Source: Brachycybe producta
Taxonomy: Eukaryota; Arthropoda; Diplopoda; Playtdesmida; Andrognathidae
NCBI GenBank assembly: GCA_036925085.1
Contig: JAUPFP010000093.1
Location: 459,710-523,709, forward strand
Reading direction: 5' to 3'
Length of the DNA stretch: 64,000 nucleotides
This document shows, one piece after another, positions 1 through 64,000 of this stretch. The notes beneath the pieces are model-generated. The model was not told the DNA's origin. It saw only the letters and a program-made list of their open reading frames with translations, and did not search any database. How positions within the stretch are numbered: the first letter of the stretch is position 1; every line of letters starts with the position of its first letter. Both the position numbers and the translations under genes were made by a program.

Positions 1-693
1 ATGAAGAAATGAACAGCTTTTTTTTTTCTCAAGGTCAACTATATGTTGCACCCTTCCCATCCAAGAACACCATGATATTAAAGTGGAGAGGGGAAAAGGT
101 TGGAAAGTGTAGAAAGGGGGAGAGAGAGAGAAACGCGGAGGGGGAAAAAGTGGGAGGGGGTGACTGAAATTGAAATGACCCATCATTTATGACGGGTTAC
201 CCCACTAGTATTAAAATAATAAACAAAACTTTTGAAGAAAAACATGCTTTTAATGAAATTGAATTTTGTATATAAATCTGTATGAAAAACAAAGTGAAAA
301 GGTCAAATGATGATGTTGACATTTGTGTATTTAAAAGCAAAACAACAACAACAATAACAGAGATAGAAAAATATATGTTTCATATTTTGTTTGTGATGTT
401 GAATTTTTAATCATTTAATATGAACTAAGTGTTTGAAAAAGGGAAAAACAAGTGACTGAGATTCATGAATAGATAAATTCCCCCCCCCCCCCAAAAAAAA
501 GAGCTCAAAACAAAAAATGTTTCGACTAGAAATTCATCTCTTTTTATTTACAAATTTTATTCATTTAAAATTGCTTTAAAGGCCCTTTGGCCCTTTCAGC
601 TGCTGCATCAAAACTTAAAACTTTTGAGGCAATTTGTCAAAAAAAAGAGACAATAAAACCAAAAAACAAATCTTGTTTTTTTAGGTCTTTGTT
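1..693. other. Non-coding, AT-rich; no gene seen
   Basis: Contains a C12 tract at 481-492 and a GA-rich stretch near 110-160. No exon with recognisable protein similarity is visible; it presumably belongs to a large upstream rapsyn intron. Confidence 0.5.
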
Positions 694-1338
694 GTCTAAA
701 GGCCTTATCACAACAAGCAATTAGAAAACGGGATGAACAGAAGAAGTTGACTCCGCCCTTGTTATGACGACTGGCAACTTCTAATTGGTTGGTTATGTAG
801 TCTGACGTCACATGCTCTCAGCCCTTTTCAACGTCGAACCACACAACAAACCAATTAGAAGTTGCCAGTCGTCATAAAAAGGGCGGAGTCAACTTCTGTT
901 CATTCCGTTTTCTAATTGCCTGTTTATCATCATTTTGAGCAACATTTCTTTCAACTTTGTGAGCCACTAGTGTTTCAGCCTCATGTGTCTGACACACGTG
1001 TGATATGTGTGGAAACTACACTTTCAACTAGTTGAAAGCTGGTTGCCAGAGATTAAACTGGTTCAACTTTCACAGCAACCAATTAGAACACAAGTCAGAT
1101 GTCATGTGACCGCATCCTAATTGCCTACTCATACCAACAGGGCGTCCCCTGTATGTTCTTCAGGTGATGCCATTTTGTTTTCTATGATTTTCTAGATTGT
1201 GATTGGTTGATCTTATTCCTGTGGGTCCAATCACAGATGTTGCTATGTCTGATATAGAATGTTGCAGTTGAAAAACTAGTGGCTCACAAAAGTTGAAAGA
1301 AATGTTGCTCAAAATGTTTCTCGTGTGATAAGGCCTTA
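694..1338. repeat. Palindromic element with a family A MITE nested inside
   Basis: The outer ends match as inverted repeats (aaggccttatcaca near 700 against tgtgataaggcctt near 1325-1338). A second inverted pair runs ttttgagcaacatttctttc (934 on) against gaaagaaatgttgctcaaaa (1297-1316). The family A copy at 714-922 interrupts the left arm. Confidence 0.65.
714..922. mobile_element. MITE family A, hairpin element with CRE-like core
   Basis: Ends AAGCAATTAGAAAACGGGAT and its complement ...TTTTCTAATTGCCTG are inverted repeats that continue inward (GTTGCCAGTCGTCATAA arms), making nearly the whole element self-complementary. TGACGTCA lies at 803-810. No coding capacity. Confidence 0.8.
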
Positions 1339-1379
1339 AATCCGATGATGCTACACGTAGCAACAATTAAGCAACTTAA

Positions 1380-1750
1380 GCCCGTAGCAAATTAGGCAAC
1401 AAAATGAGCTTTTAACCAGCAACAGTCCCCAGAGACTGTTGCTGATGATGCTACCCTAGCGCCACCACTGCAGTTGCAGGCACCAAAATGGTAGCTTTCA
1501 ACAGTTGCAGGTGGATGTTGCCTCTGCTCAGTATAGTGAGCAGGGGGAACAAGCAACCATTGTGTGCCTGCAACTACTTTCTTGTCACGTGATCATAATT
1601 CGGTTGCTGGTTGCTCGCTCGTTTGGTTCCCTAATTTGCACCCGGCCTACGAGCAACATTGGCATTGTTGCTCTATTGTTTTATGAAAGTTGAAATGTCT
1701 GTCATAGCAGCAACAAACCGAATTGTTGCTCACAAATTGAAAGCAACAGT
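1380..1750. repeat. Degenerate palindromic AGCAAC/GTTGCT-rich element
   Basis: Many inverted GCAAC/GTTGC words (agcaacaattcgg-like against ccgaattgttgct) suggest an old foldback element. No protein similarity. Confidence 0.4.
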
Positions 1751-2820
1751 ATTTTCAAATAGAACTTATATTGTTTATTAATCAATTTTAAGAATATTTT
1801 TTGAAAAATTTTAAACTTCAGTTCTAGAAAACGTTGTAAATGCCAACATGCAATGCATGCTGTCAAGTTGTCACTATAGTGACATTGTTAGCTTTTACAA
1901 TGTGGCTATAGTCACTAAGTGACTAGTCAGGTTGTCACTCGAATTGCTGCTATTGGCTGTTACAACGTTATGACTTGCATAACAATTCTACTTCAGTTTT
2001 TTTACCGCTAGGAACAGCACTTTCGCGTGACAAGCAAATTCCCTATGCAAAAAAAGCCATGGCGTTTTACAACCCATTTTCGATTAAAAATGTATTTTCA
2101 CCCTTATGTGGCATTTACAACGTTTTGAAAATCCACTCCTCAAGTATGCTTAAAAATTCAGTTGAAAGACCTCACTGTAGTAGGGTTAAAGTCCCACCCG
2201 CCATAAGGCCTGTTCCACCTAGGTTACTTCAACACCTGAAATTAGAAAAACGCACCTGATAGAAGGAATAGCACAGAGAAAGCGCACCTGAAAATAGAAT
2301 AAGCATGAAGAAAGCGCACTTGACCTAAGTGGGTGTGGCGCCATCTATTGGCTAGACTCAGTTATTGCATGGAGTGCTTTCTAGACAGAAGCTCTTAGTT
2401 GAACTACCTCTATGTACAACATACACGTAATGTATAACTTGGTTTTAACGTTTTGTTGTTGAATAAAAATGAATAAAGAAGGTAAAAAAAAAAGAAGAAA
2501 TCGATTTCTTTTATGTATTTTCAGAGAGGATTTCAGAAAAATAATGCAAAATGCATCATTTTTTTCTCTCTTTTTTTTACAAGAAACAAAAAAATGACAA
2601 CATTTTCAACTTTTATTTTGTTCAAAGAAGCAGAAATTTGTAATGTTTTCTACATTTATTTTAACTTTGACCTTTTGAATGTTAAGAATGAGAGGAGAAA
2701 GTCTCACTAATTTAAACGTTTACTTAAGTTGGCTAAACAGATATTTATTTTGTTTTTGTCCCCCTAGATGGCGCCACTGCAGTGGCTCTTATGTTCTTAT
2801 CTCATTGAGGGGGTTGACCA

Positions 2821-3421
2821 CAGGCAGTTGTGCCCAGCACTAAGATTTCGTTTGCCCCGCCTTTTTATGATCGTCATCAATTTCTAATTGGTTTGTTATG
2901 TGGTCTGACGTCACATGCCCCACCTTTTTCAATTTCTAATTGGTTGATATTTGGTCTGATGCTCATGAAAAGGGCGGGGCAAACGAAATTGTAGTGCTGG
3001 GCACAACTGCCTGTGGGTTGACACAGGCAAGTAAAGACAGTAAGATACAGTCGTTTGCCCCGCCCATTTTATGAGGACTGGCAACTTCTAATTGGTTTGT
3101 TATGTGGTCTGACGTCACATGCCCCACCCTTTTCAATTTCTAATTGGTTGATATTTGGTCTGATGCTCATGAAAAGGGCAGGGCAAACGAAATCTTAGTG
3201 CTGGGCACAACTGCCTGTGGGTTGACACAGGCAAGTAAAGACAGTAAGATACAGTCGTTTGCTCCGCCCCTTTTATGAGGACTGGCAACTTCTAATTGGT
3301 TTGTTATGTGGTCTGACATCACATGCCCCACCCTTTTCAATTTCTAATTGGTTGATATTTGGTCTGATGCTCATAAAAAGGGCGGGGCAAACGAAATCTT
3401 AGTGCTGGGCACAACTGCCTG
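2821..3421. mobile_element. Three tandem copies of a family A-related MITE
   Basis: Copies at 2821-3013, 3024-3217 and 3228-3421; the last two repeat with a 204-bp period. Each runs from CAGGCA to TGCCTG and contains the TCTGAYRTCACATG core. In copies 2 and 3 the outer left arm has a different sequence (AAGTAAAGACAGTAAGATAC) from what the right arm predicts, while copy 1 is a full palindrome. Confidence 0.8.
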
Positions 3422-3882
3422 TGGGTTGACCACCTGGAAACATAAATAATTCTCAATTGTTCTTTTACTGAATAATAAGAAAGTTGTAACCATTGAATAA
3501 TCCCATCTCATTGATTCAATTACACTTGAAAGAACCAATGGGAAGCTTTTCTTTTATTTATGAATGAGAGACATTAAAGTTGAAATAATGGCTCCTTTTT
3601 CCTCATAAGTTACAATATGAGCCAATTTATTGAACCAATAAATAAAACGACTTTCAACCGAACCGAACCCCCCAAAAAACCCTCTTTAAAAAAAGCGCAT
3701 TTTGATATATTTTTCCCCTTAGTGGTTCCTCCTTAAATTAATTATTCATGAAAAACTCATCAATTAATCCTCGAAACGCAACACAAAAATGTTATTAAAT
3801 CACTTTCATCATAAATCTGGTCTTCCATTAACTAAAGTAATTAACCATCCAAAAAAAAGACAACATTGAGAAGAAATTGAAA

Positions 3883-4245
3883 AGGGTTTTAGAAACTAGA
3901 AGAGTAAATGAATCACTTTAAAGGAACTTAATAGGGTTTTAGAAACTAGAAGAGTAAATGAATCACTTGGAAAAACTTAAAAGGGTTTTAGAAACTAGAA
4001 GAGTAAATGAATCACTCCAAGAAACTTAAAGGGTTTTAGAAACTAGAAGAGTAAATGAATCACTTAAGAAACTTAAAAGGTTTTTAGAAACTAGAAGAGT
4101 AAATGCATCACTTTAAGAAATTGAAAAGGGTTTTAGAAACTAGAAGAGTAAATGAATCATTTAAAAAAATTGAAAAGGGGTTTTAGAAACTAAAAGAGTA
4201 AATGAATCACTTAAGAAACTAGAAGAGTTTCGAAATTAATCACTT
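3883..4245. repeat. Tandem array of about 62 bp built on the family C end
   Basis: About six units of gggttttagaaactagaaga followed by gtaaatgaatcactt and a variable A-rich spacer. The core equals the terminal sequence of family C foldback elements. Confidence 0.8.
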
Positions 4246-4327
4246 ATGATGGTTTATAAAGTTTAAATGCCCCTCAAACTCTGCTTATTTTGTCTTTTTG
4301 AAGCAATATTAAGGGAAACATGAATGT

Positions 4328-4543
4328 TTTTTAGAAACTAGAAGGGCAACTCAATCACTTAAGGGTATTTTAATGATGATATCTTTCAAAATAAGCTTTT
4401 TATACGAGTTTGATAATGACCCAACTTTAAGCAGACCATATTCTTTTTTTTTAAATTTCTGTCTACAAAAAGTTTATTTTGAAAGATATCAACATGAAAA
4501 TTCTCTTTACGTAATTGAGTTATCCTTCTAGTTTCTAAAACAC
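4328..4543. mobile_element. Family C foldback element
   Basis: Left arm ttagaaactagaagggcaac...gatatctttcaaaataagct; right arm aaaaagtttattttgaaaga...tccttctagtttctaaaaca. The arms are about 80 bp around a loop of about 55 bp. Confidence 0.8.
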
Positions 4544-4724
4544 ATTAAAGTTTTTCTGAAAAACAGAAATAATCAAGAGTTCGTGATGAGTTTTATTGTT
4601 TAAAATCAAATAATGTTTTCTTTTCAAATGTTTTTGTTGTTGTTTTTTGTGCATTTTTTTCTTCTTCTTCTAATTAGGTTTTCTAATCATTTTTTTTTGT
4701 TCCTAATTGTTTTGTGTTAATTAG

Positions 4725-7700
4725 GATGCAATGAAGATGGCGGTTCGGGTCAAAGACCGACTAATTCAAGCTCGATGTCTTCAAGGGTTTGCAGACATTT
4801 ATCGTACAAAAAACGACGTTGATGTAAGAAAAATGTATTCATTGAAAATTAAGAAAATTTCTTCTCTTACAATTTTTAGTTTTTTTTTTCTCACAGATTT
4901 GCTTGTTTAGAAACTAGAAGAGTAAAAATGAATCATTTATGAATTTTATGTTGAAATCTTTTTTTTTAAAAAAAGAAGCTTTCAACTAGATGTGGGACAA
5001 ATCCTAAATTTTCTCGAATCGGAATCCGAATTCTAAAAGGTTCTCGAATCTCTCGAATCTTCCGAATATCTCGAATCCTTCATATAAGAATCTTATTCAT
5101 TAAGAAAATACAAATAAATGAAAATAATATTAAATATTAAATTATTAATGATAAAAAAACAAGTGTGGCTGCACTCATTGTCGCCATAAGGTGATTATAT
5201 TGGTGATCCGGATACCACCGAAATTGCAAACAATCACCGGTTTTTTTAGTTAGTGAACGCTTCTATTGGTCGTTAGTGGAGTTAAAACTAATTTTACCAA
5301 AGTTTTCAACAGTTTTTTTTAAGGTTAGGATTCGAAAGATTCGAAAAGACGAAAAAAGCGCGAAGAATATTTTTTCAAAATTCGCGGGATTCGAGGATTC
5401 GAAGATTCGAATGGCCCATTCTTACTTTCATCTCATTTAGAAGATTGTCTAGATAAAATCTAGAACCTAAAAGAAATCTAAACTCTTTTAGAAACTAGAG
5501 GGGTAAATGAAGCAATTTTTGCAAACAAAACAAAACAAAAATGAAACAAAACTTTCAGAAATACTCAAGACAAAACTACAACAAATTTGTGACACAAGTT
5601 ATTGTCACACAACACAAAACAAATTTGGGTTTTGTTTTTGTTTTCTGTAGCTTTGTCTTACGTAAACTACGTAAAACTGTTCTATTGTTGTTTTGATACT
5701 AACTACCCAACACTGCAACAGGCAAGAGTTGAGAAAATGTTGCATAAAACCGAGACAAAACACAAACAGCCTTTTGATGTTTACCGACATGTGGCCGGAA
5801 ACATGGAAATAGTTTGTGAAATTGCAGACAAAACAAAACACAAAAGTTGTAGAAATGTCTTAGAATTGTCGCCAATTTGTCTCGAAACACTTGAGTTTCT
5901 GTTTTGTCAGCTTCATGTGGAACCGGCCTTAGAAACTAGAATATTAGGCGAATAATAAGTGGTAAGTGGTTTTGTAATGTCCGGATCCACAGCAAACTTG
6001 ACAAAAGTGCAACATGAGTTCGAGACAAAAACACAACAACAAAAAAACAGTAGATTTTGAAAATTTTGATTTTGATTTTGTTTCTGTTTTGTTTCTGTTT
6101 TGTTTATGTTTTGTTTCTATTTTGTTTCTGTTTTGTTTCTGTTTTGTTTCTGTTTTGATTTTGATTTTGTTTCTGTTCTGTTTCTGTTTTGTTTCTGTTC
6201 TGTTTCTGTTCTGTTTCTGTTTTGTTTCTGTTTTGTTTCTGTTTTGTTTCTGTTCTGTTTCTGTTTTGTTTCTGTTTTGTTTCTGTTTTGTTTCTGTTCT
6301 GTTTCTGTTCTGTTTCTGTTTTGTTTCTGTTTTGTTTCTGTTCTGTTTCTGTTTTGTTTCTGTTTTGTTTCTGTTTTGTTTCTGTTTTGTTTCTGTTTTG
6401 TTTCTGTTTTGTTTCTGTTCTGTTTCTGTTTTGTTTCTGTTTTGTCAGCTTGATATGTAGATCCAGCCCTAAAGAAGAGTGAAATGTGGTCGATGTAAAT
6501 GTGTTTCAAGCTAAAGTCTTAAGTGGGGTTTGAAGAGGAAGGGATTTTGAAACCAATTATGATTCATCTTTTACGTGTATTAAGATTTTACCCAAAAAGG
6601 TGAAAGTGAAACAGATTTTCATAACGACATTCGTTATTTAAAATGAAACCCACCCCATCCCCTCCCCTTCCTCCCTCCCTCATCGTTGCCATGGCACCAG
6701 ATTAAGAGGGGAGGGGGAGGGGGGAGAGAAGAAGATATGAGATTCGATCTTCTTTTAATATTATGTGGTTTAATGATTTTATCAAAGAATTTGTAACTGA
6801 GGTCACCCTGTATCAGATTCATAATCAAATAAATAGGTTTCTCAATTTGTGGCCCTCAAAGTGCCAATTGTGAAGTAATCATCATTAGAGCAACTTGCAA
6901 TTATGGTTTTTTCGAATCAAAAAAGGCTGGTTAGAGGCTAGATACCGATGCCGTCATAGAGTCCACTCTATGACGGCATGATTTCACCTTAATGATAAAA
7001 TTTCAATTTTTATAATAATGCAAAATACACTTTTGTCTTTATTTTCTCTTGTAAACTTTTCAGAGAGCTTTCTCGACGTACGAAGTTGCTTACGGCCTTT
7101 TGACGGACATTGGTGATAAGTCCGGTCAAGTGGAAGTATTGGCCGGAATGGCCAAAACGCTTTCAGTCATGACGCGTCTTGGAAGAGTTTGCGATTGCAA
7201 AGTAAAAGGAACAACGTTTTTTATTATTTTTTTTAAAAAACCCCTAATTAAAAACATTGATTCTTGAAGAATTATTTTTTTTAAACAAAGAAACTAGAAA
7301 GTGTTTTAGAAACTAGAAGGGTAGCTCAATCACTTAAGGACACATTTTCATGTTGGTATCTTTCAAAATAAGCTTTTTATTCCAGTTTGAAACAGACTAT
7401 ATTTTTAAATTTATTTATATGTAAAAAGTTTATTTTGAAAAATAACAAGAAAAAAATATCCTTAAATTATTGAACTACCCTTCTAGTTTCTAACACACAC
7501 TCAAGATGCGTTTAATATTTTAAAATCATCTTAAGATGTTTTATGAACAGCTGACTTTCGAACTATTAATTAATTCTGTTTTTCAGAAGAGCAAAATGAA
7601 GTAGAAACTAGAAATTGTTTTTAGAAACTAGAAGGGTAACTCAATCATTGAAGAGGCCTATTTTCATGTTGATATCGTTCAAAATAAGGTTTTTACGTGA

Positions 7701-10232
7701 GTTTGAAAATGACCACAACATTAAGAAGACGATAGTTTTTTTTTAATATTTTTCAATAAAAAAAGTTTATTTTGAAAGACTTTCAACATGAAAATTACCC
7801 TTAAGTGATCGAAGAATTTACCTTTCTAGTTTCTAAAAACACTTTCAATATCGAACTTCTGACACTTTTTCTGTCATTTCGAATGAAAATGAGGAGGAAT
7901 TTGAATGTGTCTTAGAAACTAGAAGGGTTGCTCAATCATTTAAGGGTATTTTTCATATTGGTATCTTTCAAAATAAACTTTTTATGTCACTTTGTCTATA
8001 AAAAGTTTATTTTGAAAGATACCAATATTAAAAATACCCTTAAATGATTGAGCAACCCTTCTAGTTTATAAAAAAAAAAACTTTCTAGTTTTTCTTAATT
8101 TTGCTTTTCTGAATTCGAAAATCAGCTGTTTTCATAAACCGACAGCTTAATTAATTTTGCTTTTATTTATTTTCAGGCTTTGGAAGTGAACAATAAAGTA
8201 CTAGAATTAGCCTCGAGTTTAGGAAATAAGGTGACTTCGAAGAAAGCTTTAAGCGTTTTAAGCTTTAAGCTTTTACGGCATTTTTTTTTCTCTCTTAATT
8301 GTTGTTGTTGTTTCCGTTAAACAGATGTCTATGTATTTTTGCCATTCACGAATGCAAGAGATTTATCGGTGTTTGGGTGACACCGAAAACGAAGGTCGTG
8401 AGGAACGGCTCGCATGGTCGGTTTTCCGTGAAATGGAACTCACATGCGGAATATGTCAAAAGGAATACGGCATTGTGGTCAGTCGATTGGAAGCACTGCC
8501 TTGCTCTCATGTCTTTCATGCGGCGTAAGTGGGGTTTCTTTTTTTTTTAACCTGATGGAAGTGCGGTGGGAAATTTTGCTATTTCTCAGTTAAATCTGCT
8601 ATTTGGCAGTAGTTGAGCTAGCCTCTGTGTTATGCGAAATATTACATTTGCCCTAAAGACACATCCTCTAACGACGCATCCCCTAATGCCAATTGCCATA
8701 AAACCATTTGCCCCAAGGGAACTTTGCCCTAAAACCATTTTCTCTAAAGTGACGTTTGCCCTAAAATCATTTTCTCTAAAAGGACGTTTGCCCTAAAACC
8801 ATTTTCCCTATAGTGATGTTTGCCCTAAAATCATTTTCTCTAAAAGGACGTTTGCTCTAAAACCATTTTCCCTAAAGTGATGTTTGCCCTAAAACCATTT
8901 TCTCTAAAGGGATGTTTGCCCTAAAACCATTTTCTCTAAAGTGATGTTGGCCCTAAAACTATTTTTTTCTAAAGGGACGTTGGCCCTAAAACCATTTGCC
9001 CCAAAGGGAACTTTGCCCTAAAACCATTTTCTCTTAAGTGACGTTTGCTCTAAAACCATTTTCTCTAAAGGGATGTTTGCCCTAAAACCATTTTCTCTAA
9101 AGTGACGTTTGCCCTAAAACCATTTTCCCTAAAGTGATGTTTGCCCTAAAACCATTTTTTTTCTAAAGGGATGTTTGCCCTAAAACCATTTTCTATAAAG
9201 TGACGTTTGCCCTAAAACCATTTTCTCTAAAGGGACGTTTGCCCTAAAACCATTTTCCCTAAAGTGATGTTGGCCCTAAAACTATTTTTTTTCTAAAGGG
9301 TCGTTTGCCCTAAAACCATTTTCCCTATTGATGTTTGCCCTAAAAACCTTTTTCCCTAAAGTGATGTTTGTCCTAAAACCATTGTCCTAAAGGGATGTTT
9401 ACCCTAAAACCATTTCCTCTAAAAAGATGTTTGCTCTAAAACCATTTCCTCTAAAGGGATGTTTGCTCTAAAACCATTTCCTCTAAAGGGATGTTTGCCC
9501 TAAATGAAACTTTGCCATAAAACCACTAAAACCACTTTTTTTCTCCTTTTACAGTTTAAGTGTCTTTCGGTGGAGTATATGAAATAGCCATAACGCCAAA
9601 TGACATATATTTAGACTGCTGATTAGGGCAAACATCCTTTTAGGGCAAATGGTTTTAGGGTAAATGTCCCTTTAGGGCTTTCATACAAGTAGTGCAAATG
9701 TTGTAAGTGGTAAAAAAATGTCAAAAACTGAAAGTTGTCTAGATGCCCTGAAAAGCACTGAAACTAACTCAGGAGGGCCCAACAGACTTTCTGAGGACCA
9801 GAAAAGCCCTTTAGGGCAAATGGTTTTACAACAAATGTCTCTTTAGAGCAAATGATTTTAGGACAAGTGTCTATAGTGCAAATGTTTCTTAAGGACTTAG
9901 GACAAATGGCTGTAGAGGAATTGTCTGTAGGAGCAAGTGTCTTTAGGGCAAATGTCACACATCCCAGTGTACAGGGTGCTCTTTTTGTGGAGCTTAATTG
10001 TCTTGCTTTCGAGCTGCATAATTTTGTTTTTTCTGTGTATTTTTTCTGGTTTTCAATTAATTTCAGTTGTGTTCAGGAGGTTCTAAAGGAGTGCGAGAGA
10101 CAACACACGAAAAGGACTTGTCCTGAATGTAGCAAATCGTTGAACTCTCGAACTTTTTTGATTTCTTACGAGGAATTGGAATCGAATTGTCCGTACAGTC
10201 TCTTTTTGGATGATCCACTTGGAAACACATAA
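4725..10232 (+). CDS. RAPSN: Rapsyn-like receptor-clustering scaffold (TPR + RING-H2), C-terminal 218 aa; 5' end outside window
   Basis: Five exons join in frame: 4725-4823, 7064-7201, 8177-8230, 8325-8524 and 10067-10232, ending in TAA. All introns are GT-AG. The first three exons encode TPR-like helices (ARCLQGFADIYRTKND, then RAFSTYEVAYGLLTDIGDKS, then VLELASSLGNK), matching the C-terminal TPRs of rapsyn. Exons 4-5 encode a RING-H2: CGIC, LPCSHVFH, AAC and CPEC form a C3H2C3 ligand set. In vertebrates rapsyn is a cytoplasmic peripheral membrane scaffold that clusters acetylcholine receptors; its RING has E3-type activity. Compared with vertebrate rapsyn (about 412 aa, ending soon after the RING), this protein has a longer segment between ligands 6 and 7 (about 15 residues) and about 30 residues after the last Cys. 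The N-terminal half (about 190 aa) is not found in 1-4724, so it presumably lies to the left. Another TPR-RING protein is possible, but the domain order and motif spacing favour rapsyn. Confidence 0.88.
4980..5430. repeat. TCGAATC/GATTCGA-rich palindromic element in rapsyn intron
   Basis: The left part carries repeated tctcgaatc words; the right part carries ggattcgaaagattcgaa. Together they would fold back. Nothing coding is visible. Confidence 0.5.
5515..6000. other. AC/GT-biased intronic stretch, probable degenerate foldback element
   Basis: It is rich in aaaacaaaac and gttttgt words on both strands and includes tttgtcagcttcatgtggaa, which resembles the end of the next repeat (tttgtcagcttgatatgtag at 6442). 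The 117-residue reading frame here has no recognisable similarity and I do not call it a gene. Confidence 0.4.
6060..6446. repeat. TTTCTGTTTTG microsatellite in rapsyn intron
   Basis: About 35 copies of the 11-mer ttctgttttgt, alternating with ttctgttctgt. It opens all frames, giving spurious FCFVSVLF-like reading frames on one strand and ETKQKQNRNK on the other. Confidence 0.95.
6835..6970. mobile_element. Partial family D element (half copy)
   Basis: tttctcaatttgtggccctcaaagtgccaattgtg, then ggctggttagaggctagat, matches the left half of the palindromic family D element seen in full at 19992-20287; the right half is missing. Confidence 0.6.
7301..7841. mobile_element. Two family C foldback elements in rapsyn intron
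   Basis: Copies at 7301-7495 and 7615-7841, each starting with ttttagaaactagaagggta and ending with its complement followed by acac. They share the flank cagaagagcaaaatgaag. Confidence 0.78.
7907..8070. mobile_element. Family C hairpin with nearly perfect arms, 107 bp before a rapsyn exon
   Basis: The arms are about 74 bp with only a few mismatches and a loop of about 12 bp (gtcactttgtct). Both arms carry the same departures from the family consensus (attggtatc against gataccaat; ggttgctcaatcattt against aaatgattgagcaacc). Confidence 0.82.
8690..9515. repeat. 32-bp minisatellite in the last rapsyn intron
   Basis: About 25 units of tttgccctaaaaccattttc followed by tctaaagtgacg, with a 32-bp period (for example at 8787, 8819 and 8851). 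Units vary at a few positions. Confidence 0.92.
9610..9960. repeat. Inverted partner of the 32-bp minisatellite
   Basis: Degenerate units of the complementary sense (tttagggcaaatggttttag, ctttagggc) follow the array, so the intron RNA can form a long imperfect stem. Confidence 0.75.
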
Positions 10233-10628
10233 TTTGGTTGTTTTTTTCACAAATTTTATTCGAATCATCGTGTAATTTTTTTTATGGTGAGCCCAATCGA
10301 AAAACTAACATTTTTTTTCTAAAAATTTAAAATTTCAAATTGATTAAAATCAATCAGTGGGCCAACCGACCAAAAGGAAAGGGTGTTGGGGGTGGGTCTC
10401 CATTGTTTTTAACTTAGAACCACTTATGACCCACCTGTTGCTAGAATGGATGAGCTCTTGGATCATTTCCGGATGAGCTTTTTTATGTTTCGATTTTCGA
10501 AGTAAATCAATCGGAATCAATATTTATTTCAATTATTGAAAACAAGAAAGAAAATAAACTAAAAATTAAAGATGAAATTCTAGTTTTAGAAGCTAGAATA
10601 GTAAAGCAAGTAATACTAAGTTGTTTTG

Positions 10629-11023
10629 CTGGTTAGAGGCTAGAATGTTTCTAAAATAAACGTTCAGCTGAATAAAAGTTATTGTTTAACTCTAGCCTCT
10701 AACCAGTCTTCTTTGATTGCAAAAAAAAAGCAGAATTTTTTTTACTTTAATCCAAAGGAATTCTGCTTTTTTGTAGTAAGAGAGGCTGGTTAGAGGCTAC
10801 AATTTTTCTAAAATGACAGTAAAGCTGAATAAAAGTTATTGTTTAACTCTAGCCTCTAACCAGTCTTTTTTATTTAAAAAAAAATAGCAGAATTTGTTTT
10901 TTACTTTAATCCAAAAGAATTCCGCTTTTTTGTACTCAGAGAGGCTGGTTAGAGGCTAGAATTTTTCTAAAATAAAAGTACAGCTGAATAAAAGTTATTG
11001 TTTAACTCTAGCCTCTAACCAGT
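10629..11023. repeat. Three tandem short hairpins, period about 158 bp
   Basis: Each unit has ctggttagaggctag facing ctagcctctaaccag across about 50 bp; units start near 10629, 10785 and 10945. The same stem core occurs in family D and at 32062. Confidence 0.82.
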
Positions 11024-11477
11024 CTTTTTGATTTAAAAAAAGTATAAAAATATTGTTTTTACCTTAATCATCATTAATTACTATTCTAGTCTCTAAATAA
11101 AATTTGAATTTTTTTCTTAATGTTGCTTTTGATTAAAAATAATATTTTCAACTCTCTGAAAAAGTAACTCTTTAGAGAGTTAACTCTCAAGCCACTTTTA
11201 AGACAGTAAAACTAACAACAACAAAAACAATTTTCTTGAAATGAATGCAATTTTTCGATATTTGATAGAGAAATATCGATTAAAGCTCAATAGTATTAAA
11301 TGTATATATAAATCATATCGTAATCGCTCAGTTTGAAATATCGTTAATTTTCAAAATTAATTAAAGTTTAGTTTTGACCATTTGATAAACTTTGAATGGT
11401 GAAACACATTTCTTGAACTTTTAAAAAGCATTTGCATAAAAATAATCCAAAAGCTAGATTTTGGTTCAAGAAAAGGT

Positions 11478-11972
11478 TGCGTTCAGTTTCTAAGCACTAA
11501 GCTGTTTGAATAGAGCTTGCTATGTATGGAGTGTGTTTTGCATGTCAGCTTTTGATTGAGGCGACTGATAAGTGAACACTTTTTGGCGCGAAAACTGTCT
11601 GCAGTTATACAGTTTGGCGCTTGATTAGTTTGGCGCTTATTCAGTTTTCTAGATTCAGAAGTCCGAGTATGTTTTGAAAAAAAAAATCTTGGTCCATTTT
11701 AGCCTCTATGTACAGCCTTTTTTCTTTATTGCACTACTTAGACGCGGCGGCGTTTATGCGCCCCATTTTTATAACATCACAGCTAAAGCTTTGAGATTTA
11801 AATTTTGCGCTTTCTTTAATTAGGCGCGCGTTAGATCAGCGCCACATTGATGACTGATGTCTAATTTGACCATCAAATCGACCACAATTTGAATTGTGTG
11901 GTCAAATTAACCTTTGACGTGGATAGCGCCTCAAATGCTATAGCGCTTCAAAAGCGCTTAGAAACTGAACGC
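11478..11972. mobile_element. Palindromic GCGCTT-rich element, about 495 bp
   Basis: Terminal inverted repeats gcgttcagtttctaagc and gcttagaaactgaacgcc enclose many ttggcgctt words on both strands. Similar wording occurs at 60290-61070. Confidence 0.65.
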
Positions 11973-12246
11973 CATTTTTTTCTCCTCACAAAGAAATAGT
12001 TGCTGATATTAATTAGTAGTTAATATTGTTATAATAATTAATATATAAATGTGAAATGGACACATACATTAAAACAAAATGCCCAACACGGGACAGACTA
12101 ATCATAGGTCAATAGGTGACCTACACTTTCAGATGGCTATTTGGAAAAGAACTGTGGGGCACTCAGTGACCTACAATTTTTTTTACATTTTGGGGGCTGT
12201 GCCCCCAGACCCCCATGCAATCACCGATGTAAAAAAAAGTTTTAAA

Positions 12247-12462
12247 GTGTAGGTCACCGAATGACCTACAGTTGTGAAGTGTAGGTCACTGAATAACCTA
12301 CAGTTGTGAAGTGTAGGTCACTGAATGACCTACAGTTGTGAAGTGTAGGTCACCAAATGACCTACAGTTGTTAAGTGTAAGTCACCGAATGACCTACAGT
12401 TGTGAAGTGTAGGTCACTGAATGACCTACAGTTGTTAAGTGTAGGTCACCGAGTGACCTACG
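12247..12462. repeat. 32-bp minisatellite of palindromic units
   Basis: Seven units of gtgtaggtcaccgaatgacc followed by tacagttgtgaa. The core TGTAGGTCA...TGACCTACA is itself a palindrome, with variable bases in the middle. Confidence 0.9.
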
Positions 12463-12479
12463 ATTCGTCTGTTCCTGCC

Positions 12480-13045
12480 AAACAACAAAAAGTTGAGAAT
12501 AGAAAATCGATTCACAAATTGTGTATAATTTAGGTAAAAAAAAACAAAATGGTGGCTGCTAAAATTTAACTACTGCTTTTTTGTTGTTGTAAATGTGTGC
12601 TTATTTTTGGCAGCTTGTGATGTTGGCTGTTTGAAAAACCAAAAATGGATTTCTCTGTTGACCAACAAAACCAACAAATTGAAATTAAAATAAAAATGGC
12701 AGCTAAAAACACAAAAAAAAACTCAATTCAAACCCCAAAAAATAAAAACCAACATAGATTTTTGTATAATTGTAATTTGATGACAAATTTTATATCTTAA
12801 CATAGTGTTTTTTAATTAATTTAATTTTTAGATAATTAATTAATTAAGTGTACACATCTCCGTGTGTATGTTTATATGTGTGTGTGTGTGTGTGTGTGCA
12901 AATGCACCCATTTTTACCTGGTGATTTTTAGGCCCAGATTCAAGAATAGAAACTTAAAACGCTTGAAATTTTTAAAAAGAATTGCTTTTTGAACTCTTGA
13001 CTAACTTCTGTCTGTAAAAAGAGCAAAATTAATAGAAACTAGAAA
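12480..13045. other. AT-rich intergenic DNA with a GT microsatellite
   Basis: A (TG)n tract of about 20 bp lies near 12879-12898. Otherwise I see nothing. Confidence 0.5.
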
Positions 13046-13222
13046 GTTTTTTTTTCAAAACTAGAAGGGCATAGAAGAGTATTTTCATGTTGATATCTTT
13101 CAAAATAAACTTTTTATAAACAAAAAAAAATTATAATACATGACATAAAACGTTAATTTTATAAGATATCGACATGAAAATATCATTAAGTGATTGAACT
13201 ACTTTTCTAGTTTCTAAAGCAC
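13046..13222. mobile_element. Degraded family C foldback element
   Basis: caaaactagaagggc...gatatctttcaaaataaact faces ataagatatcgacatgaaaa...cttttctagtttctaaagca. The arms are intact; the central part is shortened. Confidence 0.7.
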
Positions 13223-13724
13223 ATTCAAGTTTCTCTTCATTTTGCTCTTCTGAAAGACAGAGAATAACCAGATTTCGAGTTATGAAATTTGACTTATGTA
13301 TCACTTTAATTAATTATTATTTAATTAATTCATCCCTTTAAGAAAACATTTTTGCTCAATTGGTATAATCGAAAAAAATTAATTAATTTTAATATAATGA
13401 GGGTGGATTTAGAATTGATTGTGAATAATAATTAGTAATTGTTTATTTTAGAAACAAAATTTGTTTTGATTGAATTTTGCAATCATTATTAATATTAAAA
13501 ATGTCTGTTTTTTTAAGAATTTTAAACATTTTCTGGTTGTGTATGTCTAGTATAATTAGAAGTTTCTTTCAGCTTCTTTTAGAAGAAAATTTTAAGAAAA
13601 TTTTAGAAAGTAGAAGAGTAAAAAAAAAACAGCACCGTAAATTTTTTTCATGTTGGTTATATTTCAAAGTAGACTTTTTTATTTAAAACAATAATTTTAA
13701 GTTCAGTTTTATATAAATAAGCTA

Positions 13725-14490
13725 TTGTTTTAAAGAGCAACAAAGGTCATATGGATGTACCAACAAGCCAAACTTTGGCTGGATGTTAGGATGTATGGAT
13801 GAATTCAAATGGTTTTGCACGTTATAACTTTTTAGAAACTTTTGTTCTAAAAAGCAACAAAGGTCTTATAATGTCATTCAACCAAGTTAAACTGTGGATG
13901 GATGTTAGGATGTATGGATGAATTCAAATTGTTTTGCACTATATAACTTGCAAATTAATGATTTTTTTAGAAATTGTTGTTCTAAAAAGCAACAAAGGTC
14001 TTAATATATTGCAACCATGCTAAATTTTCAGATGGATGTTAGATTGTATGGATGAATTCCAAAAGTTTTGCATGTTATAACTTGCAAACGTGATTTATTT
14101 TAGAAACTGTTGCTCTAAAAAAAGCAACAAAGGTCTTATAATGTTATCAACCAAGTTAAACTGTAGATGTGGAGGTTAGGATGTATGAATGAATTCAAAC
14201 GGTTTTGCACTATATAACTTGCAAATTGATGTTTTTTTTAGAAATTGTTCTAAAAAGCAACAAAGGTCTTATAATGCAACCATGTTAAATTTTCGGATGG
14301 ATGTTAGAATGTATGGTTGAATTCCAAAAGTTTTGCATGTTATAACTTGCAAACGCGATTTATTTTAGAAACTGTTGTTCTAAAAAGCAACAAAGGTCTT
14401 ATAATATAATGCAACCGTGCTAAATTTTTGGATGGATGTTAGGATGTATGGATGAATTTCAAAAGTTTTGAGTGATATAACTTGGGAATG
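13725..14490. repeat. Six tandem units of about 133 bp
   Basis: The word gcaacaaaggtc recurs near 13736, 13854, 13989, 14124, 14257 and 14387, each followed by ggatgttaggatgtatggat and ttttgcayrttataactt. No open frame spans units. Confidence 0.85.
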
Positions 14491-14499
14491 GGACTGCCT

Positions 14500-15360
14500 A
14501 CAGTAAAATGTCATGAGACCAAAAATTATCCATACGTTCGAATAATGCTACTTATTTAATTTCATAATTTTAGCTTTAATTTTGACTAATTAAAATTGGT
14601 TTAATTAATAATTTTGAAAATAATGAGAATAATAACATGAAAATAATCGTAAGTGTTAAATTTTTATACCCTTTTACTTTCGAATAATTATTTTCTTAAA
14701 ATTATTAAATAAAAGCGAACAAGTGCTACACGTATTTCTTATGACTGAAAAAATAAACAGTCAATTTGTAGAATTTTTCATTTGCCATTTCTGAAAATCT
14801 TAATTTTTCTTTTTTCTACTTTTTTCTGTGTGTGTTTTGTATGTGTGATTGTGTCTTTTTTTAATTAATTAATTAATTAATTGTGATTAAGTGAATGGAT
14901 TTAGAAAATTAATATATGTACAGAATGCTTCAGAAATGTTTTCATTAATAATTTATTGATTATGTTTGGTGGTTTCATTTGTGAAGCAAAAACTATTTAA
15001 ACATTTTTTTTAACAAAAATGAAAAAAAAAATTGAAAATTTCTCCAATCATAAATGTTTGATAACCGAATCACATTTAATTAATTGCTTTTCTCACAGTT
15101 TGTTTTTTGGCAAATTTAACTTTTTTATAATCAATCAATTTCTCTAATGATATTAAAACGTTGATTTTTAATTGAAAACGAAAAATAAATGAAAATTTTT
15201 GAAGTGTCTTTTTTTTTTAGATTTGGTTATAGTCATAGAGGATATGACTTAAGTTAATTATGCAAATTAATCATTTTTTGGTATCTGAAATAGAGATCTA
15301 TGTTTTGTGAAAAAAATATATATTGAAGCTCAGCGAATAAACCTTTTTAATCAGTTTATT
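14500..15360. other. AT-rich intergenic DNA; nothing recognised
   Basis: Contains an (ATTA)n run near 14862-14881 and no gene-like signal. Confidence 0.5.
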
Positions 15361-15960
15361 TCATGAGGCCCCCCAATAGGTCCACGAGGTTAACCACAAC
15401 CAACAATTCCATTAAGGTTCATTGATGCCTACAAAGCCCACCAGGCTCATGAAACCTCATAAGATTCATGAAACTTACCGAGCCCATAAAGCCCATACGT
15501 TCTATGAATCTCACAAAACCTGTGAAGTCCATAAAGAGTACCAGTATTCTGTACAGCTTAAGGTTCCTGAAGCCCGTAAAATCCAATTGACCAATAAAGT
15601 CCACAGAGCTCATCAAAGCTTACCAAAAATGCCAGCAGACTTCAAAAGTTTATGAAGGCAACTAGGCTCATGAAGCCCATATGGTCCATGAAGGGCCACT
15701 CTTACCAGACCCATAAAGCCCACAAAGGGTATCATCAGAATCATGAAGAGATATGAATTTGGTTCCTGGAGCTCACCAAGCCCACCTAGCTCAAAGAGCC
15801 CACAAAGCTCACCAGGTGCATTAAAGTTTACAAGCTCCATGGAACCCATGATTGGGAACAGACCCAAAGAAATTTATGAAGCCCACTAGGCCCATGAAGC
15901 TCATAAGGTCTATGAAGCCCATGAACGCCAAGAGACTAAACGGAGAGACAATTTTTGGTT
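15361..15960. repeat. Degenerate short tandem repeat (AAGCCCATGAAGCTCA-like)
   Basis: Words such as aagcccatgaagctcac and ccaccaggctcatgaa recur irregularly every 15-30 bp. The overlapping open frames on both strands come from this repeat. Confidence 0.7.
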
Positions 15961-16639
15961 GCATCCCATCTCATCATCTCATGGGTCCCGTCAGTCCATT
16001 GGGTGCAACTGATTAGTTACACAGGTCCAACCCATCCAATCAGTCTCACGGGAAACTCAGTCATCCCATCAGTCCCACTTATCCTGATTTAGCCCCATCT
16101 TCTTCATTAATGAGAGTCTATTTTGATCTCTAAATGTCACCAGACCCATGAAGCCCTATGTTTTCTGAAGCCAGTAAATGCCAACTGGCACATTAAGGCC
16201 ATCCTGAAACACATATAGCACACATAAAGCTCCATTCGGCCCACATTCTTTTCTTCTTAGAATGAAGCATATTTCTTTTTTATAATATTTTCTAAGAAAT
16301 TTCAGAGAAAATTTCTTGGAAATTTAAATGAAAATTTAAAAAAAAAACTAAATTAAAGTTGTGGAAATAATAATTCTCAAGAGTGGACAGTTTATTCGAC
16401 CGTAAGTCCACCTTAAAATTACTTTTGATGCACCGCCAGCATACTTATACAATTCATTTCTATTCTGAATAGCTTTTTTTTTTTGCTGATCACTGGACAC
16501 TGGTCAAGACTCATAAGTTATAACTTGACCATTACAAGGTGCAACAAAAATAGACACACACATGCATGAGTGTGTCATTTGTAAATTAATTTTACAAGTA
16601 AGGTAATAAATTAATAAGATTGTCATATGACAGTTAATA

Positions 16640-17520
16640 CGGCATAGCTCTGGCTTATAACTTCTTAGAAACTAGAATGGTATTTTTAATTTGCTAAAAA
16701 GTATATTTTTTTTACAATAATATATTTCAAAATAAAACTTATAATACAATTTGAAAATATTAATTTTTATATTTTTGTTTAAATTTTTTTTATAAAATGT
16801 TTATTTTTAAAAAATATTATGAAAATTTTGAAGCCAATAATTCATTGACTTTTCTAGTTTCTAACGAACTGTTGAATTTTTTTTCTTTTCTTAAAATTTG
16901 TTTCTATTAAAAGTGTCTTATAATTGTACTAATTGTATATTGGCATTTCTAGCTCATAAGTTCTTAGAAACTAGAATAATATTTTTTATTTGATAAAAAT
17001 TATTTCCACAATGATATATTTCAAAATAAATGTTTTTATGACGCAATTTGAAAATACTAATTTTTGTATTTTTGTTTAAATTTTTTTATAAAATGTTTAT
17101 TTAAAAAAAAATAGTATGAAAAATTTGAAGCAATATTAATTGACTTTTCTAGTTTCTAACAAGTTCCTAATTTTTTTTTTCTTAAAATTTCTTTCTATTA
17201 AAAGTGTCTTATAATTTTATTAATTGTAAATTGGCATTTCTAGCTCATACGTTCTTAGAAACTAGAATATTTTTTATTTGATGAAAATTATTTCCACAAT
17301 GATATATTTCAAAATAAACTTTTTATGACGCAATTTGAAAATATTAATTTTTATATTTTTGTTTAATTTTTTTTATATATAAAACGTTTATTTTTTAAAA
17401 AATAGTATGAAAATTTTGAATTTTGACTTTTCTAGTTTCTAATAAGTTTCTGAATTTTTTTTTTTTCGTAAAATTTGCTTCTATTAAAAAAGTGTTTTAG
17501 AATTTTGCTAATTTATTGTT
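16640..17520. repeat. Three tandem palindromic units of about 291 bp (family C relative)
   Basis: The unit start ctcataagttcttagaaact recurs near 16655, 16950 and 17241. Each unit ends with ttttctagtttctaa and has internal arms tatttcaaaataaa / aaaatgtttattt. Confidence 0.78.
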
Positions 17521-17529
17521 GTGCCTCCT

Positions 17530-18302
17530 ATGTTATTAATCATTTGGAATCACTCTGTATTGATTATTTTTTTTTTAGAATGGTCAATGGTCAAGACTGA
17601 CCATTGGCAAAGTAAAAGTTCCTGAAGAGATTATATTATTTATCATTCAGTTCTCTATTCTTCAATCTTGAACCAATAATAGAATTTCTTCTTCTTCTTC
17701 TTCTGGAATTCAACATATGGCAGCCAAGAGAGAGAAAAAAATACAATTGAACTGGACAATGGTCAATTGACATCTGGTGAAAATTATTATCAGTTATTCA
17801 AGTGATTCTACTTTTTTTTTTGGCTTTTCTTGAGAAAATATCATTCAAGAAAATAAGTTGGATTTTCTATGGTGATTTTTAGGCTCATCTTTAAAGGGTG
17901 TTTTTTTAGGGGGAAGAGTTCTGAGTTCGAACTCGAGGTTCCTATTCTGGAAAAAATCCTCTTAAAATATTCGAAAATATTCAATAATTCAGGGACTGAC
18001 ACACCTAGGGGGGAAAAATACACTTTCAACTCTTCAAACTTTCAAAATAAACTTTTTATAGATTAAAATTTAAAAAATATTGTCCTCTTTAAAGTTAGAT
18101 CATTTTTAAACTCACAGGAAAAAAAAAGCTTATTTTGAACGACATCAAACATGAAAACAACCTTAAGTGACTAAAAGCTACCCTTCTAGTTTCTAAAACA
18201 ATTTCAATTTTTAGTTAAGATGTTTTACGAACAGCTGATTTTTTTAAAACTGTTGTTTATTCTGTTTTTTCAGACAAAGTAAATTTGATAGAGACTAAAA
18301 AT
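17530..18302. other. Intergenic; partial family C arms only
   Basis: tttcaaaataaactttttat (18042) and cccttctagtttctaaaaca (18180) mark a damaged family C copy at about 18030-18205. I see no coding signal in the rest. Confidence 0.45.
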
Positions 18303-18751
18303 TGTTTTAGAAACTAGAAGGGTATTTTAAAATCTTTCAAAATAAACTTTTCATAGCAAAAAATTAAAAAATATTGTCCTCAAACTCACAGAAAAAAAGC
18401 TTATTTTGAACGATATCAAACATAAAAACAACCTTAAAACAACCTCTTCTAGTTTCTAAAACAATTTCAGTTCTAGTTAAGATGTTTTATGAATAGCTGA
18501 TTTTTTTTAAAAAAAAAAGCAAAATGAAGAGAAACTAGAAATGGTTTTAGAAACTAGAAAGGTATTTTAAGTGTATTTTCATGTTGATATCTTTCAAAAT
18601 AAACTTTTCATAGAAAACAAAATTATAAAAATATATAGTCTGCTTAAAGTTGAATTATATTTCGAGCACACCGAAAAAGCTTATTTTGAACGATATGAAA
18701 CATGAAAACAACCTTAAGTGACTCAAAGCTACCCTTCTAGTTTCTAAAACA
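18303..18751. mobile_element. Two adjacent family C foldback elements
   Basis: 18303-18464 (short) and 18543-18751, separated by the usual gatgttttatgaatagctga flank. Both have ttttagaaactagaagggta-type ends in inverted orientation. Confidence 0.75.
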
Positions 18752-19089
18752 ATTTCAGTTTCTAGTTAAGATCTTTTATTAACAGCTGATTTTTTAAAAA
18801 ACTGTTGATTATTCTGTTTTTCAGGTTGTAAAACTAGGATAAACGTGAATGTCTTTTTAGAAACTAGAACTGTAAACTCAATCACTTAAACGAAATCGTT
18901 TTGATTTTGTATTTTCTATTAATTGCTTTAAAAGATTTAATTAATTGGGGCTTTTCCTATTTTAATAAACACTTTTTATTTGCATAAAATGAATAATTTA
19001 TAAAAATAATTTGCATATATTTTCTTTTAAATGTTAATTTCGGATAAAAACAATTTCGACCTTAATTATCACTGGTTCATTATTCATAT

Positions 19090-19090
<1 letters not shown>

Positions 19091-19171
<81 letters not shown>
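19091..19171. repeat. (TA)n microsatellite followed by TACAGGGTG
   Basis: About 80 bp of TA repeats with a single CA break, ending in tatatacagggtgtttcac. This junction often marks one end of a DNA transposon fossil in invertebrates, but no partner end was found. Confidence 0.85.
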
Positions 19172-19175
<4 letters not shown>

Positions 19176-19930
19176 GGTGTTTCACTATGAATAATTCACT
19201 AAGAAATGAGAGAAAAAAATACATAATGGATTTTTCTAGTTTATGCTTTTAAGTTTTTGCTTATTAAATGAATAAAATCTGATTTATTTGAAGTTTTTTC
19301 CCCTCTGTTTTAGGCTCCTCTCTAAGAATATTTTTTTCCAATATTCAATACAAGCAAAAAAAATTCTAAGGTCCATATTTAAGAGTTGAACTTCAAGTAA
19401 AACTTGAACCCTCTGTGCAGAAGTTTCAACATTGACGAATAAACCACTTTTAAACTGAATATCCTCAAACATTGGTTTTGTCTATGTTTCAACTCTTTAT
19501 TTTAGAGGCTTCAAGTTGAACTTCAAAGACCAAAGTTTCTTTTCTTGAATTTGGTCCTAATATGCCTATAAGGCACTATATCCATTGTTTTAATTAATTA
19601 TTCAGTTGCCTCGTTATATATTATATTTTCAGATCTATTCCAATTTCTATTTCTAATTTATTTCTAAAGTTGACATATAATATCGACCATAAAAAATCAC
19701 AGGCAGGAAAAGGAGGGTACAAAGAAGAAGAAGAAAAAAAAAGCCTCCACAATATTAATAACTATTTCTTAAATATTTTATAATACATGATGTTTATTTT
19801 ACAACTTTGCTTCTCTTGTTCTTTTCATTTATATAATGGAGGAGTTTCATGTAGCAATAAATTGCCATAAATATGATATTAGCAATCCATTTCTACGTGG
19901 TATACTTGTCTCACACTGAGATAAAGTTTG

Positions 19931-20360
19931 TGACGTCAGAGGGGTTGATAAAAAAAATTTAATATTTGATTATTTTGTCTTAGAAAAAAGAGCTCGGATT
20001 TTTAAGCAAAGCTAAATCTTTCTTAATTTGTGGCCCAAAGTGCCAATTAGGAAGTGTTCGTCATTAGAGCATATGCAATTATGTTTTTTTTTTCTAATCA
20101 AAATGGCTGCTTAGAGGCTAGATGTCTGGGTACTAACTTACTATCAGTTCTCAACTAGAGTTCTAGCATCAAACTAGCCTTTTTGATTAGCAAAAGCATA
20201 ATCACAACTTGCTCTACTGATGATCACAATATGTACTTGGGCCACAAATTGAGAAACAGTTGCTTGATTTTGCATAAAAATCCGAGCTTCTAGTAAGCAA
20301 CCCTTTTTTATTTGACAAAATGACAATCTTAAATTTTAGATAAACCCCTCTGACGTCAAA
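19931..20360. mobile_element. Nested palindrome: family D element inside an outer inverted repeat
   Basis: Outer pair: tgacgtcagaggggtt (19931) against aacccctctgacgtca (about 20343-20358). Inner family D, 19992-20287: gctcggatttttaagc...ttgtggcccaaagtgcc against ggccacaaattgagaaac...aaaaatccgagc, with gaggctag stems in the centre. Confidence 0.78.
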
Positions 20361-20409
20361 AGCTTCGTCTGACAATGAGGTAACCACACTTTAGGTTATC
20401 TTGAGGGGG

Positions 20410-22815
20410 TCATTTAAAAAGTTCAGTTATAATAAGTTATAATAATATCGATATTTTTATTTTAATTAATTTCAATTTATGTTTCCTAATGTAGATGCAT
20501 TAATTAGCTTCTGTTGGATGTCCAATTTTTCATAAAGAAGGAAACTGGGAACTTGAACTTCGACTTTTGAACCCTCTGAGCTGGGTTTCAGTATAGAAAA
20601 GGGGCTCTGTGTTTGAACCCTGTTATAAGAGCTAAATTTTAGCCAATGAAAAGATTTGATTTTGTTCGTATGTTTATTTGCTTTAAATTTTTTTTATTTA
20701 ACATGACGTCGTGCATTTGAAGACACATTTTGTTGCATAGTGGTGCACTAATATGGCGTTGTTTCACTAAATGTTATACTGGTAAGACGCCATATTACAT
20801 TTTTCTCATCTGTCATCATGATCATCGCGCAGCGCGCTATGTTTCAAAACATTAACTAGAACAGGTTAGCTAATGCCTTTTAACTTTTTTTCTATTGAAT
20901 ATAGTTCGTGAACTTTCTTGTCCTGTTGTTTCAAGATGACTGTCTATGTAAGTTGTTGTTTTGTGCGGTTTTTAAAAAAAGTTTCGCGTAATTTTAGCAC
21001 TTTATCGATGAAAAATGTCGCTAATAATGAAGTTCAAGTGAGGGTTAAGATTAAGTGTTAATTTTAGCGCCTTAGATGGGCTGCAAATGTTAATTTAACA
21101 TGACGTCACACATTCGAAGTCATTTTGTTATATGGTGGTGTACTAATATGGCGTGTTTTTAGGCAAAATAGCATATTGGCAAGACGCCATATTTACATCT
21201 TTCTCATGGTTATGGCGTCGCACGCTATGCTTCAGAATGTTAATTCGGACAGGTTAGCGAGTGCCGTCGACGTTTTCTTTTTTCATCGCGTGTGAACTTT
21301 TTACCCCATTTTCAAGATGGCTGTCGGTGTAGCTTGTTTTTTTTGTGCGGTTTATTAGTGAAGTTTCGCGGCGTCTTTGCACTTTATCGATGAAAAATGT
21401 AGCTAACAGGGAAGTTTAAGTGATAATTTCAGGGCAAGTGTTAGTTTTAGGGAAGTATTTAAGCTATTCCAAGCGTTTTAACCGGTTCAAAGTAAGTTGT
21501 TAACGACACTTATCATTGAAGTCTATGAGCGCGGCGCGTTTTTTCACGTTTCTTTTGTTCGATTAACTGTTTTGTTTTCTTAAAGGGGGTGGCCTGGGGT
21601 GGGTCACTTAAAAAGTTTGGTTGTCAAATATAATAATATCGATATTTTTATTTTAATTAATTTCAATTTATGTTTCCTAATGTAGATGCATTAGCCTCTG
21701 TTTTACGTCCAAATTAGGCTTAAAGACGAAAACTTGGCAGTTGAATTTCGACTTTTAAACCCTCTCAGCAGGGTTTCAGCATAGAAAAGTCCTTGATCAA
21801 GGAGTACTCAATAAATCTGGGGTTTTCTGTGTTGGAACCCTGTTACGAGAGCTAAATTTGAACCAATGAAAAGATTTGATTTTGTTTGTATGTTTATTTT
21901 CTTTAATTTTTTATTTAACATGACGTCGTGCATTTGAAGACTTATTTTGTTGCATAGTGGTGCACAAACATGGCGTTGTTTGACTCAATGTCATATTAGT
22001 AAGACGCCATATTACTACATCTTTTCCATCTATTATTATGGTGATCGCGCAGCGCGTTATACTTCAAAACATTAACTAGAACAGGGTATCTAATGTCTTT
22101 TGACTTATTTTCTACCGATTTATAGTTCGTGAACTTTCTTGTCCTCTTGTTTCAAGTTGACTGTCAATGACTCAATGTAAGTTGTTGTTTTGTGTGGTTT
22201 TTTAAAAAAAAAGTTTTGCGTATTTTTCTGTGTTTTGTCGATGAAAAATGTAACTGATAATGAAGTTCCAAGTGATAGTTACGGGTAAGTTTTAGTTTTA
22301 GCGCACAATGATGGGGTCTGCAAATGTTAATTTAACATGACGTCACACATTCGAAGACATTTTGTGATATAGTGGTGCACTAATATGGCGGGGTTTTTAG
22401 GCTAAATAAGCATATTAGCAAGACGCCATATTTACATCTTTCTCCCTCTTTATCATGATTATCGCGCCGCACGCTATGCTTCAGAATGTTAGCTCGAACA
22501 GGTTAGCGAATGCCTTCGACACATTTCTTATTCATAGTTTGTGAACTTTATTGTCTTATTTTCAAGATGTCTGTCATTGTAACTTGGTTTTGTTGTTGTT
22601 TTGTGCGGTTTATTAGTGACGTTTCGCGTTTTTTAACACTTTATCGATGAAAAATGTAGCTAGAAGGGAAGTTAAAGCGATAATTCAGGGCAAAAGTTAG
22701 TTTTAGAGAAGTATTTCAGCCATTTCGAAGCGTTTTAACCGGTTCAAAGTAAGTTGTTAACGACACTTATCATTGTAGTCTATGAGCGCGCCGCGTTTTT
22801 TACGTTTATTTTGTT
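20410..22815. repeat. Direct duplication of a 1.19-kb unit, each with two 0.4-kb subrepeats
   Basis: aataatatcgatatttttat recurs at 20441 and 21632 (1191 bp apart). Inside each unit aacatgacgtcgtgcatttg-like subrepeats start near 20699 and 21098, and near 21918 and 22334. Each subrepeat contains aatatggcgt facing acgccatatt. No open frame of note. Confidence 0.85.
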
Positions 22816-23287
22816 TGGTTAACTCTTTATTTGTTTAATAATGGTTAGAGGGTTGTATTCACAATGTTAGAAGTCAGTTTTGGTCATGTTTTGTACTTTA
22901 TTAAATGTATTTTGACCTCAAACGGATGAAAATCTGTTATATTATCAACGAGCCGGCGGCTTCTCAATGTTAAGTAATGGATGACGTCATTCTCTATGGT
23001 TTGTTTCCCGCTCGAATATGTTGATCGTCACTTGCATTTGACTGACTAAACTCTCATTGTTGTGTTCTTATTTATCAGTCGTTTAATTGGTCGGGCGCCA
23101 TTTTGTGTCTTATTTAGCCTTTGATGTTAGTATTGAAGGACACACGTTTTTCTTTTATATTATTTCCAATTTTCCATAGATTGCAATGCATGGGGGACGA
23201 CATAGAAGAAAATCAACTACGAGATTCATAAAGATTCATCGAGATTCACACGATTCACCCTGCATTAATATGCTTGCAGTTAGTTGG

Positions 23288-23587
23288 CTTATACCTTGCA
23301 TACACACATGAGTTAAATGAATTCAAATTAAATGTGTTTTGGTGAATTATACGGAATCCAGTTAAGGACATGAACACCAAATAAAAATCGACTTTTATTA
23401 TTAATATTTTAAAATTTGAAATACTAAATCAATATTTTGTAAATTGTTTATATTATTATATTTCAGTATTAACTCAATATTTTCAGATTAATTAACTGAA
23501 TAAATTGAATTCGACGACATATTGTTTGTTTTGTCCTTCACAGGGCTCTGTAGAACACGTTTATTATTTAAATGCATTTAAATTATG
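23288..23587 (+). mobile_element. Family E interspersed element
   Basis: Runs from gcttataccttgcatacaca through ccagttaaggacatgaacac to cacagggctctgtagaacac and tttaaatgcatttaaatta. Further copies are at 40211-40528, 40672-40957 and 55421-55731. Confidence 0.8.
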
Positions 23588-24001
23588 AGGTGTGTGTCTG
23601 TATTAGGTATTAGGACAACATCCCAAAGACATTTTTTTGTTGCAAAACATTGATACCAAAATCAGCCTGGTTCAAACTCACAAATTAACAAGTTATAAAA
23701 ACAAACTAAATTTCTACTCATAAAACATTTATTTATATTAGTAAAATTTACACGATATAATATATATTAACTTATATAATGGAACTATATACAAATACGA
23801 CAAAAATGTAAAATATAATTTCATACACTGAATTGCAACAACAACAAAACTGGTATCTATAATTGTGTTTGTTGTGGACCCAAATAGTCCTTAAATTCGT
23901 GACTTAGGAAGACGAGAGAGTCTTGTGTGTGATCAAAACTATACGGAAGAGAGAAACAGAAAGAGTGGTCAAGGTTTTTTCTTGAATTTTGGCACTAAGG
24001 G

Positions 24002-27000
24002 TCAATTGAAGCCCAGTTTAGCCAGGGCCATCTTCTTTCTCAGTTGTAGAATCTCGCCGTAAACTTCATGTACTGTGAAAAGAAAGAAAAAAATAGGGTA
24101 GAAATTAAGAAGAAAAAAAGGGGGCGTGTCTCATAACAAAGGGGGAGTGACTTCGAGGTGAACCAGAGGGCGTGTACCCCATAAAAGGGGGTGGAGCTTA
24201 AGGTACACCCGAAAAAGGGGAAGTTGGTAAGAGAACGCGCAATATATACGTGGCACATAAAAAGCGATCGAAATACCAATACAAATGTGGATTACACAAA
24301 ATGGGAGTGGCTTAGTTGCCAGTGAGCATTGTTGGCCAAAAATCGAAATTACTTTAAGCCTTTTGTCGCTAACCACTTTTGGTTGTTGAGTTCGACTTCA
24401 TTTTGCAGTCAAAGTTGACCACTAAAAAGTGGCTCGAAAAGGGGGGGGGAGGGTCTTAAGTTGACCCGTGTGTAATACAGAAAAAAAAGGGAACTGAGCT
24501 AGTCGAAAGTGGGCGTGGTTTAGGGTATGGGGTGTGGTTTAGTGTGGGACCAGTTGGACAATATAGGAAGGAAGTGTCTTAGTTGGCAATGGGTGTTGGT
24601 CTATGAGATTTATGACAAAGGGATGTTGCATAACATTGGCCATTTATTATTAGTGGGCGTGGTCGCGTGCAATGGAGGGGGCGTGGCTTGACGTAGGCCA
24701 TTAGTATGAAGTGGTTTAAAGAAGGTATAGTTTGTGGCATACAGAGTAAAGGAAATGGTGTGTGGGGGCGTTGCTATAGTGAAAAAGGGGCGGAGTCTGG
24801 ATGGAAGGGCGGGGTCGATATAAAGGGGGCGTGGTCTTACTACTGTTCTTGACGAGTCCTTGTTGAATATAACGTAAATAAGATAGAAAATCGCAAGTGG
24901 CTGCAATCTGTTGAATAAAATAAGAGAGAAAAAAATGATTTTGGACATCGCTTCTCGATTGATAGTAACTTAACTGACCACTGTCCACTCTTACCCTATT
25001 TCGACACAGTTGCGAAATGTAATACCATTGTTCTGAATCTCCGAGTTTCATTCTGTATTTGCAAATACGAGGTGTTTCCAACAAGGAGCAACGTCTTTCG
25101 AATAACACGAGGAAGAAGAAGAAAAAAAAAGACACTTGACCATTTTCTTCTTGACCAAAATGGACATTGTCCATCGACTCACAAAATCCTTACTTTGGAA
25201 ATGGATTTTTGCCGCTGACCGTTTCGATCACGATTGAGTTGTCTTCAATACTTTTCTGAACGTTGACTGAAAGCTGTTTTGAATGAAAAACGAGCAAATA
25301 AAATGACCAATAGGAAGTGACCAATGGGAAGTGACCGAATGTGTGTCCATACTTCCTTGTTGCTGAAATTGAGGCACGGAAGAATGTCCTCTAGATAAAC
25401 ACGGTCCAGAAACGGATGAGTTTTATCCAAGTTCGGACTTTTTCTCCACGATACGAATTCGTGATGATAAAGTGGATCCACCTGGCGGACAAGAAAGACA
25501 GCATAATTTACATATTATGTAAATTAAAAAGGAAAACAAAATCGAGAATCTGTGTTTCAGAAACAACATTAAAATTTTTGAAATGTTTTTTTATGAAACT
25601 TAAGAGTAAATGGACCTTAAGGTCCCTCTGCCATAGGCCAACAGGCTGCTTGGGGAGTATTTTTTGTAATTCTAAATGAACCACTTAAGAACTTGAAGAG
25701 TAAATGAACCACTTAACAAGAAATTGAAAGAGCTTTAGAAACTAGAAGAGTAAATGGACCACTTAACAAGAAATTGAAAGAGCTTTAGAAACTAGAAGAG
25801 TAAATGGACTACTTAAAAAGAAACTGAAAGTTTTTAGAAACTAGAAGAGTAAATGAATCACTTAAAAAGAAACTGAAAGAGTTTTTAGAAACTAGAAGAG
25901 TAAATGGACCACTTAACAAGAAATTGAAAGAGCTTTAGAAACTAGAAGAGTAAATGGACCACTTAACAAGAAACTGAAAGAGTTTTTAGAAACTAGAAGA
26001 GTAAATGGACCACTTAACAAGAAACTGAAAGTTTTTAGAAACTAGAAGAGTAAATGGACCACTTAACAAGAAATTGAAAGAGCTTTAGAAACTAGAAGAG
26101 TAAATGGACCACTTAACAAGAAACTGAAAGAGTTTTTAGAAACTAGAAGAGTAAATGAATCACTTAAAAAGAAACTGAAAGTTTTTAGAAACTAGAAGAG
26201 TAAATGAATCACTTAAAAAGAAATTGAAAGAGTTTTTAGAAACTAGAAGAGTAAATGGACCACTTAACAAGAAATTGAAAGGGTTTTAGAAACTAGAAAA
26301 GTAAATAAATCAGGATTTTCCACGTTCAGATTTCATCAAAATAAACTTTTTCTGGTTTTCTTCTTCTGGAAATTCTCGAAATGTTTTGAGATGAAAAAAA
26401 ATTTGAATCCTAAGATTCAAAGCCCGTATTCGAAAACGTTGCTTAAAATAAAGTTAAGCTTTAACAAACGCAATACGAAACTATAACCAGGCTATGGAGA
26501 GTTTTTAAGTTTAACTTTGGCTTAAGTAATGTTTTAGAATAATGGCCCGTAAGTTTTTCCGTTGGAGTTTTACTTCGTATTCGTCTCTGAGAAATGGTTC
26601 CGTAGTTTGAAATTGCATTTGAGGAAGATTCGGATTTGGTTCCTTAACCGGTGATCCTGGTGGAGTCGTATCTCTACCGTATTTTAGATTATTGTGACTC
26701 GGTGATCGTTTGTGACCGCGAAACAGATTCATTCCATTGTTCATATTTCCACTCCCTCCTCCTCCACCGAATCCGTTCTCTTTCGGTCTCTGTTCGGCCG
26801 CTTTTAGTTGCGGATGAAGATGTCGATTCGGCATACTCGGAGTTGACGTAATGACCAAGGTTTTTAGAGCCTGAACTTCAGCCTGAAGAACTTCGATCTA
26901 TGGAAGGAATTTAGATCGATGGATTCACTCTGGATTCAAACAAACAAAAAATAACCTTCATGTTGGCTTCCGTTAGAGATTTCTCGGCTCCGTCTCTTTT

Positions 27001-28994
27001 CACTTTGGCTTCACGGACCATTTTATGAGCTTCCTAGAAAAAAACAAGAGAAATAATTTACGGAATGCCTCGGAGGGGGGGGGCCCTCTCGAACTCTTTG
27101 ATTATTTCTGTCCTTCAGATGCAAAATGAAGAGAAACTTGAATGTGTTTTAGAAACTAGAAGGGATATTTTCATGTTCGATATCTTTCAAAATAAACTTT
27201 TTATGTGATTTTTTAAAAAGTTTATTTTAAAAGATATCAACATGAAAATAACCTCTTTGAGTGATTGAGCTTTTATACGCTTCTAGTTTCTAAAACACTT
27301 TCTAGTTTCTCTCTTCTTGAAAGACAGGACAGGAATAATCAGGAGTTTGAAAATCATGTTGTTCGTAAAAACCATCTTAACCTGAAAGAGGCTAGCGGTC
27401 AGATCTTCTAGTTCGGCTCCGACTTCATCTCGTAGACAACGAAGTCTTCCGACTTCTTCGTCTTTCTGTTTTAACTCCTGTAAAATAAAAAAAAAATAAA
27501 AAAAAGGGGTTGAGGTTTTTTTTTCCCGAAAAAGGAAGTGTTGAATCCCCTGGAAAACAAAAAAAAATCTCGATTCTCGAACCTCGTGCGCTTTCTTAAG
27601 CTCTTCTTGAAGTCTTGCGAACGGATACGCCGCTTCAGTTTTTAGTTCGCAAGTTACGTTCGCAGCGCTGTTACTGTTGAATTCGTGAACATCTTCTTTT
27701 GGAAACTGTCTGAAAAAAGGAAGACACCCCACCCCCCAAAAAAAATATTATTGATTATCGATTCTGATTTACAGTGAAAATCGGATAACACGAAATATAT
27801 TTTCGGTCGGGGTGTTCTTTAGAAAAGCATAAAATTTCTTTTAACACCAAAATTCAATTAACACAAAGAAATATTTTTCATCTTTCTGTCCATTTCGTTT
27901 TAAATAGTTTCCACTGTAAATACAGTGAAAAACCGTTTAACAAGAAAAAATCGGATAAGACGAAATATATTTTCAGTTCGGTTCATTAGAAAAGCATGAA
28001 GAAGAGAAAAACAATTTCTTAGAACACGAAAACGGATAACAGAAAATATCTTTTCGGGTCTGGTCCTTTTAAAATAGTTGTAAGCTTTTCTTTTAACACG
28101 AAAAAATATTCCTGATCGGATCAGGAATATTTTTTCGTGTTAAAAGAAATGTTTACAACTATTTTAAAAGGATCAGGCTGATCCTTTTCATTTTGTCTTA
28201 AACCGTTTAACACAAAAACGGATAACACGAAATGTTATCAGTTCAAGTTCTTTGGAATAGCATAAAGATTTCTTTTAACACGAAAAAATATTCAGGGTCC
28301 CATTTTAGTTGGGTTTTAAAATTCATTTTTAACACAAAAAATATTCTGGTCTTTCATTTCGTGTTAAAACGTTTCGACTTTATACAGTTAAAACCCGTTT
28401 AACACGAAAACGGATAACACAAAATATGGAATTTCGTAGAATATAGCATTTTTTTAACACGAAATTCGTTTAACACGAATAAATATCTGTCCCTTTCATA
28501 TTTTCGTGTTATATTTTCATCGAGAACGGTTAAGTTGACCTATTGTGTTGACAACCACCAGATGTCGCTGGTCCATTCAGTTGCAAAACAGCTTCGGGGC
28601 TTCCAGGCGTGCTCGCTTTCGAAGACCGTTCGTGACCGTTGTCCGAGTTACAATTAGGTACGAGATTCGTTTCTTTCGTGGGGTTTCGATCGTCCTGATG
28701 AGAAGTTCCATTTACGGTGGCCCATTTGGTCTCTTCGGACTTTCCATTATCTGTCGATACATTACGTTGAATTGCAGATGGACAGTCCAGAGTAGGAGGA
28801 GTAGGAGGAGAAGAAGATGGTGAACTGGACACTTGGACATTGCAATCTTCACTGCCCACTGGATCTTCTCTTTGGTGTCCATTAAAATTGGTTGTTGGCG
28901 ATATTTCTTCTTCCGATTCCTTTTGATGATGATGATGATGTTGATGTTGGTTGTTGGAAGTGCCGTCATGGTCAGTTGTGGTCATCACTTCCAT
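24002..28994 (-). CDS. RAB3IP: Rabin8/GRAB-type guanine nucleotide exchange factor for Rab8/Rab3 (Sec2 domain), complete
   Basis: Ten exons give 502 aa with consistent phases: 28994-28540, 27709-27583, 27477-27382, 27033-26956, 26897-26574, 25481-25353, 25255-25194, 25094-24995, 24907-24841 and 24072-24002. Residues 1-150 are disordered (His-, Ser- and Pro-rich). About 175-265 is a Sec2 coiled coil with the hallmark [16 protein letters not shown], the GDP-releasing surface of Rabin8, GRAB and yeast Sec2p. About 360-502 is the conserved family C-terminus ([41 protein letters not shown], then [10 protein letters not shown] at the end). In animals the family loads GTP on Rab8 or Rab3 for ciliogenesis and exocytosis. 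The ATG lies 5 nt inside an exon behind a good acceptor (ttcttcctag), so a 5' UTR exon is expected upstream. The acceptor of exon 7 has an alternative 11 nt upstream that would break the frame. Vertebrates have two paralogues, RAB3IP and RAB3IL1; this looks like the single ancestral type. Confidence 0.93.
25675..26300. repeat. Tandem array of about 56 bp built on the family C end, in a Rabin8-type intron
   Basis: About eleven units of ttagaaactagaagagtaaa followed by tggaccacttaacaagaaa or tgaatcacttaaaaagaaac and a gaaag spacer. Two unit types alternate irregularly. It lies between exons 25353-25481 and 26574-26897. Confidence 0.88.
26423..26550. mobile_element. Family F short hairpin element overlapping a Rabin8-type splice region
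   Basis: gttgcttaaaataaagttaa faces ttaactttggcttaagtaat, bounded by ggcccgtattcgaaaacg-type ends. It ends about 24 bp from the exon boundary at 26574. A second copy is at 40540-40670. Confidence 0.65.
27147..27299. mobile_element. Family C foldback element in a Rabin8-type intron
   Basis: gttttagaaactagaaggga...gatatctttcaaaataaact faces aaagtttattttaaaagata...cgcttctagtttctaaaaca with a very short loop. Confidence 0.78.
27769..28505. repeat. Family G (TTTAACACGAAA) repeat cluster in the first Rabin8-type intron
   Basis: Words cgtttaacacgaaaacgg and ataacacgaaatat alternate with their complements, including the palindrome gaaaaaatattcctgatcgg / ccgatcaggaatattttttc near 28100. The same family lies in two Synaptotagmin introns. 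Confidence 0.75.
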
Positions 28995-29198
28995 GTCCAC
29001 TAGGAAGAATAGTAGGTTACACTTTGAAGTGTGTTTGGTCACTGTTTTAAAAAAGAAAGATAAAAAGAGAAATGTCAAACGTTTGACAGGATTTCAAATG
29101 ATTTTGATCATTTGGTCATTTCCGTTTTAAAAAAATGTGTTTTCTAGTCTAGTTGGTTCTTCTAGTCTCTTTGGTTCTTCCGAAATAACTCAAATTTA

Positions 29199-29520
29199 AG
29201 GCCGGCTTCCAACAAACCACTTTGTGGCGCCACATTAAATTGGCCGTTTTTTTAGCCAAACCAATTGATTACTAAATTGGAGATGTTCACACACACACAA
29301 GCCAACAACAGTGGCGACAATGTGTGGTTGAGTCCCTTAATAAGTGGCGCCACCACTACCTTGTTTGTCACTAATGATCATAATCATACCAAGTGGCCCG
29401 CACCGACAGCAGGAAAGAAATTGTTTTCAGTGGTGGTTCGTGTGAAGCAAGTCGCGACCCACAACCACTTAGTGGGCATCAGAAAGTAGTGCCACAAAGT
29501 GGTCTGTTGTGAAGCTGCCC
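29199..29520. mobile_element. Palindromic element just upstream of the Rabin8-type start
   Basis: Terminal inverted repeats ccaacaaaccactttgtggc and gccacaaagtggtctgttgt enclose about 280 bp with more inverted words (ccaagtggcc). A related, more worn stretch follows to about 29950. Confidence 0.65.
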
Positions 29521-29589
29521 TCCTTCGAACGAAACACTTTGTGGTTGCCACGAAATGTGTTCGTTTTTAGCTGGCCATTAATCACATAA

Positions 29590-29830
29590 GTAGAGGTGGC
29601 AATGGGTAGAACCGAACTGTTCCTACTCTGTTCGCGGTTTTGATCAGTTCGTCGATCCTGACGAACCGGTTCCCAATATGCATTAGCAGATTTCCGCAGC
29701 ATATTAGTTGTAGGTGGTAAAGGGTAGAACCGAACCATATATCTACTCGGTTTGGAACCAGTTCTTATCAGTTCGACCTCTATACTGGCCAAACCGGTTC
29801 TATTGGTTCCGAACCGTTGACATCTCTATG
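29590..29830. repeat. Family I (AACCGGTTC) element
   Basis: agaggtggcaatgggtagaa, then repeated accgaacc and aaccggttc words, ending ccgaaccgttgacatctct. The larger relative at 58200-58895 has the same two ends. Confidence 0.65.
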
Positions 29831-30708
29831 TAACATGGGGGATGTTCACACAAGCAACTGCCACCGGATTTTTTTTTTGGCGCTACAGTGGCAATAAGTG
29901 GTTGAGTTCTACCACAAGTGGCGACCACAAACCAAGATGCAGAAAATGTGAAAGAGGTTAACAAAGTTGAGATGAATTTTTTATTATCATTTGTAATTAG
30001 TTTCTTCTTCCGTAATCCGTTTTTGTTATGAGACATAATCATTGTCAGAAATGGATGTTATTTCCTTCCTCATTCATTACAAACTGGGTTATTAAAAAAA
30101 ACAATGTTGCCACACATATAACACATTCTAGTGTTATTAACAAAGACATAAAAAACAAACATCAAAGTTTTACAAACAACATTTTTGTTCAAAAGAAAAA
30201 TTTAACAAGTTTTCGTTAAAAGTTTTCTTCTGTAAAGGAACCAAATATATAGAAACAAGAGACTGCTGCTTAGAGGCTAGTTTTCTAGTCACTTTCAAGA
30301 CCACTTGAGCCAGTTGTGGACCCAGGTCTGGATTAGACCTGGGATGTCCAATTGTAGGAGGATGAAAAAAGCTCATGGGCGTGTGGTGTTGCTACATGGG
30401 TTCGGTTTGTTTTTATGGGCCTGGTTGGTTGGTTTTTGAATAAAGTTCAGAATATGAACTTAGTTGTGCTTTTTTTGGCTTTTTTTTCTGAGCCTTTGTA
30501 AGCCTGGTGTGTTTTGTAGGTCTGCCGGGTCTGGTGTGTTTTTGGTAGGTCTCATGGGGCCTGATGAGTTTTCTGAAAAAAAGCACAGAACATGGACTTT
30601 TTATGGGCCTGATGGAATTTGAGGGCTTTCGTAGTTCTGGTACGTTTTGTGGATCCCTTGGGCCTGGTTAGGTTTGGAAAAAAAGCTTAGCGTATTGAAT
30701 TTGTTTGG

Positions 30709-31312
30709 GCCTTTTTTGGTTTTTTGGGCCTTTTTTGGTTTTGTGGGTCTTTTTTTGGTTTTGTGGGCCTTTTTTGGTTTTGTGGGTCTTTTTTTGGTTT
30801 TGTGGGCCTTTTTTTGGTTTTGTGGGCCTTTTTTTGGTTTTGTGGGCCTTTTTTTGGTTTTGTGGGCCTTTTTTTGGTTTTGTGGGCCTTTTTTTGGTTT
30901 TGTGGGCCTTTTTTTGGTTTTGTGGGTCTTTTTTGGTTTTGTGGGTCTTTTTTGGTTTTGTGGGTCTTTTTTAGTTTTGTGGGCCTTTTTTAGTTTTGTG
31001 GGCCTTTTTTAGTTTTGTGGGCCTTTTTTAGTTTTGTGGGCCTTTTTTAGTTTTGTGGGCCTTTTTTAGTTTTGTGGGCCTTTTTTAGTTGTGTGGGCCT
31101 TTTTTTGGTTTTGTGGGTCTTTTTTTGGTTTTGTGGGTCTTTTTTTGGTTTTGTGGGTCTTTTTTTGGTTTTGTGGGTCTTTTTTTGGTTTTGTGGGTCT
31201 TTTTTTGGTTTTGTGGGTCTTTTTTTGGTTTTGTGGGTCTTTTTTTGGTTTTGTGGGCCTTTTTTTGGTTTTGTGGGAATTTTTTTGATTTGTGGGCCTC
31301 TTTGGTTTTGTG
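30709..31312. repeat. 20-bp satellite GGGCCTTTTTTTGGTTTTGT
   Basis: About 30 units with small changes (gggtc, ttttag). It opens frames on both strands, and those frames are artefacts. Confidence 0.95.
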
Positions 31313-31876
31313 GGTTTTACGGTCTTGATGAGGTTGGATTGGCTTTTTTTTTTGCTCTGAACTGGGCCTCTGTATTTTTTTTAAAAAAAAATACAAAATG
31401 ACATCTGTCTCTTAACATATAATATGTTAATTAGATGTCTAGCCTCTTAATTTGATTGGAATTAACGTAATTTGTAGTTATTCGAAAAAAATAAAAATCA
31501 ATAAATCAATTTGCAACTGAAAAACAAGATTCGAATTAAACAAAAAACGGGCCTTTACGAGCTTCCGTATTAATCTTTAATCGTTTGCTCAAATCAGAGA
31601 AATGTTAATTATTTTCTGAGAAAAAGTAACAGCTGATCATTTAATCATGTCAGGATATTAAAAATGAGCGACAAATAGAGGTTAAAATTAAATATGTGAT
31701 CGATGATCTTTTATATTGAAATATGTGAAATATTTGAGAGAAAAAAAAAGAGAATCTAATAAATAATGCAATTTAAAAAGAAGCAAAAAAAAAAAACCCG
31801 ATAGGATTACATTGAGAGAGAAATCCGATACACAAACATATTGGAATTTATAAAAGATAAAGACTCCGATGACGTC

Positions 31877-31981
31877 GTTGCCATGGTAACCAAGGTTGTG
31901 GTTTTGTTTCCATAGCAACCTCGGCTCGTGTCTTCCCCCCCCCCTCTCATTCATTCATTCAGGCTAAGTTGTCATAGCAAC
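31877..31981. promoter_or_regulatory. Triple RFX X-box cluster, candidate distal promoter of the Rabin8-type gene
   Basis: Three motifs fit the X-box consensus with an AT spacer: GTTGCCATGGTAAC at 31877-31890, GTTTCCATAGCAAC at 31906-31919 and GTTGTCATAGCAAC at 31968-31981. The first is almost a perfect palindrome and overlaps a GACGTC. They lie about 2.9 kb 5' of the Rabin8-type ATG, whose exon starts behind a splice acceptor, so a 5' UTR exon near here is plausible. RFX binding and the link to this gene are inferred, not shown. Confidence 0.6.
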
Positions 31982-32061
31982 CGCCGTAATATGATCGAGT
32001 TATCACGCACGTGATCCTAATCTCAAAGAAATTGTTGTTTCTTCTCTCACCAGTAAAAAAA

Positions 32062-32126
32062 GACCGGTTAGAGGCTAGAGTTCTCTAATTAAATACGAGT
32101 TAAAAAGAGAATTCTCTAGCCTCTAA
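32062..32126. repeat. Short hairpin (family D stem)
   Basis: gaccggttagaggctagagt faces ctctagcctctaaccagtc across about 25 bp. Confidence 0.75.
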
Positions 32127-32512
32127 CCAGTCTTTGCGATTGCAAAAAAAAAAAAAACACCTGACTATTTTTTTTTTGCTAAAAAAGACGGGTCTCATTT
32201 CGCCTACATATAAATATATGTTAATTTGTTTCATTTCGCCTAAATCATAAGTTAACTTCAAAAATTGAGGTCACATTCTTCATGTAAATATCAATGAATA
32301 TATAATTTAGAATTTCAAATTTAGGCATTTGTTTTTAGGGTTTTAATCCCTATTTAGGTCACATTGATATTGGCGGGAGAAAAGATGGCTCATAAATATG
32401 CAAATTGAAAGAGAACAATAGAATATATAGATCTCTTTTGTTATTCTTCAGCTTCGAACTAATTGATTATTTCTGTCTTTCAGAAGGTCACAATTAAGAT
32501 AAACACGAAAGC

Positions 32513-32686
32513 GGTTAGAAACTAGAAGGGTAGCTCAATCACTTAAGTGTATTTTAATGGTTGATTAATTATCTTTCAAAATTAAACTTTTTATACTTTT
32601 CAAACTTGAAATAAAAGTTAATTTTGAAAGATATTAACATGAAAATACTATTTAAGTGGTTGAGCTACCCTTCTAGTTTCTAGAAC
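32513..32686. mobile_element. Family C foldback element beside the 78-bp satellite
   Basis: ttagaaactagaagggtagc...atctttcaaaattaaacttt faces gttaattttgaaagatatta...acccttctagtttctagaac. It sits about 80 bp before the start of the satellite. Confidence 0.78.
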
Positions 32687-32764
32687 ACTTTCAATTTTTT
32701 TTCTTCTTTATGGTTGCTTCTAGAAAACTAGAAAATCTTCTTAATTAATGCCTTAAAAAATTGA

Positions 32765-35577
32765 ATTTTTTCTAAGGAAAAAAAAATATGAACATGAGAA
32801 AATCCTCTTGAAATGATTCATTTACTCTTCTAGTTTCTAAAACACTTTTAATTTTTTCTATAAAAATATGAACATGAGAAAATCCTCTTGAAATGATTCA
32901 TTTACTCTTCTAGTTTCTAAAACACTTAATTTTTTCTATAAAAATATGAACATGAGAAAATCCTCTTGAAATGATTCATTTACTCTTCTAGTTTCTAAAA
33001 CACTTAATTTTTTCTATAAAAATATGAACATGAGAAAATCCTCTTGAAATGATTCATTTACTCTTCTAGTTTCTAAAACACTTAATTTTTTCTATAAAAA
33101 TATGAACATGAGAAAATCCTCTTGAAATGATTCATTTACTCTTCTAGTTTCTAAAACACTTAATTTTTTCTATAAAAATATGAATATGAGAAAATCCTCT
33201 TGAAATGATTCATTTACTCTTCTAGTTTCTAAAACACTTAATTTTTTCTATAAAAATATGAACATGAGAAAATCCTCTTGAAATGATTCATTTACTCTTC
33301 TAGTTTCTAAAACACTTAATTTTTTCTATAAAAATATGAACATGAGAAAATCCTCTTGAAATGATTCATTTACTCTTCTAGTTTCTAAAACACTTAATTT
33401 TTTCTATAAAAATATGAACATGAGAAAATCCTCTTGAAATGATTCATTTACTCTTCTAGTTTCTAAAACACTTAATTTTTTCTATAAAAATATGAACATG
33501 AGAAAATCCTCTTGAAATGATTCATTTACTCTTCTAGTTTCTAAAACACTTAATTTTTTCTATAAAAATATGAACATGAGAAAATCCTCTTGAAATGATT
33601 CATTTACTCTTCTAGTTTCTAAAACACTTAATTTTTTCTATAAAAATATGAACATGAGAAAATCCTCTTGAAATGATTCATTTACTCTTCTAGTTTCTAA
33701 AACACTTAATTTTTTCTATAAAAATATGAACATGAGAAAATCCTCTTGAAATGATTCATTTACTCTTCTAGTTTCTAAAACACTTAATTTTTTCTATAAA
33801 AATATGAACATGAGAAAATCCTCTTGAAATGATTCATTTACTCTTCTAGTTTCTAAAACACTTAATTTTTTCTATAAAAATATGAACATGAGAAAATCCT
33901 CTTGAAATGATTCATTTACTCTTCTAGTTTCTAAAACACTTAATTTTTTCTATAAAAATATGAACATGAGAAAATCCTCTTGAAATGATTCATTTACTCT
34001 TCTAGTTTCTAAAACACTTAATTTTTTCTATAAAAATATGAACATGAGAAAATCCTCTTGAAATGATTCATTTACTCTTCTAGTTTCTAAAACACTTAAT
34101 TTTTTCTATAAAAATATGAACATGAGAAAATCCTCTTGAAATGATTCATTTACTCTTCTAGTTTCTAAAACACTTAATTTTTTCTATAAAAATATGAACA
34201 TGAGAAAATCCTCTTGAAATGATTCATTTACTCTTCTAGTTTCTAAAACACTTAATTTTTTCTATAAAAATATGAACATGAGAAAATCCTCTTGAAATGA
34301 TTCATTTACTCTTCTAGTTTCTAAAACACTTAATTTTTTCTATAAAAATATGAACATGAGAAAATCCTCTTGAAATGATTCATTTACTCTTCTAGTTTCT
34401 AAAACACTTAATTTTTTCTATAAAAATATGAACATGAGAAAATCCTCTTGAAATGATTCATTTACTCTTCTAGTTTCTAAAACACTTAATTTTTTCTATA
34501 AAAATATGAACATGAGAAAATCCTCTTGAAATGATTCATTTACTCTTCTAGTTTCTAAAACACTTAATTTTTTCTATAAAAATATGAACATGAGAAAATC
34601 CTCTTGAAATGATTCATTTACTCTTCTAGTTTCTAAAACACTTAATTTTTTCTATAAAAATATGAACATGAGAAAATCCTCTTGAAATGATTCATTTACT
34701 CTTCTAGTTTCTAAAACACTTAATTTTTTCTATAAAAATATGAACATGAGAAAATCCTCTTGAAATGATTCATTTACTCTTCTAGTTTCTAAAACACTTA
34801 ATTTTTTCTATAAAAATATGAACATGAGAAAATCCTCTTGAAATGATTCATTTACTCTTCTAGTTTCTAAAACACTTAATTTTTTCTATAAAAATATGAA
34901 CATGAGAAAATCCTCTTGAAATGATTCATTTACTCTTCTAGTTTCTAAAACACTTAATTTTTTCTATAAAAATATGAACATGAGAAAATCCTCTTGAAAT
35001 GATTCATTTACTCTTCTAGTTTCTAAAACACTTAATTTTTTCTATAAAAATATGAACATGAGAAAATCCTCTTGAAATGATTCATTTACTCTTCTAGTTT
35101 CTAAAACACTTAATTTTTTCTATAAAAATATGAACATGAGAAAATCCTCTTGAAATGATTCATTTACTCTTCTAGTTTCTAAAACACTTAATTTTTTCTA
35201 TAAAAATATGAACATGAGAAAATCCTCTTGAAATGATTCATTTACTCTTCTAGTTTCTAAAACACTTAATTTTTTCTATAAAAATATGAACATGAGAAAA
35301 TCCTCTTGAAATGATTCATTTACTCTTCTAGTTTCTAAAACACTTAATTTTTTCTATAAAAATATGAACATGAGAAAATCCTCTTGAAATGATTCATTTA
35401 CTCTTCTAGTTTCTAAAACACTTAATTTTTTCTATAAAAATATGAACATGAGAAAATCCTCTTGAAATGATTCATTTACTCTTCTAGTTTCTAAAACACT
35501 TAATTTGTTCTATAAAAATATGAACATGAGAAAATCCTGTTGAAATGATTCTTTTTATTCTAGTTTCTAAAATACTT
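32765..35577. repeat. 78-bp satellite, about 36 nearly identical units
   Basis: The unit runs cacttaattttttctataaa, aatatgaacatgagaaaatc, ctcttgaaatgattcattta, ctcttctagtttctaaaa (78 bp; for example starts at 33001 and 33079). Interior units are identical by eye except for isolated changes such as tgaatatgag near 33182; divergence appears only in the first one or two and last two units. The right part of the unit is the family C end in reverse orientation. Confidence 0.97.
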
Positions 35578-35579
35578 TC

Positions 35580-36399
35580 AATTTCTGCTGAAAGTAGCAT
35601 GTTTTAAAAGCTAGAAAAGCGGTCTTAACTGCAGAAAAACCATAAGTTTTTATTCCATTGTTCTTTTTATTGTTTTGCATATTTTGCAATTTATGCTGTT
35701 TTCTAAAAAAAAAAAAATGACGGAAGTTTCTCTTAAAAAAGGAGTTCATATTATAATAATTAATCAGAAATGTTTTGTTGTTGTTGTAATATTTGAAAAT
35801 GAAACACGCAATTTAATTAAACTTGTTTCAAAATACAATGTTTACAAGTAATATTAAATTTCATTGTTATTCGCTATAATAACATGACGTCATCTTGCGA
35901 GGAGCACGAGCGTCTTTTATTTTTGAGAAAGGACAATTGAAGGTCATTCGATTTGACCTCCTCTATGAAGAACAACACTGAAGGTCATCGACGCTCATCT
36001 TCAATCATGAAACGTGGGTCCCGAATGAATGACAAAGATAAAACCACGCCCATAGTCACTCAAGACTGACAATTATTTCGTAGCTCCTCCCACTTTTTCT
36101 ACTCATATGTTAAGCGTCAAAGAGAAAACCCAGTCATACTGCAAATTTACTAGTCAATTTGAAAAACCATAATTTCTATATTGAGTTTACCAGATTGCCC
36201 AAGGCCTGGTTTAGACGCCATGTGTAGAAATGTGCTCATTGAAATATTTTCTACGATTGGTGCATTTAAAGGGAGAATGCACATGCGCAGTAGAGAGCGA
36301 CCTTGCATTAAGGTGTTTTGTCATCAGCTGATTGTCAAACTCTTTGATTCTTCTGCTGATTCACCAGAAAAGCAGCAACACAATGAAGAGATATTGAAA
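35580..36399. other. Intergenic; no gene recognised
   Basis: A short A13 tract lies near 35705. A CpG-poor AT-rich part is followed by mixed sequence (36181-36408 has a 75-codon open frame without recognisable similarity). Confidence 0.45.
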
Positions 36400-36737
36400 G
36401 TGTTTTAGAAACTAGAAGGGTAGCTCAATCACTTAAGAGGGTATTTTCATGTTGATATCTTTCAAAATAAGCTTTTTATGTTAATTTGAAACAATATTTT
36501 TATTTTGAAAGACATCAATATGAAATTAGTAAATTTTCCTTAAGTGATTGAACTACATTTCTAGTTTGTAAGACACTTTCTAGAAACTAGAAAGGTAGAT
36601 TAATGAATCATTTAAAGGTATTTTCATGTTGTTATCTTTCAAAATAAGCTTTCTTAACTGACGTAAAAAGCTTATTTTAAAAGATATCAACATTGAAATA
36701 TTGAAAAGTGTTTGAACTACCCTTCTAGTTTCTAAAA
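36400..36737. mobile_element. Two adjacent family C foldback elements
   Basis: 36400-36575 and 36580-36737, both with tagaaactagaa...tttcaaaataagctt arms facing their complements. Confidence 0.75.
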
Positions 36738-37136
36738 ATGACAATTAACCCACGAAAGATTCACTAAGATTCATTGAGATTCACCGCCCTGTGTCGTTCC
36801 AAATTGAACTGTCCAAAGACAACGACACTGAAAGTGAATCTCGCACAATATGGCAAGCTTATTCAGATTTTACTGGATTTTCTCAAACAGTAAAACGCAG
36901 AAAAATAGGAAAACTGTTTGCTGTACCGTATGCTATGCAGTATCTCGGTAAATCTTTGTGAATCTTATTGAATCTCTTACATTATATGTGGTGTCCCCCT
37001 TGTATTTGGCATTTTATTGCTAGTGTTTGACGACTAGAAAATAATATGGGATTTTTAACATGATGCGCTCCGTAGTAGCTCTTAACTTACGCTCAAATGT
37101 AGCTTTTTTTTTTTTTTGAATACATGAAAAACAGGA

Positions 37137-37330
37137 CAGGCAAGTGTGCCCAGCACTAACTTTTCGTTTGCCCCGCCCTTTTATGAGTGTCAGACCAATT
37201 ATCAACCAATTAGAAATTGAAAAGTGCTGGGCATTTGACATCAGACTTAAGTAATAAACCAATTAGAAATTGATGACGCTCATAAAAGGGCGGAGCAAAA
37301 CAAAAAGTTAGTGTTGAGTACACTTGCCTG
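37137..37330. mobile_element. Family A-related MITE
   Basis: caggcaagtgtgcccagcac...gccccgcccttttatgag faces ctcataaaagggcggagc...gagtacacttgcctg. The CRE-like core is mutated to TGACATCA at 37236-37243. Confidence 0.78.
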
Positions 37331-37446
37331 TTGAAAAACAGGTATCCGGACATTGCTCAGTTTTGACGTCATCGACTCATCATTGTATTAAAAACAGTAT
37401 CCAAATTTCTAGTCGCTAGTGTTTTTATTAAATCCTGTTTACAATA

Positions 37447-37652
37447 CAGGCAATTAGAAATCGGGACGAGCGGAAGTTGGTTCCGCCCATTTTTATGACG
37501 ACCGGCAACTTCTAATTGGTTTGTTGTGTGGTTTCGACGTTGAAAAGGTCTGAGCATGTGACGTCTGACTACATAACCAACCAATTAGAAGTTGCCGTTC
37601 GTCATAAAAAGGGCGGAGCCTACTTCTGCTCGTCCCGATTTCTAATTGCCTG
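37447..37652. mobile_element. MITE family A, first of three in a row
   Basis: caggcaattagaaatcggga to tcccgatttctaattgcctg, with ccggcaacttctaattggtt arms inside. The core reads TGACGTCT. Confidence 0.85.
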
Positions 37653-37673
37653 TAAAAAAAGGACCGTACTCCA

Positions 37674-37878
37674 CAGGCAATTAGAAATCGGGACAAACAG
37701 AAGTTGGCTCCGCTCTTTTTATGACGACCGGCAACTTCTAATTGGTTTGTTGTGTGGTTTCGACGTTGAAAAGGGCTGAGCATGTGACGTCTGACTACAT
37801 AACCAACCAATTAGAAGTTGCCGTTCGTCATAAAAAGGGCGGAGCCAACTGAAGTTCTTCCCGATTTCTAATTGCCTG
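37674..37878. mobile_element. MITE family A, second of three
   Basis: Same ends as its neighbour and very similar inside. It is separated from the first copy by taaaaaaaggaccgtactcca. Confidence 0.85.
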
Positions 37879-37900
37879 TAAAAAAAAGGACCGTACTCCA

Positions 37901-38106
37901 CAGGCAATTAGAAATCGGGACAAACAGAAGTTGGCTTCGCCCTTTTTATGACGAACGGCATTTTCTAATTGGTTTGTTGTGTGGTTCGACGTTGAAAAGG
38001 GCGGAGAGCATGTGACGTCAGACTACATAACCAACCAATTAGAAGTTGCCGGTCGTCATAAAAAGGGTGGAGCCAACTTCTGCTTGTTCCGATTTCTAAT
38101 TGCCTG
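37901..38106. mobile_element. MITE family A, third of three
   Basis: Same ends, with an intact TGACGTCA at 38013-38020. The spacer before it repeats the spacer between the first two copies. Confidence 0.85.
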
Positions 38107-38595
38107 TGTTTACATTAGCCTCTCACCCCATCCGTCCTTTTTTTTTATTATAATTGCGGAAAAATTCTCACGGTTTAAAGGAGATAGACTGTTGAGAGAT
38201 GTCTTTCAGTAGTTATAATAATAATAATAATAACCTAATTAATATAATTACTGAATACATAAAACGGAGGACAAGTTTGTTGTTAAATTATTCACAAAAA
38301 AACAACGCAGAATTGAATTGACCTCATCTTTTTTTTTTGAATATGAACTATATTTCAATTGCTTCATTGACCACTATAGGGAGGGAGGGAGGGAGCGAGA
38401 GAGAGAGGGGGGCCCCCTATAGAGGGAAAGATTATGGCCCACATTCAAGAAGGGACACATCAACTTGAACCCTCTCAGTAGGGTTAGGATACACATAGGA
38501 TATTAAGATGGTTTATGAACAGCTGATTTTCAAACTTTGATTACCGGATATTCTTGTCTTTTTCAAGAGTAAAACATTAAGAGAAACTAGAAAAA

Positions 38596-39102
38596 GTGTT
38601 TTAGAAACTAGAAGGGGTAGCTCCAATCACTTAAGTTTGATATCTTTCAAAATAAACTTTTTTTTTAAAAAGCCAAAAGTAACAAAATATCACATCTGTT
38701 TAAAGTTGAATCATTTACAAACTCACATAAATCGTTTATTTTGAAAGATATCAACATAAAAATATAGGCCGTAAGTAACTGAACTAACCCTTCTAGTTTC
38801 TTAAAACATTTTTTAAATTATTTCTCTTAAGATATTTAATGAACAGCTGATTTTAGAAGTAGTTATTCTACATTTTCAGAAGAAGTAACATTAAGGAGAA
38901 ATTTGTAAGTGTTTTTTTTTAGAAACTAGAAGGGTAGTTGAATCACTTGAGGTTAATTTCATGTTGAAATCTTTCAAAATAAACAAATATTTAAAAATAT
39001 GGCCTGGTTAAAGTTGGATTATTTTTAAAAGTCACATAAAAAGTTTATTTTGAAAGATTTCAACATTGAAATTAAGCTACCCCTTCTAGTTTCTAAAACA
39101 CA
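38596..39102. mobile_element. Two family C foldback elements
   Basis: 38596-38808 and 38909-39102, with usual ends (ttagaaactagaagggtag / cccttctagtttctaaaaca) and the aacagctgatttt flank between them. Confidence 0.75.
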
Positions 39103-39149
39103 TTCAAGTTTCTCTTCATTTTACACTTGAAAACCACCTTAAAGAAAAT

Positions 39150-39545
39150 ACTCAACAAAACATGATTTTTCTATGTTGAGAAACCCTGCTTTGAGGGTTT
39201 TTAAGTTTTAAGTTAAAATATTAAACCAAAAATTCAAGTAAGAAACATATGACACTTTGAACACGTCAACTTTGAATTTTGAAGCCTCTGAAGCAGGATT
39301 TCAACATAGAAAACCTGCTGTTAGAGGCTTTAAGATGACGTTGAAAGCCTCTAACAGCAGGTTTCTTACTTGAGCACTTCAAACTTTGAAGCAGAATTTC
39401 AACATAAAATATTAAAAATTATTCCACAAAATAAGAATTTTCCTATATAAGAAAGAACCCTTCTGAGAGAGTTCAAGTTGAAGTTTAAAGTGCCAAGGTT
39501 TATTCTTGAATTTGGACCTAAGAAGTAACTAAATCAATTTCTAAA
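39150..39545. repeat. Repeat of TTTCAACATAGAAAACC / CTTGAACTTCAAACTTGA words
   Basis: Inverted words (gcaggatttcaacatag, ctatgttgagaaaccctgct) recur. Related text lies at 19270-19570, 20560-20630, 48400-48480 and 49270-49370. Confidence 0.55.
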
Positions 39546-40210
39546 GAAATTCTAAAGACATTTCTCCTTAAAATTGTTTATAGAACAATAATAAATAAGA
39601 GACTAATTAATATGGCCCTTCTAGTATGAAAACAAAGATCATATTTAACCCTTTTAAGTGGTTCTTTACCATTGAGACATTGCTGAGGTTTTTTGACTCC
39701 GTTCTCAGGTGATGATGATGATGTATTTTGGTGGCTCCTTTAAAAAAAAGGGGTGTCCAAAGGAGACTAGAAAACACAAACACACACAACACACAAAATT
39801 ACTAGAAAAAACGTTCAAATTGAAACATGTATTAACATTTAAAGTGGACAGTGTTTTAAGTTGCCCATTTTTTTTATCTACCACTGTTGATGGCCTTCGT
39901 TTTTTTTGGGGGGCAAAATTGCAACATAAAACAGTTGAGAGCTAAATTCACACTGGAGTTAAAGTTATGCTTTATTATTAGGTCTTCTTTAGTAAAAGAA
40001 AAATTTCCATTTACACACTGCGCATGTGTAAGAAACCCTCCCCCCCCCTCCTCTTTTTATATATCGATTCACCATTATATTGGTTTGGAATCGATATTTC
40101 TTTATTGGAACGTGTGACTTTTTGTGTTGGCGCTTCTGCACGTGGACTTCTGAAAAGTTTTAGGCGCAAAGTTTGAAAAATAAGCCTGAAAATACACCCA
40201 AATCCTATTT

Positions 40211-40957
40211 AATACCTAGTACAACACGTGATAATTTAAACGCATTTAAATAATAAACGGTGTTCTACAGAGCCCTGTGAAGGACAAACAAAACAATATG
40301 TCGAATTCAATTTATTCAGTTAATTAATCTGAAAATATTGAGTTAATACTTAAATATAATTCATATAAAATATTGACAAATTATTGATTTAGTATTTCAA
40401 TTTAAAATATTAATAATAAAGTCAATTTTTATTTGGTGTTCATGTCCTTAACTGGATTCCGTACAATTCACGTAAACACATTTAATTCGAATTCATTTAA
40501 CTTATGTGTGTGTACAAGGTATAAGGGCTTGAAGGCCCTCAAAAATGTTGCTTAAAATAAAGTTGAGCTTAAATCATGAGGCAAATACAAAACTTCAATT
40601 TAGTAAGTCTATAGAAGAGTTTTTAAGTTTAGCTTTGTTTTAAGTTTGACGTAACGTTTTAGAATATGGCCGTTATACCTTGTACACACACACGAGTTAA
40701 ATGAATTCAAATTAAATGTGTTTAGGTGAATTATACGGAATCCAGTTAAGGACATACAAACCAAATAAAAATTGACTTTAATTATTAATATTTTAAATTG
40801 AAATACTAAATCAATATTTTGTCAACAGTTTATTATATTTAAGTTAATTAACTCAATATTTTCAGATTAATTAACTGAATAAATTGAATTCGACATATTG
40901 TTTGTTTGTCCTTCACAGGGCTCTGTAGAACACGATTATTTAAATGCATTTAAATTA
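40211..40957. mobile_element. Composite: family E, family F, inverted family E
   Basis: E in minus sense (40211-40528) and E in plus sense (40672-40957) flank an F hairpin (about 40540-40670). cacagggctctgtagaacac at the right faces gtgttctacagagccctgtg at the left, so the whole 747 bp is a large inverted repeat. Confidence 0.8.
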
Positions 40958-41100
40958 TCTCTTAACGTTCGCTTGACGTTTTTGCGTCCAAATTTTACTA
41001 AAAAAAAAAGTCTATGGAGCTTAGCATTAGACACGGCAGTGGCGCCATCCAGAGGAACAAAAGCTAAATAAATACCTATTCAGCCACCTTAAGAAACGTT

Positions 41101-41161
41101 GAGCTCAAGTTAGTACTTTGATGGGAGACCAGCCTGGAAATACCGAGCGTCGTTAGATATG
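41101..41161 (+). ncRNA. 5S rRNA-derived fragment (pseudogene or 5S-type SINE remnant)
   Basis: The stretch reads like the 3' half of eukaryotic 5S rRNA: GTTAGTACTTTGATGGGAGA (box C region, TGGATGGGAGACC in normal genes), then CCAGCCTGGAAATACCGAGCG and a GTTTTT run. The 5' half with box A is not recognisable, and the helix-forming bases have drifted, so it is not a working 5S gene. Either a 5S pseudogene or the relic head of a SINE3-type element explains it; about 350 bp of unassigned sequence follows downstream. Confidence 0.7.
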
Positions 41162-41560
41162 TTTTTATAGTCAGCTTTTTCATTATGACGTCATGATTGC
41201 CAACTATAAACGCAGCATTAAGCCGATTATTCGCCAAAAGAGCGAGCAATAACAAACAAGCTCGCCGATGTTTGGTCATATTTCCTTGATGAAATTGCTC
41301 ACCTTTGCGTTCATATCGGAACGAACATATGTTCGTAGTTGATCCATTGTTTACAGCGAGCACTCTTAGCACACTAATCTGCACGAGCATTTCAACAATA
41401 GAATAATCACCATCCACACTAAACAAGCACGAACAAGTTTTTTTCTTTGATGTACCGCCATCCAACCGATCTTTTTTGAACACGAGCGAGACGATTGAGT
41501 GAGAATGTTCGCTCTTGTTCGCTCTTTTGGTGAATACTTACCCTTAGAAGAAATTTATTG
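41162..41560. other. Unassigned stretch between the 5S fragment and the THAP pseudogene
   Basis: It has many cgagcga / tcgctc words (cgctcttgttcgctctt near 41513) and could be the body of a SINE headed by the 5S fragment. No protein similarity. Confidence 0.4.
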
Positions 41561-41649
41561 CAGAGCCACATTTATGAAATGGAAGAATTAATTTTAATCG
41601 ACAACAAAAAAAAATCAATCACGAAACAGAAAAACAATTCGAAAGATCG

Positions 41650-41930
41650 AACACTTTACGATTTATTTTTACCCAGTATTTTACACTCGAAGCCAACCGG
41701 GCTTTGTTTGCTGCGAACCATTTGCAATGTCTTCCGATCTTTACGCAAACAATCGGAAATCCTTCAGAATACAGAATTCTACGCAATCCCTATTCCTTTA
41801 CGGAAAAAAACTGCCTTAAAACAACAAAATTAATGGTCATTTGAGGATTATTCTTGATGTGTGTAGTTTTCATGAACAAGAAAAAAGGGGCAACTGTTTG
41901 TTACGGTGTGTTTCCGTTAACGTATATTGA
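41650..41930 (-). pseudogene. Decayed C-terminal region of the left THAP copy
   Basis: On the minus strand this stretch aligns by eye to the last 110 or so codons of the intact THAP gene (44564-44890), with several frameshifts and stops. The shared flank beyond the stop codon (ttttaatcgacaa, then gaaagatcgaac) shows that the duplicated unit included 3' non-coding DNA. Confidence 0.65.
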
Positions 41931-43324
41931 TCACGGGTCTTTAAAATCCTCTTGGGAATCGGTATTGTACTCGACGGTTACCAATTGTAACGGAAGGGGG
42001 CAAACCCTTACGGAATCTTCGTCTTCGTTTCCTCTTTCTTCGGTAACTTTTTCTTTGGTTGCTTTTTTTTCGGTTACTTTTTCTTCGGTTGCTTTTTTTT
42101 CGGTTACTTTTTCTTCGGTTGCTTTTTCCTCGGTTGCTTTTTCTTGTACCTCGACTTTCACTTCGGTTTCGCTAACTTCCACGTCGTTTTTCTTAACGGG
42201 CTTCTTCTTCTTTTTCTTCTTCTTTTTTCTCGACTTGGCTGTCGTCAAAATCGTCGGTACCGCTTGCCGAACGAGTCTGCATCTTCCTCGGGGTATTCGT
42301 ACTTCTTCACCATTTATGATGTGGATGTAGTCTTTCTCGATCGAGTTCTTCTGAATGAAAAGATAGAAGAAAATTTTCATAAATCTTCTAGGGGCGATAT
42401 GAGGCTTTTTCAGGACCTTTTAAAACACTTGTTTGATTTTTGGCCGATTTTCTCGGAAAAATACTAATTGTCTTCTAATGATTTGCTTTTTTTTCCCGAT
42501 TTCTTCGATTTTGTTGAGTTTAAACACTTCTTCATAAAAGGTTTTTATTTTCTGTCTTCTCGGGGAAATATTGAGGACTTTTCAGGATATTTAAACATTT
42601 TTCGATTTTGGCCGGTTTTTCCCCGGAAAAATAGCAGTCGTAATGATTTACTTTTTTCCGAGTTTTTCAATTTTTTTTTAATTTTTAAACACTTCATACA
42701 AGTTTTCTTCTTCTCTGTCTTCTCGAGGGAATGTTGAGCCCTTTTCCGGATATTTTAACATTTTTCGATTTTGGCTGTTTTTTTCTCTCTCGGAAAAATA
42801 GCAAAGTCTTTTCTTTTTTCCGCATTATCTATTCCGAGTTTTAAATTTTGTTGAATTTTTCTTAAAGCCTTCGCGATCGGGTCTTTTGGGACCAGTTGAA
42901 CCCTTGTGTGAGGCCCTTTCAGAGCATTTAAACGCTATTCGATTTAGGACCCACTAGCCTTCAAACTAAAGGCTACAAAGTTGTTACATATTGCGGAATA
43001 AAATGCGGAAAATTCCGCATTTTATTATTTTTCTTCTTAAAGAGGGCAGGCACCTAATTGAAAAGAATTCCAATAATCATGTGTATTAAATACATGTCTC
43101 TGAAAATGTTGGCCCATTAAAGGCGCGCGCCACTTAATAGTTCTCACCTCAAAATGCTTTTCACAAATGAAATCTGTAATCTTGAGAGCCCTTGTTGACT
43201 TAGGAAGGAATTGCTTCCACTTTTTACGAAGTTCTTTATCTTTTGGTGCCTGAAATAATTTGATTTTTTTGTTGGTGTTTGAGTTACTTTTACAGCCCGG
43301 AACAAAACAAGAATGATGGGGCAT
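41931..43324 (-). pseudogene. Truncated THAP-domain paralogue (decaying tandem copy)
   Basis: Exons 43324-43148 and 42350-41931 join in phase 0 and would give 198 aa. The THAP finger is still complete: CFVPGC, WKQFL, CEKHF, and AVPTIL at its end. The linker has changed into a Lys run plus imperfect 10-residue repeats such as KATEEKVTEK, encoded by 30-bp repeats. Where the intact paralogue continues with its C-terminal domain, this copy reads into TGA at 41933-41931. From there to about 41650 the paralogous sequence survives only in broken frames: the counterparts of VNGN, IKNNPQ, RIL-SE and GRHCK can still be picked out. About 50 residues before them (around HEWLSSYPLPDGW) are deleted. It could still make a short THAP-only protein, perhaps competing for the same DNA sites; decay is the simpler reading. 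Confidence 0.72.
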
Positions 43325-43854
43325 TTTTTTTAACAAAACTAAATTGAAATTTTCCGATTTTCCGCACGTTTCTTGTTCAAAATTTCTAAAAAAATATTTT
43401 GTGAACGACGGCTTAACGTGGAACCCGCCATCTAGTGGTGTCAATATGAAGCTCGCATAGATTGAAATAGAGGTAGTTCAACCTAACTTACAGGAGTGTG
43501 GCCTATAGAGGGCGCAAGCTGTATTTAGAGCTTCAGTTACTATACGATTAGAGGGCGTACGAGATTCACTTTCATTGTCGCCCCCCTTTAAAATAAGCTT
43601 GCCATGCCGTACGAGATTCACCCTCCTGTGTCGTTTTCCTTCTAGCTTTAAAAAGTAGACGATTCTTCGCTCACTTTTAGCGCTTTTTTTTTTGCCTAGC
43701 CTTTAGAAATTTATCTTGGTTTAACTATGAATAACAGCTCGGCACCTATGGTACATTCTGTGTTATAACTGAGTGTGACCAATAGATGGCGCCACTTCGA
43801 ATTAGAGCTAAATTCATTATCACTTCACATTTCATAGAAAGTGGTCATATGAAC

Positions 43855-44065
43855 TAGCATTAGCTGGTTAGTTTTTCATAGCGCATGCGCATTGCCGTCC
43901 ATTGTTTTATATAGGAAAGTGATGGCAAGTGAACGTCTCATCGGCAGTTTCCATTGGTGATCAATAGATGGCGCTGCTAACGCAAATCTGCAATACTTTC
44001 CTATATAAAACGATGGACGGAAATGCGCATGCGCTATGAAAAACTCTAATCAGCTAATGCTAGTG
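43855..44065. repeat. Inverted repeat with GCGCATGCGC in each arm, between the THAP copies
   Basis: ctagcattagctggttagtt...catagcgcatgcgcattgcc...tttatataggaaagt faces actttcctatataaa...gaaatgcgcatgcgctatg...cagctaatgctag. The arms are about 70 bp around about 70 bp of spacer. GCGCATGCGC resembles an NRF1 site. Confidence 0.75.
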
Positions 44066-44563
44066 TCATTTGAAGCGTGTGCTGCACACTGGAAATGAAA
44101 AGACATTCCATTCCTTCCCTTGGAATGTACTGCACTCAACAGTTCTAGTCTCGCTCTTCCGGTTACATGTTCGTGATCACGAAATGCCAACTATGAACCC
44201 GACATTGAGTCAGGGTTATGCCCGGTGGTTAATCCCCCGCCCCCGGGGGATTAAACACCTTCATAGCCAGAGGAGTACAGGATGCCCGGTGCACGTTGCC
44301 ATGCTCTGCTCCAGACAGGCTTTGGAAGCACTCGCGAGGTCTCGGCTTTTCGAAAATCAAATGCCGCAAACGAGCGAGAACCCTCTACGGCAAACATTTT
44401 TTTGAGGATTAACAGAAATTTGTCAACATGGCCCAGTTTTATGACGAAAAAAAAATCATTTTAATCGACAAAAAAATTCAACTACGGAAACAGAAAATAA
44501 TTTATACAAAAGATCGAACTTCCAACGAGAGGTGATTACGAGTGAGAATGTTTCCCATTTGAG

Positions 44564-46124
44564 TTATAACTCAAATTGTCTTTCCCAATATTTACACTTG
44601 AAGCAAACAGGCATAACATTGGATACGTATCCTTTGCAATGTCTTCCATACAGTCTGTTACCTACGATCCTTACTTCACGCAAACAATCGGCATCTAACT
44701 TGTAGCTGCATTCGGAATCGAGAATTCGATGCAATCCTATTCCTTTACATAACGATGTTACGGAAACTGCCTTAAACAACAAAGGAATTGTCACTTGAGG
44801 ATTATTCTTGATGTAGTTTTCGTGAAAGAGAAAACGGCAACTGTCCGTTACATCGTTTCCGTTAACGTATATTACGGGTCTGTAAAATCCCTTTGAAAAC
44901 TTGACGTGTCGCATCGGACTGGACGGATTTCCGTCGCAGTACGAAAAAAAAGTATGGCTGTCCGATACGTTGCGACTCCAACCGTCCGGAAGCGGATAAG
45001 ACGATAGCCATTCGTGTAAATCGGTACTGTAGTCGATGGGTACCACTTCGATCGCGAGGGAACTCACTTTCCGTTTTTTACCTCGCTTTCGGTTTCTTTC
45101 GGAATCATCTATTCCGTCGTTTCCTTCTTCGTCGTCTTGTTCTTCTTCGACATCTTCGTCGTTTTCATCTTCATCTTCATCGGATTCTTCTATTTCTTCT
45201 TTTACTTGTACCTCGATTTTCAATTTGTTTTCCTGAACTTTCTTTTGCTTTACAAACTTTGCATTGGAGAAAATCGTCGGTAGCGCAGTCGGAAGAAGTT
45301 TGCATTTTCCTCGTGGAATCCGCACCTCTTGTCCTTTGATTATATGGATGTAGTCTCTTTCGATCATGTCTTTCTGAATGAAAATATACAGAAAACGTAA
45401 TGAATTTCTTGTAAAAATCTAATTTAGTGACTTAAAGAGGCCTCGTGAGAGACTCACTTTTTGATTTTTTTTTTCCGGAAAAAAAGCTATGTCTTTGAAT
45501 TTTACATATTTATTTTCCGAGTTTTCAATTTTGTTGAATTGAAAAACTTTTTAAAGCTTTTTTTTCCGCGCTTCTCTGGCCAGTTGAGCCCTCCTGAAGT
45601 CTTTACGAAGCGTTTAAACACTTTACTATTTTTAGCCGTTTTTTTTTGTCCGGAAAAAAAAGTAATGTGTTGACTTTTTGCATTTTCCCGAGTTTTTTTA
45701 TTAAAAATGTCGTTAAATTTAAAGGCAGTTATATATGCTGCGCCATAAAGGCGCAATATGCGGAGAAAAAGCTTAGTAAAATGCGGAATTCCGCATTTTA
45801 TACTAACCCCCCCCCCCCCCCCCCATACTGACATTCTTGTTTCCTAAAAACATGCTTGGCGTTTGGTGGTCCTTCAAATTTTCGGTTGTAGGCGCGCGTG
45901 CGTGCGCGCCTAAACGCGCCACTTATGGTTCTCACCTCAAAATGTAGTTCGCAAACGTAATCGGTTCTCTTTAAGGTCCTGTCTGCCCTAGAAATGAGTT
46001 TGTTCCACTCTTGACGAAGGTCTTCATCTTTTGGTGCCTGAAATAATTTGACGTTTTTGTTTCTTTCTTCGAATAATTTGTTGTAACCACTTTTACAACC
46101 TGGAACGAAACAATGATGGGGCAT
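44564..46124 (-). CDS. THAP-domain protein with acidic linker and uncharacterised C-terminal domain (intact tandem copy)
   Basis: Two exons, 46124-45936 and 45373-44564, join in phase 0 (332 aa). Exon 1 starts at ATG and holds most of a THAP zinc finger: CFVPGC supplies the first two ligands, WNKLI the conserved Trp, and CELHF the last two ligands. Exon 2 completes it with ALPTIF, the AVPTIF box that closes THAP domains, at about residue 98. An acidic Glu/Asp run (about 115-165) and a basic RKRGKKRK stretch (possible nuclear signal) follow. The last 165 residues (from SSLAIEVVPIDYS to the end) form a Cys- and Trp-containing region I do not recognise, ending with CFKCKYWERQFEL. THAP domains bind DNA specifically and occur in transcription regulators and P-element-related transposases. 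No transposase catalytic core is visible, so a host regulator is more likely. A truncated paralogue lies 3' of it on the same strand. Confidence 0.8.
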
Positions 46125-46481
46125 TTTTCTTTTTTTTTTGTAGAAAAACAATGACAAAATGAATTTTCCACGCGTTTTGAACGCGGAAATACGTTGAAAA
46201 CGTAAGTTTGTTAATTTGTCATGTTTCAATGTTGAACGCGCCACCTAGTGATGTTAATCGGAAACTTAACATGGATAGAAAATTAACATTGATACATAGA
46301 GGTAGCTCAACTAACAATAAGAGTTCTTCTTCTCCGCTATGAAGAATTATATGCCGTAACTGAGTAGAACCAATAGATGGCATCACCTCTAATTAGAGCT
46401 AAACCCACTATATGATGCTCAAAGGATAAGTTTCAGGTGATCCTTGCAAGACATAATTATCTTCATTTCCGGTGTGAGAGA

Positions 46482-46687
46482 CAGGCAATTAGAAATCGGG
46501 ACATACAGAAGTTGGCTCCGCTCTTTTTATAACGACCGGCAACTTCTAATTGGTTGGTTATGTCGTCTGACGTCACATGCTCTCCGCCCTTTTCAACGTC
46601 GAACCACACAACAAACCAATTAGAAGTTGCCGGTCGTCATAACAAGGGCGGAACCAACTTCTGTATGTCCCGATTTCTAATTGCCTG
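46482..46687. mobile_element. MITE family A copy upstream of the intact THAP gene
   Basis: caggcaattagaaatcggga to tcccgatttctaattgcctg, with intact TGACGTCA at 46568-46575. It lies about 360 bp upstream of the THAP start codon. Confidence 0.85.
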
Positions 46688-46710
46688 TTTGTAAGGATGT
46701 TTCCGGTGTG

Positions 46711-46980
46711 AATTTCTAACTCTTTATGTTAAACTCCATTGAGTACGCGCTCGTAAACACAAAAACATCCAATTAAAATGTTGGTAAAAATACGTAAAAA
46801 TAATTAAAAAAAAACACAATTAAACACCACAGTGTAGCCAACACATTGGCGCACGTGCTGAATTTTTTCTGGCTTTTTTAATAATTATTTTTAGGTATTT
46901 TTACGAGCATTTTTAATGGATGTTTTTTTTTGCTTTCGATTGCGTACTCAATGGAGTTTAACGTAAGAGTTAGAAATTCG
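46711..46980. repeat. Long inverted repeat around TTAAACTCCATTGAGTACGC
   Basis: aatttctaactctttatgtt...aaactccattgagtacgc faces gcgtactcaatggagttt...aacgtaagagttagaaatt, with further paired text (acatccaattaaaa / ttttaatggatgt) toward the centre. Confidence 0.75.
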
Positions 46981-46999
46981 CGATTTTTAAATAGTTTTT

Positions 47000-47313
47000 T
47001 AAAAATAGAACCGCACTTACCCATTTTTTGTCATTCTATCATACGATGAGCATGTATATTTAACGTGCACATTGCACTTTGAACCATCAAAATTGGACAA
47101 CTTTAAATATGTAAAGGTAATATAGAAAGTAGGCGTGTAATTCCTTGAAATTTTTTTGATCAATAACATTATTTTATTTTAACTCTAGGAATTACCATAA
47201 TTTTTGGTTTTTTTTTTTTAAATCCATTTTGAATATAATTAATATTATATTAATATATTATAATTATGAAAATCATACATTTTTTTGTTTCAATACGAAG
47301 TATTAAGTTTATG

Positions 47314-47346
<33 letters not shown>

Positions 47347-47585
47347 GAAGAGGATTTTCAATTTTGGACAAAAAAAAAACAATGAAAAATTACAAATAGA
47401 ATTGAAAAGTGAAGAATAAAACATCATTTTTCAAAATTAAATTCAATTGTAAAACTGGAGATAATACTCTATGGAGAGGGCCCCCTCGTGGCCCCACCTC
47501 CCGCTCTCCTTCAATAAAACATCCCTTCAACATAACACTTGTCCGTAAAATAATCTTTTTATATATATATTTTTATAAATAATTA
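47000..47585. other. Intergenic AT-rich DNA with a GA microsatellite
   Basis: An (AG)n run lies at about 47320-47346. Nothing coding recognised. Confidence 0.5.
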
Positions 47586-47589
47586 TTAG

Positions 47590-48295
47590 AGCTCGGATTA
47601 TTATGCAAATATCATGAAAGTATTTCTCAATTTGTGGCCCCCAAGAACCAATTGTGAAGTAAAAATTTCTCGTTTAGAGGTCAGAAAAGCAAAAACAATT
47701 ATGCTTTTTGGAATTAAAGAGGATGATTAGAGGCTAGAGTTAACATAAAAATTATAATTTAGCTGTATTTTAATACAGAGGCTTATCAAAGAGGCTGATT
47801 AGAGGCTAGAGTTAACATAAAAATTATAATTTAGATGTATTTTAATACAGAGGCTGATCAAAGAGGATGATTAGAGGCTAGAGTTAACATAAAAATTATA
47901 ATTTAGATGTATTTTAATACAGAGGCTGATCAAAGAGGCTGATTAGAGGCTAGAGTTAACCTAAAAATTGCAATTTAGCTGTATTTTAATTCTAGAAGAA
48001 CTTTAGCCTCTAAACAGTCTCTTTGATTACAAAAAGCATAATTCTGTTTACCTTAGAGAGCAACCAACAATTGATTTTTTTAAAAAAAAATCAAGAACAC
48101 TATTTAGAGGCTAGAACTTTGTAGTTGACAACTGATAGTAACTAGACATCTTAGCCTCTAACCAGGCTTTTTGATTAACAAAAATCGTAATTGCAAGTTG
48201 ATCTAATGATGATTAACTTCACAGTTGGCACTTGTGGGGGCCACAAATTGAGAAACATTTGTTTTTGATATTTGTATAAAAATCCGAGCCTTAAT
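47590..48295. mobile_element. Family D element with internally amplified centre
   Basis: Ends gctcggattattatgcaaat / atttgtataaaaatccgagc. The centre has four near-copies of a unit of about 83 bp (gattagaggctagagttaac, then aattataatttagatgtatt). Confidence 0.78.
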
Positions 48296-48543
48296 AATAA
48301 TATATGCGAAATGTGACGTATGGAGAGAGAAAAGATGTCTATGTACAATTTGAACCCAACAGACAACACGTGTATAATTAACAAGGCCCAAATTCAAGAA
48401 AGAAAATGTGGCACTTGAACTTCAAACTTGAAAAACCTTTTTGACCTCTGGATTTCAATATTAGAACTAAAACCCTTTGCAATTTTTCGAATTCTTGATT
48501 AATTCTGTCTTTTCAGAAAAGCAGAATTAAGAGAAACTAGAAA

Positions 48544-49210
48544 AAATGTTTTAAAAACTAGAAGGGCTAGCTCAATCACTTAATGGTATTTTCATGTTTG
48601 ATATATCTTTCAAAATAAACTTTTTAAATAAGAATACAAAAAATTGAAAAATAACCTGGTTTCCACTACAAAATTAACTGCAGTTAAAAAGTTAACCACA
48701 GTTAAATTTGTAATTGATACAAATGTGGGTTACATTAACTATGGTTAAATTTCTGAACAATGTATAGTTAACTTAACTGCATTGACACAATGTGGTTAAC
48801 CATCACTATTCAGTTCGTTAAATACGTCACTTCCTGTGTTTCAAACCAGATTTCGCCTTCAAACAATATGGCGGATACTAATAATTTCACAAAATGCACA
48901 ACTGTTTAAACAGGAAGTGATACAAAATGCACAACTGTTTTAACAGGAAGTGATACAAAATGCACAGCTGTTTAAACAGGAAGTGATACAAAATGCACAA
49001 CTGTTTAAACAGGAAGTGATACAAAATGCACAACTGTTTAAACAGGATGTGACACAAAATTATTTAACCACAGTTAAAGTGTCTTAAAAGTGGAAACACA
49101 CAAAAGAAACACGTCTATCTTGTCTTTGATTAACTGAAAAGCTTATTTTGAACAATATCAACATGAAAATACCCATAAGTGATTAAGCTACCCTTCTAGT
49201 TTTTAAAACA
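48544..49210. mobile_element. Family C element interrupted by another hairpin element
   Basis: Family C arms (tttaaaaactagaagggcta at the left; tacccttctagttttt at the right) flank a separate palindrome at about 48658-49095 that begins ggtttccactacaaaattaa and ends cttaaaagtggaaac. Its centre holds five 33-bp repeats of aaatgcacaactgtttaaac. Confidence 0.75.
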
Positions 49211-49779
49211 TTCAAATTTTTGTTCATTTTGCACCCGAAATACGGAATAAATAATTAACCCGCTCAATAAAACAAGGAGTTTTTTTTTCTATGTTGGAAC
49301 CCGTGTTTAGAGGGTTCAAGTTGAGGTTTCAAGTGCTACATTTTTCATCTTGAATTCGAACCTTAGATAGCTATTACAATTAGCCTAATTATTACATAAG
49401 TCTATTAATTATATCTAACAGTTATTACAATATTATAGAGAATTGATTCATCTCAATGTGTGACCTTTGAATGACCTCTTCATTCTTTGGTCAGAACATA
49501 TTTCTAATCGATAAACAAGGTTAGCTTTTCAGCAAAGCGGAAAATCAGGCCATATTATCTTTGCGTGATATTACTTAGGCAAATGTGGGCTAAACAACCA
49601 AATTCAGTAGTAAATCTGTCAAATTACTAGTAATTTCAGGCATTATGCAAAATGCCAAATTATAAGCCAATGTATGTAAAAGTAAACCGGAATTTCGCAA
49701 TTAGTGCAGAAATTCAAGTACTGAATTTTTTAAGAAGCATCTTTTAGAAGAAATTTAAATTGTATTTAAAAACTAGAAG

Positions 49780-50190
49780 AGTAAAGAAATCGAGTGTTAA
49801 CACGTTTATATAACACTTATCTTTCAAAATAAACGATTTATAGCAGTTTAAATTGAATGTTTTGATGGTTAATCATCAATAAACTGCGATAAAAAGTTTA
49901 TTTTGAAAGATGTTTTTTTTATAATAATTATTGTTAACATGGTTTATAACACTTATCTTTCAAAATAAACGATTTATTGCAGTTTAAATGAAATGTTTTG
50001 ATGATTAATCATCAATAAACTGCGTATTTTGAAAGATGTTTTTATAATAAGTGTTATAAACCGTGTTAACACTAATTATCTTTCAAAATAAACTATTTAT
50101 AGCAGTTTAAATTGAATGTTTTGATGGTTAATCATCAATAAACTGCGATAAAAAGTGTATTTTGAAAGATTAATTTACTCTTCTAGTTTC
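49780..50190. repeat. Family C-like tandem: three hairpin modules of about 120 bp
   Basis: acttatctttcaaaataaac and ataaactgcgataaaaagtt alternate three times. Only the outer ends keep the tagaagagtaaa / tttactcttctag words. Confidence 0.7.
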
Positions 50191-50678
50191 AAATAAACTT
50201 TGAATTTCTTTTGAAAGACGCTTCTAAAAGACTAAGTACTTGAATTTCTGCACAAAAAATACTGTAATTTTGTAAATTTACTGTGAAATTAGTTTATTTT
50301 TTGCACATCGATTAGTTAATTTTGCACGATGACCGGAGTTTTCTGATTTTACTGTAACGTAAATATCAACACTCTACGTTTTTTTTTACCCTTTGCTTTT
50401 AAAGGAAAAGGAAAAGGATCTTAAAAATTTGGGAGTTTTCATCATTTATGTTTTTTGATATGAGGCCATTTTGAATTTATAGAAATAAGGGGTTGAACAC
50501 ATGCACGCATACACACACAACAAACACACACACTGAAAACTAGAAAGGCCTCTAACATACACAATGAAGTTTGGGTGTAAGTTTACTTGAAATTGTTGTT
50601 TTTGAAATGAATTTTCAAAAGCCGCCATGTTTGGAGCTGTATTTTTTTTAAAAAAAATATAATAGACCCCAAAAAACA

Positions 50679-50882
50679 CAGGCATGTAGTAATCGGGACG
50701 AACAGAAGTTGGCTCCGCCTTTTTTTATGACGAACACAACATCTAATTGGTTGGTTATGTAGTCTGACATCACATGCTCCGCCCTTTTCAACATCGAACC
50801 ACACAACAAACCAATTAGAAGTTGCCGTTCGTCATGAAACGGGCGGAGCCAACTTCTGTTCGTCCCGATTTCTAACTGCCTG
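50679..50882. mobile_element. MITE family A copy
   Basis: caggcatgtagtaatcggga to tcccgatttctaactgcctg; the core is mutated to TGACATCA at 50765-50772. Confidence 0.82.
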
Positions 50883-51873
50883 TCCAAAAACCAGCTCTAA
50901 AGATGGCGGCTTTTTTTCTTTTCTTCATAAATTCATTTTAAAAATAAATGTTTCTATTTAACAAATAACCAAACATTTTCTGTATGAGGGGCGCCTAAGA
51001 TGCACCACTCCCCTAAGTGTCCTTTGAATGAGACTTGGTTTCTCAACCGGAAGTGGGCTTACTACTTTTTTGTTGTTTTTACACAATTAGAGATCATTTT
51101 GAAGCCATTTTTGATGATTGAAGGAGGGACATTTTGATCAAAGCCCCCCAAATCATATCAAAAAATTACCAAAAAAAAATTAAAATATGCCCAATCACAT
51201 AATTGTTGGGCAAATGGATAACACTGAAAACGATTTTTTTTGCATTTGGTCCTCTATGTTATCTAATTTGGGAAACAAAATACAAAAATCACAAATCGAC
51301 TCAATTACAATGGATTTTTAGGGGTCCTAAAAGTCACAATTTGAAATAGCTAATTGGTGTCAGAAAGATAGTAAGAGAGAGAGAGAGAGAAGTGAAGGGA
51401 AGTAGACACATGAAAAAAATGTTTAGAAAGATATCACTAGATGGCGCTTTCAGAGATTTTTTTTTGCCTTTTAAGTATAGTGTCTGATCAGCGCCATCTA
51501 GTGCCAGATGAATTGACGCCATATTACCACAGTGGCGGCCATTTGTTATACATGTACATTTGAAGGTTGATAAGCAAATTATGCTTTACTAACTACAAGG
51601 AATTTTAAAGAGAAATGATATAACAGCGCCCTCTATTGGCAAAATAGAGAAAATAGAAAGCAAAACTTAATATGAGCTTTAAATAATATAGTTGGGAATG
51701 ATATTTTTTTTTGTTTGGTTCTCGAACATAAAAAATGAATCGAATTCCAACTGAGTAATAACTGAAAGAAAAAAACAATGAAGCAGTTAGTTTTGGTCGC
51801 AAGGTGGCGCTGATAGATGATTGCTTACTTCATTGCTGAAAACATAGGCCGGGAAGGAAGGGGTTTAATGATT

Positions 51874-62406
<10,533 letters not shown>

Positions 62407-62690
62407 CTGAAGAGACGAGCAACTTCGGTTGCCCATTGATGTTGACAAATAGGGCGCCATTTTTAATTAGATTCTTCAAATCCAAAATAAGAAAACCGAA
62501 TTTCTTAAAAAAATAAAAACTAGAAAGAAAAAAAAAACAGAGAAACGTTATCATCATATTCAGACTAGAAGGGTTATTCACTTTTAAAATAATTTTAATA
62601 GTGTAAAACTTGAATGTGTTTTAGAAAGTTAGAAACTAGAAGCGTTGCTCAATCATTTAAGGGCGTATTTTCATGTTGTGCACAATGTCC

Positions 62691-63219
62691 TTTGACTAAA
62701 ACGAAGAAGTTGTAGAGCTTTCCCAGTAACACGGATCAATGTGTTTTTTCCAAGAAAGGTCATCTGTCATTGTAACCCCCAAGTACTTATAACACTTGAC
62801 ACTCCGAAGAATAGTGTCATTCATACTATAGTTGAACACAATTGGATTTCTACCCCGAGTTAGCCTCATAACACTACACTTCCCCTCATTCAACTAAAGT
62901 TGCCATGTATGACACCATCCCTCAATTGCTTTCAAGTCTAGAGCTAATGTTTCTGTCTTGGATACCATCAACCTCTTTGTAAATTAGAGTATCATCAGCA
63001 AATAGTCTACAGTTGCTGCCAACTGTGCTGCTGAGGGTCATTAATAAATATCAGGAACAAAAGGGGACCCAGCACACTACCCTGGGGTACACCAGATTTA
63101 ACAGCCAACCACTCTGAGTGAGACCCATTTATAACTACAATTTGTTCCCTATCACTTAAAAAAGAAGTTACACATTTGGTTACCTGCCCCCCCCCCCCCC
63201 CCCAACCCATATGCTGCAA
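62691..63219 (-). pseudogene. Non-LTR retrotransposon (LINE) reverse transcriptase fragment
   Basis: Minus-strand translation shows the classic RT palm motif [20 protein letters not shown] with [11 protein letters not shown] before it. Across a frame break follow LNEGKCSVMRLTRGRNPIVF and CYKYLGVTMTDDLSWKKHI, typical of the CR1/Jockey/L2-like thumb region. Frameshifts and stops break it, and no endonuclease or tail is seen. It lies beyond the 5' end of the Synaptotagmin exons. Confidence 0.82.
63187..63203. repeat. Poly(C) tract inside the LINE fragment
   Basis: A run of about 17 C. Similar C or G homopolymers occur at 481-492, 45808-45824 and 59582-59598. Confidence 0.85.
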
Positions 63220-63340
63220 CTTTAGACTATTACTTTACTGGACTGGCAACTCCCGAAATGTTGTGTTTGACAGTTATGCATGGTTGTTTTCCAAGTGGCG
63301 CTTTCTAGCGGGACTATGGTATATGAACTTGAATAGTAAA

Positions 63341-63760
63341 GGCACAGTCACACTAGGCTGGTATACAAGCCACTGGTTGCTGCTGGCTATTAGCAGCAAC
63401 AGCAAGCATCAGCTGCTTTGGGTTCACACTTGTCCAGTCACTGCTGGTATTAGCAGTGCAAGTCATCCAATCACCGTCTTACAACAACCAACCCAAGCAG
63501 TGGAGTTTCAACTACCACTAGTGCCACTACTAGCAACAAAAAGTTCACACTAGATGGCAGCAGCAGCAGGAAGGAAGTCACATGACCAGCTGGTAGCTGC
63601 TAAAGTTGGACAGGTCCAACTTCACCAGCCGCTGTTAAAATCACTAGCCCGCTGGAGAAAGCAGCTGCTAGTAGCAGTTCAGACTATGCTGCTAGAGCGC
63701 TACAATCAGCCAGCAGTAACCAGCGGCTGGGAAACTAGCCTAGTGTGACTGCGCCATAAA
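63341..63760 (+). mobile_element. Family J element
   Basis: It opens ggcacagtcacactaggctg and closes ctagcctagtgtgactgcgcc. It is the reverse-complement twin of the 53392-53822 copy, about 10 kb away; the 64-codon open frame inside is shared by both and has no known similarity. Confidence 0.82.
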
Positions 63761-63896
63761 AGTCAAGTTTTGGACGAGTTCATTTTGTAGCTATGTAGGG
63801 TGTTTTTTTTTATATATTAGTATAAAAAATATGGCCGATGAAGAACTACACAGGCATAGCATCCTATAGATACTATCTAAAGGAGGGGCTATGACA

Positions 63897-64000
63897 CAGG
63901 CAATTAGGAATAGGGAGGAACGAACAGAAGTTGGCTCCTCCCTTTTTATGACGAACACAACTTCTAATTGGTTGGTTATGTACTCTGACGTCACATCAAT
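63897..64000. mobile_element. MITE family A copy, cut by the window end
   Basis: It begins caggcaattaggaataggga and reaches the core (TGACGTCA at 63986-63993) before the sequence stops. Confidence 0.78.

What the first reader, a model, noticed from the sequence alone, without database searches (positions are those of the whole stretch)
31877..31981. Three RFX X-boxes in 105 bp upstream of a Rab8-GEF gene
GTTGCCATGGTAAC, GTTTCCATAGCAAC and GTTGTCATAGCAAC all fit the X-box consensus with the two-base AT spacer, and random AT-rich DNA should rarely give three so close. The nearest gene on that side is the Rabin8-type GEF, read away from the cluster. Its first coding exon begins behind an acceptor 5 nt before the ATG, so its promoter should lie further upstream. 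Rabin8 acts with Rab8 in ciliogenesis and RFX factors are ciliary regulators, so a direct RFX-Rabin8 wiring is plausible.
Basis: partly seen in the sequence, partly recalled or inferred. Interest (0 to 1): 0.75.

Follow-up and report, generated by a model that had tools for sequence, protein, structure and literature searches.

The report
RFX-site cluster upstream of Rabin8
In what looks like a millipede genome, three near-perfect binding sites for RFX, the family of proteins that switch on cilium genes, sit together about 2.9 kb upstream of the gene for Rabin8, a cilium and vesicle-traffic protein; such tight clusters are very rare in this genome, so a direct link is plausible, but nothing yet shows that it works.

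Summary
Three 14-bp X-boxes lie at 31877-31890, 31906-31919 and 31968-31981, the only exact GTTNYCATRGYAAC places in the window. The 295-Mb genome holds three same-orientation pairs of such boxes with a gap of 1-31 bp, against none for the backwards control; the window's is one. The stretch is single copy, although 37 of 66 other X-box loci sampled lie in repeats. On the minus strand, 2.88 kb away, is an intact 10-exon Rabin8; its nearest named relative is from a millipede. The genome has at least five RFX-domain loci. Best reading: an RFX-bound promoter or promoter-proximal module of Rabin8. Transcription start, conservation and RFX binding could not be tested, and sequence assigns no 5'-UTR exon. 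Of eight other unique X-box loci looked at, five had a nameable ORF within 2 kb, none a cilium gene that I know, so a neuronal or general RFX role is as open as a ciliary one. In passing: three repeat groups carry X-boxes, one together with CRE-like sites.

The parts
31877..31890 (+). X-box 1, GTTGCCATGGTAAC (near-palindromic; exact match on both strands)
31906..31919 (+). X-box 2, GTTTCCATAGCAAC
31968..31981 (+). X-box 3, GTTGTCATAGCAAC
31870..31876 (+). TGACGTC, a CRE-like site that abuts X-box 1 (CRE is a recalled label). TGACGT is not clearly enriched near unique X-boxes: 5 of 30 loci, window included, about 3.75 sites expected
31847..31852 (-). TATAAA on the minus strand, about 25 bp beyond X-box 1 towards Rabin8; TATAAAAG overlaps it on the plus strand (31849-31856), so orientation is ambiguous, and the motif is common
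32008..32013 (.). CACGTG (E-box-like) just outside the cluster
28540..28994 (-). Rabin8 coding exon 1, ATG at 28994; acceptor CCTAG ends at 29000
24002..28994 (-). Rabin8 (RAB3IP/GRAB-type Rab GEF), 10 coding exons, 508 aa, intact frame

Best explanation
The three X-boxes form a homotypic RFX binding module that acts as the promoter or promoter-proximal enhancer of the Rabin8 gene on the minus strand. RFX dimers bind the three sites, perhaps with a CREB/ATF-type factor at the abutting TGACGTC, and drive a transcript that starts between the cluster and the gene; its 5' leader is then spliced to the acceptor at 29000, just before the start codon. Shown: the sites, their rarity, their single-copy nature, the gene, and RFX DNA-binding domains in the genome. 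Inferred: RFX binding, direction, the leader exon, the CRE partner, and expression in ciliated sensory neurons.
For: Three exact sites in 105 bp; no exact site in 5000 local shuffles. One of three tight same-orientation strict pairs in 295 Mb, control 0. Of 66 other X-box loci fetched, none has a second strict box within 110 bp and 2 have a relaxed one. The stretch is single copy, and its longest match to 68 other fetched loci is 18 nt, in effect the box itself. Rabin8 is the only convincing gene found that is read away from the cluster nearby. The acceptor 5 nt before the ATG calls for an exon further upstream. At least five RFX-domain loci. The cluster is a local GC rise (0.39-0.43 in windows starting 31751-31901, mean 0.34). 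X-boxes upstream of coding sequence, one or more, are the known sign of RFX targets in worm and fly (PMC2873420 and PMC2375033, passages seen).
Against: The distance of 2.88 kb to the ATG is long compared with 100-250 bp in the worm, though flies were screened to 3 kb with the tightest consensus. No strong donor or core promoter marks a start site. The GC rise is modest: 13 to 30% of 250-bp windows of the 64 kb are as GC-rich or more. In flies an X-box upstream of an ATG was by itself not predictive of RFX dependence. In this genome X-boxes are common in repeats and near non-ciliary genes. The other two tight pairs (C7, C18) could not be tied to any gene in 4 kb each. Conservation untested.
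Confidence: 0.58

Rival explanations
1. The cluster is an RFX element for something else: an unannotated plus-strand or non-coding transcript, or a distal element of another gene in the region such as synaptotagmin-1.
For: A plus-strand TATAAAAG lies at 31849, upstream of the boxes. The palindromic box has no direction. A synaptotagmin-1-like gene (C2 exons at 51.9-52.3 and 59.3-59.6 kb, minus strand) is a neuronal gene within 30 kb.
Against: No convincing plus-strand coding exon between 32 and 51 kb (a crude codon-bias predictor and a few ORFs only). The synaptotagmin has its 3' side towards the cluster.
Confidence: 0.2
2. RFX does regulate Rabin8 here, but as a general or neuronal (synaptic, Rab3-type) regulator rather than as part of a ciliary programme. 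This is compatible with the best explanation's mechanism and differs only in its purpose.
For: Named ORFs within 2 kb of other unique X-boxes are ChaC, PHD-finger, dsRBD, LON-like and SH3. Many arthropod orthologues are annotated as GEF for Rab-3A. At least five RFX loci leave room for non-ciliary factors.
Against: Eight of 29 other unique loci were looked at and five gave a name, so a ciliary share cannot be estimated, and whether these ORFs are the targets of their X-boxes is unknown. Rabin8 works at the cilium in vertebrates (passages in PMC4652968 and PMC11545745).
Confidence: 0.35
3. The boxes are a relic of mobile DNA or otherwise without function.
For: 37 of 66 sampled X-box loci belong to three repeat groups, and the region between the cluster and Rabin8 holds a 20-bp tandem array.
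Against: The stretch is single copy, the flanks of the boxes do not match the other fetched loci, and three different box sequences stand side by side.
Confidence: 0.12

Closest known systems
X-box promoters of RFX/DAF-19 target genes (C. elegans, Drosophila, vertebrates)
   Same: Same 14-bp imperfect inverted repeat with a 2-bp spacer, one or more copies upstream of the coding sequence of a gene tied to cilia
   Different: Three copies close together; 2.88 kb from the ATG rather than 100-250 bp as in the worm; binding and RFX dependence not shown here
Fly RFX target genes with conserved X-boxes (PMC2375033, passages seen)
   Same: The boxes fit consensus versions used in that screen
   Different: That screen relied on conservation between two species; no second species could be compared here
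MHC class II X1-X2 module (RFX site next to a CRE; recalled)
   Same: An RFX site with a CRE-like site directly beside it
   Different: No Y box looked for; the pairing is not clearly recurrent at unique X-boxes in this genome

Membership tests
RFX-target X-box promoter | Match to the X-box consensus RYYNYY-N1-3-RRNRAC | tested here: met
   (2-bp spacer): all three boxes fit, on both strands
RFX-target X-box promoter | More than chance in this genome | tested here: met
   loose matches with mismatches are not enriched in the window
RFX-target X-box promoter | RFX factors present in the genome | tested here: met
   9 PF02257 matches over the cut-off, on C93, C27, C45, C21, C1 and (weak, with a stop) C37; 0 of 14 control genomes
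RFX-target X-box promoter | Lies at the transcription start of the gene | tested here: inconclusive
   no assignable leader exon or core promoter
RFX-target X-box promoter | Conserved position in related species | not testable with these tools
   no animal DNA collections available; only proteins of relatives
RFX-target X-box promoter | RFX binding or RFX-dependent expression | not testable with these tools
   needs ChIP, EMSA or a reporter
Rabin8 / RAB3IP | Sec2p coiled-coil GEF domain and Rabin8-type C-terminal domain in one protein | tested here: met
   PF06428 4.3e-07 and PF25555 2.6e-66, both over the cut-off; best relatives 68-74% identical over 75-82% of the query
MHC-II-like X1-X2 module | Recurrent pairing of the RFX site with a CRE | tested here: inconclusive
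   within about 60 bp of the box, TGACGT at 5 of 30 unique loci (about 3.75 sites expected) and TGACGC at 3 other unique loci (about 0.7 expected); TGACGT at 12 of 14 loci of one repeat group and 2 of 12 of another

The most novel reading that the evidence does not exclude
The Rab8-activating GEF itself is a direct RFX target in a myriapod, through an unusually dense three-site module. The factor that starts ciliary-membrane delivery would then be under the same switch as the IFT machinery, a wiring that I did not find reported in the listings and passages I saw (searches; most listed papers were not opened).
Probability: 0.35. Interest if true: 0.55.

Novelty: new member of a known kind. Interest (0 to 1): 0.45.

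Why it matters
If real, it adds an upstream membrane-traffic step (Rabin8 to Rab8) to the transcriptional programme that RFX is known to run for cilia, in an arthropod group for which none of the ten papers listed (of 364) in one search held RFX, X-box and a myriapod word together (listing only). It also gives a compact natural element with which to ask how multiple X-boxes act together.

Tried and rejected
Repeat origin of the cluster: considered because many X-boxes in this genome are in repeats; not supported. A CRE/X-box composite as a general rule: not shown (TGACGT near 5 of 30 unique loci, about 3.75 expected; TGACGC near 3 of 30, about 0.7 expected). A leader exon ending at 31811: not beyond chance. 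A plus-strand gene starting at 32-37 kb: two plus-strand ORFs there (36163 and 36749) have no Pfam match, others were not tested, and the sequence shows no exon structure by eye. Sigma-70 promoter scan: not informative in an animal. Rfam: no match. NCBIfam with four window ORFs: no match. PDB with a suspected rapsyn exon: no match.

The sampled locus L010 (C1:1353279) also has three X-box-like sites in about 70 bp (two pass the relaxed rule, the third is by eye). Nearby is a gene with only five relatives found, none with a telling name (multi-TM by eye); two ORFs on the other side have no Pfam match. It neither supports nor refutes the ciliary reading. The other two tight pairs (C7:1765046, C18:1146216) gave no identifiable gene: codon-bias scan and ORF lists in 4 kb each, and ten chosen ORFs without a Pfam match over cut-off.

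Not answered: the genome searches for pairs with gaps of 32-62 bp and for CRE-X-box composites, and PF06428 (not repeated). A survey of X-boxes at IFT/BBS genes was planned and not done.

Full report
What is there. They are the only exact matches to GTTNYCATRGYAAC in the window. In 5000 dinucleotide-preserving shuffles of the local 261 bases no exact match appeared on the plus strand, against three observed. With mismatches allowed the window is not enriched (9 matches against a shuffle mean of 24.3; 11 against 8.4, reached by 26 of 100 shuffles), so the case rests on the exact and clustered sites. Box 1 is the best, near-palindromic site; boxes 2 and 3 need looser consensus versions.

How rare it is. 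The window lies in a 295.3-Mb genome of 442 contigs, at C93:459710-523709. The motif occurs 755 times forward and 691 times in reverse, palindromes counted in both, against 23 and 27 for the pattern read backwards: about thirty times the control, in good part because of repeats (below). Tight pairs in the same orientation (gap 1-31 bp) are rare: three in the genome, two forward and one reverse, none for the control, and one of the three is the window's. Independent placement of the counts would give about 0.1 such pairs (my arithmetic). Pairs in opposite orientation were not sought. The search for gaps of 32-62 bp, needed for box 3, did not complete.

Repeats. Of the 82 distinct places that one search listed (a capped list) I fetched 67 in 66 loci. 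With the window's own locus, 67 loci were compared: 37 fall, by single linkage, into three repeat groups in which the X-box lies inside the shared stretch (11, 12 and 14 loci), and 30 have unique cores, the window among them. Among the 66 others no locus has a second strict box within 110 bp; two have a relaxed one, L010 and L028, the latter in a repeat group. The window's stretch 31800-32060 is single copy (with that tool's caveat about simple and very common words), and its longest match to 68 other fetched loci is 18 nt, in effect the box itself. The cluster is thus not a copy of these repeats.

The gene. On the minus strand, ten coding exons from 28994 to 24002 give an intact protein of 508 aa with a Sec2p domain (4.3e-07) and the Rabin8-like C-terminal domain (2.6e-66). 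The three best relatives are 74, 70 and 72% identical over 76, 82 and 75% of the query, from sources without names; the fourth, 68% over 75%, is from the millipede Chamberlinius hualienensis (2100 proteins at E 0.001 or better, best 120 listed, only the 7992 candidates sharing most words scored). The host is therefore probably a myriapod, most likely a millipede; this is inference from one gene. Of seven relatives aligned, four also begin ME, but the N-terminus is poorly conserved. The acceptor TAG ends 5 nt before the ATG, so at least one exon should lie upstream. X-box 1 is 2883 bp from the ATG.

Other genes nearby. C2-domain exons of a synaptotagmin lie on the minus strand at 59.3-59.6 and 51.9-52.3 kb; the first of them is closest to synaptotagmin-1 in the PDB, and an N-terminal exon at about 61.0-61.4 kb is assigned by eye (no NCBIfam match). 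Two THAP-domain ORFs lie at 43.0-46.2 kb, minus strand, and a piece of reverse transcriptase at 63.0-63.2 kb. A gene at about 4.7-10.2 kb on the plus strand looks like rapsyn; that name is from the look of the translation and not confirmed (weak RING matches below cut-off, no match). Between the cluster and 51 kb the 25 best segments of a crude codon-bias scan include only two on the plus strand, opposite the THAP region, and two plus-strand ORFs near 36 kb have no Pfam match. Rabin8 is thus the natural target, without proof.

Core promoter and leader exon. Around the cluster GC rises to 0.39-0.43 from a window mean of 0.34, which 13 to 30% of the 250-bp windows equal or exceed. TGACGTC abuts box 1; TATAAA lies about 25 bp beyond on the Rabin8 side, and TATAAAAG overlaps it on the other strand; CACGTG is at 32008. 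Within about 60 bp of unique X-boxes TGACGT is found at 5 of 30 loci (about 3.75 sites expected), TGACGC at 3 (0.7), CACGTG at 4 (1.3), TATAAA at 8 (9.6) and CCAAT at 12 (10.1), so none of these makes a strong rule. The only donor candidate over 3.5 bits near the cluster, at 31811, scores 3.92; about 4 GT sites per kb of one strand reach that, while Rabin8's own nine donors range from 1.9 to 8.9, so weaker donors could also serve (the donor frequencies were recalled, approximate values). Sequence alone neither finds nor excludes a leader exon.

Is it ciliary? The genome has RFX DNA-binding domains on C93, C27, C45, C21 and C1, plus a weak match with a stop on C37. Rabin8's ciliary role in vertebrates is well described (passages in PMC4652968 and PMC11545745). 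For ten ORFs from eight unique X-box loci, six gave any Pfam row at E 0.1: ChaC, PHD-finger and dsRBD over the curated cut-off, LON-like and SH3 just below it, and one only weak chance-level rows; four gave none. None of the five is a cilium gene that I know, and whether they are the targets of their X-boxes is unknown. The two other tight pairs could not be tied to a gene. In flies the presence of an X-box upstream of an ATG was not by itself predictive (PMC2375033, passages). A neuronal or general RFX role remains open.

Literature. In what I saw, no paper ties Rabin8 or RAB3IP to an X-box. Searches: Rabin8+RFX+X-box (2 papers), RAB3IP+RFX+X-box (1), at least two of RAB3IP, RFX3 and RFX2 (121, of which 15 listed and one of these holds RAB3IP), Rabin8+RFX (12). 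Passages were read in PMC5145144, PMC4869170, PMC4652968, PMC11545745, PMC2375033 and PMC2873420; of the 12 papers eight were seen in the listing only. A search for RFX or X-box with myriapod words listed 10 of 364 papers; two of the ten hold RFX (PMC9269926 and PMC8918179, on Fox genes), none X-box (listing only). ChIP target tables in supplements were not open to me, so this is weak evidence of absence.

and one search were added; the count of nameable genes, the CRE test and the literature statement were corrected.

Verdict. A real, rare, single-copy three-site RFX cluster upstream of a real Rabin8 gene; a new member of a known kind, with function unproven.

Noticed in passing
L021, L024, L025, L027, L028, L032, L039, L040, L048, L054, L055, L056, L063, L065 (cores near locus position 2001): A repeat group whose members carry an X-box, with TGACGT within about 60 bp in 12 of 14 and, by eye in several, a CATAAAA stretch after it. 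Some X-boxes recur on one strand about 10.3 kb apart (C1:6154724 and 6164996; 18527167 and 18537424), as in two LTRs. A mobile element that may answer to RFX and CREB-type factors; observed only.
   Followed up: partly
L005, L006, L029, L036, L038, L042, L043, L045, L050, L051, L052: A second repeat group with GTTTCCATGGCAAC and TATAAA within about 60 bp in 11 of 11; such boxes occur as inverted pairs 1.4-2.8 kb apart (for example C1:598776 and 601056), as in terminal inverted repeats of a DNA transposon.
   Followed up: partly
L017, L030, L031, L033, L034, L035, L041, L044, L046, L049, L053, L066: A third, looser repeat group, mostly GTTGCCATAGCAAC in a common context; its nature was not determined.
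   Followed up: no
L068:9900 / L069:60-145 (C1:1353279): Another dense X-box-like cluster: three sites in about 70 bp, the only one besides the window among the 30 unique loci compared.
   Followed up: partly
L070 (C7:1765046) and L071 (C18:1146216): The only other tight same-orientation pairs of exact X-boxes in the genome; no gene could be named within 4 kb.
   Followed up: partly
window 32782-35577 and 30712-31315: A 78-bp tandem repeat, 35.8 copies at 99% matches, just beyond the cluster, and a 20-bp array (30.9 copies) between the cluster and Rabin8.
   Followed up: no
window 43040-46244, minus strand: Two THAP-domain ORFs; whether genes or transposon remnants was not determined.
   Followed up: no
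G000:C93:283031-283219: The best RFX DNA-binding-domain match of the genome lies on the same contig as the window, about 0.18 Mb from its start.
   Followed up: no
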